Source: Paenibacillus curdlanolyticus YK9
Lineage (GTDB): Bacteria; Bacillota; Bacilli; Paenibacillales; Paenibacillaceae
Length of the DNA: 64,000 bases
NCBI RefSeq assembly: GCF_000179615.1
Contig: NZ_AEDD01000001.1
Span: forward strand, 248,001 to 312,000
Direction of reading: 5' to 3'
The notes under the pieces were generated by a model. The model saw only the letters and a program-made list of their open reading frames with translations. It was not told the origin of the DNA and searched no databases. The translations under genes were made by a program, and so were the position numbers. Each line of letters starts with the position of its first letter. Positions within the stretch are counted from its first letter, which is position 1. Below are positions 1 through 64,000 of this stretch, piece by piece.

Positions 1-557
1 AATCTCCAAGCAGCTTCGGAGGCAGCGGCGATGCTACTGGAGATCGTCCTCTCGTCGGAGCGCCTAAAGTTTCCGAATCCGAGCAACGGATAGGAACTGC
101 TGGCACCAGCGGGCAGAACAAGATCGAGAAAGTAACGCCGTATGCGGATGATCCCGCTGATCAGGATGAATATACGCCAAGCTACAAAGAGATTGCACCG
201 CTTGCACCGGCCGATGAAAGCACGAGCGACTCGAAGAGCGTTTCTGCCATTGTCAAAAACCAATACGGTCAGGCGATGAGCATTATGAGCGACGGCGCTG
301 CTTCGACATCAGCTGTGTCCAACGTAACGAATTCGCCAGATGGCTTGTATTCCGCTGCAATTATGGAGGGCGCGATATACATTTATACCATCCAAGAGGG
401 TACGGTCATGTATGAAGGCGTCAAGCACGCAGGTGAAACGAGCAACGTTTCATGGTCCGATGACAGCAAGGTTCTCTTCTTCGAAGTTAAGGATGCAGAT
501 GGCCAAACGACGCACTATAAAGTGGATACGGCGACATGGTCGGCATCAAAAGTCTAA
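1..557 (+). CDS. C-terminal part of an unidentified protein with a propeller-like tail
   Basis: The reading frame is open from base 3 and ends at a TAA at 555-557, so the gene begins before the window. The first ~85 visible residues are low-complexity and rich in Ser, Gly, Asp and Pro, like a linker. The last ~80 carry SPDG and SWSDDSKVLFF, the kind of strand-turn-strand motif seen in WD40/PD40 beta-propeller repeats of TolB-like proteins. Nothing catalytic is visible. I do not recognise the family and infer only a linker followed by a beta-rich domain, possibly outside the membrane. A hairpin terminator follows at 698-729, so it is probably not co-transcribed with holA. The 200 bases after the stop hold only hairpins. 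Confidence 0.6.
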   Translation, partial: SPSSFGGSGDATGDRPLVGAPKVSESEQRIGTAGTSGQNKIEKVTPYADDPADQDEYTPSYKEIAPLAPADESTSDSKSVSAIVKNQYGQAMSIMSDGAASTSAVSNVTNSPDGLYSAAIMEGAIYIYTIQEGTVMYEGVKHAGETSNVSWSDDSKVLFFEVKDADGQTTHYKVDTATWSASKV

Positions 558-697
558 ACAATCGGCACACATGCTGATGGTCTTGCGTATAGTATATGGA
601 AGGCGTCAGCGACGAGACCTTGACGTCGTATGACCATCTCCGCGGCGGGTACCATGGACCCGCACGGAGGATGTTTATATAGATGTTCAGGGACAGA

Positions 698-729
698 GGG
701 ATGGAGACTCGTACTCCATCCCTTTGTTG
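698..729 (+). terminator. Rho-independent terminator before holA
   Basis: A perfect 9-bp stem, GGGATGGAG (698-706) with CTCCATCCC (714-722), is followed by TTTGTTG. It sits 28 bases before the holA start and probably ends the upstream gene. Another imperfect hairpin (CTCCG...CGGAG with inner GGGT...ACCC) lies at 638-669. Confidence 0.7.
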
Positions 730-756
730 ATGAACGAATGCAGGGGGAAGCGGCAG

Positions 757-1812
757 ATGGAAGCGAAGGAAGCGATTAAGCAAATAAATAGCGGCAGCGT
801 GCGTCCGGTCTACGTTGCTTACGGCAGCGACCGTTATCGAATTGAGCAATTCGCGAATTTGATGGCGGACAAGCTGTTCAAGCCAGATGAGCGAGAGCTG
901 GGAATTGTGAAGTTCGACACGTCGGAAACCGCAATCGAGGAAGCGGCGGCTGAAGCCGAAACGATGCCGTTCTTCGTTGAACGCAAGCTCATCATGATTC
1001 GGGATGCTTCGGTGTTGGCGGCAGCAGGGGCGAATGCGAAGGAAGGCAAGATCGAGCATCGCGTCGAACGGATGCTGGAGTATATCGACAGTCCGTCTGA
1101 TACGACGGTCATCTTGTTTCTTGTGTATGCCGAGAAGCTTGATGAGCGACGGAAGCTGGTGAAGAAGCTCAAGGACCAGAATGCATTGATTGCGTTTAAT
1201 GAGCTGGATGGGCCCGAACTGCGGCGATGGGTCGTTCGAAGGGCATCGGAGCAGAACCGTGTCATGACGGAGGATGCAGCCGATTTATTAATTGCTCGCA
1301 CGGGCAATCGCCTGCAACAGCTATCCCAGGAGACGGACAAGCTATGCTTGCATGCAGGGGTGGACGGCACGATTGATACGCAGAGCGTAGAGCTGCTGAC
1401 CGCCTCGACGGTTGAAGAGGACGTGTTTGCGCTCATCGATGCAATCGCCAGCGTGCAGACGAGCAAGGCGCTCAAGCTGTATCGCGACCTGCTTCAACGC
1501 CGGGAGGAGCCGATTAAGATTGCTGCGCTTTTAGCGGTTCAACTAAGGCTTATGCTGCAGGTGAAGGAGTTGTCAGGCCAGCAGTATTCCCCGCAACAGA
1601 TGGCCTCTCAGCTAGGCGTGCATCCTTTTCGGGTGAAGCTGGCTTCGGAGAAGGCCTCCAAGTTTTCGATCGCGGGGCTGAGCAAGCAGCTAGGAGAGTT
1701 GGCAGAGCTGGATTATCGGATGAAGACGGGTCAAATTGATAAAACGCTCGGGGTAGAGCTTTTCTTACTTTCGTTCGGCAACGTTCAGCAGCTGCAGCAG
1801 CCCAGCCGATAA
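757..1812 (+). CDS. holA: DNA polymerase III subunit delta
   Basis: Clamp-loader delta subunit, which opens the beta sliding clamp during replication. The 351-residue length and the N-terminal GSDRY at residues 23-27, where other AAA+ clamp-loader subunits have a P-loop, fit HolA/YqeN. The C-terminal third (LYRDLLQRREEPIKIAALL and following helices) resembles the delta collar domain. I chose ATG 757 because AGGGGGAAG (742-750) is well spaced before it; TTG 724 and ATG 730 lack a good site and lie at the terminator tail. The gene between the upstream terminator and one at 1843-1893 is probably monocistronic. Its position before rpsT matches B. subtilis. Confidence 0.93.
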   Translation: MEAKEAIKQINSGSVRPVYVAYGSDRYRIEQFANLMADKLFKPDERELGIVKFDTSETAIEEAAAEAETMPFFVERKLIMIRDASVLAAAGANAKEGKIEHRVERMLEYIDSPSDTTVILFLVYAEKLDERRKLVKKLKDQNALIAFNELDGPELRRWVVRRASEQNRVMTEDAADLLIARTGNRLQQLSQETDKLCLHAGVDGTIDTQSVELLTASTVEEDVFALIDAIASVQTSKALKLYRDLLQRREEPIKIAALLAVQLRLMLQVKELSGQQYSPQQMASQLGVHPFRVKLASEKASKFSIAGLSKQLGELAELDYRMKTGQIDKTLGVELFLLSFGNVQQLQQPSR

Positions 1813-1842
1813 GGGTTAAACTCTCCTATTCGTACAACGTAC

Positions 1843-1893
1843 AAAAGCCATCGATTTATGCCCTTGTAAGAAGGTGTAATCGATGGCTTTTTT
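1843..1893 (+). terminator. Terminator of holA
   Basis: AAAAGCCATCGATT (1843-1856) pairs with AATCGATGGCTTTT (1878-1891), followed by more T. It is a strong stem with A and T tracts on its two sides. Confidence 0.85.
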
Positions 1894-1906
1894 AGATTGC
1901 GCCATG

Positions 1907-1943
1907 AAAAAACGGCTCCCTGTTCCGAAGAACAGTGAGCCGT
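1907..1943 (-). terminator. Terminator of rpsT (minus strand)
   Basis: Read on the minus strand, ACGGCTCACTGTTC pairs with GAACAGGGAGCCGT and runs into TTTTTT. It ends just beyond the rpsT stop, back to back with the holA terminator. Confidence 0.85.
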
Positions 1944-1949
1944 CATTCA

Positions 1950-2222
1950 TTAAGCTTGTGCCGAAAGGGCATTCAGCTTTTTAGCGAGACGGGATTTTTT
2001 GCGGGCAGCCGCATTTTTATGGATCAGGCCTTTCGTAGCCGCTTTGTCAAGCTTCTTCGAAGCAGCGACGAGAGCTACTTTAGCAACTTCTACGTCCGTG
2101 CCGGCGATCGCTTGATCTGCGGATTTAACGGCCGTGCGAAGAGCGGATTTTTGCGAAGCGTTTAAAGCGCGACGTTTCTCGCTTGTTTTCACGCGTTTAA
2201 TAGCAGATTTAATGTTTGGCAT
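1950..2222 (-). CDS. rpsT: 30S ribosomal protein S20
   Basis: A 90-residue, very basic protein beginning [18 protein letters not shown], typical of S20, which binds 16S rRNA early in small-subunit assembly. The start at 2222 is fixed by an AGGAGG on the minus strand (2231-2236). It is the only minus-strand gene in the first 26 kb and is transcribed away from gpr, as in B. subtilis. Codon use is biased to lysine/arginine-rich ribosomal style. A sigma-A-like promoter lies at 2279-2307 and a terminator at 1907-1943, so the gene is a single transcription unit. S20 often represses its own translation in other bacteria; the 56-base untranslated leader shows no obvious structure. Confidence 0.97.
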
Positions 2223-2278
2223 CACATTCACCTCCTGTAAAAAGGGAAAAAACCCAATACTGCAACACAACTTAAAAT

Positions 2279-2307
2279 ATCTTACCACGGGCAGGTCCAA
2301 AAAGCAA
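2279..2307 (-). promoter_or_regulatory. Putative sigma-A promoter of rpsT
   Basis: On the minus strand, TTGCTT (2302-2307), a 17-base spacer, then TAAGAT (2279-2284). Assigned by match to the -35/-10 consensus only. Confidence 0.5.
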
Positions 2308-2390
2308 TAGTTCAAGGATCTGTTATCCTGATAACATCTAATGAATTGTATCACAAGTCGTAACTGTAATCGAGTGAAATTAGTAATTTC

Positions 2391-2420
2391 GCATAGAAAA
2401 CACCTGCACTTCGCACACTA
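2391..2420 (+). promoter_or_regulatory. Candidate forespore (sigma-G/F) promoter of gpr
   Basis: GCATA (2391-2395), an 18-base spacer, then CACACTA (2414-2420), close to the sigma-G pattern GNATR / CATNNTA. In B. subtilis gpr is forespore-expressed, which agrees. Prediction by eye. Confidence 0.45.
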
Positions 2421-2451
2421 TAGTCAAATAAGGAAGGGGCAGGTACGACAT

Positions 2452-3459
2452 ATGGATCATCTCGATTTGCGGCAATATGCCGTTCACACCGATCTGGCGT
2501 TGGAGGCAAAGGAGCTTGCCGAGACTGCGAATGGCGGGCCGATACCCGGCGTATTGTCTGAGTTGTTGGATGAGGATGGCATTAAGGTGTCTCGTGTTCA
2601 TGTCCAGACGGAACAAGGCTCGCGAGCGATTGGCAAAATGCCAGGGCGGTACGTGACGCTTGAGATACCCGGTCTTCGCAATCAAGATACGGGACTGCAG
2701 GATAAGGTGGCAACGCGGTTTGCGCAGGAATTTGAGTCGTTCCTGGAACGCGCGGGTGTCGGCAAATCGGCTCGCATCTTGATCGCAGGATTGGGCAACT
2801 GGAACGTAACGCCCGATGCGCTTGGCCCGCTAGTCGTTGAGAACGTGATGGTTACCCGCCACTTTTTTGAGCTGATGCCTGATCAAGTGGCGCCCGGCTA
2901 TCGCGCAGTCAGCGCAGTAGCGCCCGGCGTGCTGGGCATTACGGGTATCGAATCGAGTGAAATTATACAGGGCATTGTAGAGAAAACGCGTCCGGATGCA
3001 GTCATCGCGATTGATGCATTGGCCTCGAAAGCGCTGGAGCGGGTCAATACGACGATCCAGATCGCGGACACCGGCATTCATCCGGGTTCAGGCATTGGGA
3101 ATAAGCGCAAGGGGCTGACCAAAGAGATTCTAGGCGTTCCCGTTATCGCAATCGGCGTACCGACGGTCGTGTTTGCTTCTAATATCGTGAATGATTGTAT
3201 GCGATTGCTAGAGGATCATCTCGCTGCTCACGCGGCGAACAGCGGAACGCAGATTATGGGCCTGATGCATAAAATGGATGAGAACGAGCGTCTCCAGCTG
3301 GTTCGCGAGGTGCTGCAGCCGCTTGGCCACGATCTCATCGTGACGCCGAAGGAGATCGATCAGTTTATTGAAGACATCGCAAACATCATTGCCAGCGGGC
3401 TGAATGCTTCGCTGCATGATGCGGTGGATACGTCGAACGTAGCGGCGTATACGCACTAA
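2452..3459 (+). CDS. gpr: Germination protease GPR
   Basis: Spore protease that degrades small acid-soluble spore proteins at germination. It is made in the forespore as a zymogen that trims its own N-terminus. The N-terminal region has the family's TDLALEAKEL motif (residues 13-22), where the propeptide junction lies, and the rest shows EQGSRAIGKMPGRYVTLE and GLGNWNVTPDALGP, both characteristic of GPR. The length of 335 residues is normal. Start chosen at ATG 2452 after AGGAAGGGG (2431-2439); the open frame goes back to 2341 but without a binding site. The terminator downstream has been split by an insertion sequence: its stem-loop is at 3495-3523, but its T tract now lies at 5105-5109. Confidence 0.95.
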   Translation: MDHLDLRQYAVHTDLALEAKELAETANGGPIPGVLSELLDEDGIKVSRVHVQTEQGSRAIGKMPGRYVTLEIPGLRNQDTGLQDKVATRFAQEFESFLERAGVGKSARILIAGLGNWNVTPDALGPLVVENVMVTRHFFELMPDQVAPGYRAVSAVAPGVLGITGIESSEIIQGIVEKTRPDAVIAIDALASKALERVNTTIQIADTGIHPGSGIGNKRKGLTKEILGVPVIAIGVPTVVFASNIVNDCMRLLEDHLAAHAANSGTQIMGLMHKMDENERLQLVREVLQPLGHDLIVTPKEIDQFIEDIANIIASGLNASLHDAVDTSNVAAYTH

Positions 3460-3494
3460 AGTTGATAAATTTGTACGAATGAATTCGTTGTGAA

Positions 3495-3523
3495 GAAGAG
3501 GCGCGACTCGGTCGCGTCTCTTC
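3495..3523 (+). repeat. Left copy of 29-bp target-site duplication (gpr terminator stem-loop)
   Basis: GAAGAG...CTCTTC stem-loop identical over 29 bases to 5076-5104. It is the stem of the gpr terminator, but here it runs straight into the IS end and lacks the T tract that the right copy keeps. Confidence 0.9.
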
Positions 3524-3550
3524 AGGCTGTCGAGAAAGTCTCGGCAGCCT
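3524..3550 (+). terminator. Hairpin at the left IS end
   Basis: AGGCTG-T-CGAGA (3524-3535), loop AAG, TCTCG-G-CAGCCT (3539-3550), followed by TTTCTT. It supplies a stem and a T-rich tail directly after the interrupted gpr terminator and may replace it. Confidence 0.55.
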
Positions 3551-3568
3551 TTCTTATGTGCATGTAAT

Positions 3569-3599
3569 TTAACACGACACCGCGTTAATATAGTATAAT
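3569..3599 (+). promoter_or_regulatory. Possible transposase promoter
   Basis: TTAACA (3569-3574), a 19-base spacer, then TATAAT (3594-3599), 32 bases before the likely transposase start. The -10 is perfect, the spacer slightly long. Confidence 0.4.
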
Positions 3600-3630
3600 A
3601 GTGGTAATAACTATGAACGGATGGTGTCGC

Positions 3631-4982
3631 ATGCTGCGTTCTAATCGAGATAAACAACAAAACTATGAGTTAGTCTCCATTGAAGATTTAGTTCCCGCTG
3701 ATCATATGCTCCGCAAGATCGATAAGTATATCGACTTTTCTTTCATCGATGAGAAAGTACGCCACCTTTACTGCCAAGATAACGGGCGTCCAGCCATCGA
3801 CCCCCTCGTGCTGTTCAAGATGATTTTTCTGGGTTACTTCTATGGCATTCGTTCGGAACGTCAATTGGAACGCGAAGTTCAAACCAACCTCGCCTACCGT
3901 TGGTTTCTTGGGCTTGGACTAACTGATCGAGTCCCTGATCACACGACGATTAGCTGGAACCGGCGAACCCGGTTCAAAGATACGTCTGTGTTCCAAGATA
4001 TTTTTGATGAGATTGTACTTCAGGCTGTGTCACATCGAATGATTGGCGGACGTGTCCTGATCTCCGATTCAACTCATGTAAAGGCTAATGCGAATAAACA
4101 TAAATACACGAAAGAGCAAGTGCAACAGAACACGCGGGATTACGTGGATGAACTGAATGCGGCGGTAGAAGCAGACCGTAAATCGCAAGGAAAAAAGCAC
4201 TAAAACCACGGGAGGAGGTGACGGAAGACAAGGAAGTGAAGGTTAGCACGACTGATCCGGACAGCGGATATATGTACCGAGAAGGTAAGCCGGAAGGCTT
4301 CTTCTACTTGGATCATCGCACAGTTGATGTGAAGTACAACCTAGTTACCGATGTTTTCGTCACCGCCGGCAATGTCCATGATTCCGTACCGTATCTTTCT
4401 CGTTTAGACCGTCAACGTCAGCGTTTTGGGTTTACAGTAGAGGCAGTTGCATTGGATTCCGGCTATTTGACGACTCCGATTTGCAAAGGATTAGAGAAAC
4501 GTAAAATCTTTGGTGTCATTGCACATCGACGATTCCATCCCACACAAGGCTTACATCCAAAATGGAAGTTTATCTATGATGCAGAACGTAATTTGTATGT
4601 TTGTCCGCAGCAGCAAGAACTGTCATACCGAACAACCGATCGACATGGCTACCGGCATTATGCGTCGGATCCAAAACAATGTGAAACATGTCCGATGCTG
4701 GAGCAGTGTACACGTTCCGCTACCAAACGCAAAGTGATCACCAGACATATTTGGGAAGACAGTAAAGAACAAGTGCGATTAAACCGCCTCAGTAAGTCGG
4801 GCAAAAGGCTCTACAAAAAGAGAAAAGAAACGATTGAGCGAAGCTTCGCGGATGCTAAACAGCTCCACGGGTTTCGCTATTGCCGTTTGCGGGGGTTAAA
4901 AAACGTGATGGAACAAGCGTTGATGACCGCTGCGGTGCAGAACATGAAAAAGATTGCCCTCCACCTCGAAAGGAGGGCGTAA
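3631..4982 (+). pseudogene. IS1182-type DDE transposase, split by a frame change at 4191-4203
   Basis: The first part (3631-4203) holds the N-terminal domain (LVPADHMLRKIDKYIDFSF, as in IS1182 proteins) and the first catalytic Asp in ISDSTHVKANAN. The second part (coding from about 4197 in the -1 frame to 4982) holds the second Asp in ALDSGY, a cysteine cluster (CETCPMLEQC) and the Glu in KETIERSFADAK. Neither half alone has a full DDE triad. The break is at G GA AAA AAG CAC TAA; one extra base after AAG would restore the family's usual GKKPLKP-like sequence, so a 1-base deletion is the simplest reading. But A AAA AAG (4191-4197) is a canonical -1 slippery heptamer in the correct phase, and slipping there joins the two parts, so an active frameshifted product is possible. 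Start uncertain (ATG 3613 or 3631). Confidence 0.8.
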
Positions 4983-5030
4983 GGCGTTAAACCACCCTTT
5001 TTGCCTTTAAATACAGCCTCGATAAAACAA

Positions 5031-5068
5031 AGAGAAACCCAGCGTTTTGAAAAAACGTGGGTTTCTCT
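5031..5068 (+). other. Hairpin near the right IS end
   Basis: AGAGAAACCCA (5031-5041) pairs with TGGGTTTCTCT (5058-5068), and CGTTTT (5043-5048) with AAAACG (5052-5057), leaving a tiny loop. A long stable stem just inside the right inverted repeat; it may block outside transcription or hide the transposase start on impinging transcripts. Confidence 0.55.
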
Positions 5069-5075
5069 ACAATCT

Positions 5076-5109
5076 GAAGAGGCGCGACTCGGTCGCGTCT
5101 CTTCTTTTT
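5076..5109 (+). terminator. Right copy of 29-bp duplication with the original gpr terminator T tract
   Basis: The same stem-loop as 3495-3523 (direct repeat 5076-5104), here followed by TTTTT. This is a complete terminator and shows what the uninterrupted gpr terminator looked like. Confidence 0.85.
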
Positions 5110-5191
5110 GCTTACTCCTAGTTCTAGCATGTCTCTTATTCTCATAAGTTAGTAACAGACTAAGAGCGGTTGATAGGGAGGATGGGCAACG

Positions 5192-6490
5192 ATGAAACGA
5201 ATGATCGTAACGTTCAATTGGAGTAGGGGAAGCCGGAAATGGAGGCAACTGCTCGTGACGGGCCGCACATTCGCGCTGCTGTCGATCAGTTCAATGGCGT
5301 TTTTTTTGGCTATCGGGATTGGCGACATGCTGCATCAACGGACGGCTGCGTCGCCTGTGTCGACGATGAAAGGGTTCGCTGCGAATGTTTCCGGAACGTT
5401 TTTCTCGGACATGCTAGAGATGGAAGTGCCTGCTTACTCGTCGGATCGCCAAGGAGATCGGGCATTGTCAGGAAAGCAGGTTAGCGCGTTTTTGATGAGA
5501 CTGGTAACGGACGTCAATCCGAATGATCCGAAAAGCTTGCTGGCTCGCGAATTTCCGGGCATGGCGACGGACGAGCCTTATTTGATACGAGGGTCGGGCG
5601 ATGCCGCGGCCGTTCAGCCTGATGATCAGGCTCCGATTGTTGGCGACCCTGATGCGAATGCTTCGCAGGGCAGCGGACATGCTGGTGAAGGGGATAACGT
5701 CAATGGCGGCTCTGGTGTTGGCAGCGGAGAGCTGGGGACGCCGCCAGAACATGGTTCTGGAGCGGGAGCTGGCGCTGGCGGAGATACGGGAACAGGCAAT
5801 GGAGGAACGAAGGAAGAGCCAGCGAAACCAACGGCAACAGGTGATCCGCTTGTGTTCATTTATCATTCACATAGCCGGGAGTCATGGTTCCCAGTCGTAG
5901 GCGGCGGAGGCAATGATCCGACCTCAACGAAGCAGAATGTTTCTTTGCTGGGCAAGCGATTAGCGGAGAAGCTGGAGGGGCTCGGCATTGGCGCGGAAAC
6001 CTCGAAGGTCGATTACCCGACAGCCATCAAAAATTATAAATGGGTGCTCTCCTACAAATATTCGCGTAAAACGGTGCAGGATGCGCTGGCATCCAATGAC
6101 CATTTGAAATTTATATTCGATATTCATCGCGACTCGCAAAAACGGAAGTATACGACGACTACGATAAACGGAAAAGACTACGCTCAAGTGTTCTTCATCA
6201 TTGGTCAGGAAAATCCAAATTGGCGCAAAAATGAAAAGCTGGCATCTGAAATCCATGAAGCGCTGGATGCGCAATATCCGGGCATTTCGCGTGGCGTGTG
6301 GGGCAAGACGTCCAAGGATGGCAACGGGGAATACAATCAATCGTTATCGCCGGGCAGCGTGCTGATTGAAATTGGCGGCGTTGACAACACGCTGGAGGAG
6401 TCATACCGAACGGCGGATGCGCTGGCCAAGGTAATTGCGCAAATCTATTGGGGCGATGCGAAGAAAGCGAGCGCGCCTAAGGAAAGCTAA
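5192..6490 (+). CDS. spoIIP: Stage II sporulation protein P
   Basis: Peptidoglycan amidase/endopeptidase of the SpoIIDMP complex, which drives engulfment of the forespore from the mother-cell side. One membrane segment lies near residues 24-46 after a basic cytoplasmic tip. Then comes a long Gly/Ser/Ala-rich linker (roughly residues 145-215), longer and more repetitive than I would expect. The catalytic domain follows: YHSHSRESW with H225/H227, FDIHRD with H312, and VLIEIGG with E393, matching the expected zinc and catalytic residues. ATG 5192 has AGGGAGGA nine bases upstream. CATAAGTT at 5143-5150 resembles a sigma-E -10 box but I see no convincing -35. The IS and its terminators separate this gene from gpr, so it must rely on its own promoter. 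Confidence 0.95.
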   Translation: MKRMIVTFNWSRGSRKWRQLLVTGRTFALLSISSMAFFLAIGIGDMLHQRTAASPVSTMKGFAANVSGTFFSDMLEMEVPAYSSDRQGDRALSGKQVSAFLMRLVTDVNPNDPKSLLAREFPGMATDEPYLIRGSGDAAAVQPDDQAPIVGDPDANASQGSGHAGEGDNVNGGSGVGSGELGTPPEHGSGAGAGAGGDTGTGNGGTKEEPAKPTATGDPLVFIYHSHSRESWFPVVGGGGNDPTSTKQNVSLLGKRLAEKLEGLGIGAETSKVDYPTAIKNYKWVLSYKYSRKTVQDALASNDHLKFIFDIHRDSQKRKYTTTTINGKDYAQVFFIIGQENPNWRKNEKLASEIHEALDAQYPGISRGVWGKTSKDGNGEYNQSLSPGSVLIEIGGVDNTLEESYRTADALAKVIAQIYWGDAKKASAPKES

Positions 6491-6573
6491 TTTAAAAGCG
6501 AATGAGGCGCGTCGCCGCTCACAGGAAGAGCGCGGCAGCGGCGGCGGATACGATAGAGAGGCAGGGAACGAGC

Positions 6574-7032
6574 ATGAAACGGGATGGCTGGAAATGGGCG
6601 TTGGTAGGCGGAGCAATCGCATTGTTAATCGTGTATGGGCTCGATTCGGCGGACCGCGGCATCACTAACGTTTACGGACCGGTGGGCGATAAGGCGGAGC
6701 CGCCTGCCGTGAACGGAACGACGCAGTCGTTTTCACCGGTGAACACTAGCGAGAGCAACACGTCCACTAACGTCGTTGAGGCCAATCCGAATCATCAGCT
6801 CGATGGCGGACAGCGTCAACCGGATCAGCAGCAGCAACAGCAAGCTGGTACTGGACGAAATGACGCGGTTGATCGGCAATCCGGCTCATCAGAGCGCCTG
6901 CCGGGCGTGACCTACGATTCAGATGAACCGGCCGTAAACAAGCTGGCTGACGGGGCAGCGGGCGTGCTGCAGTCGGTTTCAAGCGGCGGGATACGGTTGT
7001 TCGTCTCGGTTTTCGACGGCATTATTGATTAG
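6574..7032 (+). CDS. Membrane-anchored protein in the yqxA position
   Basis: A 152-residue protein starting MKRDGWKWALVGGAIALL; residues 8-24 form a single membrane anchor and the rest is predicted outside. The middle is low complexity, rich in Asn, Ser and Gln with a run of glutamines near residues 85-92. The end is a hydrophobic/amphipathic stretch, GGIRLFVSVFDGIID. Position between spoIIP and lepA equals yqxA of B. subtilis, but sequence similarity to YqxA is not obvious by eye, so function is left open. Start set at ATG 6574 after AGGCAGGGA; the frame extends to 6502 without a better site. It probably shares the spoIIP transcript. Confidence 0.75.
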   Translation: MKRDGWKWALVGGAIALLIVYGLDSADRGITNVYGPVGDKAEPPAVNGTTQSFSPVNTSESNTSTNVVEANPNHQLDGGQRQPDQQQQQQAGTGRNDAVDRQSGSSERLPGVTYDSDEPAVNKLADGAAGVLQSVSSGGIRLFVSVFDGIID

Positions 7033-7080
7033 AAGAAAATAGGAGAAGCGGATTGATGAAGCGGCTGCGGAGCACATCCG

Positions 7081-7109
7081 TTGCCGCTTCGTCCCATTAC
7101 TGCTATAAT
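7081..7109 (+). promoter_or_regulatory. Putative sigma-A promoter of lepA
   Basis: TTGCCG (7081-7086), 17-base spacer, TATAAT (7104-7109), 40 bases before the lepA start. Just upstream, GAAGCGGC pairs with GCCGCTTC (about 7058-7090) without a T tract, overlapping the -35. Confidence 0.65.
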
Positions 7110-7149
7110 TGAAAGGATAGTTAGCACTTAGACAGTGTGGGGGTTACGC

Positions 7150-8967
7150 ATGGCGGACGTTCGCGAAAGACAGAAGAAAATTAGGAATTTTTCCATTATC
7201 GCACATATCGACCACGGGAAATCGACGTTGGCGGACCGTATATTGGAATTTACGGGAGCGCTCTCCTCGCGTGAAATGCAGGAGCAGGTGCTCGACCAGA
7301 TGGATTTGGAAAGAGAGCGCGGCATTACAATAAAGCTGCAGGCTGTTCGTTTGGGCTACAAGGCCGATGATGGCGAAGAGTACATTTTGAACCTGATCGA
7401 TACGCCAGGGCATGTCGACTTCACGTATGAGGTATCGCGAAGCATGGCAGCCTGCGAGGGCGCGCTGCTTGTCGTCGATGCCGCACAGGGCATTGAAGCG
7501 CAGACGCTTGCCAACGTTTATTTGGCGCTTGACAGCAATTTGGAAATATTGCCGGTCATCAATAAGATCGACTTGCCGAGCGCGGAGCCTGAGCGGGTGA
7601 AGCAAGAAATCGAGGATGTTATCGGCCTCGACGCCAGCGATGCGGTTTTGGCTTCAGCCAAGGCGGGCATCGGCATCAAGGAGATTTTGGAGCAAGTGGT
7701 GCAGAAGGTGCCGGCGCCTACTGGCAATCCAGATGATCCGCTGAAGGCGCTGATCTTCGATTCCCATTATGACCCATACAAGGGCGTAATCGTTTACGTT
7801 CGCGTCATTGACGGCAGCATCAAGGCGGGCAAGAAAATTCGCTTCATGGCGACCGGTGCCGAATTCGAAGTTATCGAGGTTGGCGCGTTCAAGCCGCGCA
7901 TGTCCATCGTGGACGAGCTGGCTGTTGGAGACGTAGGCTTCGTCGTAGCGGGCATCAAGAACGTGAAGGATACGCGTGTCGGCGATACAGTCACGGAAGC
8001 GAAGCGTCCAGCACCAGAGGCGTTGCCGGGTTACCGGAAGATTAACCCGATGGTATTCTGCGGCTTGTATCCGATCGAGACGCAGGATTACAACGATCTG
8101 CGCGAAGCGCTAGAGAAGCTGGAGCTTAACGATGCTTCCTTGCGTTACGAGCCAGAGACATCAACAGCGCTTGGCTTTGGCTTCCGCTGCGGCTTCCTCG
8201 GACTGCTGCATATGGAGATCATTCAAGAACGCATTGAGCGCGAATTCAATATTCCGCTCATTACGACAGCGCCAAGCGTAGTTTATCATGTCACGCAAAC
8301 GAACGGAGAAGTGCTCCAAATCGACAACCCATCGAACTACCCGGAAGTCGGGAAGATCGATTTTGTTGAGGAGCCGTATGTAAAGGCATCCGTCATCGTG
8401 CCTAACGATTATGTTGGCGCTATTATGGAGCTTTGCCAGGGCAAGCGCGGCGAGTATGTGAACATGGAATACTTGGACACGAACCGCGTAACGCTGACGT
8501 ACGAAATTCCGCTTTCAGAGATTGTCTACGACTTCTTTGACCAGTTGAAATCGCGTACGAAAGGCTACGCTTCGTTCGATTACGAGCTGGCAGGCTATCG
8601 CCAGTCAAACCTCGTGAAGATGGATATTATGCTGAACAACGAGCAAGTTGACGCATTGTCCATCATCGTTCACCGCGATCGTGCTTACCACCGCGGCCGG
8701 GCGATTTGCGAGAAGATGAAAGAGCTGATCCCTCGCCAAATGTTCGAGGTACCGATCCAGGCGTCGATCGGAACGAAGGTCATTGCACGTGAAACGGTAA
8801 AAGCGATGCGCAAGAACGTATTGGCAAAATGCTACGGCGGCGACATCAGCCGGAAACGGAAGCTGCTGGAGAAGCAAAAAGAAGGCAAAAAGCGGATGAA
8901 GCAGGTCGGCAGCGTCGAGGTGCCGCAGGAAGCATTCATGGCGGTCCTGAAAATCGACGAGGGTTGA
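7150..8967 (+). CDS. lepA: Elongation factor 4 (LepA)
   Basis: Ribosome-binding translational GTPase that acts on stalled or misplaced ribosomes. The GTP-binding domain is intact: AHIDHGKST (residues 18-26), RERGITIK switch [15 protein letters not shown]. The remaining domains follow EF-G order without domain IV, and the LepA-specific C-terminus ([20 protein letters not shown]) is present. The 605-residue length is typical. ATG 7150 is preferred over the in-frame GTG 7135 because GGGGG (7139-7143) fits as its binding site. It has its own promoter and a terminator at 8987-9015, so it can be expressed independently of the sporulation genes upstream. Confidence 0.97.
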
Positions 8968-8986
8968 TCCGCCGTCATTCGAGCTG

Positions 8987-9015
8987 ACAGGGAGAGCGTA
9001 GCTCTTCCTGTTTTT
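8987..9015 (+). terminator. Terminator of lepA
   Basis: ACAGGGAGAGC (8987-8997), loop GTA, GCTCTTCCTG (9001-9010), then TTTTT. Confidence 0.85.
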
Positions 9016-9080
9016 CATATCTTATCGACTGAATCGGCTGCGCGCAGTCGGTGCAGTCAAGCAAGGAGGGCGTACTGCCC

Positions 9081-10250
9081 ATGCTTACACACGCGCCAAG
9101 AGCGCTTTACATTCATATCCCGTTTTGTACAAATAAGTGCCACTACTGCGACTTCAATTCCTTCGTCCTCAAAGGGCAGCCGGTAGACGCTTATCTAGAC
9201 GCGCTTGAGCATGAAATGCGTCTAACGGTAGAGGCGATGCCTCCTGTAGTGATTGACACCGTATTCGTCGGCGGCGGTACGCCGACCGTGCTGACGCCTC
9301 CTCAGATGGAGCGGTTTCTTGCGTCGGTTCGCCGCCATTTTCCGCTTGCTGCTGATGTGGAATTTACGATGGAAGCCAATCCTGGCACGACGGATTCGGA
9401 CAAGCTTGCTGCGATGTACGCTGGCGGCGTTAACCGCATCAGCTTTGGCGTGCAATCGTTCAATAACGATTTGCTGGCCGGCATCGGCCGCATTCATAAT
9501 ATCGACGACGTCTATCGGAGCATCGATAATGCGAAGAAGGCTGGATTCACGAACCTGTCGATCGACCTCATGTTCGGATTGCCGAAGCAGACGGTTGAGC
9601 TGCTGACAGATAGCGTGGACAAGGCATTGCAGCTGGGCTTGACCCACTACTCGCTCTATAGCTTGAAGGTAGAAGAGAATACGCTGTTCCATAAGCTGTA
9701 TGAGCGAAACGAGCTGCCGCTTCCAACCGAGGAAGAGGAACTCGCAATGTTCATGGTCGTCATGAATAAGCTGAAGGAAGCGGGCTACCGGCACTACGAG
9801 ATCAGCAATTTTGCGATTCCAGGCCTGGAGAGCCGCCACAACTCGACGTATTGGCGCAATGAGCCTTACTACGGTTTAGGCGCAGGTGCGCATGGCTATG
9901 CGCGAGGCGAGCGGCATCTGAACATAAAAGGCGTTCAGCCTTTCATTGATGCAGCGCTTGCTCGATTGCCGCGTCTGGAGACGACTCCGATCTCTGAAGC
10001 GGAAGCGATGGAAGACTTCATGATGGTTGGCTTGCGTCTGCTTGAAGGCGTACGCGGAGCAGCGTTCGAAGCCCAATTCCCTTCGCATACGATGGAAGGC
10101 GTGTTCGGCGGCATTCTTGAGCGGCTTGTTCGGGAAGGCTTGCTGGAAACGACGCCGGAACGAGGGTATCGTCTGACCGAGCGAGGCATTCCGCTTGGCA
10201 ACGAGGTGTTCGGCGCGTTCGTTGGCGTACTTCCGGCGACTGCGGAATAG
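9081..10250 (+). CDS. hemW: Heme chaperone HemW, radical SAM (HemN-like)
   Basis: Radical SAM protein of the HemN/HemW group. The iron-sulfur ligands are C16, C20 and C23 in CTNKCHYC, followed by DF. GGGTPTVL and EANPGT are the conserved radical SAM strands, and a HemN_C winged domain follows. At 389 residues and without the longer N-terminus of true HemN, it fits HemW, which inserts heme into partner proteins, rather than coproporphyrinogen dehydrogenase; the distinction rests on length and operon position. ATG 9081 follows AAGGAGGG (9063-9070). In B. subtilis the same gene sits between lepA and hrcA; here an acetyltransferase gene intervenes. Confidence 0.93.
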   Translation: MLTHAPRALYIHIPFCTNKCHYCDFNSFVLKGQPVDAYLDALEHEMRLTVEAMPPVVIDTVFVGGGTPTVLTPPQMERFLASVRRHFPLAADVEFTMEANPGTTDSDKLAAMYAGGVNRISFGVQSFNNDLLAGIGRIHNIDDVYRSIDNAKKAGFTNLSIDLMFGLPKQTVELLTDSVDKALQLGLTHYSLYSLKVEENTLFHKLYERNELPLPTEEEELAMFMVVMNKLKEAGYRHYEISNFAIPGLESRHNSTYWRNEPYYGLGAGAHGYARGERHLNIKGVQPFIDAALARLPRLETTPISEAEAMEDFMMVGLRLLEGVRGAAFEAQFPSHTMEGVFGGILERLVREGLLETTPERGYRLTERGIPLGNEVFGAFVGVLPATAE

Positions 10251-10265
10251 CGATTTATGATCTTG

Positions 10266-10302
10266 AAAACACCCGTTTCGCATATTGCGACGCGGGTGTT
10301 TT
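10266..10302 (+). terminator. Terminator of hemW
   Basis: AAAACACCCG (10266-10275) pairs with CGGGTGTTTT (10293-10302). Because of the A tract it could act in both directions. Confidence 0.85.
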
Positions 10303-10342
10303 GCTTATTGAATTGTTCGATTGGCGTATATAAAATTGGCTA

Positions 10343-10378
10343 TTGAGCAATCATTCGTTTTGATGTATATTTATACAT
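10343..10378 (+). promoter_or_regulatory. Promoter with ARG-box-like palindromic operator
   Basis: TTGAGC (10343-10348), 17-base spacer, TATATT (10366-10371). The -10 lies within a perfect palindrome, ATGTATA-TT-TATACAT (10363-10378). Its core TGTATATTTATACA differs from the ArgR/AhrC ARG-box pattern TGAATWWWWATTCA at only two fixed positions. The downstream gene is ArgA-like, which makes arginine control plausible. Confidence 0.5.
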
Positions 10379-10445
10379 ATTCTTTTAAAATCGGCGTTTT
10401 GCTTAAGGACGGCAGCCTTGGCGACGAGTGGAGGGGACGAGCGTA

Positions 10446-10916
10446 ATGATGCAAGCAATATGTACCTGCAGACCAGCAACGGAAGACGATGTCGAGGTTT
10501 TGTTTCATTTAATAAGCGGTTACGCAGAGAAAGGAATTATGCTCCCTCGAAGCAGAGAAGCGCTCAAGCGGCTGATCGGAACTTTCGTTGTAGCAGAGGT
10601 GGAAGGCGTCATTGTTGGCTGCGGCTCTTTGTGCCAGTTAGGCAAGGATCTCGTTGAAATTCGTTCCTTGGGCATCACGGATGGCTACAAGGGATTCGGT
10701 ATAGGAAGCAAGCTTGTAGATAAGCTGATCGAGCAAGCGCGGGAGCAGAACCTGACGAAGGTCATGGCGCTAACCTACGAGGATCGTTTTTTTGTGAAGA
10801 ACGGATTTAATGTGGTCGACAAAGAGATTTTCCCGGAAAAAGTATGGACCGACTGCGTAAATTGCCCGAAGCAAAAAAATTGCGATGAAATAGCTGTGCT
10901 TAAAGTACTGAACTGA
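10446..10916 (+). CDS. GNAT N-acetyltransferase, short N-acetylglutamate synthase-like
   Basis: A 156-residue single GNAT domain. The acetyl-CoA loop is GYKGFGIGSKLV; the preceding strand reads VEIRSLGIT and the following segment ALTYEDRFFVKNGF. This arrangement resembles the stand-alone ArgA-type acetyltransferases (short NAGS) that make N-acetylglutamate for arginine synthesis. The C-terminus has three cysteines, CVNCPKQKNC, which might bind a metal. Start ATG 10446 follows GGAGGGG; 10449 is also possible. The gene lies alone between the hemW terminator and the hrcA promoter, and its upstream operator resembles an ARG box. Substrate is inferred, not shown. ACTTGAC/GTCAAGT at 10916-10932 may be a weak terminator. 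Confidence 0.82.
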   Translation: MMQAICTCRPATEDDVEVLFHLISGYAEKGIMLPRSREALKRLIGTFVVAEVEGVIVGCGSLCQLGKDLVEIRSLGITDGYKGFGIGSKLVDKLIEQAREQNLTKVMALTYEDRFFVKNGFNVVDKEIFPEKVWTDCVNCPKQKNCDEIAVLKVLN

Positions 10917-10917
10917 C

Positions 10918-10947
10918 TTGACAATCGTCAAGTTGGTTTGGTATTTT
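10918..10947 (+). promoter_or_regulatory. Putative sigma-A promoter of the hrcA operon
   Basis: TTGACA (10918-10923), 18-base spacer, TATTTT (10942-10947). The CIRCE element begins just after the expected transcription start, the usual layout for HrcA-controlled operons. Confidence 0.6.
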
Positions 10948-10958
10948 TGTATTGACGA

Positions 10959-10985
10959 TTAGCACTCAACGACAATGAGTGCTAA
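10959..10985 (+). promoter_or_regulatory. CIRCE element (HrcA operator)
   Basis: TTAGCACTC (10959-10967), nine bases, GAGTGCTAA (10977-10985): a perfect match to the CIRCE inverted repeat bound by HrcA. It places hrcA-grpE-dnaK-dnaJ under heat-shock control. Confidence 0.97.
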
Positions 10986-11042
10986 CGGTCGAAGGGACAG
11001 CCGATATGCAGCATGAGCAGGAGATCAAGAGGAGGGGTTCGG

Positions 11043-12074
11043 ATGTTAACGGATCGACAACGTATGATATTAAACGCCATTGTAGACGATTATATTCGTT
11101 CGGCCGAGCCCGTCGGTTCTCGCAGCATTTCGAAGCGGGGAGACGTCGGCTTCAGCCCGGCAACGATTCGTAATGAGATGTCTGACCTTGAGGAACTTGG
11201 TTTTCTAGAGCAGCCGCACACGTCGGCGGGGCGTATCCCTTCGATCAAAGGGTACAGATATTATGTGGATCACCTCGTTAGGCTAGGCGAGTCGAACGTG
11301 AAGGAAATTACGAATTTCCGTTCGTTTTTCGCTGAGCGCATGACGGAGATAGAGCAGGTCACGCAGCAAGCGGCGAACATTCTTGCGAATATGACGAATT
11401 ACACGTCGATCGCGCTTGGGCCTGAGTCCCTTAATCATTCATTAAAGCATTTTCAACTCGTTCCACTGAACGCCGATACAGCCGTCGCGATTGTCGTGAC
11501 GAATACGGGCCATGTAGAGAACAAGATGGTATCTCTGCCGGAAGGCATCAGCATGTCGGATCTCGAGAAGACGGTCCATATCTTGAACGCGAAGCTGGCA
11601 GGCGTGCCAATGGTGCGACTGACCTCCAAGCTGTATACCGAGGTAGGGCAAGAGCTGAGCCGTTACGTTGACCATTACGAGAGCGTGCTGAATATGCTGG
11701 AGCGGGCGTTGCCTGCTGGCGAAGAAGCAGAACAGCGCGTGTATTTGGGCGGAACGACGAATATGCTGACACAGCCGGAATTCAAGGACGTCGATAAAGT
11801 AAAGACGCTGCTTGACCTGCTGGATGAGACGCCGACGCTGTCGCGCATGCTGTCCTCCGCGCCTTCAGGCATACAAGTGCGGATTGGTACGGAGAACGAG
11901 CACGAGGCGATTAACGATTGCAGCGTTATAACGGCAACCTATGCGATTGACGGACAATCGCTTGGCACGATTGGCATTCTTGGTCCAACAAGGATGGATT
12001 ATGCCAAAGTGATCGGTCTGCTCGATATTGTTTCCAAAGACATGGCGATGCTGCTGTCTCGTTGGTACCGTTGA
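11043..12074 (+). CDS. hrcA: Heat-inducible transcription repressor HrcA
   Basis: Winged-helix repressor that binds CIRCE and needs GroEL to stay active. The N-terminal DNA-binding domain is clear (LTDRQRMILNAIVDDYI, EPVGSRSISKR, SPATIRNEMSDLEELG, HTSAGRIPS, residues about 2-70), followed by the HrcA effector domain up to the AMLLSRW end. The length of 343 residues is standard. ATG 11043 follows GAGGAGGGG. The gene heads the heat-shock operon and should repress its own transcription through the CIRCE at 10959-10985. A gap of 76 bases separates it from grpE. Confidence 0.97.
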   Translation: MLTDRQRMILNAIVDDYIRSAEPVGSRSISKRGDVGFSPATIRNEMSDLEELGFLEQPHTSAGRIPSIKGYRYYVDHLVRLGESNVKEITNFRSFFAERMTEIEQVTQQAANILANMTNYTSIALGPESLNHSLKHFQLVPLNADTAVAIVVTNTGHVENKMVSLPEGISMSDLEKTVHILNAKLAGVPMVRLTSKLYTEVGQELSRYVDHYESVLNMLERALPAGEEAEQRVYLGGTTNMLTQPEFKDVDKVKTLLDLLDETPTLSRMLSSAPSGIQVRIGTENEHEAINDCSVITATYAIDGQSLGTIGILGPTRMDYAKVIGLLDIVSKDMAMLLSRWYR

Positions 12075-12150
12075 CGAAACAGCTCCCGAGCGCGCCGTGA
12101 TCGTGCATATCGCCTTGCTTTTAGCGGGCACGTTAAGGAGGTGAGCAAAG

Positions 12151-12735
12151 ATGAGTGCGAAAGATCATATAACGGAGGATCAACCAACCGTGACGAATGT
12201 AGAAGAACAAGAGCAGCAAGCACATAACGAAGAGCAGAATGCTGCGGATCAGCCGCAAGAGGAAACGACGCCGCAATCCGCAAGCGAAGCGCGCATCGCC
12301 GAGCTCGAGCAGCAGATTGAGGAACAACAACAGCGATACTTACGTGCACAGGCGGATTTCGACAACTTCCGCCGCCGTACTATAAAGGAAAGAGAAGAGC
12401 TCGCACAATATGCGACGTCGAAGCTGCTGACGGAACTGCTTCCGGTCGTAGACAATTTTGACCGAGCTATTAACGCCGCGAAGCAAAACAACGATTTTGA
12501 TGCGTTGTCCAAAGGCGTTGATATGATTTCCAGACAGTTCAATCAGGTGCTTGAACAGGAAGGGTTGCAGCCGATGAACGTCATTGGCGAGCCATTCAAT
12601 CCGGAGTTCCACCAGGCTGTTATGCAAGAATCTTCGGCCGAGCATGAGGAAGGCACGATTTTGGAAGAACTGCAAAAAGGCTACATGCTGAAAGAAAAAG
12701 TGCTGCGTCCAGCAATGGTGAAAGTAAGCAGCTAA
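12151..12735 (+). CDS. grpE: Nucleotide exchange factor GrpE
   Basis: Releases ADP from DnaK during the chaperone cycle. The N-terminal ~50 residues are acidic and glutamine-rich; a long coiled coil follows (SEARIAELEQQIEEQQQRY, about residues 45-85) with the conserved ADFDNFRRR segment. The C-terminal beta domain is recognisable by GEPFNPEFHQAV. 194 residues, a usual length. AAGGAGGTG lies nine bases before ATG 12151. It lies between hrcA and dnaK in the CIRCE operon. Confidence 0.97.
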   Translation: MSAKDHITEDQPTVTNVEEQEQQAHNEEQNAADQPQEETTPQSASEARIAELEQQIEEQQQRYLRAQADFDNFRRRTIKEREELAQYATSKLLTELLPVVDNFDRAINAAKQNNDFDALSKGVDMISRQFNQVLEQEGLQPMNVIGEPFNPEFHQAVMQESSAEHEEGTILEELQKGYMLKEKVLRPAMVKVSS

Positions 12736-12798
12736 TTCGTCAAGCTTATACAGAATGACCAAATAAATTAGTTTGTATCTATAGAGGAGGCTATTACG

Positions 12799-14640
12799 AT
12801 GAGTAAAGTAATCGGTATTGACCTTGGAACAACAAACTCTTGCGTAGCAGTAATGGAGGGTGGCGAAGCTGTCGTTATCCCTAACCCGGAAGGCAACCGC
12901 ACAACCCCTTCGGTTGTAGGCTTCAAGAAAGACGGCGAGCGTATCGTCGGCGAAACGGCTAAACGCCAAGCGATCACGAACCCTGATCGTACGATCATGT
13001 CGATCAAACGCCACATGGGCACAAACCACAAAGAAGTAATCGAAGGCAAAGAATATACGGCACAAGAAATTTCGGCGATCATCCTGCAGAAGCTGAAATC
13101 CGATGCGGAAGCATACCTGGGCCAATCCGTTACACAAGCGGTCATTACGGTTCCAGCTTACTTCAATGACAGCCAGCGTCAAGCAACGAAGGATGCGGGC
13201 AAAATCGCAGGTCTCGAAGTACTGCGTATCGTCAACGAACCAACGGCTGCAGCGCTTGCTTACGGTTTGGAGAAGAAAGAAGATCAAACAATCCTCGTCT
13301 ATGACCTTGGCGGCGGTACGTTCGACGTATCGATCCTTGAGCTCGGCGACGGCTTCTTCGAAGTAAAAGCAACGAGCGGCGACAACCGTCTCGGCGGCGA
13401 TGACTTCGACCAAGTGATTATCGATTACCTCGTGAGCGAGTTCCGCAAAGAACACGGCACGGATCTGTCGAAAGACAAAGCAGCTATCCAACGTCTGAAA
13501 GATGCTGCTGAAAAAGCGAAAAAAGAGCTGTCGGGCGTTCTGACGTCCACGATTTCCCTGCCGTTCATCACGATGGTAGACGGCGTTCCTCAGCACTTGG
13601 AGCTCAGCCTGACGCGCGCGAAGTTCGAAGAACTCGCTGCACAGCTGGTTGAGCGTACGTTGGCTCCTACGCGCCAAGCGCTTAGCGATTCCGGTCTGTC
13701 CGCTTCGGATATCGATAAAGTTGTACTCGTGGGCGGTTCCACGCGTATTCCAGCTGTACAAGAAGCGGTTAAGAAGCTGATCGGCAAAGAGCCTCACAAA
13801 GGCGTTAACCCGGATGAGGTTGTTGCACTTGGTGCAGCGGTTCAAGCGGGCGTCTTGACGGGCGATGTAACAGACGTTGTCCTGCTCGACGTAACGCCAT
13901 TGTCGCTCGGTATCGAGACAGCAGGCGGCGTATTCACGAAAATGATCGATCGCAATACGACGATTCCTACGAGCAAATCGCAAGTATACTCGACATATGC
14001 AGACAATCAGCCTAGCGTTGAGATTCACGTACTGCAAGGTGAGCGTCAAATGGCTGCTGGCAACAAAACGCTCGGCCGCTTCAACCTGAACGATATCCCG
14101 CTTGCGCCGCGCGGCGTGCCGCAAATCGAAGTTACGTTCGACATCGATGCCAACGGTATCGTAAACGTGTCGGCTCTGGATAAAGGTACAGGCAAAAGCC
14201 AAAAAATTACGATCACTTCGTCGAGCGGTTTGAGCGATGAAGAAGTTGAACGCATGATGAAAGATGCTGAGCTTCATGCGGAGGAAGACCAAAAACGCCG
14301 CGATCTCGTCGAAGCGAAAAACAACGCTGACCAGCTCGTGTACCAAGTTGACAAGACGCTGAAAGAGCTTGGCGACAAAGTCGACGCTGGCGAAATCGCA
14401 AAAGCGGAAGAAGCAAAAGAAAAAGTGAAAGCAGCGCTTGAAGGCGAAAACCTCGAAGAAATTACGGCTGCTACAGAAGCGTTGACGGAAATCGTTCAAC
14501 AGCTGTCGGTTAAGCTGTATGAGCAAGCTGCACAAGAAGGCCAAGGCGGCGCGCCGCAGGAAGAGGCGGGCGACGCAGGCTCGGCTAGAAAAGATAACGT
14601 CGTTGATGCGGACTATGAAGTCGTAGACGACAAAAAATAA
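12799..14640 (+). CDS. dnaK: Molecular chaperone DnaK (Hsp70)
   Basis: ATP-dependent chaperone binding exposed hydrophobic peptides. The nucleotide-binding domain begins [19 protein letters not shown] and shows [12 protein letters not shown] and [11 protein letters not shown]. The substrate-binding domain has [12 protein letters not shown] and the helical lid. The tail ends in the acidic DYEVVDDKK with the Gly/Ala-rich stretch before it. At 613 residues it matches Bacilli DnaK, with the short nucleotide-binding loop of Gram-positive Hsp70s. Codon use is unusually even for a highly expressed gene. AGAGGAGG precedes ATG 12799. Expressed from the CIRCE promoter. Confidence 0.98.
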
Positions 14641-14661
14641 GCTTCGACCAGCGATACCGGT

Positions 14662-14700
14662 GATAGGTCAAAGTCAGGCATGACCTGGCTTTGGCCTATC
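14662..14700 (+). other. Large stem-loop between dnaK and dnaJ
   Basis: GATAGG-T-CAAAG-T-CAGG pairs with CCTG-G-CTTTG-G-CCTATC around a five-base loop; the single odd positions can form T-G wobble pairs, so the stem is essentially continuous. No T tract follows. It may partly terminate or protect the dnaK 3' end, setting dnaJ lower than dnaK. Confidence 0.65.
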
Positions 14701-14754
14701 CTTATGTTCATGCGCGCATGACGCGTGCGGGGCACAACATGGGGGTGAGAGAAA

Positions 14755-15882
14755 TTGGCTGAAAAACGCGATTATTATGAGGTGCTGGGCGTAGACAAAG
14801 GCGCCTCCGGCGAAGATATTAAGAAGGCGTACCGCAAGATGGCTCGCCAATACCATCCGGACGTCAATAAGGCGGCTGATGCCGAAACGAAGTTTAAAGA
14901 AGTAAAAGAAGCGTATGACGTTCTCAGCGATGACGGCAAACGTGATACGTACGACCGTCACGGACACGTTGACCCGAACCAGTTTGGCGGTATGGGCGGC
15001 GGTGATTTCGGCGGCGGCTTCGGCGATATTTTCGACATGTTCTTCGGCGGTGGCGGCGGCAGACGCGATCCGAACGCTCCGCAGCGCGGGAACGATTTGC
15101 AATATTCGATGACCATCGAGTTCAAGGAAGCGGTATTCGGCAAAGAAACCGAAATTACGATTCCTCGCACGGAATCTTGCGATACATGCCATGGTTCGGG
15201 AGCCAAAGCCGGCACGAAGCCGGAAAGCTGTTCCGTATGCCGCGGCACCGGTCAACAAGAGGTTGTGCAGAACACGCCGTTTGGTCGTATGGTCAATCGC
15301 CGTGCGTGCTCCAACTGCAGCGGCTCGGGCAAAGTGATCAAAGAAAAATGCACCACCTGCCATGGCGCAGGAAAAGTGAAAAAACAGCGTCGGATCAACG
15401 TTCGCATTCCAGCTGGCGTAGACGACGGCGCTCAAATCAGGCTGACGGGCGAAGGCGAAGGCGGATTGCGCGGCGGCCCATCGGGCGATCTATACATTGT
15501 CATTCGCGTGAAGCGCCATGAGTTCTTCGATCGTGAGAACGATGATATTTATTGCGAGGTGCCGTTGTCGTTCGCGCAAGCAGCGCTTGGCGACGAGATC
15601 GAAGTGCCGACCTTGTCGGAGAAGGTGAAGCTTAAAATTCCGGCAGGCACGCAGACAGGCACATATTTCCGATTGAAGGGCAAAGGGGTGCCTAAGCTTC
15701 GCGGACACGGCACAGGCGACCAGCATGTTAAGGTGACGGTTGTTACACCGACCAAGCTTAGCGACGAGCAGAAGGAATTGCTGCGTCAGTTGGGCGGCTT
15801 GGCTGGCGGCGCTGCTGTGCAAGAGCAGGAGCATCACGAGTCGATTTTTGAGCGGATGAAAAAGGCGTTCCGAGGCGAGTAG
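14755..15882 (+). CDS. dnaJ: Co-chaperone DnaJ (Hsp40, class A)
   Basis: Stimulates the DnaK ATPase and delivers clients. The J domain carries HPD at residues 34-36. A Gly/Phe-rich linker follows ([17 protein letters not shown]), then four zinc-binding CxxCxGxG repeats starting at C142 ([32 protein letters not shown]), then the substrate-binding barrels. 375 residues. The start is TTG 14755, read from the ATGGGGGTGAG site and the family's N-terminus [12 protein letters not shown]; a weak start codon fits the lower need for DnaJ. It is the last gene of the heat-shock operon, and a terminator follows. In B. subtilis prmA comes next, but here it lies 13 kb away. Confidence 0.97.
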
Positions 15883-15898
15883 CCTCAGCTTTGCTTAT

Positions 15899-15942
15899 AA
15901 AGACGCTTCACAGGCTAATTAGCTTGCTGAAGCGTCTTTTTT
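15899..15942 (+). terminator. Terminator of the heat-shock operon
   Basis: AAAGACGCTTCA (15899-15910) pairs with TGAAGCGTCTTT (15928-15939), followed by TTT. Confidence 0.88.
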
Positions 15943-16063
15943 GTTGCACATCATGTAGAAGATTGTCAATGGTTGGTTATTAACCTGTGTATAGTTCATA
16001 TGCTGGTAGCTTATCCTATTAGCGTTCGCAACGAACCGAACCAACCAATAGGAGGCAATAACA

Positions 16064-16246
16064 ATGGCTAACACGAACAAGAATCAGCAGCTGAACGAAC
16101 AAAACGAGTTTGAAAAAGTAAACTTCGGCAACCTGCCGATCGCAGAGAATGAAGATGTCGAGTTTTCCGAGGAATTCGCCGACGAGGCCGATCATGTTGC
16201 ACAGCAGCGTGCAGCAGCGGCGGACAAGAGAGCCAAACAGCAGTGA
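16064..16246 (+). CDS. Small acidic protein, YfhD-like
   Basis: A 60-residue protein, MANTNKNQQLNEQNEFEKVN..., ending in a charged segment VEFSEEFADEADHVAQQRA followed by AAADKRAKQQ. The FSEE-x-AD...A..RA..AD.R pattern is what I recall for the YfhD family of small Bacillus/Paenibacillus proteins, some linked to spores. A gamma-type small acid-soluble protein is an alternative because of the Asn/Gln-rich beginning, but the repeats typical of SspE are absent. AGGAGGC (16050-16056) gives a strong binding site for ATG 16064. The ~120 bases before it hold no clear promoter. Confidence 0.7.
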   Translation: MANTNKNQQLNEQNEFEKVNFGNLPIAENEDVEFSEEFADEADHVAQQRAAAADKRAKQQ

Positions 16247-16326
16247 TCAAGGAACCATGCGGTGACGCAGCAGGCGTTCGCATTCGCGCTGCATACGCGA
16301 AGGAAGCGGGCGCAAGGGAAGCAGCG

Positions 16327-16470
16327 ATGAAGCTGCACTTATTGCGCGCACAGGAAATTAGCGAGGATCACAACGGCAGGCTGTCAGCTACGGTCAACGC
16401 CGATGTTGTGGAGCGTGCGTTCTATCTCATCCAGCAGACAGGCGGCGTACTGGAGCCTGACACGGTGTAG
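16327..16470 (+). CDS. Small protein of unknown function
   Basis: A 47-residue protein, MKLHLLRAQEISEDHNGRLS..., ending FYLIQQTGGVLEPDTV. ATG 16327 follows AAGGGAAG at a good distance. The frame is open back to a GTG at 16243 that overlaps the stop of the preceding small gene, giving a 75-residue version; that start lacks a ribosome binding site but could work by coupling. I do not recognise a family and see no membrane segment or signal. It likely shares the transcript of 16064-16246, and a terminator follows at 16528. Confidence 0.55.
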   Translation: MKLHLLRAQEISEDHNGRLSATVNADVVERAFYLIQQTGGVLEPDTV

Positions 16471-16527
16471 TAGTTCTCGCCTAACGTTTAGGCCTGAATG
16501 TGCCATCAGTCAAATAGCTTTGCATCC

Positions 16528-16563
16528 AAAGGCGGTACCCATTCGAGTGGGGCCGTCTTTTTT
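16528..16563 (+). terminator. Terminator after the two small genes
   Basis: AAAGGCGG and CCCA pair with TGGG and CCGTCTTT around ATTCGAG, with a small bulge, followed by TTTT. Confidence 0.7.
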
Positions 16564-16567
16564 CGTC

Positions 16568-16595
16568 TTGTCGGGTTGATTGCATCGGGTATAAT
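16568..16595 (+). promoter_or_regulatory. Putative sigma-A promoter of the carbohydrate cassette
   Basis: TTGTCG (16568-16573), 16-base spacer, TATAAT (16590-16595), 49 bases before the response regulator start. Confidence 0.55.
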
Positions 16596-16644
16596 AAGAA
16601 CCACATATTTGAGTAGGCTAATCTGACGAATGGGGAAATCGGAA

Positions 16645-18219
16645 ATGAACAACAATAGGCTTTGCAAAATCATTATCGTGGATGATGAAATTTTAATAAG
16701 GCAAGGGATCAAGCATTATTTGAACTGGGAGCAGGAAGGGTTTCAAATCGTCGGCGAAGCCTCCAACGGCAAAGAGGCGCTTGAGCTGATCGAACAGCAG
16801 CAGCCCCATATCGTCATGACGGACATCGTAATGCCGGTTATGGACGGCGAAGCGCTAACGCGGACAATCAAACAAAAATACCCTGAAATCGAAGTCATCG
16901 TCTTGAGCAGCTTCGGCGAATTTCATTATGTGCGATCGACCTTTCAGAGCGGAGTAGCGGATTACATTCTAAAGCCGAAGCTCAATGCGCAGGAGCTGCT
17001 GCAGGTTTTGAAGCATACCGCCGCCAAAATCACATCGCTGCAGCTAAAGCCGCCAGCCGAGCCCGTCGAGCTTTCTATCGAGCTCCTGATGGAACGGTTA
17101 ATCGCGGGCTATGACATCGACATGGATGCAACGCTAATGGATAATGTGTTCCCTCATTCGCAATTTGTACTGCTTGGGACGGATCTCAAGCACCGGCAGA
17201 ATGAAGCTGACGAGCTTAAGGGAACGCAGTTGGCTAATGCCGTTGATAGCTGGTGGCGCTCTGCCCCAATACATAGCCCATTCCGCAGGGTCGTTACGAA
17301 TCAGCAGCAGCTCGTTTATTTGCTGAACGGGGAGCCGGATGTTCTACAGCAGGCGAAGCTGCTCGCAGCATCGATGGCCGAGGAGACAGCCGCGTCCTTG
17401 TCTATTCCGGGATGGGTATGGAGCGACCCGTTCCATTCGTTTGCCGAATTGGGCCAGACGTATCGCGAGAGCTTTATGAAGCTGCTAAGCTATCGTTTTT
17501 ATTTTCCGAATCATCGATTGCTCACGCTTGATAAGCTGCCGGAGCCGACAACCGAGGGCAACAAATTTTATTTGAACCAATTTACGGAGCAGCTGAAACG
17601 CAAGCAATTTGATCTCGCTTTTCAATACCTGGAGGAGCATGTCCACAGCATGACGCTCGATTATACGACGGACGTATTCGAGTTTAAGTCGTTCCTCAGC
17701 AACATTATTTTTAACGTAACGGTGCTGCTCGGCAATATGGGGTATGAGGTGAAGGAGCTGGAGGAGCGCAAGTATGCGTACTTTAAGTCGATCGACGACG
17801 CGCGTCAGGCGGACCATGCGGCGAATCAGCTATATGCGTTTATGACGGAGGCGGATCAGTGCATCGCGGCGCGCCAGCAGCCGAGCAATGTCAATATGGG
17901 GCTCATTTTGGCTTATATCGATGAGCATTATGCTGACCCGATTACGTTGACGGAGGTCGCGAAGCATTTTCATTTTAACCCCTCTTATCTGTCCAGCTAC
18001 TTTGCATCCCATAATGCGCATGGCTTCAGCGAATATTTAAACAAGGTGCGCGTCGACAAAGCGGCAGAGCTGTTAAACGACGACGTCGCATCGATATCTG
18101 AAATAAGCGGAATGGTGGGCTACTCCGACCATAGCTATTTCACTAAAGTGTTTAAAAAGTGGACAGGCTTATCGCCGAGTCAATATCGAAGGCAGCAGCC
18201 GAACCAGAAGAGGGATTAA
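16645..18219 (+). CDS. Response regulator, YesN type (receiver plus AraC domain)
   Basis: Transcription factor of a two-component system. Residues about 7-125 form a receiver with IIIVDDE and the phosphate-accepting D60 in VMTDIVMP. A ~290-residue middle region of unknown fold is typical of the Paenibacillus YesN group. The last ~100 residues are an AraC helix-turn-helix pair (ITLTEVAKHFHFNPSYLSS; ISEISGMVGYSDHSYFTKVF). ATG 16645 is preferred since GGGGAAA precedes it; ATG 16630 has no site. The partner kinase starts 4 bases after the stop, and sugar-uptake genes follow, so the likely role is induction of the ABC transporter and beta-galactosidase. Confidence 0.92.
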   Translation: MNNNRLCKIIIVDDEILIRQGIKHYLNWEQEGFQIVGEASNGKEALELIEQQQPHIVMTDIVMPVMDGEALTRTIKQKYPEIEVIVLSSFGEFHYVRSTFQSGVADYILKPKLNAQELLQVLKHTAAKITSLQLKPPAEPVELSIELLMERLIAGYDIDMDATLMDNVFPHSQFVLLGTDLKHRQNEADELKGTQLANAVDSWWRSAPIHSPFRRVVTNQQQLVYLLNGEPDVLQQAKLLAASMAEETAASLSIPGWVWSDPFHSFAELGQTYRESFMKLLSYRFYFPNHRLLTLDKLPEPTTEGNKFYLNQFTEQLKRKQFDLAFQYLEEHVHSMTLDYTTDVFEFKSFLSNIIFNVTVLLGNMGYEVKELEERKYAYFKSIDDARQADHAANQLYAFMTEADQCIAARQQPSNVNMGLILAYIDEHYADPITLTEVAKHFHFNPSYLSSYFASHNAHGFSEYLNKVRVDKAAELLNDDVASISEISGMVGYSDHSYFTKVFKKWTGLSPSQYRRQQPNQKRD

Positions 18220-18222
18220 GCG

Positions 18223-19989
18223 ATGAGACGAGTATGGGACCGCATGCAGTATAATGGGTTGTTTGTCAAAATGTTTGTCGTCATGGTTGTCAGCTTGATT
18301 ACGGTAACGCTTCTCACGTCTTGGATTACGATTCGCATGTCCGAGCGGCTGTTTATGAACACGTTCAGCATTACGAATTCGAAGATCATCAATCAGATCA
18401 AAACCAACTTCGAGTCGTTTAACTACGGCATTATTACAGTGTCCAACAATGTTCTGCAGAGCGGCTCGGTCAGAGGGTTTCTAACGAAAGAAGATAAAGA
18501 CACGATCACGACGACGAGAACCTATTACAGCGCAACGCAAAAAATGAAGCAGATTTCGTCCAATCTCGATCCGTACGAGGTGGGCATAACGATTCTGGGC
18601 GTCAACGGCAATATGTATACGACCGATAGCACCAAATGGCCGATGAGCGTGAAGCAGCTTCGCGCACATCCGATTACGATTCAAATGAATGCGGATCCTA
18701 AGCGGCTCATCTACCAGTTTAGCAGCGGGACGACAAGTGCCCATCAGCCTGTCATCGTAGCGACCAAAGCGCTGTATGACCGCGTCAACAGCACGCTGTA
18801 CGGTAATTTGTATATTGCGATTCGGGAGAGCGCGTTTAAGCAGTTTTATACGAACTTCACGAGCGAAGGCAATGATGTGGTCATTATGAACAAGTCCGGC
18901 GTTATCGTATCAAGCAATCTGGAAAGGCTAATTGGCAATCACAATTCGGACATGCTTGCGGATGCGTCAGAGATCGTCAAGCAGGGGTTGTCGTACAAGG
19001 ATACGAGAGTGATGGGGAAGGATTATATTATCCTGTCTGAATATTTGCCGACTTATGACTTTTACGTCATCAATTTGATCGACAAAAAAACGGCATTGAA
19101 CCATCTCGTAAACACGCGAGCGATCACTTTGATCTGTGCGGGAATCGTACTGGTTGCGCTGCTGATCATTTTTATTATTACACGGCGCATCACACGATCA
19201 TTGTCGCTCCTCGTTCGGCAGATGTCCAAAGTCACGAAAAAAAACTTCCACAATTACATTACGGTCAACGGCAGCTATGAAGTGAGGGAGCTCGGGCAAG
19301 CCTATAACTATATGCTCGATGAGCTGAACGATTACGTGAAGCAGCTGATCGAAACGCAGAAGGAGCAGCATAATGCAGAGCTGGCTGCGCTGCAAATGCA
19401 GATTAACCCGCATTTTCTATATAACACGCTGGCATCCATCAAAATGCTCGTCCAGCAGGGCGATAAGGAAAAGGTGTCGGATACGATAAATGCGCTTATT
19501 TCGCTGCTGCAAAATACGCTAGGCAATGTCAGCGAGACGATTACGGTCGGGCAAGAGCTCGATAATTTGCGCAATTACGTGCTGATCAACCATATGCGGT
19601 ATGGGGAAGGCGTGAAGGTCAATTATTTTATTGCGCCTGATTGCATGCAATATCGCATTCCGAAGCTGATCATCCAGCCGTTTATCGAAAATGCTTTTTT
19701 CCACGCCTTCAACGAGCGGAATGAAGGTTATATTTACGTGCTCATTTCTGTTGATTCTGGGGTATTAATCTGCGAGGTCGTTGATAATGGCGCGGGAATT
19801 AGCGGGCTGACCGGCACGGGCATGCTGCCGAATCCAACAAAAACGAGACAGCTGTTCTCGGGCATAGGGGTGCGCAATGTGCATGACCGAATCGTGCTCC
19901 TATACGGTGAGCCGTATGGCGTATCGATAACAAGCCAGCCTGGCCAAGGCACTCGCGTGAGAATCAAGCTGCCTGTTTTGAACAGCTGA
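18223..19989 (+). CDS. Sensor histidine kinase, YesM type
   Basis: Membrane kinase partner of the regulator at 16645. One membrane segment is near residues 15-37 and a second near 297-322 (ICAGIVLVALLIIFIITRR), enclosing an extracellular sensor of about 260 residues, probably a Cache-type domain. A HAMP linker (SLSLLVRQMSKV...) leads to the kinase region with the phospho-accepting H397 in QINPHFLYNTLAS, and an ATP-binding domain with DNGAGI and GIGVRNVHDRI. This arrangement is characteristic of YesM/LytS-type kinases that work with AraC-type regulators next to sugar transporters. The signal is probably the substrate, or its complex with the binding lipoprotein downstream. Confidence 0.92.
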   Translation: MRRVWDRMQYNGLFVKMFVVMVVSLITVTLLTSWITIRMSERLFMNTFSITNSKIINQIKTNFESFNYGIITVSNNVLQSGSVRGFLTKEDKDTITTTRTYYSATQKMKQISSNLDPYEVGITILGVNGNMYTTDSTKWPMSVKQLRAHPITIQMNADPKRLIYQFSSGTTSAHQPVIVATKALYDRVNSTLYGNLYIAIRESAFKQFYTNFTSEGNDVVIMNKSGVIVSSNLERLIGNHNSDMLADASEIVKQGLSYKDTRVMGKDYIILSEYLPTYDFYVINLIDKKTALNHLVNTRAITLICAGIVLVALLIIFIITRRITRSLSLLVRQMSKVTKKNFHNYITVNGSYEVRELGQAYNYMLDELNDYVKQLIETQKEQHNAELAALQMQINPHFLYNTLASIKMLVQQGDKEKVSDTINALISLLQNTLGNVSETITVGQELDNLRNYVLINHMRYGEGVKVNYFIAPDCMQYRIPKLIIQPFIENAFFHAFNERNEGYIYVLISVDSGVLICEVVDNGAGISGLTGTGMLPNPTKTRQLFSGIGVRNVHDRIVLLYGEPYGVSITSQPGQGTRVRIKLPVLNS

Positions 19990-20021
19990 TTAGAGGCGAC
20001 AGCCATAAAAAATACTATTTT

Positions 20022-20035
20022 CTAAAGCGTTTACA
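20022..20035 (+). promoter_or_regulatory. cre-like site 1
   Basis: On the minus strand TGTAAACGCTTTAG, 12 of 14 matching the optimal CcpA site TGTAAACGCTTTCA. It lies 33 bases after the kinase stop and upstream of the sugar-binding protein gene, suggesting catabolite repression of the transport genes. Confidence 0.5.
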
Positions 20036-20139
20036 ATTCGACTGGCCTATCCAACTTAAGGGACAATAATAAGACCAATCGTCGCAAATATATTCCTAAC
20101 GAACGGATTTCGAGCAGTGCTATGATTGATTTTGTTAGC

Positions 20140-20155
20140 CGGCAAACGCTTACAT
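20140..20155 (+). promoter_or_regulatory. cre-like site 2
   Basis: CGGCAAACGCTTACAT matches the cre consensus WTGNNARCGNWWWCAW at all but its first two positions. It lies 57 bases before the binding-protein start. Two cre-like sites in one 220-base leader strengthen the case for CcpA control. Confidence 0.5.
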
Positions 20156-20211
20156 CAAGAAGCACCGCAATCGTACACAAGTATCGGAATAAGAAAAGGG
20201 GTTGGACGCGA

Positions 20212-21516
20212 ATGAAAAAAGTACTGGCTATTTTGTTGGCAAGCTCTCTCGTGTTGGCAGCATGCTCCAGCAAATCGGACAACGGTACAGAAGGCAGCAA
20301 CGGCAACGACACAGCATCCAAAGAGACCAAAGAAGTAACGGTATGGGCGTGGGATCCAAACTTCAACATTGCAGCACTTAATCTGGCGAAGGAAGCATAC
20401 GCAGCCAAAAACCCGGACGTCAAAATTAACATCGAAGAAAATGCGCAAGCCGATATCGTGCAGAAGCTGAATACAGGACTTAACTCCGGAACGACAAAAG
20501 GGCTGCCGAACATCGTACTGATCGAGGATTATCGCGCACAAAGCTTCTTGCAAGCGTATCCAGACGCATTCTATGACCTGTCGAGCATCATCAAAGCATC
20601 GGATTTCGCCGATTACAAAATCGGGCCAACGAGCTTCGATGGCAAACAATACGGCGTGCCATTCGACTCCGGCGTAACGGGCTTGTATGTGCGTACGGAT
20701 TACTTGGAGCAAGCGGGCTATAAGGCAGCTGATCTGCAAAATATCGATTGGAACAAGCTGATCGACATCGGCAAAGCGATCAAAGAAAAAACTGGCAAGG
20801 ACCTGTTGACGCAAGATCCTAACGACTTGGGCCTCATCCGCATGATGATTCAATCGGCGGGCTCGTGGTACACGAAGGAAGACGGCACGACGCCAAATCT
20901 TGCGAACAATGCAGAGCTGAAAGCAGCGGCTGAGACGTACAAAACGCTGATGGAAGCCAATATCGTAAAAGTAACGTCCGACTGGAGCCAATTCGTTGGC
21001 GCCTTCAACAGCGGCGATGTAGCGGCGGTTCCGACGGGCAACTGGATCACAGCTTCCGTTAAAGCAGAGGCTACGCAATCGGGCAAATGGGCAATCGTAC
21101 CGTTCCCATCGCTTCCGGGCGCAGCCAAAGCAACGCATGCATCGAACCTTGGCGGCAGCTCGTGGTACGTATTGAATACGGACGGCAAAGAAGCCGCAGC
21201 TGATTTCCTGAAGCAAACCTTTGCTTCCGACGTTGATCTGTACCAGAAGCTGAACAAGCAAATCGGCGCAATCGGCACGTTGAAAGCAGCAGCGACAGGC
21301 GATGCTTATCAAGCGGCGGATGACTACTTCAACGGCCAAAAAATTGCGACGGACTTTGCAGCTTGGACCGAGCAAATTCCTCGCGTTAACTACGGCATGC
21401 ATACCTATGCAATTGAAGATCTGCTCGCTGTAGAGATGCAAAATTACCTGGGCGGCAAAGCGCTGGATAAAGCATTGGCTGACGCTGAATCGCAGGCAGA
21501 AACGCAAATCAAGTAA
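20212..21516 (+). CDS. Sugar ABC transporter substrate-binding lipoprotein
   Basis: Extracytoplasmic binding protein (family 1 type) of a CUT1 carbohydrate importer. The signal peptide is a lipoprotein one: MKKVLAILLASSLVLAAC, with the lipid-bearing C18. The mature part (VTVWAWDPNFNIAALNLAKE, FDSGVTGLYVRTD, AVPTGNWITASVK) is typical of oligosaccharide-binding proteins. 434 residues. ATG 20212 follows AAAAGGGG. The frame continues upstream but without a site and over the cre-like element. Two permease genes follow after a hairpin; no ATPase gene is present, so the importer probably uses a shared MsmX-type ATPase encoded elsewhere. Given the GH2 enzyme downstream, the ligand may be a beta-galactoside, inferred from context only. 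Confidence 0.93.
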   Translation: MKKVLAILLASSLVLAACSSKSDNGTEGSNGNDTASKETKEVTVWAWDPNFNIAALNLAKEAYAAKNPDVKINIEENAQADIVQKLNTGLNSGTTKGLPNIVLIEDYRAQSFLQAYPDAFYDLSSIIKASDFADYKIGPTSFDGKQYGVPFDSGVTGLYVRTDYLEQAGYKAADLQNIDWNKLIDIGKAIKEKTGKDLLTQDPNDLGLIRMMIQSAGSWYTKEDGTTPNLANNAELKAAAETYKTLMEANIVKVTSDWSQFVGAFNSGDVAAVPTGNWITASVKAEATQSGKWAIVPFPSLPGAAKATHASNLGGSSWYVLNTDGKEAAADFLKQTFASDVDLYQKLNKQIGAIGTLKAAATGDAYQAADDYFNGQKIATDFAAWTEQIPRVNYGMHTYAIEDLLAVEMQNYLGGKALDKALADAESQAETQIK

Positions 21517-21551
21517 CAGAGGGAACAGCATCATACGAAACCGGAACAATG

Positions 21552-21592
21552 ATAAAACCTTGGCCGTTCGGGTAGGATGACCAAGGTTTTAT
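21552..21592 (+). terminator. Hairpin between binding-protein and permease genes (attenuator-like)
   Basis: ATAAAACCTTGG (21552-21563) pairs perfectly with CCAAGGTTTTAT (21581-21592), followed by TTTTC-like sequence. Placed after the binding-protein gene, it would let that gene be expressed in excess over the permeases, a common pattern in such operons. Confidence 0.75.
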
Positions 21593-21622
21593 TTTCTCCG
21601 CAGAGAAAGGGGTTTGGCTGAC

Positions 21623-22522
21623 GTGAAAGTGGCGAAGCCTGGCATAAGCATTCCGCACAGAGGCTCTAGAACAAAGCTGACCGGCTGGTGGTTCGTAATC
21701 ATCGCCGTGGTCATGATTGCGGCCTTTTACTTTTATCCGATGATTCAAGCGCTGCTGCTGTCGTTCAAAACAGGGAAGGGCGCGAATTTGCACTATACGG
21801 GACTCGATAATTATAAGCGCCTGTTCAGCGACAAAACGTTTTTGACCGCAGTGAAGAATACATTCATTTATTTGATTATCCAAGTGCCGATTATGATCAT
21901 TCTGGGCATGTTCATATCCGTTCTGCTTAATGACCGTAACTTGAAGTTCAAAGGATTTTTCCGTACAGCCATTTTCCTTCCATGCGTCACTTCGCTCGTT
22001 GCGTACTCGATTATTTTCAAATACTTGTTCGGCACGGATGGCCTCGTCAATCTCGGATTAACGAAGCTGCATATCATTGCTGAACCGATCAACTGGATCA
22101 CCGACCCGTTCTGGGCGAAGGTAACGATCATTATCGCAATTACGTGGCGTTGGACGGGTTACAACATGATTTTCTATCTGTCCTCCCTTCAAAATATCGA
22201 TAATTCGATTTACGAGGCAGCACGTATCGACGGCGCATCCGCCTTTCGGCAATTTTTCACCATTACGATTCCATTGCTGAAGCCAATCATTCTGTTCACG
22301 TCGATCACCTCGACGATCGGTACGCTCCAGCTATTCGATGAGATCGTAAATATTACGAAGGGTGGGCCGGGCCAATCGACGATGTCCATCTCGCAATATA
22401 TCTATAACCTGTCCTTCAAATATTCACCGGACTTCGGCTATGCGGCGACGGTATCGTATTCCATCGTCATCATGATCATCATCCTGTCGTTCGTCCAGTT
22501 CAAAGTAGCAGGTGATAAATAA
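21623..22522 (+). CDS. Sugar ABC transporter permease (MalF/UgpA type)
   Basis: Inner-membrane subunit of the importer, with about six membrane segments (first WWFVIIAVVMIAAFYFYP) and the permease signature EAARIDGASAFRQFFTITIPLLKP that docks the ATPase. 299 residues from GTG 21623, chosen because AAAGGGG (21606-21612) is ten bases away; a TTG at 21614 would be too close. Its stop overlaps the start of the second permease by one base (TAATG), implying coupled translation. Confidence 0.92.
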   Translation: MKVAKPGISIPHRGSRTKLTGWWFVIIAVVMIAAFYFYPMIQALLLSFKTGKGANLHYTGLDNYKRLFSDKTFLTAVKNTFIYLIIQVPIMIILGMFISVLLNDRNLKFKGFFRTAIFLPCVTSLVAYSIIFKYLFGTDGLVNLGLTKLHIIAEPINWITDPFWAKVTIIIAITWRWTGYNMIFYLSSLQNIDNSIYEAARIDGASAFRQFFTITIPLLKPIILFTSITSTIGTLQLFDEIVNITKGGPGQSTMSISQYIYNLSFKYSPDFGYAATVSYSIVIMIIILSFVQFKVAGDK

Positions 22523-23346
22523 TGGCTAAACTCAAACGCACGTTCACCTATGGATTTCTTAGTGTCGTATCGCTCGCATCGATCTTCCCGTTTCTATGGA
22601 TGATTGTAAGCGCAACGAACAAATCGGTCGATGTAACGAAAGGCAAGCTGCTGCCAGGCGGTTATCTGGTTGAAAACTTCCGGAAACTCGTGGACAGCAT
22701 CGATTTATGGCATGCCATGTGGAATTCGGCCAAAATCTCGATCATCACGACCGTGCTTGCTCTGCTGGTAGGCTCGCTTGCTGGCTACGGCTTTGAAATA
22801 TACCGCACGAAAGCGAAGGATGCCGTCTTTACGATCCTGCTCATGTCGATGATGATCCCGTTTGCCGCTTTGATGGTTCCGTTGTATCAAATGTTCGCCA
22901 CTATTTCGCGCAATTTCTCGGTCATTGGCGTTAACACGCTGCCAGCTGTAATTTTGCCAACGTTTACGACTGCGTTCCTCATCTTCTTCTTCCGGCAGAG
23001 CGCGAAGATGTTTCCGAAGGACCTGCTTGAAGCAGGCCGAATCGATGGCTTGAGCGAAATTGGCTTGTTTTTCCGGGTCTTCATGCCGACGATGAAAACG
23101 ACGTACTCGGCTGCCGGCATCATCACGTTCATGTCGAGCTGGAACAGCTATTTATGGCCGCTCATCGTATTGCAGTCGCCTGAGAAGAAGACGATCCCGC
23201 TGCTCATCTCTAACTTAGGCTCGAGCTACTCGCCGGATTACGGCATTATCATGCTGGCCGTCGTCATTTCCACGATTCCTACGGCGCTTGTGTTCTTCTT
23301 CATGCAAAAGCATTTCGTTGCCGGAATGACAGGCTCGGTCAAATAA
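22522..23346 (+). CDS. Sugar ABC transporter permease (MalG/UgpE type)
   Basis: Second inner-membrane subunit of the importer. Six membrane segments are visible, starting FLSVVSLASIFPFLWMIVS, and the ATPase-docking loop reads EAGRIDGLSEIGLFFRVFMP. 274 residues, the usual length. It overlaps the first permease by one base and is followed 25 bases later by the beta-galactosidase gene, so transport and hydrolysis appear to be on one transcript. The operon has no gene for a nucleotide-binding subunit. Confidence 0.92.
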   Translation: MAKLKRTFTYGFLSVVSLASIFPFLWMIVSATNKSVDVTKGKLLPGGYLVENFRKLVDSIDLWHAMWNSAKISIITTVLALLVGSLAGYGFEIYRTKAKDAVFTILLMSMMIPFAALMVPLYQMFATISRNFSVIGVNTLPAVILPTFTTAFLIFFFRQSAKMFPKDLLEAGRIDGLSEIGLFFRVFMPTMKTTYSAAGIITFMSSWNSYLWPLIVLQSPEKKTIPLLISNLGSSYSPDYGIIMLAVVISTIPTALVFFFMQKHFVAGMTGSVK

Positions 23347-23371
23347 ATCTATTTCGCAGGAGCGTATCGAT

Positions 23372-26300
23372 ATGAAAACACATGAACCAAGCTTGAGCTG
23401 GCTTGCTGATCCAAGCGTGTTTGCCGTGAATCGGCTGCCCGCACACTCCGATCATCGTTATTATGCTACGATGCAGGAGGCCGAGGCGTTCGCGCCAATG
23501 GCGATGCGGCATTCGTTGAACGGCAGCTGGAAATTCAGCTATGCCGCTCATCCTGCCGGCAGGGCAGAGTCGTTTTATCGATTGGATTATAAATGTGCAG
23601 GCTGGAGCACGATCGAAGTGCCCGGCCACATCCAATTGCAGGGTTACGGGAAGCCGCAATACGTGAATACGATGTATCCTTGGGATGGCCATCATGATAT
23701 TCGACCGCCTGCCATTCCGGAAGACGACAATCCAGTAGGCAGCTATGTCAAACACTTTACAGTGCCGGAAGCAATGAAGGGCAAGCCCGTTTATATCTCG
23801 TTCCAGGGCGTAGAGTCGGCATTCTATGTATGGCTTAACGGCAAATTCGTCGGCTATAGCGAGGATAGCTTTACGCCTTCGGAGTTCGACCTTAGCCCAT
23901 ACATTGTTGAAGGCGATAATAAGCTTGCGGTCGAGGTTTACCAACGCAGCACGGGCGCATGGCTGGAGGATCAGGATTTTTGGCGGTTTTCGGGCATTTT
24001 CCGCGATGTGTATTTGTATACGGCGCCGCAGACGCATGTTCGCGATTTATTTGTGCATGCCGAGCTGGACGATTCGTTCAAGCAGGGCACGATTCGCGCG
24101 GAGATCAAGCTGGAAGGGCAGGCTGCAGGGCGAGTAGCATTCGAGCTGCGAGATGCGGCGGGCTTGACGGTGGCTAGAGCGGAAGCGCAGGCGAATGGCA
24201 CAAATGTGGAATTGAAGGCAGCAGCTGGAGAAGTGTCGCTTTGGAGCGCGGAGGCGCCATATCTCTATACGCTTTTCGTTCAGGTATATAATGAAGCGGG
24301 GCAATTGGTGACGGCTGTTCCGCAGAAGGTCGGCTTCCGCCGGTTCGAGCTGGTGAACAATATCATGTGCTTGAACGGGCAGCGAATCGTCTTCAAAGGC
24401 GTGAATCGGCATGAATTCAATAGCCGCAGAGGGCGAGCGATTACACGAGAGGACATGCTTTGGGATATCCGAACGATTAAACAGAACAATATGAACGCCG
24501 TGCGGACCTCGCATTACCCGAACCAAACGCTTTGGTACGAGCTGTGTGACGAATACGGCATTTATGTGATCGATGAAATGAATCTAGAAACGCACGGCTC
24601 CTGGATGAAAATGGGGGTTGTCGAGCCTTCGTGGAGCATCCCAAGCAACAAGCCGGAATGGCAGGATATCGTGATGGATCGCGCGATCTCGATGGTTGAA
24701 CGCGACAAAAACCATCCTTCGATTCTGATTTGGTCATGCGGTAATGAATCCTACGCAGGCGAAGTCATTCTGAACGTGTCGAATTATTTCCGCGAAGCCG
24801 ATCCAAGTCGCCTTGTTCATTATGAGGGCGTGTTCCATAACCGCGAGTATGATGCCACCAGCGACATGGAAAGCCGGATGTATGCGAAGCCAGCAGACAT
24901 TATTGCTTATTTGGAGCAAAATCCGCAGAAGCCATACATTAGCTGCGAATATATGCACGCGATGGGCAACTCGGTCGGCGGCATGCATAAATATACCGAT
25001 TTGGAGCGCCAATATCCGATGTACCAAGGCGGGTTTATTTGGGATTATATCGACCAAGTTATCGCCAAGAAAAATCGCTATGGCGTCGAGTTCCTCGCCT
25101 ATGGCGGAGATTTTGATGATCGTCCGACGGACTACAATTTCTGCACGGATGGCATCGTGTACGCGGACCGCCGCGTCTCGCCGAAAATGCAGGAGGTCAA
25201 ATATTTGTATCAGAACGTGAAGCTTGCGCCGGATGCGCACGGCGTCACGATAACGAACGAAAACTTGTTCATCGGAACGGATGGCTATGCGCTTGTTTAT
25301 ACGCTGCATCGGGAAGGCGAGATCGTATCTCGCGGAACGATGAAAGTCAATGTTGCCGCCGGGAGCGAGGCGTACGTGCCGCTCGAGCTGCCTGATGTGT
25401 CGCAAGCAGCAGGGGAATATGCTTTGCATGTGTCACTCGTGCTGGATCATGAGGAGCAATGGGCAGCGAAGGGGTACGAGATTGCTTTCGGGCAGTACGT
25501 CTATCAGGTGGAAACGAAGGAGGAGCCAGCTTTACCGGCCGGGTCGCTGCGTGTCGTGCATGGCGACGTGAATGTCGGCGTGCATGGGCCAGACTTCAGC
25601 ATGATGTTCTCGAAGCAAGCGGGTACGCTCGTTTCGATTCGTTACGCGGAGCGTGAAATGATTGCATTTCCGCCAGCGCCGCTTTTCTGGCGGGCAACGA
25701 CGGACAACGATAAGGGCTTTTCGCTTGGCTTCGATTCGGCCGCGTGGTTCGCTGCCAGCTTGACGCGCAAGTGCATCGGCATGGACGTATCCGAGCAGTC
25801 TGGCCAAGTGACGATCGCCTATCGTTATGCGCTAACGATCAGCAAGGACGTGGCGGTTACGATCCGTTACACCGTATTTGCCGATGGCAGTCTGAAGGTT
25901 AATGCGCAGTATGTTGGCGCGGAAGGACTGCCGGATTTGCCGACCTTCGCGGTTTCGTTCAAAGTGCCAGCCGATTATCATCATCTGGAATGGTATGCGA
26001 TGGGGCCGGAAGAAAACTACGCAGACCGCGTGCATGGCGCTCGCTTGGGCGTTTTCCGCAATGCAGCGGCTGATAATGTTGCAGGTTATGTTGTCCCGCA
26101 GGAATCGGGCAACCGTACCGGCGTACGGCGCGTGAATCTGACAGATGATGATGCTCGAGGCATTCAAATTACAGCGCCGGCTGCGCAGCCGGTGGAATGC
26201 AATATTTCGCCGTATACGGCGTTCGAGCTGGAGAGCGCATACCATCATTATGAGCTGCCGAACGTACATTACACCGTCGTAACGGTCGCAGGCCGCCAGA

Positions 26301-26404
26301 TGGGCATCGGCGGCGATGACAGCTGGGGCGCTCCCGTTCATGAGGAATATCGGATCAAGGCGAATCAATCGCTGTCGTTTGAATTTACGATTCGTCGTTT
26401 GTAA
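23372..26404 (+). CDS. Beta-galactosidase, glycoside hydrolase family 2 (LacZ type)
   Basis: Large GH2 enzyme that hydrolyses terminal beta-galactosides. The domain order is that of LacZ: N-terminal sugar-binding jelly roll (PGHIQLQGYGKPQYVNTMYP), immunoglobulin-like domains, TIM barrel, and the C-terminal Bgal_small_N domain (FWRATTDNDKG). The acid/base is E459 in SCGNES and the nucleophile E526 in ISCEYMHAMGNS. 1010 residues, near LacZ size. No signal peptide is seen, so it acts in the cytoplasm on imported sugar. ATG 23372 follows GCAGGAG. Last gene of the cassette, with a terminator at 26424. Other beta-linked substrates remain possible. Confidence 0.93.
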   Translation: MKTHEPSLSWLADPSVFAVNRLPAHSDHRYYATMQEAEAFAPMAMRHSLNGSWKFSYAAHPAGRAESFYRLDYKCAGWSTIEVPGHIQLQGYGKPQYVNTMYPWDGHHDIRPPAIPEDDNPVGSYVKHFTVPEAMKGKPVYISFQGVESAFYVWLNGKFVGYSEDSFTPSEFDLSPYIVEGDNKLAVEVYQRSTGAWLEDQDFWRFSGIFRDVYLYTAPQTHVRDLFVHAELDDSFKQGTIRAEIKLEGQAAGRVAFELRDAAGLTVARAEAQANGTNVELKAAAGEVSLWSAEAPYLYTLFVQVYNEAGQLVTAVPQKVGFRRFELVNNIMCLNGQRIVFKGVNRHEFNSRRGRAITREDMLWDIRTIKQNNMNAVRTSHYPNQTLWYELCDEYGIYVIDEMNLETHGSWMKMGVVEPSWSIPSNKPEWQDIVMDRAISMVERDKNHPSILIWSCGNESYAGEVILNVSNYFREADPSRLVHYEGVFHNREYDATSDMESRMYAKPADIIAYLEQNPQKPYISCEYMHAMGNSVGGMHKYTDLERQYPMYQGGFIWDYIDQVIAKKNRYGVEFLAYGGDFDDRPTDYNFCTDGIVYADRRVSPKMQEVKYLYQNVKLAPDAHGVTITNENLFIGTDGYALVYTLHREGEIVSRGTMKVNVAAGSEAYVPLELPDVSQAAGEYALHVSLVLDHEEQWAAKGYEIAFGQYVYQVETKEEPALPAGSLRVVHGDVNVGVHGPDFSMMFSKQAGTLVSIRYAEREMIAFPPAPLFWRATTDNDKGFSLGFDSAAWFAASLTRKCIGMDVSEQSGQVTIAYRYALTISKDVAVTIRYTVFADGSLKVNAQYVGAEGLPDLPTFAVSFKVPADYHHLEWYAMGPEENYADRVHGARLGVFRNAAADNVAGYVVPQESGNRTGVRRVNLTDDDARGIQITAPAAQPVECNISPYTAFELESAYHHYELPNVHYTVVTVAGRQMGIGGDDSWGAPVHEEYRIKANQSLSFEFTIRRL

Positions 26405-26423
26405 GTACTGTTGGATAATTGGG

Positions 26424-26465
26424 AGAGCCGTCATCCAGCCATTGTGGCTGTTGAGCGGCTCTTTT
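26424..26465 (+). terminator. Terminator of the carbohydrate cassette
   Basis: AGAGCCG (26424-26430) pairs with CGGCTCT (26456-26462), followed by TTTCG; an inner CAGCC/GGCTG pairing extends it. Confidence 0.8.
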
Positions 26466-26901
26466 CGTTGCACGAACCATCGATTCGAAGGCGAGATGCT
26501 GCATGGCTGTTGTTGGTTAGCGCCTCTGGCGGGTGCTAAGCAGCCTTGCTGAAGCAAGGTGCAAGCAATTGCGCGTGCAGCACTTTTAATTATTGGCGCT
26601 TTATTCCAACTGTATCGTTCGCGGGTGTGGCTTCCAGCGGCTGATTGGAGCTGAATCATTGCAGTTAGTGCAATGAAATGAAAAGATAACTCGCAGCTTC
26701 TGATTGTCGCTGCAATCTCTGCAATGACAAACCGGCTACACTTGCACCCGTAACTTCATCACGCACCATATCCGCACCTCGCACCTGCATCAACTCTGCT
26801 CTATTCAACAGTGGTTTCCAGATCTCAACAACAAAACAGGGCCGTCCCTTAAGCCTTGGTGGCTTGAGGACAACCCCATCAATTGATCACTTTACTTGTG
26901 T
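26466..26901. other. Intergenic stretch with small hairpins, no gene seen
   Basis: About 440 bases without a convincing coding frame. Visible structure: CCTTGC-TGAA-GCAAGG (26544-26559) inside a looser GTGCT...AGCAC pairing that ends before TTTTAATT (26533-26590), CATTGCA-GTTAG-TGCAATG (26657-26675), and TTAAGCC/GGCTTGA near 26850-26873. No tRNA cloverleaf. A small RNA is possible but unsupported. Confidence 0.4.
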
Positions 26902-26940
26902 AAAAAAACCTCATCCCGCATTGTAACGTGATTGCCGGAT
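26902..26940 (-). terminator. Terminator of the GntR-ABC operon (minus strand)
   Basis: Read on the minus strand, ATCCGGCAAT pairs with AATGCGGGAT (8 of 10 pairs), followed by GAGG and a run of seven T. It begins eight bases after the permease stop. Confidence 0.65.
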
Positions 26941-26948
26941 TGATTACC

Positions 26949-27638
26949 CTACGCCGTCGCCCGGCGAATAAACCAATAAGCTAATCCGCCGAGCAGTACC
27001 GTAATCGGCAGCGTGTACAGAGCCAGCTCCGCCATCGTCTGGTCTCCGAACCAGTCGAATAGATTCGCCCAGTATCCATTGGTGACGAGAAGGAAGGATG
27101 CGAGCGTGCCGAGTACGATAAACGCTATGGCAATGACAAGCATGCCAATTTTACCGAAGCGCCGATAGAAGCCGCCAATAGCGAATCCGAGAACAAATTG
27201 ATTCAGCAGCAAAAGCAACGGAATCCAGAATCGGTTGATGCTGCTGCCGTCGCTCCAATAGGGCAGCTCGAAGAAATGCAGGTTCACGCCCCAATAATTC
27301 GTCCATTCGCTCTCAGCGATCGAGAATAGGAACAATAGCAGCGCAGTAATGGCGAATGCGCCGACAGCAGACGCGATCGTCCCCCAATAATAGTCCTTGC
27401 GCCGGACGCTCAAGCCAAGCGCGAAGGGGAAGGTTTGAACGAATGAAAGAATGCCGATGACGAACGTATAGATAAAAATGGAAACGAGTCCGCCGGTATA
27501 GGTTCCTTCACCCGCAGGATTAATCGCGCCAATAATCAGGTTGACAACGAAGCTAGACATGAGAATGATCCACGGAACGTAAAACCACTGCTGTTTATTG
27601 CGGCTGTGCATGCGGATAATCGCTTGCGTTCGATTCAT
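26949..27638 (-). CDS. ABC transporter permease (ABC-2 like)
   Basis: Membrane subunit of an export-type ABC system. About six hydrophobic segments are visible, including FYVPWIILMSSFVVNLIIGA near the N-terminus and YTLPITVLLGGLAYWFI at the end; SVRRKDYYWGT is a cytoplasmic loop motif seen in YhcI/YtrC-type permeases. 229 residues. The start MNRTQAIIRM at 27638 follows a GAAGGAGG site and overlaps the ATPase stop by one base. It is the third gene of a GntR-ATPase-permease operon. Substrate unknown; related operons respond to cell-wall stress, but that is inference. Confidence 0.85.
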   Translation of the reverse strand: MNRTQAIIRMHSRNKQQWFYVPWIILMSSFVVNLIIGAINPAGEGTYTGGLVSIFIYTFVIGILSFVQTFPFALGLSVRRKDYYWGTIASAVGAFAITALLLFLFSIAESEWTNYWGVNLHFFELPYWSDGSSINRFWIPLLLLLNQFVLGFAIGGFYRRFGKIGMLVIAIAFIVLGTLASFLLVTNGYWANLFDWFGDQTMAELALYTLPITVLLGGLAYWFIRRATA

Positions 27639-28540
27639 TAGCGATTCGCCTCCTTCTTGTTGCTCGCTTGCTGGCGAGTGCAATATACGATCAACTGCTG
27701 GAGCGAAACTGGCGTAACGGCTAGCCCAAGCGATTCCGCTTCGTCCTGTCCGGTATGCCCATAGCGCGCATCATCCAGAATCGATAGCTGCACCAAACCG
27801 CCTAGCGCCTGCCGATCGATGACCGTGCGTCCGGATGCGAACACTTCAACGGCAGCAGAGGGACCGGAGACGCTGTAGGCGCGGCCGCGAAGCGATTCGG
27901 CATCCTCATCAAGCAGCAGCATGCCGCGGTCGATCAGCAGGACATGCTCCAGCAGCATGCTGACCTCGTCGATCAAGTGCGTCGAGAGTATGATTGTGCG
28001 CGGATGCTCTGCGTAGTCTGCAAGCAGCTGATCATAGAACAATTGGCGCGCCACGGCATCAAGTCCGAGATACGGCTCATCGAATATGGTAAGCGGGGCG
28101 CGGCTGGCTAGCCCAATAATAATGCCGACAGCGGACAGCATGCCGCGCGATAGCTTCTTCATATTCCGTTTGTAGGGCAGGCCGAATGCTTCGACGAGCG
28201 ATGCCGCGAACGCTTCATCCCAGTTGGGATAGAGAGAGGCCGCCGTTCGCAGCACATCTCGTACGCTGAAGAAATCAGGATATTTCTGGCTTTCTTTAAT
28301 GAAGCAAACGCGGCTTAGCACATTGTCGTTTTCGAACGGATGCTCGCCGAACAAGCGAAGCTCTCCTTCTGTTGCGAACTGTTGGGCAGTGAGAATGTGC
28401 ATAATGGTCGTCTTGCCTGCGCCGTTGCGTCCCAGCAAGCCGTATATTTTATTCTCCTCCATGTCGAAGCTAACGTTATCAATCGCGTTTACCTCGCCGT
28501 AGCTTTTACGCAATCCCTTCACATGAACAACGGTATTCAT
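27638..28540 (-). CDS. ABC transporter ATP-binding protein
   Basis: Energising subunit for the permease at 26949-27638. Walker A GRNGAGKTT, a Q-loop region, signature LSRGM and Walker B LTIFDEPYLGLD are all visible, followed by the STHLIDEV switch. 300 residues with a ~90-residue C-terminal extension typical of YtrB/YhcH-type export ATPases. ATG 28540 overlaps the regulator's stop (ATGA), so the three genes are translationally coupled. A GntR repressor encoded first in the operon presumably regulates it. Confidence 0.92.
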   Translation of the reverse strand: MNTVVHVKGLRKSYGEVNAIDNVSFDMEENKIYGLLGRNGAGKTTIMHILTAQQFATEGELRLFGEHPFENDNVLSRVCFIKESQKYPDFFSVRDVLRTAASLYPNWDEAFAASLVEAFGLPYKRNMKKLSRGMLSAVGIIIGLASRAPLTIFDEPYLGLDAVARQLFYDQLLADYAEHPRTIILSTHLIDEVSMLLEHVLLIDRGMLLLDEDAESLRGRAYSVSGPSAAVEVFASGRTVIDRQALGGLVQLSILDDARYGHTGQDEAESLGLAVTPVSLQQLIVYCTRQQASNKKEANR

Positions 28541-28917
28541 CGATTGTCCGCTCCCTTCCGAATCAGCTCTTCCAGCTGCGCTGACGTGATGCCAAGCCGC
28601 TGCGCTTCCCGCAGCATCGTGACCACATATTGTTCATAAAACTGCGTTTTACGTTTATTGACTGCGATGTCTCTGGCACCCGTTGCGACGAACATGCCGA
28701 TTCCCCTTTTCTTATACAAAATGCCTTCATCGACGAGCAAATTAACGCCTTTGGCCGCAGTGGCGGGATTAATGCGGTAAAACGCTGCGATCTGTGTCGT
28801 AGAAGGGGCCTGCGATTCTTCTAAAATTGTGCCTTCGATAATGTCGTCCTCTATCCGTTCAGCGATCTGCATGAAAATTGGACGGCTGTCGTCCATGCTT
28901 GTTGGACCCATTGACAT
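28537..28917 (-). CDS. GntR-family regulator, YtrA/YhcF type
   Basis: A 126-residue repressor with one winged helix-turn-helix (PIFMQIAERIEDDIIEGTI; PSTTQIAAFYRINPATAAKG) and only a short C-terminal helix for dimerisation, the pattern of the YtrA subfamily, which controls its own ABC operon. ATG 28917 follows GGTGGTGAG. An excellent promoter lies at 28956-28984, with an inverted repeat across the -10 region that is the obvious self-operator. It is divergent from prmA. The inducing signal is unknown; for YtrA relatives, cell-wall antibiotics induce. Confidence 0.9.
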   Translation of the reverse strand: MSMGPTSMDDSRPIFMQIAERIEDDIIEGTILEESQAPSTTQIAAFYRINPATAAKGVNLLVDEGILYKKRGIGMFVATGARDIAVNKRKTQFYEQYVVTMLREAQRLGITSAQLEELIRKGADNR

Positions 28918-28931
28918 GTGCTCACCACCGT

Positions 28932-28972
28932 GTTGGTTAATTACTCATGTAACTAACTATATAGCTAACCAA
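28932..28972. promoter_or_regulatory. Inverted repeat, candidate GntR operator
   Basis: GTTGGTTA (28932-28939) and TAACCAAC (28965-28972) are perfect inverted arms 25 bases apart. They span the -10 box and the expected start site of the GntR operon, suitable for a repressor dimer. Confidence 0.55.
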
Positions 28973-28984
28973 CTTACTCGTCAA
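28956..28984 (-). promoter_or_regulatory. Sigma-A promoter of the GntR-ABC operon
   Basis: On the minus strand, TTGACG (28979-28984), exactly 17 bases, TATAGT (28956-28961). Near-consensus. Confidence 0.8.
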
Positions 28985-29113
28985 TAGGCGCATGCTGAAA
29001 ACGATCATAACGTTCGAAGCGCTACGCTCCTCGCGGCAGGAAGATTTTATGCCTCCGATTGTGCTACAATAAACGTTATGAGCTTGGTTAAAGGCAACGA
29101 GGGGGATATAACA

Positions 29114-30112
29114 ATGAAATATCATGAACTTACGATCGCAACGCGCGAAGAGGTCGTCGAGGCGATATCGGATTTTTTGCATGAGGCAGGAGCAGGCGGA
29201 GTAGCGATCGAGGAATCAGGCTCTCTGAATCGGAAGCGGGACACCTCGTTCGGGCAATGGTACGAGCACGCGCTGAATGATATCGCAGAAGGCGACTGCA
29301 TCATTCAAGGCTATTTTGCAGAAGAGACGGACATGGAGCCGCTGGTGGAAGCGATTAAGCCGTTTATCGAGCAGCTGCGCGAGTATGATTTGGATCCCGG
29401 CGACTTCACCGTATCCCATCAGCTTGTGGATGAAGATTCCTGGGCAGAGGCGTGGAAGCAATACTTCAAGCCGATCCGCGTTTCCGAGCGTCTGACGATT
29501 AAGCCGACTTGGGAAGACTATGAAGCAAGCGAAGGCGAGAACATCATTGAGCTGGACCCAGGCATGGCGTTCGGCACGGGCACGCACCCAACGACGGCGC
29601 TTTGCTTGCGCACGCTAGAATCGGTTATTCATGGCGGCGAAGAAGTAATCGATGTCGGAACAGGCTCTGGCATTTTGGCCATCGGCGCAATTAAGCTTGG
29701 CGCACGCGCCGTGCTTGCGGTAGATTTGGATCCCGTTGCGGTGTCGAGCGCGAAGGAGAACGCCCATCTGAACGGATTGTCTGAACAGATCGACGTTCGC
29801 TTGAGCGACCTGCTCGGCGTATTGAAGGGCGAGACGAAGGATGAAAGCGGCGCAGAAGCAGGCCCGCTGAACGTCACAGTCCCGGTTGATGTCGTCGTAG
29901 CGAACATTCTCGCCGAGATCATACTCATGTTCTTGGATGATGTGTACGCAGCGCTGAAGCCAGGCGGCTATTATATTGCTTCGGGGATTTGGAAAAACAA
30001 AGAAGAGGTTGTAGAGCAAGGCTTGCTGCAAGCAGGCTTCGAAATCGTCGATCGCCGGCGCGAGGAAGATTGGATTGCCTTTGTCGCAGCTAACCCGAAA
30101 GCGGGTGAATAG
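29114..30112 (+). CDS. prmA: Ribosomal protein L11 methyltransferase
   Basis: SAM-dependent methyltransferase modifying the L11 protein of the 50S subunit. The small N-terminal substrate-recognition domain (YHELTIATREEVVEAISDFL) is followed by the Rossmann domain with DVGTGSGILAIGAIKLG and VDLDPVAV; VVANILAEI matches the family's catalytic strand (N-x-x-x-x). 332 residues. ATG 29114 follows AGGGGGAT. In B. subtilis prmA directly follows dnaJ; here two accessory units lie between. The downstream genes to mtaB run in the same direction with short gaps and are probably co-transcribed. Confidence 0.95.
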   Translation: MKYHELTIATREEVVEAISDFLHEAGAGGVAIEESGSLNRKRDTSFGQWYEHALNDIAEGDCIIQGYFAEETDMEPLVEAIKPFIEQLREYDLDPGDFTVSHQLVDEDSWAEAWKQYFKPIRVSERLTIKPTWEDYEASEGENIIELDPGMAFGTGTHPTTALCLRTLESVIHGGEEVIDVGTGSGILAIGAIKLGARAVLAVDLDPVAVSSAKENAHLNGLSEQIDVRLSDLLGVLKGETKDESGAEAGPLNVTVPVDVVVANILAEIILMFLDDVYAALKPGGYYIASGIWKNKEEVVEQGLLQAGFEIVDRRREEDWIAFVAANPKAGE

Positions 30113-30118
30113 GCATTC

Positions 30119-30829
30119 ATGCAAAATTTCGTGTGGTTTCCGCTTGAGGATTTTCCGTTTATCATCCTGACGCTTGTCATTGCATTTACGGTACACGAAT
30201 TCGCACATGCCTACACGGCTTATAAATTCGGGGATATGACTGCCTATAACGAAGGACGCGTAACGCTTAACCCGCGCGTCCATCTTGATTTTCTTGGCAC
30301 GCTGCTGATCATTATCGCCGGCTTTGGCTGGGCCAAGCCGGTGCCGGTCAATCCGAATCGGTTCAAGCATCCGAAAGTGATGAGCATTATCGTGACTGCT
30401 GCCGGGCCGATTAGCAATTTATTGATCGCCGCTATTGGCGTTATTCTCGTCTATGGATTGAATGAAACGGGATTATTGCATGCAGGCTCCGAGGGCGTAT
30501 ATTCGGCACTTGTCCATTTCTTCTTTTATTTAATTACGATGAACATCCTGTTGTTTATTTTTAATTTGATCCCTCTGCCTCCATTGGATGGCTATCGCAT
30601 CATTACGAACCTAGTGCCTTATCAGCTGCGTTATAAAATGGAGCAAAACGTGCAATGGGGAATGTTCGTTTTTCTGCTGCTGGTATTTATTCCACCGTTG
30701 CGTGCTGTAACGCTCGATCCGGTGTTAGGTTTCCAATGGGATATTTTTAGTTTTATTATTTCAATGTGCGATCGTGTGTTCTCAAAGGAATTGGACTGGA
30801 ACCAGATCGTCATAGATTTTTTAAGATAA
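30119..30829 (+). CDS. Site-2 protease family (M50) membrane protein
   Basis: Intramembrane metalloprotease with several membrane segments. The zinc site is H26-E27-x-x-H30 in TVHEFAHAY, inside the first segments; the second conserved motif appears as NLIPLPPLDG, whose Asp is the third zinc ligand. 236 residues, the compact form of the family without a PDZ domain. It lies six bases after prmA and before rsmE, a place it does not occupy in B. subtilis. The target is unknown; relatives cleave membrane-bound regulators such as anti-sigma factors or SpoIVFB substrates. It ends with a hydrophobic tail followed by DRVFSKELDWN. Confidence 0.88.
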   Translation: MQNFVWFPLEDFPFIILTLVIAFTVHEFAHAYTAYKFGDMTAYNEGRVTLNPRVHLDFLGTLLIIIAGFGWAKPVPVNPNRFKHPKVMSIIVTAAGPISNLLIAAIGVILVYGLNETGLLHAGSEGVYSALVHFFFYLITMNILLFIFNLIPLPPLDGYRIITNLVPYQLRYKMEQNVQWGMFVFLLLVFIPPLRAVTLDPVLGFQWDIFSFIISMCDRVFSKELDWNQIVIDFLR

Positions 30830-30879
30830 ATCATGATAAGATGATGGTTGGAATTTTCGTAAAGAAGTAGGTATGAGCG

Positions 30880-31644
30880 ATGCAGAGATATTTTGTGCCG
30901 ACTAGCCAATTCGATGAGACGACCGTTACGCTGCTGGGCGACGATGCCCATCATGCGTCACGTGTCATGCGAATGCGCAGCGGCGATTCATTCATAGTAA
31001 GCGATGGCGCCGGACGCGAGGCAATTGCAAAGGCGACATCCATTGCTGCCGATCGTATTGAAGCGGACATTGTTGAGAAGCTGGCAGGAGATCGAGAGCC
31101 TGCTTGGCAGATTACAATTGCGCAAAGCTTGCCCAAAGGCGACAAGATGGAACTGATTATTCAAAAAGGGACGGAAATCGGCGCATATGCGTTCGTGCCG
31201 TTCGAGTCCGAGCGAATGATCGTCCAGTATGACGCGAAGAAGGAAGCCAAGCGATTGGAGCGGTGGGAAAAAATTGCTAAGGAAGCGGCAGAACAAGCGC
31301 ATCGCAGTCGAATCCCTGCTATTGCGAAGCCGGCCAGCTGGAAGCAGCTTGTCGGCAGCATCGGCGAGTACGACTTGGTGCTCTTTTGCTATGAGGAAGA
31401 AGGACGCTCGGGTTCGGGCTCTGGCTTGCGAGATGCGGTGCGTCCTATAGCCGACCGGTCCAACGCCCGAGTGCTTGTCGTAGTAGGGCCGGAGGGCGGC
31501 TTCACGGAGAGTGAAGCGGCAGATGCAAGCGGGGCTGGCGCTGTTGTTGTCGGTTTGGGCAAGCGCATACTGCGCACGGAGACAGCCGGCTTGGTCGCGT
31601 TGACTGCGCTGCTGTACGAATCCGGAGAAATGGGAGGAAAATAA
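30880..31644 (+). CDS. rsmE: 16S rRNA (uracil1498-N3)-methyltransferase
   Basis: SPOUT-class methyltransferase that modifies U1498 of 16S rRNA. N-terminal PUA-like domain (MQRYFVPTSQF...DDAHHASRVMRMRSGD) followed by the trefoil-knot domain with VVGPEGGFTESEA and GLGKRILRTETA, the SAM-binding loops. 254 residues, normal length. ATG 30880 with a weak AAGAAGTAGG site. It ends three bases before mtaB, so the two are co-transcribed, as in B. subtilis. Confidence 0.96.
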   Translation: MQRYFVPTSQFDETTVTLLGDDAHHASRVMRMRSGDSFIVSDGAGREAIAKATSIAADRIEADIVEKLAGDREPAWQITIAQSLPKGDKMELIIQKGTEIGAYAFVPFESERMIVQYDAKKEAKRLERWEKIAKEAAEQAHRSRIPAIAKPASWKQLVGSIGEYDLVLFCYEEEGRSGSGSGLRDAVRPIADRSNARVLVVVGPEGGFTESEAADASGAGAVVVGLGKRILRTETAGLVALTALLYESGEMGGK

Positions 31645-31647
31645 ACG

Positions 31648-33042
31648 ATGCCATCAGTCGCATTTTACACCTTGGGCTGCAAAGTTAACTTTTACGATAC
31701 GGAAGCGATGTGGCAGCTGTTCAAGAACGACGGTTATGAACAAGTCGATTTTGAAGAACGGACGGCTGACGTATATGTCATAAACACATGCACGGTTACG
31801 AATACAGGCGATAAGAAGAGCCGCCAAATTATTCGCCGTGCGATTCGCCGCAATCCGGATGCTGTAATCGCGGTGACGGGCTGCTACGCGCAGACCTCGC
31901 CTGCGGAGATTATGGAGATACCGGGCGTCGATCTGGTTATCGGCACGCAGGATCGCGACAAGCTGCTTGGCTATGTCGGCCAGATCCAGCAAGACCGCCA
32001 GCCAGTCAATGCGGTGCGCAATATTATGAAAACACGCGAGTTCGAAGAGCTGGATGTCCCTGATTTTGCTGAGCGCACGCGTGCGTTTCTCAAAATTCAG
32101 GAAGGCTGCAACAACTTCTGCACCTTCTGCATTATTCCTTGGTCGCGCGGGCTGTCGCGCAGCCGCGATCCGAAGAGCGTAATCGCGCAAGCGGAGCAGC
32201 TCGTTGAAGCTGGCTACAAAGAAATCGTCCTGACGGGTATTCATACTGGCGGATATGGCGATGATTTGGAAAACTACCGCTTATCCGACCTGCTGTGGGA
32301 TTTGGATAAGGTTGAAGGCTTGGAGCGCATTCGGATCAGTTCCATCGAAGCGAGCCAAATCGATGATAAAATGATTGACGTCCTTAACCGCTCCTCCAAA
32401 ATGTGCCGTCATCTTCACATTCCGCTGCAAGCGGGCGAAGATGCTGTATTGAAACGGATGCGCCGCAAGTATACGACGGCAGAGTTTGCCGAGAAGGTGA
32501 AAATGCTGCACCGTGCAATGCCTGGCGTAGCCATTACGACGGACGTTATCGTCGGATTCCCTGGCGAAACGGATGAGATGTTCGAGGAAGGGTATCGGTT
32601 CATGCAGGAAATCGGCTTCTCCGAGATGCATGTATTCCCTTACTCCAAGCGGACAGGCACGCCTGCTGCGCGGATGGAGGATCAGGTGGACGAGGAAGTG
32701 AAAAACGATCGCGTGCATAAGCTGATCGACCTTTCCGAAAAGATGCAGCTTGACTACGCGAAGCAATGGGTTGGCGAAGTGGTTGACGTCATCCCGGAGC
32801 GCGACTACAAAGGGGCGCCAGGCACAGGGCTCGTCATGGGCTATTCCGGCAACTATTTGCAGGTCGTATTCGAAGGCTCGGAAGCGCTCATCGGTCAGCT
32901 TTGCCGAGTCAAAATTACGGAAGCCGGCGTGAACGAATGCCGTGGACAGCTAGTCCGCGTGCTGGAGTCGGACACGGCTGAAGCGCGTCATGGCGCTGCT
33001 TCGAACGCTTTGCAAGCCGATGCTGTAGCGAAGGCACAATAA
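31648..33042 (+). CDS. mtaB: tRNA t6A37 methylthiotransferase MtaB
   Basis: Radical SAM enzyme converting t6A to ms2t6A at position 37 of ANN-decoding tRNAs. The N-terminal UPF0004 domain has the TLGCKVN, NTCTVTN and TGCYAQ cysteines that hold a second iron-sulfur cluster. The radical SAM cluster ligands are C154, C158 and C161 (CNNFCTFC), and a TRAM domain ends the protein. 464 residues; the last ~20 form an Ala-rich tail that is probably dispensable. GGGAGGAAAA precedes ATG 31648. Confidence 0.96.
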   Translation: MPSVAFYTLGCKVNFYDTEAMWQLFKNDGYEQVDFEERTADVYVINTCTVTNTGDKKSRQIIRRAIRRNPDAVIAVTGCYAQTSPAEIMEIPGVDLVIGTQDRDKLLGYVGQIQQDRQPVNAVRNIMKTREFEELDVPDFAERTRAFLKIQEGCNNFCTFCIIPWSRGLSRSRDPKSVIAQAEQLVEAGYKEIVLTGIHTGGYGDDLENYRLSDLLWDLDKVEGLERIRISSIEASQIDDKMIDVLNRSSKMCRHLHIPLQAGEDAVLKRMRRKYTTAEFAEKVKMLHRAMPGVAITTDVIVGFPGETDEMFEEGYRFMQEIGFSEMHVFPYSKRTGTPAARMEDQVDEEVKNDRVHKLIDLSEKMQLDYAKQWVGEVVDVIPERDYKGAPGTGLVMGYSGNYLQVVFEGSEALIGQLCRVKITEAGVNECRGQLVRVLESDTAEARHGAASNALQADAVAKAQ

Positions 33043-33113
33043 CGCGATTGCATGCAGCCCATCGGGCTCTGCGACATGAATACTACTCGATAAACCTGAG
33101 AGGAGTGCCGAGC

Positions 33114-33554
33114 ATGAAAGAAATATCGGCCGGAGGCGTCGTCTATCGCCGCACCGAGGAAAATGTGCTTCAAATTCAACTTATTCAGGATCGCTATGGC
33201 AAAGTGTCGCTGCCAAAAGGGAAGATGGAGTCAGGCGAAACCGTGGAGCAAACTGCATTGAGAGAAATTGTCGAGGAGACAGGAATGATCGGCACGATCA
33301 TCTCTCCGATTGATCAGATTAAATATCAGTATCGCCATGAAGCCAAAGGCGTGGTGGACAAGGAAGTTCACTATTATTTGGTTGAAGCGGTCGGCGGATC
33401 ATTGCAGCCTCAGGTAGAAGAAATTCGAGGCGTCGATTGGTTTTCACCGGAGGAAGCTTGGCGCAAGCAGCGCACTTCCGGCTACGATAACAACGATCGG
33501 ATTGTCGCGGGGGCATTGAAGCTGTTAGGCATTGAGGTTGAAGGGCATGCCTGA
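33114..33554 (+). CDS. Nudix hydrolase
   Basis: A 146-residue pyrophosphohydrolase fold. The Nudix box is intact, G-x5-E-x7-REIVEETG (from KGKMESGETVEQTALRE), supplying the metal-binding glutamates. Substrate cannot be told from sequence; related small enzymes hydrolyse (di)nucleoside polyphosphates or oxidised nucleotides. ATG 33114 follows AGGAGTG. The gene overlaps deoC by eight bases, implying coupled expression and perhaps a nucleotide-salvage theme. Confidence 0.9.
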   Translation: MKEISAGGVVYRRTEENVLQIQLIQDRYGKVSLPKGKMESGETVEQTALREIVEETGMIGTIISPIDQIKYQYRHEAKGVVDKEVHYYLVEAVGGSLQPQVEEIRGVDWFSPEEAWRKQRTSGYDNNDRIVAGALKLLGIEVEGHA

Positions 33555-34284
33555 GCTATGGACGCCGGATAAGAGCATTGCCCAGTTTATTGACCATACG
33601 CTGCTTAAACCTGGCGCGGTTAGCGCCGACATTGCGAAGCTCTGTCAGGAAGCTGTGCAGCATCAGTTTTACAGCGTATGCGTGAATGGATCATGGGTGT
33701 CCTATTGCAAGGAACAGCTGGCTGGCTCTAATGTGGCTGTCAGTGCTGTTGTCGGCTTCCCGCTCGGCGCAATGTCGACGAAGATAAAAGCGGCAGAAGC
33801 AGACGCTGCAGTCGAGGATGGCGCCGCCGAAATCGATATGGTGCTGCCGATCGGAGCGCTGCTGGAAGGCCGTTACGGCGTAGTGGCTTACGATATTGGA
33901 GCTGTCGTCCGTGCTGTAGAAGGGCATGCGATTGTCAAAGTCATTATGGAGACAGGCATGTTGAGCGATGAACAGAAATCCGAAGCCTGCCGCGTAGCGG
34001 AGGCAGCAGGCGCCCATTACGTGAAGACGTCAACCGGCTTCGGAATTGGCGGAGCGACGGAAGCGGATATCAAGCTGATGCGCGCTTCCGTCACGCCTGG
34101 CATCGGTGTCAAGGCATCCGGCGGCATCCGCGATCGGGACACGGCTATTATTATGCTGAATGCTGGAGCTAACCGGCTTGGCACAAGTGCAGGCATTGCG
34201 ATCGTTACAGCTGCTCCAGCGTCGGTCTTCGGGCAATCGGGAGATAACACAGGGGCAGGGCCAGCAGCGAGCACGCTATATTAA
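33547..34284 (+). CDS. deoC: Deoxyribose-phosphate aldolase
   Basis: Class I aldolase splitting 2-deoxyribose 5-phosphate into acetaldehyde and glyceraldehyde 3-phosphate in deoxynucleoside breakdown. The Schiff-base lysine is K160 in VKTSTGF, with IKVI-like METG and KASGGIRD strands around it. 245 residues, about 25 longer than the shortest family members because of a Gly/Ser-rich tail (FGQSGDNTGAGPAAS). The start ATG 33547 overlaps the Nudix stop. The last 80 bases overlap the 3' end of the convergent transporter gene on the other strand, which codes across the whole tail. Confidence 0.94.
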   Translation: MPELWTPDKSIAQFIDHTLLKPGAVSADIAKLCQEAVQHQFYSVCVNGSWVSYCKEQLAGSNVAVSAVVGFPLGAMSTKIKAAEADAAVEDGAAEIDMVLPIGALLEGRYGVVAYDIGAVVRAVEGHAIVKVIMETGMLSDEQKSEACRVAEAAGAHYVKTSTGFGIGGATEADIKLMRASVTPGIGVKASGGIRDRDTAIIMLNAGANRLGTSAGIAIVTAAPASVFGQSGDNTGAGPAASTLY

Positions 34285-35182
34285 AGATCGTCTGGGCATG
34301 CGCAATTTGAGCCGATGGCTCGGAGGTCATGCTGGACGTTATGGTGGCGAGCAGCGGAATAAGGGGCAAAAACAACAGCGCCCCTGCAACGTTTAAGACG
34401 ATGTGTGAGAGCGCGACATATCGTCCCGCCTGCGTGGCGCTGATTGCGGCGAGAATGGCGGTGAAGCAAGTGCCGACATTTGCGCCGAGTATGATAGCTA
34501 TACTTATCTCGATCGGCATGGCGCCGATGGAAGCGAGTCCCATGACGATGCCAATGACGGCGGCGCTGCTATGTATAGCAGCCGTCAGCAGCGTCCCTGC
34601 AACGATGCCCCAAAGCATGCTGGTGCGAGCACGATCGAGGAACCATTCGAACATGCCGCTTGCTTGCAAGGACGGGCCGATCGATTGCATCGTCGTTATG
34701 CCGATCAGAATAAGCGCGAAGCCGATGGCGACGACAGACAGCAGCCGAAGAGGCAGCAGCAGCGGCTCAGCCCTTCGCCAGGCGAGGATGCGCATCTCGC
34801 CAAGCAGCGCTGTCAACAGCCATGCTGCAGATGCGCCGAGCAGCAGCGGCATGCCCATTCTGCCGAGCTGCAAGCCGATGAGCTCGGTTGTCAGGCAAGT
34901 GCCGATGTTCGTGCCAAGCACGATGCCAAGGGTACGAGGGAACGTAAGCAGGCCGGCATTTACGAGGCCGATGGATAGAACGGTAACGGCGGTGCTGCTC
35001 TGCAGCACCGCCGTTGTTGCGGTACCTGTAAGCAGCCCATGCAGCGGCGTGGCCGTAAAGCGGCGGAGAATGGCGGCAAGATAAGGCCCGGCCCAGCGGC
35101 TTAACGCCAGCTCCATCAGCTTCATGCCCGCCATGAAGATGGCAAACCCGTAAATGACGGGTCCGATTATGGAATGGAACAT
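34205..35182 (-). CDS. Na/Pi cotransporter family protein
   Basis: Membrane protein of the NptA/Na-Pi type, about eight to nine hydrophobic segments in 325 residues. The two inverted repeats each carry the family signature: LQSSTAVTVLSIGLVNAG in the first half and IHSSAAVIGIVMGLASIG in the second, both followed by GxNIGTC/GANVGTC. It lacks a C-terminal PhoU domain. ATG 35182 follows AAAGGAGC on the minus strand. Convergent with deoC, overlapping 80 bases. Likely ion-coupled phosphate transport; the ion and anion are not shown by sequence. No terminator is visible between the convergent ends. Confidence 0.9.
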   Translation of the reverse strand: MFHSIIGPVIYGFAIFMAGMKLMELALSRWAGPYLAAILRRFTATPLHGLLTGTATTAVLQSSTAVTVLSIGLVNAGLLTFPRTLGIVLGTNIGTCLTTELIGLQLGRMGMPLLLGASAAWLLTALLGEMRILAWRRAEPLLLPLRLLSVVAIGFALILIGITTMQSIGPSLQASGMFEWFLDRARTSMLWGIVAGTLLTAAIHSSAAVIGIVMGLASIGAMPIEISIAIILGANVGTCFTAILAAISATQAGRYVALSHIVLNVAGALLFLPLIPLLATITSSMTSEPSAQIAHAQTIFNIACSLLALPLCYLPIARRPTLEQL

Positions 35183-35260
35183 AAGACGGCTCCTTTCGAT
35201 TCGATCACCCTCACCCGGAGCGCCGCAAACGAAGCCGGATTGCACCGGTGCATTTTGGCT

Positions 35261-35445
35261 CTAACGGACCGAGGGGACGTTATTTTGGTTAAAACAACCC
35301 ATACGGGAATGTAACGGACCCAGGGGCTGTTATTTGGTCTAAACCGGCCACAAATCTGCTGTTTTTCGGGGAATAGCGGCGCACAGGTCCGTTAGAATTG
35401 CGTAAGGCCGCGAATTCCCCATTTAGCGGCTTTACGGTCCGTTAG
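35261..35445. repeat. Cluster of four ~50-bp intergenic repeat units, two per strand
   Basis: Units start with (C/G)TAACGGACC. Two are on the plus strand (35261 and 35311, exactly 50 bases apart), two on the minus strand (35386-35395 and 35436-35445, also exactly 50 apart). Plus units continue (G/C)AGGGG(A/C)(C/T)GTTATTT; minus units contain GCCGCTA with an AT-rich follow-on. The mirrored order lets the region fold as a long imperfect hairpin. No coding frame. Likely an interspersed repeat family of this lineage. Confidence 0.7.
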
Positions 35446-35454
35446 CAGGGGGTT

Positions 35455-35619
35455 CATGCGCATGCGCTACTTGGCCGTACGCGCTGCATGTGTCGTGCGC
35501 GCTGCATGCGTCGCATGAGCCACATGTTCGTACGCACTGCATGTGTCGTACGCGCAGCGCACAACCCACATGCACACCACATGCGCGCCGCATATGCTCT
35601 GCACGCAGCATGCGCATGC
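35455..35619. repeat. Alternating purine-pyrimidine tract with 20-bp direct repeats
   Basis: A 165-base stretch dominated by GC, CA/TG and AT steps. Three imperfect direct repeats occur: GTACGCGCTGCATGTGTCGT (35477-35496), GTGCGCGCTGCATGCGTCGC (35495-35514) and GTACGCACTGCATGTGTCGT (35530-35549). Both edges carry the palindrome CATGCGCATG (35455-35464, 35609-35618). Cys/His/Ala-rich frames here look like by-products. Composition favours left-handed (Z) DNA. Confidence 0.65.
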
Positions 35620-35783
35620 AGAACCGTGTAGCGGCGGCTTACGATTCGGATGATCGCATCCGAACGCATCTATCCGGCATCTTCATCCATATGCGGGTGA
35701 GCGGACAAGAATGACGGGCTCATGATGGCCCCTAGTGAAACAATCTCGAGTAATCAAGCTGAATTGAAAGTGGAAAGGGACGA

Positions 35784-37178
35784 ATGAAAATGAAGCGCGC
35801 AACGGTTATTTTGCAGCGGAATCGAAAGAAACGACTGGAGGACGGGCATCCGTGGGTGTATGCAAGCGAGATTGATCGGCTCGATGGCGAGGCTCAGCCT
35901 GGCGATATGGTGGACGTGGCGAATCATCAAGGCAAATATTTAGCGAGCGGATTCTGGAATCCGGCATCGCAAATTACAGTTCGTATCGTTGGCTATGAGC
36001 CAAACGTTACGATGGACGAGGCGTTCTTCATCGAACGGTTCCGCCGCTGCGAAGCGCATCGCAGCCGATTTGTTGACGACCGTGACTGCAGGCTGGTATA
36101 TGGGGAAGCAGACTTCCTTTCCGGGCTAGTCGTCGACCGATTCGGGGGCGTTCTGGTGATCCAGATTTTGTCGCTCGGGATGGACGTTAGGCGTGACCTT
36201 ATCGTCCGCGCGCTTGCAGAGGTGTTTCAGCCGATCGGCATTTACGAGCGCAGCGATGTCGGCGTTCGCTCGCTTGAAGGACTTGAACAGCGGACTGGCG
36301 TCTTATACGGCGATTGCCCGCGCATCGTGGAAATTAGCGAAAATGGCTTGAAGATGGAAGTCGATATCGTGGAAGGCCAGAAGACGGGTTATTTCTTTGA
36401 TCAACGGGAAAACCGGGCATCCATCGAACCGCTGATGAAGGGCTGGGGAGGTCGAAGCGGCATCCGTCTGGAGGAGCGTCCGGCAGAGGACACTGAAATT
36501 ATGCAGCTCGTTCCCGTTAACGCGAATGGCAAGGAAGTGACTTTCCCTTATTGGGATGGCGCAACGGTGCTGGAATGCTTCGCGCACACGGGCAGCTTCA
36601 CGCTGCATGCCTGCAAATACGGCGCAAAAAAAGTGACATGCCTCGATATTTCGGAGCATGCGATCGATACGGCGCGCCGGAACGTCGCACGCAATGGCTT
36701 CGATGACCGGGTAGAGTTCGTTGTGGCTGATGCCTTCGATTATTTGCGCCATCAAGCCAAAGGCGTCGATGACCGTCTTGCCCGCGCAGCGGTTAATCAG
36801 GAGGAAGGCCGCAAGGTCGATACGTCCAAGAAGCTGCAAGCAGGAGGCGGTCGGACTTGGGATGTCGTCGTGCTTGATCCGCCGGCGTTTACCAAAACGC
36901 GCGGTGCGGTGAGCGGTGCGGTACGCGGCTATAAAGACATTAACCTGCACGGCATGAAGCTGGTAAATGACGGCGGATATCTGGTGACGGCCAGCTGCTC
37001 ATACCATATGAAACCGGAGCTGTTCTTGGAGACGATCCAAGAGGCAGCGCGGGATGCAGGCAAGCTGCTGCGTCTCGTGGAATGGCGTGCGGCTGGCAAG
37101 GACCATCCGCAGCTGCTCGGCGTCAGCGAAGGCCATTATTTGAAATTTGCTATCTTCGAAGTGCAAAGTCGGCGGTAA
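35784..37178 (+). CDS. RlmI-like class I rRNA methyltransferase with two insertions
   Basis: SAM-dependent methyltransferase related to RlmI/YwbD (23S rRNA cytosine-5). An N-terminal PUA domain (RKKRLEDGHPWVYASEID) is followed by the EEHUD-like region (DVGVRSLEGL, FFDQRENR) and the Rossmann domain (FAHTGSFTLHA, LDPPAFTK, TASCSYHM with the catalytic cysteine region). At 464 residues it is ~70 longer than typical members. The extra sequence is in two blocks: about residues 218-252 after FFDQRENR and about 323-358 before the LDPPAF motif. ATG 35784 follows AAAGGGA. Both blocks are charged and probably surface loops. Confidence 0.88.
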   Translation: MKMKRATVILQRNRKKRLEDGHPWVYASEIDRLDGEAQPGDMVDVANHQGKYLASGFWNPASQITVRIVGYEPNVTMDEAFFIERFRRCEAHRSRFVDDRDCRLVYGEADFLSGLVVDRFGGVLVIQILSLGMDVRRDLIVRALAEVFQPIGIYERSDVGVRSLEGLEQRTGVLYGDCPRIVEISENGLKMEVDIVEGQKTGYFFDQRENRASIEPLMKGWGGRSGIRLEERPAEDTEIMQLVPVNANGKEVTFPYWDGATVLECFAHTGSFTLHACKYGAKKVTCLDISEHAIDTARRNVARNGFDDRVEFVVADAFDYLRHQAKGVDDRLARAAVNQEEGRKVDTSKKLQAGGGRTWDVVVLDPPAFTKTRGAVSGAVRGYKDINLHGMKLVNDGGYLVTASCSYHMKPELFLETIQEAARDAGKLLRLVEWRAAGKDHPQLLGVSEGHYLKFAIFEVQSRR

Positions 37179-37182
37179 GCTG

Positions 37183-37231
37183 AAACAGCCTTCAAGCCGA
37201 CGTCCGAGACGAAGGCTTGGAGGCTGTTTTT
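37183..37231 (+). terminator. Terminator of the methyltransferase gene
   Basis: AAACAGCC-TTCAAGCC (37183-37198) pairs with GGCTTGG-AGGCTGTTT (37213-37229), followed by TT. Confidence 0.85.
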
Positions 37232-37298
37232 GTAGATTTGTGCTAGAATGGAGTCACTTATGCAATGATCGACATGCAAGGAAAAGGTGGTGCAAACG

Positions 37299-40200
37299 AT
37301 GGCTCTTCGATTTGTTCTTGGCCGCTCCGGGGCGGGGAAAACCCGGCATAGCCTGGATGAAATCCGTGCCAAGCTGCTGACGAATCCCGATGGACCGCCG
37401 CTCATTATGCTCGTGCCTGAGCAAGCGACGTTCCAAACGGAGTATGAGCTGCTTCGGGAAGCGGGAAGCCGCCGAGGCACTGTGCGCGCACAGGCGCTCA
37501 GCTTTCGGAGGCTGGCGTTTCGCGTCATGCAGGAAACGGGCGGAACGGCGTTGGTGCCTATCGATGAGAATGGCAAGAACATGCTGCTGTACAAGCTCAT
37601 GCATCGGCTGGAGCCCGAGCTTCGGCTATTCCAAGGCGCCGGAGGCCAGCCGGGATTTATAGAACGGTTAGGCGAGCTGCTGACCGAGTGGAAACGCTAT
37701 GGCGTCGACAACGGTCGGTTAGCCGATCTGGTCGGGACCGCCAGCGCTTCTGAAGGCGGGGCGGCATCGCCGCTTCTCGTGCGCAAGCTTCATGACCTTA
37801 GGCTGATCTATGAGGCGATGGAGCTTGAGACGGCGCATCTCTACGCAGACGCAGAAGATTATTTGACTTATTTGGCTCGCGGCTATGCATTAAGCCCGTC
37901 CTTGCACGGCGCTGAAATATGGATCGACGGCTTTCACGGCTTTACGCCCAAGGAATACGAAGCGCTGGCTGCGATTATCGGTTCGGCCGCGAATGTTACC
38001 GTAAACTTGACGCTGGATCGGCCTTACGATGGCGGAGATCGCCCTCATGAGCTTGAGCTGTTCCATCCATCGGCACAAACCTATATCCAGTTAAGGGAGC
38101 TTGCTGAGGCAGGCGGCGTAGACATTGCTTCGGTCACATCGCTGGACGAAGCTCTGCCTCGCCTGCCGAGATTTGCCCATAGCCCGGTGCTGGCCCATGT
38201 CGAGCGGCACTATGCCACTCGTCGCCCGATGGCTGATACGAAGGCCTCGATGTTTGATCCGCAGCGACCAGAGGGCCAAATTTCGCTGCATGCAGCGCCG
38301 AATCGGCGGGCAGAAGCGGAAGCGGCTGTGCGCGACATGGTGCGGCGAGCGCGTGAAGAGGGCTACCGCTGGCGCGACATGGCCATAATGGTGCGGAATG
38401 CGACGGATTATACCGATTATTTGACTGAACTTATGCAGGATTATCAAATTCCTTATTTTTTGGATCAAAAACGTACCGCATCCCATCATCCGCTCGTTGA
38501 GTTTATCCGTTCTTCCCTTGAAACGGTGCTGCATGGCTGGAAGTACGATGCAGTGTTCCGGTGCATGAAGACGGAGCTGCTGTTCCCCGGCGAGAATGAG
38601 GCTTCGAGGCTGACGCGGGAGTCGTTCGATCTGCTCGAAAATTACGCGTTAGCCGCAGGCATTGACGGCTGGCGTTGGCTGGAGATCAAAAGCTGGAGGC
38701 CGCTCGTACGCGAGTCCCTTGAGCAAGCGGAGGCAGCGGAAGCGACCCGTACGGAGCTCGAACGGTTCCAAGTTGTGCTGGAAGCAAGGGAAGCGATCGT
38801 CGCGCCGCTGCGCCAGCTAAGCGATGCTTTGCAAGGAGCGCGAAATGTCCGAACGATGTGCGAGGCGCTATACGTGCTGCTGGACCAAGCTGGCGCGGCA
38901 GACCGGCTTGAGCGGTGGAGCCGTGCAGATGCGGAAGCGGGCCGCGTGCGACAGGCAAGGTCGCATCGTCAGCTATGGGATAGCGTGATGGCGCTGCTCG
39001 ATCAATTGGTGGAGATGACCGGAGACGAGCCGCTTAGCCCGGAGCTTTTTGCAGGAATGATTACGACGGGGTTAGACAGCCTGAAATTAGCTTCGGTTCC
39101 GCCTTCCCTGGATCAAGTGCTGATCGGGAGCGTTGACCGAACGCGTTCCGGCGAAGTGAAGGTTTGTTATGTGCTGGGCGCCAATGACGGCGTTCTGCCG
39201 ATGCGCATGCAAGAGGACGGCGTGCTGACCGAGCAGGAAAGAGATATGCTAGCGGATGCCGGCATGCAGCTTGCTCCAAGCGTGCGGCGCCGATTGTTGG
39301 ACGAGCGGTTCATGATCTATAACGCCTTGTCGGCCCCGAGCCGCCATTTATGGGTCAGCTACGCGATGGCGGATGAGGAAGGGAAAAGCTTGCATCCCTC
39401 GGAGCTGATCCGCCACTTGCGGGCAATGTTTCCATCGCTTGCCGAGCGGGGGATTTACAGCGACCCTCTCGCAGCGATGTCGACAGAGGAGCAGCTTTCG
39501 TTCGCGACGCGTCCGCATGCGGCACTGCCGCATTTGATCGCCAAGCTGAGAGAATGGCGTCAAGGAGCCGCCATTCAGCCGCTTTGGTGGGATGTGTTCA
39601 GCTGGTATGCCATCCGGCCGGAGTGGCAGGAGGCGCTGCGCCGCCGAACGGCTTCGCTTGATTATCGCAACGAAGAGCCGCCATTGCCGCCAGAGACAGC
39701 CACTATGCTGTATGGCGAACGGCTCCGCGCCAGCGTTTCGCGCATGGAACGATTCGTATCGTGTCCGTTTCAGCATTTTGCGTCCTACGGGCTAAGGCTT
39801 CAAGAGCGTGCGGTCTATCGGATCGAAGCGCCGGATATCGGCCAGCTGTTCCACGCGGCCCTTAGCCGCGTTGCGGACAAGTTCGGCCGCCGCTGGGGCG
39901 CCGTTACGGATGAGCAGGCGGCAGCCGCCGCCTCTGAGGTTGTAGACGAGCTAGCGCCTCGGCTGCAGTCGGAAATTTTGCTCAGCAGCGGTCGCCATCG
40001 GTTTATGCTCGGACGGCTGAAAGCGATCATCTCGCAGGCCGCAATCATGCTGGGCGATCACGCAAGGCGGGCATCTTTCCACCCTGTTGGGCTGGAAATC
40101 GATTTTGGCCCGGAAGGCACGCTGCCTTCGCTCGTTGTTCCGCTGCCTGATGGCGGCGAAGTGGAGCTGGTGGGCCGGATTGACCGAGTGGATGCCGCAG

Positions 40201-40922
40201 AGACCGAGGATGGCCTGCTTCTGCGCGTGCTTGATTACAAATCGAGCGCTACGAGCTTGCGATTGGAGGAGGTTGCCTTCGGGCTGTCGCTCCAAATGCT
40301 CGCGTACTTGGATGTCATTCTGACGCATGGTTCGAATTGGCTAGGCAAAGAAGTGAAGCCCGCAGGCGTGCTTTATTTCCATGTGCACAATCCGCTGCTT
40401 CAAGCTTCGAGCGGCATCCAAGCAGCTGAAGCGCGCAAGCTTCGGCTTAAGAAATTCAAGACGAAGGGATTGCTTATCGCTGATGAACAGGTCGTTCGCT
40501 TAATGGATGGCGAGCTGGAATCCGGGCATTCGGAGGTGCTGCCGCTGGCGCTCAAAAAAGACGGCTCCTTCTACAGCAGCTCGTCGGTTGTGCCCGAGGA
40601 GGGCTGGGATACGCTTCGCCGAACGGTTCGCCGGACGATCGGGCAAATCGGCGGCGCGATCGGCTGCGGCACGGTGGCGATTTCACCGTATCGACTCGGG
40701 GGCAAATCGCCGTGCACGTTTTGCTCGTTCAAGCCGGTGTGTCAATTCGATCCGCTGTTTGATGGGAATGACTATGTAAAGCTGCCCAAGCCGGCGAAGG
40801 ATGACATTTGGCGCATGCTCGATGCCGATGAATCCGGTGAAGATCGGATGGGCAGGGCAATGGCGGATACAGCAGAAGCATTCATGACGAGGAGGGACGC
40901 ACATGACAGGCGTAACGTTTAG
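37299..40922 (+). CDS. addB: ATP-dependent nuclease subunit B (AddB)
   Basis: Partner of AddA in the AddAB helicase-nuclease that processes double-strand breaks and reads Chi. It has a Walker A (GRSGAGKT, residues 8-15) in an inactivated helicase fold and a C-terminal RecB-type nuclease (LRVLDYKSSATSL). The iron-sulfur cluster ligands characteristic of AddB are all present: C822, C1139, C1142 and C1148. 1207 residues, slightly above the B. subtilis length. ATG 37299 follows AAGGTGG; GTG 37287 is less likely. It overlaps addA by 20 bases. Confidence 0.95.
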   Translation: MALRFVLGRSGAGKTRHSLDEIRAKLLTNPDGPPLIMLVPEQATFQTEYELLREAGSRRGTVRAQALSFRRLAFRVMQETGGTALVPIDENGKNMLLYKLMHRLEPELRLFQGAGGQPGFIERLGELLTEWKRYGVDNGRLADLVGTASASEGGAASPLLVRKLHDLRLIYEAMELETAHLYADAEDYLTYLARGYALSPSLHGAEIWIDGFHGFTPKEYEALAAIIGSAANVTVNLTLDRPYDGGDRPHELELFHPSAQTYIQLRELAEAGGVDIASVTSLDEALPRLPRFAHSPVLAHVERHYATRRPMADTKASMFDPQRPEGQISLHAAPNRRAEAEAAVRDMVRRAREEGYRWRDMAIMVRNATDYTDYLTELMQDYQIPYFLDQKRTASHHPLVEFIRSSLETVLHGWKYDAVFRCMKTELLFPGENEASRLTRESFDLLENYALAAGIDGWRWLEIKSWRPLVRESLEQAEAAEATRTELERFQVVLEAREAIVAPLRQLSDALQGARNVRTMCEALYVLLDQAGAADRLERWSRADAEAGRVRQARSHRQLWDSVMALLDQLVEMTGDEPLSPELFAGMITTGLDSLKLASVPPSLDQVLIGSVDRTRSGEVKVCYVLGANDGVLPMRMQEDGVLTEQERDMLADAGMQLAPSVRRRLLDERFMIYNALSAPSRHLWVSYAMADEEGKSLHPSELIRHLRAMFPSLAERGIYSDPLAAMSTEEQLSFATRPHAALPHLIAKLREWRQGAAIQPLWWDVFSWYAIRPEWQEALRRRTASLDYRNEEPPLPPETATMLYGERLRASVSRMERFVSCPFQHFASYGLRLQERAVYRIEAPDIGQLFHAALSRVADKFGRRWGAVTDEQAAAAASEVVDELAPRLQSEILLSSGRHRFMLGRLKAIISQAAIMLGDHARRASFHPVGLEIDFGPEGTLPSLVVPLPDGGEVELVGRIDRVDAAETEDGLLLRVLDYKSSATSLRLEEVAFGLSLQMLAYLDVILTHGSNWLGKEVKPAGVLYFHVHNPLLQASSGIQAAEARKLRLKKFKTKGLLIADEQVVRLMDGELESGHSEVLPLALKKDGSFYSSSSVVPEEGWDTLRRTVRRTIGQIGGAIGCGTVAISPYRLGGKSPCTFCSFKPVCQFDPLFDGNDYVKLPKPAKDDIWRMLDADESGEDRMGRAMADTAEAFMTRRDAHDRRNV

Positions 40923-43900
40923 CCCCAAGCCGGCAGGCGCGTCCTGGACGGATGACCAATGGCGCGCGGTTTCGGCGGAGGGCGGCAACGTTTTGGTTGC
41001 TGCTGCTGCCGGCTCTGGCAAGACGGCCGTGCTGGTTGAGCGCATCATTCGCAAAATATCGGCGGATACCGATGTAGATCGGCTGCTCGTCGCAACGTTT
41101 ACGAAGGCGGCGGCGTCCGAAATGAAGGAGCGGGTAAGGATCGCGCTGGAAGGCGCGCTTGCCCGCGACCCGGAATCGGAGCATTTGCGCAGGCAGCTGG
41201 CGTTGATTAACCGTTCCTCGATAACGACGCTTCACTCGTTCTGCCTTGAGGTGATTCGAAGCTATTATCCGTTAATCGGATTGGACCCCGGCTTTCGAAT
41301 GGCGGGCGAGACGGAGAGCGAGCTGCTTCGCATGGAAGCGCTGGATGAGCTGTTTGAGCGCAAATATGCCGGTGAAGATGAAGACAGCGGCCAGTTTTTG
41401 AACCTCGCGGAGCGATATGGCGGAGAACGCGGAGATGAGCCGCTGTATCGGCTCGTCCAGAAGCTATATGATTTCTCGAGAAGCAATCCATGGCCGGAGC
41501 ATTGGCTTCGCGCGACAGCGGTCAAATTCCGCCTTCCCTCCGATATGCCGCTCAGCGCAACGGATTGGGTGGAAGCAGCCCGGGCGGATGTTCATCTGGC
41601 GCTGCAGGGAGCGGCAGGGCTATTCGAGCAAGCGCTGGCGCTTACTCGGCTGCCTGCGGGGCCTGCGCCTTATGGTGATACGCTGGATGAAGACCGGAAG
41701 GTCGTTGCGCAATTGGCGAATGCCGTTGCGTCGGAGCCTTGGGAAGCTTGGCCGGAAGCGTTCGCTTCTGCTTCATTTGGCCGATTGAAGGCGATGCGGG
41801 GCGATGAATTCGACAAGCAGCTGCAGGAACGGGCGAAGGAGCTGCGGGACAAAGCCAAAACGCTCATCGCGGGACTGACGGACAAATGGTTCCGCCGCAC
41901 GCCAGAGCAGCTGCGCGAAGATTTGGAAGAGCTTGCACCGCTCATGGAGGCGCTGTCTGAGCTCGTGATTGCATTCGGCCATCGTTATGACGAGCTGAAG
42001 CGGGAGAAGGGGCTGCTTGACTTCAGCGACCTTGAGCACAGCTGCCTGCGCATCCTTCGGGCTGCTGAATCTTCGCCTGAGCAAGAGTTGCCTTCCGCTG
42101 CGGCGCTGGAATACCAGCAGCGCTTTGTTGAAATTTTGCTGGACGAGTATCAGGATACGAACACGGTGCAGGAAGCGATCGTTTCGCTCATTGCGAAGCC
42201 TGGCAACCGGTTTATGGTTGGCGACGTAAAGCAGAGCATTTATCGTTTCCGACTAGCTGAGCCGAACCTGTTCCTCACCAAATATAAAACCTATGTGCCA
42301 GCCGATCAGATCGGGGAGACTGCAGATAGTCCATCTATTTCTACCGCTTCGCAATCAGGCGTCCGCATCGATCTGGCCCGCAATTTCCGCAGCCGAGCGG
42401 AAGTCGTCGATGGCGTGAATGGCATTTTTCGTGCGGTTATGCGGGAGACGGTCGGAGAGCTGGAGTATGATGAGCGAGCGGAGCTCGTATGCGGCGCAGC
42501 CTATCCTTCGCCTGACAGGGCGGATCGTTTTGCTGCAGAGCTTGTGCTGGTCGACCGCAAAGGCACAAGCGACGTCTCAGGCATGGATGCTGGCGAATCG
42601 CTGGCGGATGAGGATTCCAGCGGTGACGCAGATGGGGAGGGCTTAACGCCAGCGATGGAAGCGGCAGAGCTGCAGACGGCGCAGCTGGAGGCGCGGGTCA
42701 TTGCAAGGCGGATACGCGAGCTGATGGACGAGGGATATCCCGTATGGGACGGCAGGCGCAAGGAAACGAGGCCGCTCCAGTTCCGCGATATCGTCATTTT
42801 GCTGCGCGCTACGCAGCAATGGGCGCCGATCATGATCGAGGAGCTGCAAACGTTCGATATTCCGGCTTACGCCGAGCTAGGCACCGGCTATTTTGATGCG
42901 ACCGAGGTTGAGGTGATGATGTCGCTGCTGCGCATCATCGATAATCCGTATCAGGATATCCCCCTTGCAGGCGCATTGCGGTCGCCGATCTTCGGGCTTA
43001 CGGCTGAAGAGCTGGCGAAGGTGCGCATTGCGCTGCGAAGCGGCAGCTTCTACGAGGCGATTCGTTATTCGGCTTCAGCTGAAGCGCTGCCAAGCGGCGT
43101 TCAGGCCAAGCTGGAGCAGTTTCTGAGCCAGTTGGACAGGTGGCGGGAGCTTGCCCGTAGAGGCTCGCTCGTTGAGCTGCTGGCGCTGCTGTATCGCGAA
43201 ACTGGCTATTATGACTTCGTCGGCGGGCTGCCAGGTGGCGCACAGCGGCAGGCGAATCTGCGTGCGCTGATGGACCGTGCGCGGCAGTATGAAGCGACCT
43301 CGTTCCGGGGGCTGTTCCGATTTTTGCGCTTTATCGAGCGAATGCGCGATACCGGCGGCGATTTAGGCTCTGCCAGAGCGTTGGGCGAGCAGGAGGACGT
43401 CGTCCGGATCATGTCGATCCACAAGAGCAAAGGGCTGGAGTTTCCGGTCGTGTTCGTAGCGGGGCTTGGCAAAATGTTCAATATGCAGGATTTGAATGCG
43501 CCCTTCCTTCTCCATAAGGAACTGGGCTACGGGCCGAAATTCATCGATGCCCAGCTGCGCGTCAGCTACCCGACGTTGCCTTACTTGGCAATCGGACGAC
43601 GCATGCGGATGGAACTGCTAGCGGAAGAGATGCGAGTGCTGTACGTAGCGGTGACGAGGCCGAAGGAGAAAATGATCCTGATCGGCTCCGTATCGGATGC
43701 GGAAGCCAAGCTGGCGAGCTGGAGCGGAGCCGCTGATTTGGAAGGGCGGCTGTCGGATGACCGGCTTGCTGCCGCGCGCGCCTATTTGGATTGGGTCGGT
43801 CCGCTTGCAGTCGGCAGCGGCATGCTGACGACGATAAGCGCAGAAGGCGTCACGGCGCTGAACGAGGTGGAGCAGATCGTGTCAGACGATCGTGCGGGCG

Positions 43901-44919
43901 CTGACGGGGCGAGACACGTCCCGACATTAGATGCGGTTAGGCCGCCGGCGTCAGAGCAATCGGCTGCCGCAGCCGTCATTCCGCTGCAAGGCTGGCGATT
44001 TGGCGTATTGCCTGCCTCCTTGTTCGTTGATGAAGCCGCTGTAAGCGCGGAGGAGGCTGTAAGCGAGCAAGAGCATGAACTAAAGGACAAGCTGGCTGCT
44101 ATCGCAGAGCTTGCCGTTATGGAGCCGTCTGATGCGTCTGACGAGGTAAACCGTCTGTTGTCTTGGACATATGGGCACACCGCATCGACAATCGTCCCGG
44201 CCAAAACCTCGGTAACCGAAATGAAACGGCTCCACGCGGAGCGCGAAGCGCTCATTTATCCGGATGCGGAGAACCCCGCAATTGCGCCAATGCTTGGCGA
44301 TAACCGATTCAATGGCGCGCCAGCGTCAGCCGTTTCATCAGCCGAGGATTATACGTTCAGGCTTCGCCGCCCTCGGTTTATGGAGGAGCGCGCGCTGACG
44401 GCTGCGGAACGAGGGACGGTCAGTCACTTGTTCATGCAGCATATTCCATTAAACGGCCCAATCGATGCTGCTCTGTTGCAGCAGACGCTTGATGGATTGA
44501 TTGCAAGGCATATCATGACCGCCAAGCAAGCGTCGGTCATTGACCTGCCTGCTATAAGCAGCTTCTTCGAAAGCGCCATCGGACGCCGCCTGCTGTCAGC
44601 CAGATGGATGAAGCGCGAGCTGCCGTTCAGCTGCGCGCTGCCTGCGTCCCGCATTTATGAGCAGCAGGCGGATCTGACCGACGACGAGCCGATCCTTATT
44701 CAAGGGGTTGTAGACTGCCTCTTTGAGGACGAGGAAGGCATCGTGCTGCTTGACTACAAGACAGACCAAGTTTACGGCGGCCAATGGGAAGAAGCGGCGG
44801 AGCGCCATCGATTCCAGCTTGACGTATACGCAGAGGCGTTGGAGCTGTCGATTGGCAGGCCTATCGAGGAATGCCATGTCCATTTTCTAAGCGGAGGAAC
44901 GACCGTTCGGCTGCGATAA
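40903..44919 (+). CDS. addA: ATP-dependent helicase/nuclease subunit A (AddA)
   Basis: UvrD/RecB-type 3'-5' helicase joined to a nuclease domain; the motor of AddAB. Walker A AAAGSGKT (34-41), LLDEYQDTN (motif II), GDVKQSIYRFR (motif III), RIMSIHKSKGLEFPVVF (motif V), VLYVAVTRPKEK (motif VI) and the nuclease VLLDYKTDQ with D1284 and K1286. At 1338 residues it is about 100 longer than B. subtilis AddA; an acidic low-complexity insert near residues 555-580 (ESLADEDSSGDADGEG) and an Ala/Glu-rich stretch near 1045-1070 account for part. ATG 40903 lies inside the end of addB after GAGGAGGG. Confidence 0.96.
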   Translation: MTGVTFSPKPAGASWTDDQWRAVSAEGGNVLVAAAAGSGKTAVLVERIIRKISADTDVDRLLVATFTKAAASEMKERVRIALEGALARDPESEHLRRQLALINRSSITTLHSFCLEVIRSYYPLIGLDPGFRMAGETESELLRMEALDELFERKYAGEDEDSGQFLNLAERYGGERGDEPLYRLVQKLYDFSRSNPWPEHWLRATAVKFRLPSDMPLSATDWVEAARADVHLALQGAAGLFEQALALTRLPAGPAPYGDTLDEDRKVVAQLANAVASEPWEAWPEAFASASFGRLKAMRGDEFDKQLQERAKELRDKAKTLIAGLTDKWFRRTPEQLREDLEELAPLMEALSELVIAFGHRYDELKREKGLLDFSDLEHSCLRILRAAESSPEQELPSAAALEYQQRFVEILLDEYQDTNTVQEAIVSLIAKPGNRFMVGDVKQSIYRFRLAEPNLFLTKYKTYVPADQIGETADSPSISTASQSGVRIDLARNFRSRAEVVDGVNGIFRAVMRETVGELEYDERAELVCGAAYPSPDRADRFAAELVLVDRKGTSDVSGMDAGESLADEDSSGDADGEGLTPAMEAAELQTAQLEARVIARRIRELMDEGYPVWDGRRKETRPLQFRDIVILLRATQQWAPIMIEELQTFDIPAYAELGTGYFDATEVEVMMSLLRIIDNPYQDIPLAGALRSPIFGLTAEELAKVRIALRSGSFYEAIRYSASAEALPSGVQAKLEQFLSQLDRWRELARRGSLVELLALLYRETGYYDFVGGLPGGAQRQANLRALMDRARQYEATSFRGLFRFLRFIERMRDTGGDLGSARALGEQEDVVRIMSIHKSKGLEFPVVFVAGLGKMFNMQDLNAPFLLHKELGYGPKFIDAQLRVSYPTLPYLAIGRRMRMELLAEEMRVLYVAVTRPKEKMILIGSVSDAEAKLASWSGAADLEGRLSDDRLAAARAYLDWVGPLAVGSGMLTTISAEGVTALNEVEQIVSDDRAGADGARHVPTLDAVRPPASEQSAAAAVIPLQGWRFGVLPASLFVDEAAVSAEEAVSEQEHELKDKLAAIAELAVMEPSDASDEVNRLLSWTYGHTASTIVPAKTSVTEMKRLHAEREALIYPDAENPAIAPMLGDNRFNGAPASAVSSAEDYTFRLRRPRFMEERALTAAERGTVSHLFMQHIPLNGPIDAALLQQTLDGLIARHIMTAKQASVIDLPAISSFFESAIGRRLLSARWMKRELPFSCALPASRIYEQQADLTDDEPILIQGVVDCLFEDEEGIVLLDYKTDQVYGGQWEEAAERHRFQLDVYAEALELSIGRPIEECHVHFLSGGTTVRLR

Positions 44920-44959
44920 ACAACCATGGTGAGCAAGTCATGATCGGAGGACATTGAAC

Positions 44960-45565
44960 GTGAACAAAGAAACGACGAAGAAAAGATCTTATACGGTACC
45001 TGTTTTGCTGGTGCTCCTTACCTTTTGCCTGATTGGCAACGTGCTTCTGTACTCGCTGAAGCTTCAGAACGGACAGGACGACAAGCGGGCTGAAGGCGAA
45101 GCCATTATCGCCGCAGGCATGGAAGCCAAGCAGCATGTCCAGTTGGTCGCGGCATCACTGGGGCAGCTGGCTGCATCGACGGATGCAGCGGACCGTACAG
45201 CGACGATGTACGCACTAGGACAAGCGTTCCAGCACGCACCGAAGCTTTCGGTGTTTATTGAAGCGGCGCAAGCGCGTACGCTGCCCCCGCATAAGCCGGC
45301 GGTGCAAACGGCTGAGGCGTTTGTCGCTGACGCGGAACAGTCGCTTTCGAAGCTGGGAACGCATGCGGGCGCTTTAACGGAGCAAGAGAAGCGGTACGTA
45401 GCTTCGTTAGCGGATGCTTATAAGCAGCTTGGCGCAATATTGGAGTCGTTCGACCTGAATCCAACGGATAAAATGGTGGCGATGTCCACGCAAAGCGGCG
45501 GAAGCTGGGTGGAGATTGGCCAGAAGCTGCAGCAAATTATTGATCAATCGAACCCGAAGCTGTAA
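44960..45565 (+). CDS. Single-pass membrane protein of unknown function
   Basis: A 201-residue protein: short basic tip (MNKETTKKRSY), one membrane segment near residues 13-32 (PVLLVLLTFCLIGNVLLYSL), then a helical, Ala/Gln-rich outside region with a likely coiled coil. No catalytic motif. I do not recognise the family. GTG 44960 is preferred since GGAGG (44946-44950) is nine bases upstream; TTG 44954 is too close. It starts 40 bases after addA in the same direction and could be the third gene of that operon; no terminator is evident after addA or after its own stop. Confidence 0.75.
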   Translation: MNKETTKKRSYTVPVLLVLLTFCLIGNVLLYSLKLQNGQDDKRAEGEAIIAAGMEAKQHVQLVAASLGQLAASTDAADRTATMYALGQAFQHAPKLSVFIEAAQARTLPPHKPAVQTAEAFVADAEQSLSKLGTHAGALTEQEKRYVASLADAYKQLGAILESFDLNPTDKMVAMSTQSGGSWVEIGQKLQQIIDQSNPKL

Positions 45566-45623
45566 GGTTCTTTACACCGCGGCAATGTTTCGGATAAACG
45601 CCTAGTCCAGTTGTAGCCGAACG

Positions 45624-45653
45624 CCTATTTCTGCATACAGTGTAGGAAATAGG
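45624..45653 (+). promoter_or_regulatory. Inverted repeat and sigma-E-like -10 before the coat-like gene
   Basis: CCTATTTC (45624-45631) and GAAATAGG (45646-45653) form a perfect 8-bp stem ending at the ribosome binding site (AGGAGGG, 45651-45657). The loop contains CATACAGT (45634-45641), matching the mother-cell sigma-E/K -10 consensus. No clear -35. Confidence 0.35.
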
Positions 45654-45666
45654 AGGGTGATTCTGT

Positions 45667-46164
45667 ATGGAGCTAGGAAAAACAATTCAGAAACTATCGC
45701 CGCTCAAAACGGATGCGTCAGCGAAGCCAGGCGCATCGGTGAAGCCAGCTGCAACTGGGAAGCAAGGCACGCACGTCAAAACGCCGACGAATGTTATGCC
45801 GATGCCTTTGCCAGCGCCTGTGAAGCCGGAGGTTACGGCGCCGGCAGCACCGAACAAAATGGAAATGAAGCACTGGTGCAATCAGCATATGCATCGTTAT
45901 GTATTGGCACGGACGTATAATGGCTGGTGCACGGACGGCATTGTCGAGCATATCGATGATGAATTTGTTTGCTTGGCGGTGCCATGCGGAGTCATGATGG
46001 TTGATTCGCGCGGCTTTGGCCCTTTCAGCCCGTTTGGCGGACCGTTCGGCGGACCGTTCGGCGCACCATTTTACCCGTATCCGTACTACCCAAGACGCCG
46101 CTTCATTCGTCAGACGCTGCCGCTGGCTGCGCTTGTCGGCTTGTCGCTGCTTCCGTTTTATTGA
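45667..46164 (+). CDS. Probable spore coat-type protein
   Basis: A 165-residue protein in three parts: a Lys/Ala/Pro/Thr-rich N-terminus (to about residue 60); a compact central domain with CNQHMHRYVLARTYNGWC and FVCLAVPCG, four cysteines and several His; and a tail of FGGPFGGPFGAP repeats followed by YPYPYYPRRR and a hydrophobic end. Gly/Pro/Tyr-rich repeats with Cys/His resemble Bacillus/Paenibacillus coat or spore-surface proteins, but I cannot name a family. AGGAGGG precedes ATG 45667. A sigma-E-like -10 just upstream would fit mother-cell expression. A terminator follows at 46195. Confidence 0.65.
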   Translation: MELGKTIQKLSPLKTDASAKPGASVKPAATGKQGTHVKTPTNVMPMPLPAPVKPEVTAPAAPNKMEMKHWCNQHMHRYVLARTYNGWCTDGIVEHIDDEFVCLAVPCGVMMVDSRGFGPFSPFGGPFGGPFGAPFYPYPYYPRRRFIRQTLPLAALVGLSLLPFY

Positions 46165-46194
46165 GCTTGATAGCTTGATGCACAGCCCTTAAGT

Positions 46195-46246
46195 AGCGCC
46201 TAGTGCCTTCCGTGCGTGCAGTACGGCAGTGTGCTTGGCGCTTTTT
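46195..46246 (+). terminator. Terminator after the coat-like gene
   Basis: AGCGCC (46195-46200) with GGCGCT (46237-46242), inner AGTGCC/GGCAGT pairing, then TTTT. Confidence 0.75.
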
Positions 46247-46336
46247 GGTTGCTTAGGATTGGACGAGCGTTCCATATTTGAATTATGATAGAGATAACCA
46301 TAATTGCCGCACAGGCAAAGGAAGGGAGTTTCGATC

Positions 46337-46690
46337 ATGTGTATTTTTTGTAAAATTGTCCAAGGTGAAGTGCCGTCCCGTAAAGTGTATGAAAGCGAAC
46401 AGGTTGTTGCCTTCCACGACATCACGCCGCAAGCGCCAGTACATATCATCATTATTCCGAAAAAGCATATTGTTACGATGAACGAAGTGGAGACAGGCAC
46501 GGATGATGCGGTCATCGCCGAGCTGTTCGCTGCGGCCCGCAAAATCGCGCAAGAGCTTGGCATTGCTGAGTCTGGCTACCGTCTCGTGAACAACTGCAAT
46601 GAGGATAGCGGCATGGAGGTTAGCCATCTGCACTTCCACTTGCTGGGCGGCAGAAAATTGGGATCGATTGTTTCGAATACTGTAAGTTGA
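46337..46690 (+). CDS. hit: HIT family hydrolase
   Basis: Histidine-triad nucleotide hydrolase, 117 residues. The start CIFCKIVQGEVPSRKVYE and the active-site HLHFHLLGG are diagnostic; the central histidine attacks the phosphorus of nucleoside phosphoramidates or AMP-lysine type substrates. The N-terminal CxxC fits the zinc-binding Hint branch. ATG 46337 follows AAGGGAG. Its stop codon overlaps the -35 box of the rpsU promoter. Physiological substrate unknown. Confidence 0.93.
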   Translation: MCIFCKIVQGEVPSRKVYESEQVVAFHDITPQAPVHIIIIPKKHIVTMNEVETGTDDAVIAELFAAARKIAQELGIAESGYRLVNNCNEDSGMEVSHLHFHLLGGRKLGSIVSNTVS

Positions 46691-46716
46691 CACTGCCTTT
46701 CCTTTTCATCTATAAT
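46687..46716 (+). promoter_or_regulatory. Sigma-A promoter of rpsU-yqeY
   Basis: TTGACA (46687-46692), 18-base spacer, TATAAT (46711-46716): both boxes perfect. The -35 overlaps the hit stop codon, leaving a ~50-base leader to rpsU. Confidence 0.85.
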
Positions 46717-46773
46717 GAAATTTGATTACGGTCAAATTCTCTGGACGGTCTGTTTCGGAGGGAGGGAAAACTG

Positions 46774-46947
46774 GTGTCTGAAACGAAAGTTCGCAAAAAT
46801 GAGACAATCGATGCTGCACTCCGCCGCTTCAAGCGCTCCATCGCGAAGGACGGCGTTCTTGCTGAGGTTAAGAAACGCAAGCATTACGAGAAGCCTAGCG
46901 TGAAACGCAAGAAGAAGTCCGAGGCTGCGCGTAAAAGAAAGTTTTAG
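46774..46947 (+). CDS. rpsU: 30S ribosomal protein S21
   Basis: A 57-residue, very basic protein: [20 protein letters not shown] at the start and a Lys/Arg-rich helix at the end ([14 protein letters not shown]), typical of S21, which helps mRNA binding at the 30S platform. It begins with GTG 46774 after a strong GGAGGGAGGG site. It is driven by the near-perfect promoter at 46687-46716 and followed 15 bases later by yqeY; the stop codon overlaps yqeY's AGGAGG. Same pairing as in B. subtilis. Confidence 0.97.
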
Positions 46948-46962
46948 GAGGATCATTCCACA

Positions 46963-47406
46963 ATGAACCTTAGCGATCGATTGAACGACGATATGAAGCA
47001 AGCGATGAAGAATCAGGACAAGTTCAAGCTTACAACGATTCGCATGATTCGTGCTTCCGTCAAGAACGCAGAGATTGATTTGAAGCGTCCCTTGGAGGAT
47101 AGCGAAGTGCTTGATATACTGAGTCGGGAGATCAAACAACGTAAAGATTCCCTCCAAGAATTTGAAAAAGCGGGCCGCGACGATCTTGCAACAACTGTTG
47201 CCGCAGAAATCGATATTATTGGTGTATACCTTCCCGAGCAGCTGACAGAAGTAGAAATCAAGTCAATTGTACTGCAGGCCATCCAGGAAACCGGTGCTTC
47301 TTCAAAAGCCGAGATGGGAAAAGTCATGAGCGCTCTCATGCCAAAGGTAAAAGGGCGAGCGGACGGTAAACTAGTAAACACGATTGTGCAACAATCATTG
47401 CAATAG
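46963..47406 (+). CDS. yqeY: GatB/YqeY domain protein
   Basis: A 147-residue protein made of the YqeY domain, the tRNA-binding tail module otherwise found at the end of GatB and GlnRS. Features: LSDRLNDDMKQAMKNQDKFK at the start, IGVYLPEQLTEVEIKSIV in the middle, and MGKVMSALMPKVKGRADGK near the end. It may help aminoacyl-tRNA handling, but the function of the free protein is not established. Co-transcribed with rpsU; a terminator follows at 47424. Confidence 0.95.
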   Translation: MNLSDRLNDDMKQAMKNQDKFKLTTIRMIRASVKNAEIDLKRPLEDSEVLDILSREIKQRKDSLQEFEKAGRDDLATTVAAEIDIIGVYLPEQLTEVEIKSIVLQAIQETGASSKAEMGKVMSALMPKVKGRADGKLVNTIVQQSLQ

Positions 47407-47423
47407 CATTCGTACGGACAAGT

Positions 47424-47452
47424 AACACTCCCTATCTTAGGGAGTGTTTTTT
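47424..47452 (+). terminator. Terminator of rpsU-yqeY
   Basis: AACACTCCCTA pairs with TAGGGAGTGTT around a TCT loop, followed by TTTT. Confidence 0.9.
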
Positions 47453-47554
47453 CTATGCGCTCATGTATATCGAGCAGAAAACGCAACGTAATGGTAAAAT
47501 ATGCGTATGGATGGTTACGATGACGAGGCTATGCCATGAAGGGGGAATACAGGT

Positions 47555-48961
47555 TTGTTCCAACCAGGCAATAGGTTACAAGCGCTGCAGCTCGCCAAGG
47601 TCTGGGCAGTAGGGCTGCTGGCTATGCTGCTGCTGCCGTGGCTGTTTCAATCGGTTGCGCTTGCCGAGATGAAGCCTGCGCCTGCCGCAGGAGGCGCCGT
47701 GTATGTGATTCATGCCAAGCAAACGGTGCAGGCGGGGCTCCAATCTTTCTTGGAGCGCGCATACAAGGAGGCAGAGGAGGCGCGGGCTGAGCGAATCGTC
47801 CTCGTCTTGAACACGTATGGCGGACGCTTGGACAGCGCTGAGGAGATCGGCGGCTTAATAAAAGCAAGCAAGGTGCCGACTACGGTGTTCGTTGAAGGGA
47901 AAGCGGTATCGGCGGGGACGTATATCGCGCTGAACGCCGAGCAGATCGTTATGCAGCCAGGCAGCACGATCGGAGCGGCAGCCGTTGTAGATGGGTCAGG
48001 CGAGCTGGTCGACAATCCGAAGACGGTATCGTTCTGGACCAGCGAGATGATGGAGGCGGCTCGTCTTCATGGCCGTGATCCAAATTATGCAGCGGCGATG
48101 ACGGATGTGAATGCTGAAATTAAGTTAACGGCAATCGGGCGGACGAAGGAAAGGGGAGATATCCTTACCCTTACCGCATCGGAAGCGTTAAAAGCAGGCT
48201 ATGCCGAGCATCTCGCTGCGAATGTAGATGAAACGCTGAAGTGGCTGGGGTTGAATGAGCGCTCCTTAATTGATGTTTCGCCTTCAGCGGCGGAACGAAT
48301 CGCGGGCTGGTTGACCTCGCCGCTAATGATCACCGTCCTGCTAGTACTGGGCATTGCGGGGATTGCGCTGGAAATGATTCTTCCAGGCTTCGGCATTCCG
48401 GGAATTATCGGCATCCTATCGTTCGTGCTGTTCTTTACGGGGCATTATATCGCAGGCTTCGCCGGCCGAGAGTCGGTGCTGCTCTTTATACTAGGCATCG
48501 TCCTGCTTGTGCTGGAGCTGTTTATTCCAAGCTTTGGCATACTAGGTATACTCGGGGCTATTGCTCTGGTCGCAGGCGTAGTCACCGCAGCCCAAAGCGC
48601 CCTCGTAGCGTTGTATGCGCTCATGATCGCTATGGCGGTAGCTGCTGCCATCGTGTACATCATTGCGAAGAAATACAGCCATCGCGGAATCTGGAACAAA
48701 TTTATTCTTCGCGATAAGCTTTCGACCGAGGAAGGGTATGTATCCAGCCCTTCGCGCGTAACGTTAATCGGACAGCAGGGTCTGACCATAACGCCGCTGC
48801 GTCCGGCAGGCGCGATCGAGCTCAATGGCGAGCGCGTTGACGTTGTAACGGATGGGCAGTTCGTCCCTGCGGGCACGCCGGTCGAAGTTGTGCTGGCAGA
48901 AGGAACTCGAATCGTCGTCAAACCAACGTCCCACACATCTAATCCAAATGGAGGGGTTTAA
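47555..48961 (+). CDS. NfeD family membrane-bound serine protease (YqeZ type)
   Basis: A 468-residue protein combining a signal/anchor (residues about 14-37), a ClpP-like protease domain ([17 protein letters not shown]; nucleophile region [19 protein letters not shown]), four to five membrane segments, and a C-terminal OB-fold NfeD domain ([18 protein letters not shown]). Partner protein of the flotillin FloA encoded five bases downstream; in B. subtilis the pair is induced by sigma-W under cell-wall stress. Start is TTG 47555, eight bases after GGGGGAA. I see no sigma-W-type promoter in the 100 bases upstream. Confidence 0.9.
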
Positions 48962-48965
48962 TTTC

Positions 48966-49952
48966 ATGGAGCCGCAAGTGGTAACTTTTTTGGTCATAGC
49001 TGTAGTCGCTGTCATTTTGCTATCCATCTTTCTTAGTTTTTTCCCCATTATGCTATGGGTTTCGGCACTCGCATCGGGGGTTCGTATAAGCATCATTACG
49101 CTGGTTGCCATGCGCCTACGCCGCGTCGTGCCTAGCCGTATTGTGAATCCGCTCATTAAAGCGACCAAAGCAGGCTTGGGATTAACGATCAATCAGCTGG
49201 AAAGCCACTTCCTTGCAGGCGGTAACGTGGATCGCGTCGTCAACGCACTTATTGCTGCGCAGCGCGCGAACATTCCGCTCGTATTCGAGCGGGCAGCGGC
49301 GATCGACCTTGCAGGCCGTGATGTGCTGCAGGCTGTACAAATGAGCGTAAATCCGCGCGTCATCGAGACGCCGATTGTCGCGGCTGTCGCTAAGGATGGC
49401 ATTGAGGTAAAGGTTAAAGCTCGGGTAACGGTTCGCGCGAACATCGAGCGGCTCGTCGGCGGCGCTGGCGAAGAGACGATTATCGCGCGCGTAGGCGAAG
49501 GGATCGTCACGACGGTAGGCTCCTCCAATTCGCATAAGGATGTATTGGAAAATCCGGATCTGATCTCCCGCACCGTTCTTGGCAAAGGCTTGGATGCAGG
49601 TACGGCATTCGAAATTTTGTCGATCGACATCGCGGATGTGGACGTAGGCAAAAACATTGGCGCACATTTGCAAACAGAGCAAGCGGAGGCAGACAAGCGG
49701 ATTGCGCAGGCAAAAGCGGAGGAGCGCCGCGCAATGGCTGTCGCGCAAGAGCAAGAGATGAAAGCCAAGGTCGTAGAGATGCGCGCACGCGTGGTGGAAT
49801 CGGAGTCTCAGGTTCCGCTGGCAATGGCTGATGCGCTGAAGAGCGGCAAGCTAGGCGTAATGGACTATATGAACATGAAAAACATTGAAGCCGATACCCA
49901 TATGCGCAGCTCCATCGGCAAACCAGATTCGCAGCCTGACGATAAGGCGTAA
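48966..49952 (+). CDS. floA: Flotillin-like protein FloA
   Basis: Scaffold of bacterial membrane microdomains. A membrane-embedded hydrophobic hairpin spans residues about 5-40, then a PHB-like domain, then a Glu/Ala-rich coiled coil ([19 protein letters not shown] and on) that drives oligomerisation. 328 residues, matching YqfA/FloA. ATG 48966 is preceded by GGAGGGG; it lies five bases after the NfeD gene and overlaps the next gene by one base, so all three form one operon. Confidence 0.95.
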
Positions 49953-50467
49953 TGAGCGCGATGGAAGATTTAATTTCGTTCCTGCTTCATAACATTTACA
50001 TCGTCGTGGTTGTCGTTGGCTTCTTATTCTCGATGTTGAACAAGAGCAATAAAAGCAAGGGAAGAAACAGAAGAATGCCGGATTTCGGCAATGGCGGGGA
50101 CCAGCCTTCCGGTCAACCGGCTCGCACGGGGCGCGTGCAGCGGTCAGACGAGAGCGATCCGCGTCCAACGATGGCGCAGCCGCTCGCCGAGCCTAGACCC
50201 CAGCAGCGCCAGCCAGCGCCAGCAGAAGCGTATGAAGCGCCTGCGGCGGTTTCTGCTGGCGTAAGGGCGGCTGAACCCGTGCAGCGCGTTGGCGCACGGT
50301 CAGAGCGCCCGTCCCGCCTATCGACCGCAGCGGATTCCTCTCAGCCTCCCCTTGCTTCAAGGGAGCGGCAGAACGAGCTGAAGCCGACAGCGGAGACGCT
50401 CAGGCAAGCTGTTCTCTGGTCCGAGATATTAGGACCGCCGAGGGCGAAGCGTCCGTTTCGCCGATAA
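49952..50467 (+). CDS. Membrane-anchored disordered protein downstream of floA
   Basis: A 171-residue protein with one membrane segment at residues about 11-30 (NIYIVVVVVGFLFSML), then a basic patch and a long Pro/Ala/Arg/Gln-rich region with no predicted fold. The last 25 residues (LRQAVLWSEILGPPRAKRPF) look more ordered and could be a docking peptide. Overlaps floA by one base (TAATG), so it is translated with it. It occupies the slot of the short yqfB in B. subtilis but does not resemble it by eye. Unknown function; link to membrane microdomains is contextual only. Confidence 0.75.
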   Translation: MSAMEDLISFLLHNIYIVVVVVGFLFSMLNKSNKSKGRNRRMPDFGNGGDQPSGQPARTGRVQRSDESDPRPTMAQPLAEPRPQQRQPAPAEAYEAPAAVSAGVRAAEPVQRVGARSERPSRLSTAADSSQPPLASRERQNELKPTAETLRQAVLWSEILGPPRAKRPFRR

Positions 50468-50481
50468 TTCGTTTCACGATA

Positions 50482-50530
50482 GTCCGTGTTGATGCTGGAT
50501 CTTGCGATCCTCTTCAGCACGGGCTTTTTT
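50482..50530 (+). terminator. Terminator of the floA operon
   Basis: GTCCGTG-TTGA-GGATC paired with GATC-TTCA-CACGGGC with small bulges around a TTGC loop, followed by six T. Confidence 0.75.
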
Positions 50531-50538
50531 ATTTGGCT

Positions 50539-50567
50539 TCATAATCCGAAGGGGTGCCGCATAGTTT
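50539..50567 (+). promoter_or_regulatory. Possible sigma-E promoter of yqfC-yqfD
   Basis: TCATAAT (50539-50545), 14-base spacer, CATAGTTT (50560-50567), resembling the sigma-E boxes. yqfC and yqfD are mother-cell genes in B. subtilis, which agrees. Tentative. Confidence 0.4.
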
Positions 50568-50599
50568 GGTAAAGTACGGGAAGGGGGAACGGGAATCGG

Positions 50600-50881
50600 A
50601 TGCGCCGCATGAACCGTAAGTTACAGAAGTTAACAGCCGATCTGTTAGAGCTGCCGCAGGATGTCGTTTACGACCTTCCCCGTCTGACGATGATCGGTGA
50701 CCGGCAGCTCTATATCGAGAACCATCGCGGGGTGCTTCATTTCTCAAGCGACCGGTTGCGATTGGCGCTTAGCAAGGGCGAGCTGGAAGTGACGGGAGCG
50801 AATCTGATTATCCGGACAATCTGGACGGAGGAAGTATTCGTGGAAGGCGTCATTAAACATATCGAAGTGCACGGCATGTAA
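50600..50881 (+). CDS. yqfC: Sporulation protein YqfC
   Basis: A 93-residue YabP/YqfC-family protein, made in the mother cell during sporulation. The family pattern is visible: DVVYDLPRLTMIGDRQLYIENHRGVL followed by a second beta-rich half ending VEGVIKHIEVHGM. (Split here: DLPRLTMIGDRQL and IENHRGVLHFS.) The start may be ATG 50600 or ATG 50609, with AAGGGGGAAC upstream. It is followed 61 bases later by yqfD, the usual partner. Confidence 0.92.
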   Translation: MRRMNRKLQKLTADLLELPQDVVYDLPRLTMIGDRQLYIENHRGVLHFSSDRLRLALSKGELEVTGANLIIRTIWTEEVFVEGVIKHIEVHGM

Positions 50882-50942
50882 GGCGATCTGAACCGGCGAG
50901 CCTGCCGGTTCGCTATCGGGGGACAAGAGAGGAGAGGGCGGC

Positions 50943-52136
50943 GTGAAAGGGACTTGGATGCAATGGGTAAAAGGGATCGTGACGGTGCAGGTTCGCGGCG
51001 ACGAGCCTGAGTCGTTCGTTAACCGAGCGCTCGCCGGCGGGCTGGAGCTGTGGTCGATTCGCCGGACAAGCGGGGGCGAACTGGAGTTCGAGACGACGGT
51101 AGGCCATTTTTTCCGTATGCGGCCTTATTTGAAGCGGACGAGCTGTCGTGTCCATGTCGCGGGGCGCGAAGGCATGCCCTTCTGGGTCGTTAAGCTTCGC
51201 CGCCGCGTATTTTTTGCGATGGGGCTGCTTATTTTCCTCATTGGCATGTATGTGCTCTCCTCTCTAGTCTGGAGCGTTCAGGTGAAAGGGAATATCCATA
51301 TCTCGGATGATCAAATCTTGCAAGCGGCTGAAGCGGAAGGCATCCATCAGCTGCAATGGTCGTTCAAGCTCGAGGAGCCTGCTTTGCTCGCCAAGCGATT
51401 GGCAGCCCGGCTGCCTGATGCCGCGTGGGTTGGCGTACAGAAGAAGGGAACCTCGATCGTCATCAGCGTCGTCGAGTCGACCAAGCCGGAAGCGGGCCCT
51501 TTGCTTAACCCTCGACATCTTATCGCGTCGGCCAATGCGGTCATTACTGAAATTCAAGCGGATGCTGGAAGGCCTGTCGTCAAACGAAACATGCGCGTCC
51601 AGAAAGGGGATATTCTGATCTCCGGGACGATTGGCGGCGAAACGGACACGCAAACCGTCGTTGCGAAGGGCAAGGTCCGCGGGCTGGTTTGGCATGAATA
51701 TACGATCGTTTCTCCTTTAACAGAAAAGGTTAAAGTATATACAGGGGAATCCAAAATCAAATGGCATCTCGTTCTTGGCGACCGCGCGCTGCAGGTCAGC
51801 GGGTTCGGAGACAGCCCCTTTGCAACATTCGAGACCGTGCAATTGGAAGAGAAGGCTTCATGGCGCGGGCTCCATCTGCCCGTAGGACGCTTGAAAGAAA
51901 CGGTGCTGGAGGTGCGTCTGGATGAGCGCGTATTGTCCAAAGAGGAAGCGATATCCAAAGGGATCCAGCAGGCAAAAGCCGATTTGATGACCAAAGCGGG
52001 GTCGGATGCCGTCGTTCTAGCCGAAAAACTTTTGCATGAAAAGACGGAGAATGGTAAAGTTTATTTGAAAGTGCTTCTGGAAGTCGAACAATCAATTGTT
52101 GCAGAAATGCCACTAGTACCCATGCAAGGAGAATGA
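50943..52136 (+). CDS. yqfD: Sporulation protein YqfD
   Basis: A 397-residue membrane protein of the YqfD/stage IV family. The N-terminal ~80 residues form a cytoplasmic domain, followed by one membrane segment near residues 84-105 (FFAMGLLIFLIGMYVLSS) and a large outside domain with a POTRA-like fold (VKGNIHISDDQILQAAE). It starts at GTG 50943 (MKGTWMQW) after GAGAGGAGAG. In B. subtilis it is sigma-E controlled and needed for efficient sporulation; the exact role is unknown. Seven bases separate it from phoH. Confidence 0.93.
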   Translation: MKGTWMQWVKGIVTVQVRGDEPESFVNRALAGGLELWSIRRTSGGELEFETTVGHFFRMRPYLKRTSCRVHVAGREGMPFWVVKLRRRVFFAMGLLIFLIGMYVLSSLVWSVQVKGNIHISDDQILQAAEAEGIHQLQWSFKLEEPALLAKRLAARLPDAAWVGVQKKGTSIVISVVESTKPEAGPLLNPRHLIASANAVITEIQADAGRPVVKRNMRVQKGDILISGTIGGETDTQTVVAKGKVRGLVWHEYTIVSPLTEKVKVYTGESKIKWHLVLGDRALQVSGFGDSPFATFETVQLEEKASWRGLHLPVGRLKETVLEVRLDERVLSKEEAISKGIQQAKADLMTKAGSDAVVLAEKLLHEKTENGKVYLKVLLEVEQSIVAEMPLVPMQGE

Positions 52137-52142
52137 GTCTAT

Positions 52143-53114
52143 TTGCACAATGAGACGAAGATCGTAAAATTGACGCTGCGCAACGCAGCGGAGGGACTTG
52201 CCGTATTCGGCCCCCAAGATCGGTACTTGCGGCTGATAGAAGGCCAAATGAACGCATCAATCCAGTCGAGAGATGCTGAGATCGTCATTACGGGCGAACC
52301 CGCGGAGGTTGAATCGCTGGAGCAATTGTTCAGCGTGTTGCTTCAGCTTATCCGCGGCGGCTTCACGCCAACAGAGCGGGACGTAACGTATGCGCTCGAG
52401 CTGGCTCGCCAGCTGCAGGCAGATCAGCTGCTAGACCTGCTGACCTATACGATTACGACAACTTACAAAGGAAAGCCGATTCGGGTTAAGACGATTGGCC
52501 AACGGCATTATATTCATACGATCAAAAAGAAAGATATCGTCTTTGGGATAGGGCCTGCGGGAACGGGCAAGACGTATCTGGCGGTAGTTTTGGCTGTCGC
52601 CTCGCTCAAGGAAGGCGCTGTTAAGAAAATCATGCTGACGCGCCCTGCCGTAGAGGCTGGCGAGAACCTAGGCTTCCTCCCTGGCGATCTGCAGGAGAAG
52701 GTAGACCCTTACTTGCGCCCGTTATATGATGCGCTGCATGATGTGCTCGGGCTGGAGCAGACGACGAAGCTGTTCGAGCGCGGCATGATTGAGGTAGCTC
52801 CACTGGCTTATATGCGCGGGCGTACGCTGGACGACTCTTTTATCATTTTGGACGAGGCGCAGAACACGACGCCCGAACAAATGAAAATGTTTTTAACACG
52901 CCTGGGCTTCGGCTCACGGATGGTAATCACAGGCGACGTAACGCAGATCGACTTGCCTCGGGGCAAGAAATCGGGCCTGATTGAAGCGTCGCGCATTTTG
53001 CAGGGCATTGACGAAATCGGATTCATTACCTTCTCGGAGCAGGATGTCGTACGCCACACCTTGGTGCAGAAAATTATAACGGCTTACAACCATGACGCGG
53101 AAAACCAAGCATAG
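52143..53114 (+). CDS. phoH: PhoH family ATPase
   Basis: RNA-associated P-loop ATPase of the PhoH/YlaK type, 323 residues. Walker A GPAGTGKTY (residues about 136-146), Walker B FIILDEAQNT and the sensor MVITGDVTQIDLP are clear; the N-terminal ~100 residues form the usual beta-alpha lead domain. It begins at TTG 52143, about 11 bases after AAGGAG; the next ATG is in another frame. It sits before pgpH and ybeY in the standard order, and with YbeY probably acts in RNA processing. Confidence 0.95.
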   Translation: MHNETKIVKLTLRNAAEGLAVFGPQDRYLRLIEGQMNASIQSRDAEIVITGEPAEVESLEQLFSVLLQLIRGGFTPTERDVTYALELARQLQADQLLDLLTYTITTTYKGKPIRVKTIGQRHYIHTIKKKDIVFGIGPAGTGKTYLAVVLAVASLKEGAVKKIMLTRPAVEAGENLGFLPGDLQEKVDPYLRPLYDALHDVLGLEQTTKLFERGMIEVAPLAYMRGRTLDDSFIILDEAQNTTPEQMKMFLTRLGFGSRMVITGDVTQIDLPRGKKSGLIEASRILQGIDEIGFITFSEQDVVRHTLVQKIITAYNHDAENQA

Positions 53115-53131
53115 AGAGGATTGTACGCTGC

Positions 53132-55372
53132 ATGAACCGGAATAAGGACAACCGACCAGGATATTCTTCAAGGACGACAGGATGGAAGCAAAGCGCGGGC
53201 GTACGCTACGCGCTGCTTTTTCTGTTCATGCTGCTGTTTTATTTTAACTTGTCTCCTTATCTCGTGCCTCAGACGTACGATGTGAAGAAGGGGGCCGTAA
53301 GCGAAAAAACAATTGAGGCGCCTAAGCCGATTTTTGACGAGAAAGCGACGCTTCAAGCGCAGGAGAAAGCGGCCGAAGCGGTCGAGCCGATATACACATA
53401 CGTCGCGCTTCGCGGCGATCAGCTGGTGGATCAAATATTCGCGCGCATGGATCAGTTGAATCTGGATGATGGCGTAAGCACTGCTGACAAGATCGAAATT
53501 TACCGCAATGAGATTCCCGGCAAATATGACGAGTACCTTGATCGGTTCGCAAAATCGAATAATGGTCTGGGCGCTTATAATGAATCGCTGCTGGAAGAAA
53601 TGCTTCGCGCAGCGAAGGAGCAGCGGTATACGGTCCCGGAAGAGACCTATTATAAGCTGCCGAAGCTGTCGCAAGACCAGCTTGCCGATATGCGCGGCAT
53701 CGCGATGGAAGTCGTCCGCAAGCTGATGTCGGATCAGCTTCGGGATGCAGAGACCGCTCGTACGCGAGTTGCGGAGCTGATCAATGCCAGCTCTCTCTCG
53801 AATCGTTCGGCACGGGAAATTGTGCAGGAGCTTGCTCGTTATGCGATCATGCCGAACAAGTTTTATGACAAGGAAGCGACCAACAACGCGAGAGCAGCGG
53901 CGCGCGAGCAGACGCAGCGGGTCGAGATCGCCGAAGGCGACGTGATCGTAGCCAAAGGCGAGTTAATAACGGCTGAGAAATATGAGCTGCTGGAAAATGC
54001 GGGGCTGCTTCAGGACAAACGTTCCTATTGGCCGCAGCTAGGCGCATTTCTGCTGGCGCTGTTATTCGTCGTCGTCCTGTTCAGCTACATGGCGCAATCC
54101 GGCGGAATAAGCGGTTCCAAACCTAAATTCGGCAATCCGCAGCTGCTGATGCTGCTGCTTATCTTTTTTATTAATTTGACGATTATGCAGATCGTCAGCC
54201 TGGCTCAGACATCTTCGACCTCGTTCGTGGGCTATCTTGCCCCGGTTGCAACGGGTACGATGCTCATCGCGCTGCTGCTCGATATGAACGTTGCAATTGT
54301 AAGCTCGTTTCTGTTTGCAATCGCTGGCAGCATCATTTTCAATGTAAGCCGGGAGCGCTTGTTTGATTTCAATTACGGGTTCGTGATTGCCGTGGTATCG
54401 TTTTCTGCTATTTTTGCGGTGCATCGCGCCAGTCAGCGCTCGACGATTTTGAAAGCGGGCATCATGGCGAGCTTATTCGGCGCAGTATCCGTGCTGGCTA
54501 TTCAACTGCTAGGGGAAAAGATCGATCAAACGGAGCTCATATATGCGACGGGCTTCGCTTTCGCCAGCGGATTGATAACGGCCGTATTGGTGATTGGAAT
54601 TGTGCCGTTCTTCGAGGTGACGTTTGGCATCTTGTCGGCGCTCAAGCTCATTGAGCTGTCGAGTCCGAATCATCCATTGCTGCGGAAGCTGCTGACCGAG
54701 ACGCCGGGCACTTATCATCATAGCGTAATGGTCGGCAACCTGTCCGAAGCGGCAGCCGAGTCGATTGGAGCAGATGGGCTCCTATGCCGGGTCGGCTCCT
54801 TCTACCACGACATCGGCAAGACGAAACGGCCGAACTATTTTATCGAAAACCAGACCAATATCGAGAACCCGCATGATTCCATCGAGCCGAAGCTGAGCAA
54901 GTCGATCATTGTCGCGCATGCGCGCGATGGCGTGGACATGCTCAGAGGCTACAACATCCCGAAACCGATCCGGGACATTGCGGAGCAGCATCATGGCACG
55001 ACTTTTTTGAAATACTTTTACCACAAAGCGTTGAAGCAAGCGGAGGAGCAAGGCGTAGAGGCGGATTTCACGGCTGACGATTTCCGTTATCCAGGACCGA
55101 AAGCGCAATCGAAGGAAGCGGCGATCGTCGGCATCGCGGATTGCGTGGAGGCAGCCGTTCGAAGCTTGCGCAAGCCTACGATGGAACAGATCGAAACGAT
55201 GATCCACAAAATTATTAAGGACCGTTTGGATGACCATCAATTTAACGAATGCGACTTGACGATGAAAGAGCTCGATAAAATCGCGCAGACGCTGAAAGAA
55301 GCGGTAATCGGCATTTTCCATTCGCGGATTGAATACCCAGACGATGTCAAACCGAAGGAGCGGCTAGCATGA
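53132..55372 (+). CDS. pgpH: Cyclic-di-AMP phosphodiesterase PgpH (7TM-HD)
   Basis: Membrane phosphodiesterase that degrades c-di-AMP. Layout: one N-terminal membrane segment ([18 protein letters not shown]), a ~260-residue extracellular 7TMR-HDED domain, seven membrane segments (about residues 300-480), and a cytoplasmic HD domain with H559-D560 in [15 protein letters not shown] and AEQHHGT. 746 residues. The stop overlaps ybeY (ATGA). The c-di-AMP level it sets links to potassium, wall and spore physiology. Confidence 0.95.
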
Positions 55373-55866
55373 GCTTGCAATTGGATTGGAGCAACGAGCA
55401 GGACAAGATTGAAATTCCCGAGGCGTGGATTACTCGACTGGAGCAGCTTCTGCAGATCGCCGGCGAGCAGGAGGGACTGACCGAGGGCGATGTTTCGCTT
55501 ACGTTTGTGGATGACGAGGAAATCCACCGGTTGAACCGCGATTTCCGACATATCGATCGGCCAACGGACGTGTTGTCGTTCGCGATGCAAGAGGATGGCG
55601 AGGATGAGCCGGAGATCGTATTCGAAGTGGAGTCGGAGGATGAACCGGACCCGTTCTCGGGCATGCTCGGCGATATTATCATTTCGACAGAGCGCGCGCT
55701 TGCGCAAAGCGAAGAGTACGGCCACTCGTTGGAGCGCGAAATCGGCTTTTTGTTCGTGCACGGTTTTTTGCATTTGATCGGTTATGACCACGAGGATGCA
55801 GAGGGTGAAGCGGAGATGACGGCGAAGCAGGAAGCGGTGCTCCAGAAGGCCGGCTTGCCGCGATAA
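55369..55866 (+). CDS. ybeY: Endoribonuclease YbeY
   Basis: Zinc-dependent single-strand RNase acting in 16S rRNA maturation and ribosome quality control. The zinc ligands H131, H135 and H141 are in [11 protein letters not shown]. The substrate region contains [19 protein letters not shown]. 165 residues; a short acidic insert ([19 protein letters not shown]) sits between the DVLSF motif and the LGDI strand and is commonly present in Bacilli. The start overlaps pgpH and the stop overlaps dgkA by one base, giving tight coupling. Confidence 0.95.
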
Positions 55867-56231
55867 TGCGGACGTTTATGCGCAGCGTGCATTATGCGGT
55901 TGAAGGAATTGCATATGCCGTGCGTACACAGCGGCATATTCGAGTTCATCTTACAACAACCGTCATTGTCTGTATTGCAGCAGCGTGGGCGCGCCTATCG
56001 CCTCTGGAATGGACGGCGCTGCTCATCATGTGCGCTGTCGTTATCTCGCTTGAAATGCTGAATACGGCTATTGAGCTGACGGTTGATCGAATGGGATTGG
56101 AGCGACATCCGCTAGCTAAAGCCGCTAAGGATGTCGCAGCTGGCGCTGTGCTGTTAGCCGTTGTTTTTGCAATCGTAGTCGGCATCCTGCTGCTCGGTCC
56201 GCCAATTTGGCAGCGCGTATTCGGAGCCTGA
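55866..56231 (+). CDS. dgkA: Diacylglycerol/undecaprenol kinase
   Basis: Small integral-membrane kinase with three membrane helices, 121 residues. The family motif EMLNTAIELTVDR holds the catalytic and metal-binding glutamates; the N-terminal amphipathic segment reads FMRSVHYAVEGIAYAVRTQ. In Gram-positive bacteria the homologue phosphorylates undecaprenol, returning the cell-wall lipid carrier, rather than diacylglycerol; this assignment follows family knowledge. The start overlaps ybeY by one base. Confidence 0.93.
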   Translation: MRTFMRSVHYAVEGIAYAVRTQRHIRVHLTTTVIVCIAAAWARLSPLEWTALLIMCAVVISLEMLNTAIELTVDRMGLERHPLAKAAKDVAAGAVLLAVVFAIVVGILLLGPPIWQRVFGA

Positions 56232-56279
56232 TCGGTTCGGCCAGAGACGGCGATGTGCGGAAGAAGAGGGGGAGCGGGC

Positions 56280-56723
56280 ATGAGTGGAACGGAGGAACAG
56301 CTGATTAAGCCGGAATGGCGGCAGCTTATGAATGCGGCACGGGAGGCTCGCGAGCGGGCGTACGTGCCGTATTCCCATTTTCAAGTTGGGGCAGCTTTGC
56401 TGGATGCGAATGGCCACATCCACTATGGCTGCAATGTGGAAAACGCTGCGTACGGCCCGACGAATTGCGCGGAGAGAACGGCTTTGTTTCGGGCGATTGC
56501 AGATGGATGCGGGCCGCAATCGTTTCGCGCGATTGCAGTGATTGGCGATACGGCTGCGCCGATCACGCCATGCGGCGTTTGCCGACAGGTGCTTATTGAG
56601 CTTGGCGGGCCGGCACTGCCTGTTATTATGGGCAATTTGAACGGCGATATTGTCGTCAAAACCGTGGGCGAGCTGCTGCCTGGCGCTTTCACCTCTTCAG
56701 ATTTGAATGAAAATACGAACTAA
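56280..56723 (+). CDS. cdd: Cytidine deaminase
   Basis: Zinc enzyme converting cytidine and deoxycytidine to the uridine forms in pyrimidine salvage. The zinc site is complete: NCAERTA (with the catalytic Glu) and PCGVCRQV. Substrate-binding [11 protein letters not shown] and NVENAAYGP are present. 147 residues, homotetrameric type. ATG 56280 follows GGGGGAGCGG; the frame extends upstream to 56253 without a better site. The usual order dgkA-cdd-era is kept. Confidence 0.95.
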
Positions 56724-56755
56724 TCGAGATACGACAGGAAGGAATTAACGAATTA

Positions 56756-57676
56756 ATGAAACAGGACAATCAGAACGGGAAAAAGAAGTTTCACTCCGGC
56801 TTTGTAGCGATCGTAGGCCGCCCGAATGTAGGCAAATCGACGCTTATGAATCATATTATCGGTCAAAAGATCGCGATTATGTCGGACAAGCCACAGACAA
56901 CTCGGAACAAAATCCATGGCGTGTACACGAAGGATGACAAGCAAATCGTATTTCTCGATACGCCAGGCATTCATAAGCCGCAATCCAAGCTAGGCAACTT
57001 CATGGTCAAGTCGGCCGTGAACGCCCTTGATGAGGTAGAAGCGGCGCTGTTCCTGATCGACGTGTCTGAAGGCATTGGCGGCGGCGACCGCTTTATTATT
57101 GAACAGTTGAAAAATGTGAAAAACACGCCGGTATTCCTCGTCATGAACAAAATCGACAAGGTAAAGCCGGAAGAGCTGCTCAAAATCATTACGCAGTATA
57201 AGGATTTGTATGATTTTGCCGAGATCATTCCGATCAGCGCGCTTCAAGGCAACAATGTCGAGACGCTGCTGGAGCAGCTTGGCCGTTACTTGCCGGAAGG
57301 GCCGCAGTATTATCCGGCTGACCAAATTACGGACCATCCGGAGCAATTCGTATGCGCGGAGCTCATTCGCGAGAAAATTTTGCACCAGACGCGGGAAGAA
57401 ATCCCGCATTCCATTGCGGTTACGATTGAGGATATGCGCGTACAGGAGAATGGCGTCGTTTACATCGGCGCAGTCATCTTCGTGGAGCGTGATTCGCAGA
57501 AGGGGATTATTATCGGCAAGCAAGGCGCATTGCTGAAGGAAGTAGGCAAGCAAGCTCGCCGCGATATCGAAACGCTGCTGGGCTCGCGTACATTCCTTGA
57601 GCTATGGGTTAAGGTGAAGAAGGACTGGCGCAACTCGGAACGAACGCTGAAGGATCTCGGGTTCCGCCACGATTAG
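56756..57676 (+). CDS. era: GTPase Era
   Basis: Ribosome-assembly GTPase that binds the 3' end of 16S rRNA. G motifs: GRPNVGKST (21-29), DTPGIHK and NKID; the C-terminal KH domain ([19 protein letters not shown]) is intact. 306 residues. ATG 56756 is the first start in frame; its site AAGGA is somewhat far (about 12 bases). The gene ends 40 bases before an inverted repeat that reaches the ribosome binding site of yqzL. Confidence 0.97.
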
Positions 57677-57717
57677 GCTGCCATCGCTCGATTAACGAAT
57701 TTTGTCACGGATACCGT

Positions 57718-57789
57718 TTCACCCTTTATCGCATCCTACGAAGGTCAGGGCAATGTGTTTGCGATTTCTGACAGGGCGGAAAGGGTGAA
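57718..57789 (+). promoter_or_regulatory. Leader hairpin that can hide the yqzL ribosome binding site
   Basis: TTCACCCTTT (57718-57727) is a perfect complement of AAAGGGTGAA (57780-57789), which contains the ribosome binding site of yqzL. A second stem, ATCGCA (57728-57733) with TGCGAT (57760-57765), is stacked directly inside. Closed, the structure would block translation. Confidence 0.45.
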
Positions 57790-57795
57790 TACGGA

Positions 57796-57957
57796 ATGCG
57801 AGATTTTTCGTGGAAGTATTTTGCGTTAACCGGCAATGTTGACGCGTTTTTGCTCTACAAGGAAATGCACCAATTCAGTCAAGATGAGCTAGCTAGTGAC
57901 GGTATTCCAGACGAGTTGCAGGAACAGGGCGAGGAAGGAGCGCCGTCACTGGTGTAG
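57796..57957 (+). CDS. yqzL: YqzL-like small protein
   Basis: A 53-residue protein starting MRDFSWKYFALTGNVDAFLL and continuing YKEMHQFSQDEL. The W-K-x-F-x-x-TG(N/D)(V/I)DxYLL(Y/F)KE pattern and the position between era and recO match YqzL of B. subtilis, a conserved small protein of unknown function. The second half is acidic and less conserved (GEEGAPSLV). ATG 57796 follows AAAGGGTGA, itself part of the inverted repeat described upstream. Confidence 0.88.
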   Translation: MRDFSWKYFALTGNVDAFLLYKEMHQFSQDELASDGIPDELQEQGEEGAPSLV

Positions 57958-58035
57958 TGACGTGCGGCAACGGGCATCCGCTGCTTGCGGCTGGAGAGGC
58001 GATAGCAGCGATTGCCTGCGATGGGGGAAATGGGG

Positions 58036-58788
58036 ATGCTTTACCGGACCAACGCCATAATTATTCGAAGCATGGATTATGGGGAAGGCAACAAAATCGT
58101 GACCCTGCTGACAGAGGGCGGGAGCAAGGCCGGCGTCATTATTCGAGGCGCTAAGAAAGCTCGAAGCCGGCATGGCTCGCTCGCTCAGCCGTTTACATAC
58201 GGTGAATTCGTTTTTTTTCGCGGCGGCGGAGGCGGGCTAGGCACGTTGAATCATGGGGAAATTATGGAGTCGAATCATTTGCTCCGAGAGCGGCTTGAAT
58301 TAGCTGCTTACGCATCCTATGCGGCGGAGCTTGCGGATCGAACGCTGCAGGATGACGAGGCGGACCCGTTCCTATATGCGCAGCTCAAAGCGTGCTTTGA
58401 AGCGATGCAGCAGGATAAGGATCCGCAGATCGTCAGCCATCTTTTCGAGATGAAGGTGCTGCAGCGCGCAGGCTACGATCCACAGCTGAATGCATGTATT
58501 TCCTGCGAATCGGAGGAAGGGCCGTTTGCGGTAAGCGCAGGTGGCGGGGGCGTTTTATGCAGACGCTGTATGCATCGGGACCCTTACGCGATACGGCTAT
58601 CCGAAGGCGCGATGAAGGTGCTCCGGCTGTTTCGTTCGCTTGATTTGCGTCGTCTAGGCAATGTGACGTTAAAGCAAGAAACGAAAACAGAAGTAAAGAA
58701 AGCGATGCGGCGACTGTTGGATACGCATATTGGGCTGCAGCTCAAATCGCGGAGCTTTTTGGATCAAATGGACAAATACGAGCTCTAA
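58036..58788 (+). CDS. recO: DNA repair protein RecO
   Basis: Recombination mediator that, with RecR and RecF, loads RecA on SSB-coated DNA. N-terminal OB fold (MLYRTNAIIIRSMDYGEGNK; VTLLTEGGSKAGVIIRGAKK), helical middle, and a zinc-finger with CISC and CRRC. 250 residues from ATG 58036, chosen since GGGGGAA (58023-58028) fits it; earlier in-frame starts (TTG 58012, ATG 58021, ATG 58030) are possible. A terminator follows at 58811. Confidence 0.95.
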   Translation: MLYRTNAIIIRSMDYGEGNKIVTLLTEGGSKAGVIIRGAKKARSRHGSLAQPFTYGEFVFFRGGGGGLGTLNHGEIMESNHLLRERLELAAYASYAAELADRTLQDDEADPFLYAQLKACFEAMQQDKDPQIVSHLFEMKVLQRAGYDPQLNACISCESEEGPFAVSAGGGGVLCRRCMHRDPYAIRLSEGAMKVLRLFRSLDLRRLGNVTLKQETKTEVKKAMRRLLDTHIGLQLKSRSFLDQMDKYEL

Positions 58789-58810
58789 ACAGAATAATAG
58801 GCTAAATGGA

Positions 58811-58845
58811 AGAGATGCCCGCATAATGCGGGTGTCTCTTTGTTT
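58811..58845 (+). terminator. Terminator of recO
   Basis: AGAGA-T-GCCCGCA pairs with TGCGGG-T-GTCTCT around a TAA loop, followed by TTGTTT. Strong stem. Confidence 0.85.
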
Positions 58846-58894
58846 ATTTCAGCGTTTTCCGTCTTATAAAGCGGAATTTGCTCGGATATGCGGT

Positions 58895-58923
58895 TTGACC
58901 AACGTTGGTTATGCGCTTACAAT
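58895..58923 (+). promoter_or_regulatory. Promoter of the MATE gene with a palindromic operator
   Basis: TTGACC (58895-58900), exactly 17 bases, TACAAT (58918-58923). A perfect 12-bp palindrome, ACCAACGTTGGT (58898-58909), overlaps the -35 end and spacer, placed to let a dimeric repressor block RNA polymerase. Confidence 0.65.
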
Positions 58924-58951
58924 GGTTCGGAGACAGGGGGGCATTGACAGC

Positions 58952-60349
58952 ATGGTTAATAAAAAGCAGTCGTCCGCCACGCTTCCATCTATATCCATAT
59001 GGGCATTAACTTGGCCGATTATGATCGAGATGATGCTGCAATTTATGCTGGGAACAGCGGATACCGTTATGGTTAGCCGGATCTCAGATGATGCAGTTGC
59101 CGTGGTAGGGATATCGAATCAATTTTTTAATGCCGTCATTATGATGTTCTCGCTCGTATGCAGCGGAGCAGGCATTTTGATCGCTCAGAAGCTTGGTGCA
59201 AACAAACGCTATGAGGCGCGTCAAATTGGCATTATGTCCGTTTCCATAACAGCTATGTTAGGCGTCGTCATATCGCTTATTTTAATTTTTGCAACGAATC
59301 CGATTATCGCCATGCTCCAAGTGCCTGAAGCTATTCGGCCGCTGGCGCATACCTACATGTCGATCGTCGGCGGCGGCATGATCGTTACGGCGCTTAACCT
59401 GTCCTTCAGCACGGCGGTGCGCAATACGGGCGACACGCGCTCGCCTATGCTCATTGCAGTCGGCATGAATGTGCTGCATATTGCACTGAACTACGCGTTT
59501 ATTTTTGGGGCGTTCGGGTTTCCGAAGTGGGGGCTGTTCGGCGTTGCCATCTCGATGATTATTGCACGGAGTACAGCCATGCTGTTTCAGTTCCGACTAT
59601 TCCGTCATGCGTTCGGGGAACGGATACGGTTTGGCGAGTTTACTCGCTTCAACGGCAAGCTGTTGAAAGAAGTGCTGAAGCTGGGATGGCCGCTTAGCAT
59701 GAACGGCGGCTCTTGGACGCTTTCGCAGCTGGTCATCTATTCGATTATTGCGTCGATGGGCGCGGAAGAGCTTGCCACACGTACGTATATGAATACGATT
59801 GAATCGTTTGCTTTTTTGTTCGGCTGGTCGCTTGCGATGGGCGTACAAATTCGAATCAGCCACCTGTTTGGCGCCGGTCGCTATCGCGAAGTTTATTATG
59901 ATGCGTTCAAGGTACTCGGCTGGGGCGTTGTGATCGTGCTTGCGAACACGGTGCTTATGCTCTTATTCCGGCGACAGCTGTTAGGGCTGTTTACGGAGGA
60001 TCAATGGATCATCGACACGGCGATGACGCTGCTCTGGCTTAATCTGGTGCTGCAGCCGGGGAAAATGCTGAATATGGCGCTGGGGCAATCGTTAAGCGCA
60101 ATCGGCGATAGCCGAGTGATCATGCTCTACTCGCTGCCGATCATGTGGGCGCTGTCGGTCGGCTTATCCTATATGCTTGCTGTTCCTGTCGGGTTCGGCT
60201 TGCTTGGCATCTATGCGGGCATGATTGCGGACGAATATGTCCGGGGCATTTCAAGCCTATTCCGTTGGCGGCATCATCGTAAAAAAGCGTTTGCGAGCGA
60301 ATTTCCCGAGCTGCAAAATGTGAAAGCTGCCAATACGGCATCGATTTGA
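58952..60349 (+). CDS. MATE family multidrug efflux transporter
   Basis: Cation-coupled exporter of drugs or metabolites, 465 residues with twelve hydrophobic segments. The first helix LTWPIMIEMMLQFMLGTADTV has the conserved MATE N-terminal Pro/Gln/Asp positions, and the repeat is seen again in the second half (KLGWPLSMNGGSWTLSQLV). The substrate is unknown. ATG 58952 follows GGGGGG about 11 bases upstream; the frame is open further back into recO without a site. It lies between recO and glyQ, where B. subtilis has no transporter, and its promoter carries a palindrome suggesting a repressor encoded elsewhere. Confidence 0.92.
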   Translation: MVNKKQSSATLPSISIWALTWPIMIEMMLQFMLGTADTVMVSRISDDAVAVVGISNQFFNAVIMMFSLVCSGAGILIAQKLGANKRYEARQIGIMSVSITAMLGVVISLILIFATNPIIAMLQVPEAIRPLAHTYMSIVGGGMIVTALNLSFSTAVRNTGDTRSPMLIAVGMNVLHIALNYAFIFGAFGFPKWGLFGVAISMIIARSTAMLFQFRLFRHAFGERIRFGEFTRFNGKLLKEVLKLGWPLSMNGGSWTLSQLVIYSIIASMGAEELATRTYMNTIESFAFLFGWSLAMGVQIRISHLFGAGRYREVYYDAFKVLGWGVVIVLANTVLMLLFRRQLLGLFTEDQWIIDTAMTLLWLNLVLQPGKMLNMALGQSLSAIGDSRVIMLYSLPIMWALSVGLSYMLAVPVGFGLLGIYAGMIADEYVRGISSLFRWRHHRKKAFASEFPELQNVKAANTASI

Positions 60350-60374
60350 CATTGTGAACAAAAACGAATACTAT
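60346..60374 (+). promoter_or_regulatory. Promoter of the glyQS T-box leader
   Basis: TTGACA (60346-60351), 17-base spacer, TACTAT (60369-60374). The -35 overlaps the MATE stop codon, so the leader begins about 30 bases after the transporter gene. Confidence 0.65.
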
Positions 60375-60380
60375 ATTTCA

Positions 60381-60650
60381 AGGCAATACGAAATAAGGAC
60401 GTTTTATATGCGCGTTGAAGGAGAAAGTAATCGATCGTGATCGACAGCCAAGCGATTCGGGGACAGTGCGAGCCCGAGCGGATCAATCGATGAAAGGCGC
60501 TCTGGAGTGCACACGATTCAGCAAAAGAGGGCGTGAACGCACGGCAGCCGACGAGCTGGCGGTGGCGAACGGCCAAGTAGGGTGGAACCGCGGGAGCATG
60601 CTCTCGTCCCTACGTCTGATTTATCAGGCGTGGGGGCGGGAGCTTTTTGT
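60381..60650 (+). promoter_or_regulatory. T-box riboswitch for glycyl-tRNA
   Basis: The canonical T-box sequence AGGGTGGAACCGCGG is at 60579-60593. It is followed by an intrinsic terminator (60600-60648): GCTC-CG-CCC-ACG-CTGA pairing across a TTTA loop to TCAG-CGT-GGG-CG-GAGC, then five T. The 5' part begins AGTA followed by an ATCGAT helix closing at 60485-60490, as in stem I; GGC at 60496-60498 is my candidate glycine specifier. Uncharged tRNA-Gly would favour the antiterminator and expression of glyQS. Confidence 0.93.
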
Positions 60651-60705
60651 GATCTTTACATACCGGCACCTCTTGCTTGCAATTACGGAAGAAGGAGAGA
60701 ATTTC

Positions 60706-61593
60706 ATGAAAATGAACTTTCAAAACATGATCTTGACGCTGCAGCAATTTTGGGCAGAGCAAAACTGCATTCTCGTACAGCCTTACGATGTTGAAAAAGG
60801 CGCGGGGACGCTGAATCCAATGACATTCCTTCGCGTTATCGGTCCAGAGCCGTGGAATGTAGCTTATGTAGAGCCTTCCCGCCGTCCGGCGGATGGCCGT
60901 TATGGCGAGAATCCGAACCGACTGTATCAGCATCACCAGTTCCAAGTTATTATGAAGCCTTCGCCAGACAATATCCAGGAGCTATATTTGGAAAGCTTGA
61001 AGCGTCTGGGCATCGATCCTGCGCATCATGATATCCGTTTCGTCGAAGACAACTGGGAGCATCCAGGCCTTGGCGCATGGGGCCTTGGCTGGGAAGTATG
61101 GCTGGACGGCATGGAGGTCACGCAGTTTACTTACTTCCAACAAGTTGGCGGCATCGATATGAATCCGGTCGCGGTCGAAATTACGTACGGCATGGAGCGC
61201 CTTGCTTCATATATTCAAGATAAAGAAAATGTATTCGACCTGGAGTGGGTTGGCGACGTGAAATACGGCGACGTATTCCTGCAGCCGGAGTTTGAGCATT
61301 CCAAATATACGTTCGAAACGTCAGACAGCGCGATGCTGTTCAAGCTGTTCGGCATGTACGAGGAAGAGTCGAAGCGCGCACTGGAGGGCAACCTCGTGTT
61401 CCCAGCGTATGATTATGCGCTCAAATGCTCGCACGCCTTTAACCTTCTGGATGCACGCGGGGCAATCAGCGTAACGGAACGAACGGGATACATTATCCGT
61501 GTCCGGAACCTTGCCCGCGCTTGTGCGGCGACGTACTTGGAAGAACGCGAACGGCTTGGATTCCCGCTGTTGAAGAAAGGGGATGAGCGCTAA
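60706..61593 (+). CDS. glyQ: Glycyl-tRNA synthetase alpha subunit
   Basis: Catalytic subunit of the bacterial alpha2-beta2 glycyl-tRNA synthetase (class II). The N-terminus [20 protein letters not shown] and the motif 2/3 regions ([27 protein letters not shown]) are as expected. 295 residues, identical in length to the B. subtilis protein. ATG 60706 follows GAAGGAGAG. Expression is controlled by the T-box leader immediately upstream, and glyS follows with a one-base overlap. Confidence 0.97.
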
Positions 61594-63674
61594 TGGCTAA
61601 GGATCTATTGTTCGAGATTGGCCTTGAAGAGGTGCCGGCGCGGTTTGTGCGCGCTGCCGTTAATCAATTGCGTGACAAGCTGGCCAAATGGCTGGATGAA
61701 TCCCGTATTTCGCATGGCGAAGTTGAAGCGTACGCTACGCCTCGCCGATTGGCTGTCCTCGTGCGCGAGGTTGCCGAGAAGCAGTCCGATGTAAACGAGG
61801 AAGTAAAAGGCCCTTCGCGCAAAATCGCGCAGGATGCCGAAGGACAATGGAGCAAAGCTGCATTGGGCTTCGCCAAGAGCCAAGGCGTTGAGCCGGAGCA
61901 GCTCTTCTTTAAAGAGCTTGCTGGCGTTGAATATGTATATGGCAACAAAAGCAGCGTAGGCGTTGAGACCGCATCCGTGCTGACTGAAGGGCTGACGGCT
62001 ATCGTAACGTCGATGACCTTCCCGAAAAGCATGCGTTGGGGCAGCTATGACTTGAAGTTCGTTCGTCCGATCAAATGGCTCGTTGCGATGTTCGGATCCC
62101 AGATTGTACCGCTAGAGCTTGCAGGCGTACAAAGCGGCAATGTGACGCGCGGACATCGCTTCCTAGGCGCCGAGACAACGATTGAAACGCCAAGCAGCTA
62201 TGTAGAAGCGCTTCGTGCACAGCATGTTATTGCTGATATTGCAGAGCGCGAAGCAGAGATCGTTCGCCAGATCGAAGCACTGGCCCAAGAACAAGGCTGG
62301 GAGATCGCTGTTAAGGAAGATCTGCTCGAAGAGGTATTGTTCCTCGTAGAGACGCCTAGCGTTTTGTTCGGCACATTCGATCCTTCGTTCCTTCAAATTC
62401 CGCAGGAAGTGCTCATTACGTCGATGCGCGAGCATCAGCGGTACTTCCCGGTGCTGGATAAAGCAGGCAAACTGCTTCCATTCTTCGTAACGGTGCGCAA
62501 CGGCGACCGTACTTCGCTGGATGTTGTAGCAAAAGGCAATGAGAAGGTGCTTCGCGCCCGTCTATCCGACGCTAAGTTCTTCTACGCTGAAGACCAGAAG
62601 CTCGCGATCTCTGATGCATTGCAGAAGCTGGAAACGATCGTGTACCACGAGGAACTCGGAACAGTGGCGGATAAGGTCCGCCGTATTCGCGCTATCGCTG
62701 ACCAGATGGCTGCGCATGTGCAGGCAGACGCGTCGGCCGTAGCTGATATCAGCCGCGCTGCTGACATTAGCAAGTTCGATTTGGTAACCCAAATGGTCTA
62801 TGAATTCCCTGAGCTTCAAGGCATTATGGGGGAAGATTATGCGAGAAAAGCTGGGGAACGCGAAGCGGTAGCCGTTGCGATCAACGAGCATTACCAGCCG
62901 AGGTTTGCCGGAGATCGCGCTCCTGCTTCACTGGCTGGCGCTGTGATCAGCCTTTCGGACAAAATCGATACGATTGTCGGCTGCTTCTCGATCGGCATTA
63001 TCCCTACCGGCTCGCAGGATCCATACGCGCTTCGTCGTCAGGCGGCAGGCATCGTTCAAACGATTCTTGCGCAAGGGCTTCCGCTCGCGCTTGGTGATTT
63101 GTTCGATATCGCGCTCGCTGTGCACGAACAGCGCGGCTTGAAACGTCCGGCAGCGGAAGTGCGTAAGGAGCTGTATGAGTTCTTCGGTCTCCGCGTTAAA
63201 AACGTATTAACGGAGCAAGGGGTTCGTTATGATGTCGTTGACGCGGTCATGGCGGCAGGCTTTGATGATCTGAAGCTGACGGTCGAGCGGGCATCAGTAT
63301 TGATCGGACGCGCTGCAGGCGAAGAGAAGAATGAGTTTAAGACGGTTGTTGAGGCCTTTAACCGCGTCAACAATCTTGCTGCTAAAGCCGAATCGGAGGT
63401 TGTGGATCCGGCGTTGTTCGCAGAACCGGCGGAGCAAGCTTTGTACGAAGCATGGAAAACGGCTCATCCCGCGTATGCGGAGCGTTTCCGGAACGGAGAC
63501 ATTGCAGGGGCGCTCGAACTGCTGGCCGCATTGAAGGAGCCGATCACGGCTTATTTCGATTCCGTCATGGTCATGGCTCAGCAAGAAGATGTGCGCCGCA
63601 ATCGATTGGCGACCCTTGCAGGGCTTTCCAGCGATATCGTGAAGCTTGCGGATTTTGCTAAGCTGGTCTGGTAG
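61593..63674 (+). CDS. glyS: Glycyl-tRNA synthetase beta subunit
   Basis: tRNA-binding partner of GlyQ, needed for aminoacylation. The 693-residue chain starts KDLLFEIGLEEVPARFVRAA and contains the conserved EHQRYFPVLDKAGKLLPFF and ARLSDAKFFYAEDQ segments, an HD-like region, and a C-terminal anticodon-binding domain. Its start overlaps the glyQ stop by one base (TAATG), giving a balanced output of both subunits under the T-box. Forty bases separate it from the next gene, with no terminator visible. Confidence 0.97.
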   Translation: MAKDLLFEIGLEEVPARFVRAAVNQLRDKLAKWLDESRISHGEVEAYATPRRLAVLVREVAEKQSDVNEEVKGPSRKIAQDAEGQWSKAALGFAKSQGVEPEQLFFKELAGVEYVYGNKSSVGVETASVLTEGLTAIVTSMTFPKSMRWGSYDLKFVRPIKWLVAMFGSQIVPLELAGVQSGNVTRGHRFLGAETTIETPSSYVEALRAQHVIADIAEREAEIVRQIEALAQEQGWEIAVKEDLLEEVLFLVETPSVLFGTFDPSFLQIPQEVLITSMREHQRYFPVLDKAGKLLPFFVTVRNGDRTSLDVVAKGNEKVLRARLSDAKFFYAEDQKLAISDALQKLETIVYHEELGTVADKVRRIRAIADQMAAHVQADASAVADISRAADISKFDLVTQMVYEFPELQGIMGEDYARKAGEREAVAVAINEHYQPRFAGDRAPASLAGAVISLSDKIDTIVGCFSIGIIPTGSQDPYALRRQAAGIVQTILAQGLPLALGDLFDIALAVHEQRGLKRPAAEVRKELYEFFGLRVKNVLTEQGVRYDVVDAVMAAGFDDLKLTVERASVLIGRAAGEEKNEFKTVVEAFNRVNNLAAKAESEVVDPALFAEPAEQALYEAWKTAHPAYAERFRNGDIAGALELLAALKEPITAYFDSVMVMAQQEDVRRNRLATLAGLSSDIVKLADFAKLVW

Positions 63675-63713
63675 TCTAGCGTTGCTTTAAACAGAGTGCA
63701 GGAGGGATGGAAC

Positions 63714-64000
63714 ATGGCAAGTGACGAACGCAGCTTAGTCGTATACGTCGTGTCTGATTCGGCAGGTGAAACAGGTGAATTCGTCGTTCGTGCGGCAGCC
63801 GCTCAGTTCCATCCGATCCATGCCGACATTAGGAGAGCGCCATTCATACAGGATGTTTCCGCTTTGGAACGGGTGGTGCTCCGCGCCAAGCAGACGGGCG
63901 GCATCATTTTATTTACTTTGGTTATTCCAGCGCTGCGAGATGAGCTGAAGAAGCTTAGTCAAACCTATGAAGTGGAGTGTATCGATCTGCTCGGATCGCT
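63714..64000 (+). CDS. Pyruvate, phosphate dikinase regulatory protein (DUF299), partial
   Basis: Only the first ~95 residues are in the window: VVYVVSDSAGETGEFVVRAA, then ADIRRAPFIQD, and IILFTLVIPALRDEL. The SDS-x-GETGE start is characteristic of the DUF299/PPDK regulatory family (B. subtilis YqfL position), bifunctional kinase-phosphorylases that control pyruvate phosphate dikinase or PEP synthase. The P-loop lies beyond the window. ATG 63714 follows GGAGGGA. B. subtilis carries ccpN between glyS and this gene; here they are directly adjacent. Confidence 0.92.
   Translation, partial: MASDERSLVVYVVSDSAGETGEFVVRAAAAQFHPIHADIRRAPFIQDVSALERVVLRAKQTGGIILFTLVIPALRDELKKLSQTYEVECIDLLGS

What the first reader, a model, noticed from the sequence alone, without database searches (positions are those of the whole stretch)
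3495..5109. IS inserted precisely at a terminator, duplicating the whole 29-bp stem-loop
The direct repeats flanking the element are exactly the hairpin of the gpr terminator. The left copy lost its T tract to the insertion, and the IS end itself supplies a hairpin plus TTTCTT in its place. The right copy keeps the original TTTTT. This suggests the transposase recognises palindromic stem-loops and carries a replacement terminator, so that insertion spares neighbouring gene regulation. From memory, IS1182 members make long, variable duplications; terminator choice at this precision deserves a check.
Basis: partly seen in the sequence, partly recalled or inferred. Interest (0 to 1): 0.6.

Follow-up and report, generated by a model that had tools for sequence, protein, structure and literature searches.

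The report
Jumping gene that duplicates whole hairpins
A common family of bacterial jumping genes (IS1182) inserts at the foot of DNA hairpins, mostly transcription terminators, and copies the entire hairpin to both sides of itself; the target seems to be chosen by its folded shape, and this explains why its flanking repeats vary so much in length.

Summary
A 1,554-bp IS1182-family element (window 3523-5076) sits at the gpr terminator, and the whole stem-loop is repeated on both sides. All five copies in the genome do the same at five different hairpins (22-29 bp). Orthologous sites in a sister species carry one hairpin each. Across close relatives, 102 of 112 copies have a direct repeat, and essentially all repeats are hairpins (16-42 bp; one weak 11-bp case); palindrome and repeat share a centre in 98/102. 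Sequence half-sites alone would give about 2% hairpins. Family-wide, 182 of 244 copies have a hairpin repeat of at least 14 bp, including Proteobacterial plasmids and Streptococcus phages. Three filled/empty pairs at 99.6-100% identity confirm that one hairpin became two. One derived clade instead makes 6-7-bp duplications at the centre of a symmetric site. Best mechanism: both IS ends attack the 5' feet of an extruded cruciform, so hairpin length sets duplication length. Wan et al. 2017 (PMC5678879) drew this pathway but showed only stem-loop replacement by IS1272. Inward terminators at the left end are real (85/91); that they exist to spare neighbouring genes is not shown.

The parts
2341..3459 (+). 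gpr (germination protease), upstream gene whose terminator is the target
   Evidence: Pfam Peptidase_A25 E 2.4e-128
3496..3522 (.). left copy of the duplicated stem-loop (27 bp; 29 bp, 3495-3523, if the ambiguous outer bases are counted)
3523..5076 (+). IS1182-family insertion sequence, 1554 bp, ends CAGGCTGTCGAGAAA...TACAATCTG
   Evidence: 5 copies in own genome define the ends
3524..3555 (+). IS left end: inward-facing intrinsic-terminator-like hairpin (AGGCTGTCGAGA AAG TCTCGGCAGCCT) plus TTCTT
   Evidence: -20.5 kcal/mol; conserved in 85/91 distinct copies
3601..4203 (+). transposase ORF1 (DUF772, N-terminal part)
4191..4197 (+). A_AAA_AAG slippery heptamer, predicted -1 frameshift joining ORF1 and ORF2
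   Evidence: -1 split in 72/91 distinct copies; synonymous excess 32:7 between two copies; IS1182/DUF772 frameshifting measured by others (PMC3711429)
4218..4982 (+). transposase ORF2 (DDE_Tnp_1_6 catalytic part)
   Evidence: NF033551 IS1182 E 8.2e-79, Pfam PF13751
5031..5068 (-). IS right end: inward-facing hairpin on the bottom strand followed by TTTGTTTT
   Evidence: -23.4 kcal/mol
5077..5103 (.). right copy of the duplicated stem-loop
5104..5109 (+). C+TTTTT, original T-tract of the gpr terminator, retained by the right copy
   Evidence: one hairpin plus T-tract at the orthologous site of G003

Best explanation
The element is an IS1182-family insertion sequence whose DDE transposase chooses DNA palindromes able to extrude as stem-loops, most often bidirectional intrinsic terminators, and inserts at their base. 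SHOWN: the target duplication is the complete stem-loop, its length (16-42 bp) follows the hairpin, its centre is the palindrome's centre, and the cut falls at AAA^A just outside the GC-rich stem on both strands. INFERRED: the target is a cruciform (or paired hairpins). The two IS 3' ends attack the 5' foot of each strand's hairpin, points that are adjacent at the four-way junction whatever the arm length. Repair then copies each single-stranded hairpin and leaves one on each side. INFERRED: inward terminators formed by the IS ends shield the transposase gene and, incidentally, restore termination for the left gene, whose hairpin lost its T-tract. This is pathway b of the model in PMC5678879, which those authors drew but for which they reported no example. 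It appears to be the prevailing mode of the IS1182 family, with one derived clade switched to short central duplications.
For: 5/5 own copies. Orthologous single-hairpin sites for all five in sister species G003. Exact or near-exact filled/empty pairs: phage Javan87/Javan90 466/466 nt identical; B. pumilus pBP-T2 against NZ_MH539888 99.6%; E. faecium pSRR12 against NZ_CP058893 461/461. 102 of 112 close copies have TSDs, centre offset 0 in 98/102. About 8 of the 10 copies without a matching TSD still have a hairpin abutting both ends, as IS-IS recombination would leave. Half-site sequences alone would be hairpins in 1.9% of cases. 182/244 family-wide copies. The short-duplication clade has a single origin on the tree, support 100/99. 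No bias with respect to replication forks, 23/49, so nothing points to a lagging-strand single-strand target.
Against: Cruciform extrusion and the chemistry were not tested. The palindrome often extends several A:T pairs beyond the cut, so the cut is not simply the base of the longest palindrome, and the strong AAA^A preference means sequence also matters. One close copy (L194) has only a weak 11-bp palindrome. Insertions inside genes may have been lost by selection, which can inflate the share of terminators.
Confidence: 0.78

Rival explanations
1. The transposase recognises two inverted A-rich/T-rich half-sites in ordinary B-DNA with flexible spacing; terminators are hit only because they carry an A-tract and a T-tract about 20 bp apart.
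For: Strong symmetric A preference at -3, -2, -1 and +1; targets are enriched for both tracts compared with other hairpins, 58% vs 8%.
Against: In 515 kb of host DNA, half-site pairs scoring as well as the targets are hairpins in only 1.9% of cases, while practically all targets are. The stem interior has little sequence preference but is almost fully complementary.
Confidence: 0.08
2. The target is the terminating transcription complex (paused polymerase, RNA hairpin or R-loop) rather than a DNA hairpin.
For: 92% of targets look like intrinsic terminators on at least one strand.
Against: Most targets are symmetric, with no significant orientation preference relative to terminator polarity (13 vs 22, p = 0.18). 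Both strands are cut symmetrically, and some targets lack tracts. An RNA hairpin on one strand does not account for a symmetric double-strand stagger equal to the stem-loop.
Confidence: 0.07
3. A hairpin on single-stranded lagging-strand template at replication forks is the target, as for IS200/IS605.
For: Hairpins form readily on single-stranded DNA; hairpin choice is the common feature.
Against: IS orientation shows no fork bias, 23/49, p = 0.78; the transposase is DDE, not HUH.
Confidence: 0.06
4. The repeats are not target duplications: the palindromes belong to the element or arise by later recombination or slippage.
For: Palindromes next to mobile elements can be part of element ends, and boundaries are ambiguous by one or two bases because stems are self-complementary.
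Against: Each copy has a different palindrome; exact or near-exact empty sites hold one copy of the same palindrome.
Confidence: 0.01

Closest known systems
IS1272 / TnSha1 (IS1182 family, staphylococci; PMC5678879, PMC4923244)
   Same: Same family; targets stem-loops without primary sequence consensus, often transcription terminators; no orientation bias reported.
   Different: IS1272 removes part or all of the stem-loop and leaves no duplication; the element here keeps and duplicates the whole stem-loop.
Cruciform model, pathways b and c, of Wan et al. 2017 (PMC5678879 Fig. 13)
   Same: Pathway b (attack at the 5' feet, whole stem-loop duplicated) is what is seen here; pathway c (loop duplicated) resembles the derived short-TSD clade.
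   Different: It was drawn as a possibility to explain IS1272 pathway a; no natural example of b or c is given in the text read.
IS1182 family as curated (ISfinder; ISBspe1, ISEfa7, IS1562, ISCfr1)
   Same: Transposase family NF033551; an ISBspe1-annotated copy and a copy annotated as IS1562 were read here and both duplicate a hairpin. That some members target palindromes is stated by Siguier et al. 2015, as quoted in PMC4923244.
   Different: The exact equality of duplication and stem-loop across the family was not found stated in the papers that could be searched; ISfinder and TnPedia could not be consulted. ISCfr1 and most ISEfa7 copies read here show no such repeat.
REP-targeting ISs (e.g. 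IS1397, IS621; recalled, see also PMC1525189, found and not read)
   Same: Insert into palindromic repeats.
   Different: From memory: sequence-specific for REP and duplicate few or no bases; other transposase families.

Membership tests
IS1182 family | Transposase matches the IS1182 family model and carries DUF772 + DDE_Tnp_1_6 | tested here: met
   NF033551 best hit for both ORFs (3.6e-63, 8.2e-79; each half is below the whole-protein cut-off because the ORF is split), PF05598, PF13751
IS1182 family | Length about 1.3-1.95 kb with terminal inverted repeats | tested here: met
   1554 bp; ends CAGGCTGTCGAGAAA / CAGATTGTAGAGAAA; the length range of the family is from memory
IS1182 family | Variable-length, often palindromic direct repeats | tested here: met
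   22-29 bp in own genome, 16-42 bp in relatives
IS1272-type stem-loop replacement | Stem-loop deleted, no target duplication | tested here: not met
   Stem-loop present on both sides in all five own copies
Cruciform pathway b (whole stem-loop duplication) | Duplication equals the stem-loop and one copy is present at the empty site | tested here: met
Cruciform pathway b (whole stem-loop duplication) | Extruded cruciform is the actual substrate | not testable with these tools
   needs biochemistry
IS200/IS605-like single-strand transposition | HUH transposase and replication-linked orientation bias | tested here: not met
   DDE transposase; 23/49 co-directional

The most novel reading that the evidence does not exclude
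A large DDE transposase family integrates mainly at extruded DNA cruciforms, so the target is defined by secondary structure and the duplication length is set by the hairpin and not by the transpososome; the geometry then changed once within the family, to short central duplications, and IS1272 represents a further change, to deletion.
Probability: 0.6. Interest if true: 0.75.

Novelty: new variant of a known kind. Interest (0 to 1): 0.58.

Why it matters
Target duplication length is normally a fixed property of a transposase. Here it is variable and fixed by the target's own hairpin, which resolves the odd variable-length repeats of the IS1182 family and offers natural evidence that hairpins or cruciforms form at terminators in living cells. 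It gives a simple test bed for structure-directed DNA integration, and predicts that these elements settle between genes at terminators, where they are least harmful.

Tried and rejected
Replication-fork orientation bias: none. Sequence half-sites as the only determinant: rejected. A loose terminator scan of IS ends gave 26% background in host DNA and was replaced by a strict scan. Siguier 2014 and 2015 reviews are not held. IS1272 itself was not placed on the tree because its sequence was not retrieved. ISEfa7 and ISCfr1 copies gave mostly no matching TSD and were counted among the copies without a hairpin repeat, as rearranged or undetermined. Rfam gave nothing in window 1-12000. Papers on Geobacillus IS transposition and the sil locus held nothing on this.

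Full report
What is there. The window holds an IS1182-family element between gpr and spoIIP. The 29-bp repeats at 3495-3523 and 5076-5104 are identical and palindromic. The genome has five full copies, four identical and one 97% identical. Their flanks fix the ends of the element as C...G, 1,554 bp (3523-5076), and the target duplications as AAGAGGCGCGACTCGGTCGCGTCTCTT (window), AGAGACCGGTTTTATCCGGTCTCT, GCTGCCCTCCTATGGAGAGCAGC, AAGGTACCCGCAAGGGTACCTT and AAAAGAGCAGTCATAATGACTGCTCTTTT. All five are complete stem-loops of different sequence and length.

Empty sites. In the sister species G003 the gpr-spoIIP spacer holds one hairpin of related sequence with its T-tract, and the orthologues of the other four sites also hold one hairpin each. 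Three pairs outside the genus are exact or nearly so: Streptococcus phage Javan87 (filled) against Javan90 (466/466 nt identical to the reconstructed empty site), Bacillus pumilus plasmid pBP-T2 against NZ_MH539888 (99.6% over 468 nt), and Enterococcus faecium pSRR12 against NZ_CP058893 (461/461). One hairpin before, two after.

Close relatives. Among 112 distinct copies with intact ends and flanks (64-100% identity), 102 have a direct repeat, 16-42 bp apart from one of 11 bp. Practically all are hairpins. The centre of the palindrome is the centre of the repeat in 98/102. The first base is A in 89 and the last T in 93; A dominates at -3 and -2; the usual cut is AAA^A followed by the GC-rich stem. 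Of the 10 copies without a repeat, about eight have a different hairpin abutting each end, as expected after recombination between copies. Random windows score as palindromes in 0.12%.

Structure or sequence? Using a weight matrix of the half-sites, 13,709 pairs of host positions score as well as the upper three quarters of the targets, and only 1.9% of them are hairpins. So the fold, not the A/T half-sites alone, makes the target. Still, targeted hairpins have an A-tract and T-tract far more often than other hairpins (both: 58% vs 8%; either: 92% vs 24%), so bidirectional terminators are preferred, or survive best.

Whole family. In 244 distinct full-length copies of wider origin, 182 carry an exact repeat of at least 14 bp that scores as a hairpin (16-42 bp, median 23); the three long repeats that failed the score are imperfect hairpins or fragments of one by eye. 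They come from many Bacilli and other Bacillota, from plasmids of Enterococcus, Staphylococcus, Providencia, Rhizobium and Vibrio, and from Streptococcus phages. One clade of Paenibacillaceae elements (G052, G259, G264, G270) differs: 6-7-bp duplications in the middle of an imperfectly symmetric site. On a maximum-likelihood tree this clade has a single origin (100/99) inside the hairpin-duplicating elements. The tree used only copies that could be labelled, and its root is a midpoint.

Mechanism. A DDE transposase normally gives a fixed stagger. [quoted passage not shown] Repair then copies each hairpin strand. Wan et al. (PMC5678879) drew this as pathway b, beside pathway a (replacement, shown for IS1272; also PMC4923244) and pathway c (loop duplication), without natural examples of b or c in the text read. 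The data here supply b on a large scale; the derived clade superficially fits c, although a conventional symmetric B-DNA site explains it as well. Replication-linked hairpins are not favoured: orientation is unbiased, 23/49 (dnaA positions, test).

Terminators in the element. The left end folds as a 12-bp hairpin followed by TTCTT (-20.5 kcal/mol); the right end, read inward on the bottom strand, folds at -23.4 kcal/mol with TTTGTTTT. A strict scan finds an inward terminator at the left end in 85/91 distinct close copies, against 9/2055 host windows; at the right end in 39/91 (in the window copy the right-end hairpin has a bulge and fails the strict scan). Thus the gpr transcript still meets hairpin plus T-rich tract after insertion. 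Shielding of the transposase gene is the more economical reason; benefit to the host is not shown.

Transposase expression. The gene is split into two frames joined by A_AAA_AAG; 72 of 91 distinct close copies have this -1 arrangement, 16 a single ORF, and substitutions between two own copies are 32 synonymous to 7 non-synonymous codons. Frameshifting of this class (DUF772 cluster, IS1182) was measured by others, up to 24% (PMC3711429).

Novelty. Hairpin choice by IS1182 members was known; whole-stem-loop duplication was proposed. What seems new, within the papers that could be searched, is that duplication of the complete stem-loop is the ordinary mode of the family, with its precise cut rule and a single switch to another mode. 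ISfinder and TnPedia were not available and may record parts of this.

Noticed in passing
window 4191-4197: Conserved A_AAA_AAG slippery heptamer joins the two transposase frames; -1 split in 72/91 distinct copies, single ORF in 16.
   Followed up: yes
L203-L221 (G270, G052, G259, G264): Sister IS1182 clade with 6-7-bp duplications at the centre of an imperfectly symmetric site (e.g. AACTGC-ACATTT-GCAGTT); one switch on the tree.
   Followed up: partly
L006, L007, L008 (G000 C27:91371, C34:145898, C38:237183): Solo copies of IS-end hairpins in the host genome, acting as or resembling terminators; L007 is a right-end remnant still abutting a hairpin.
   Followed up: no
L007 and L008, beside the solo ends: Tandem repeats of several tens of bases containing GGGATAGGGAAG / TTCCCTATTC motifs.
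   Followed up: no
L037, L040, L078, L081, L086, L106, L132, L175: Copies with a different whole or near-whole hairpin at each end: apparent footprints of recombination between IS copies, usable to trace rearrangements.
   Followed up: partly
L318, L319, L321, L322: ISEfa7 copies on Enterococcus faecium plasmids mostly lack matching repeats; some ends still abut imperfect hairpins.
   Followed up: no
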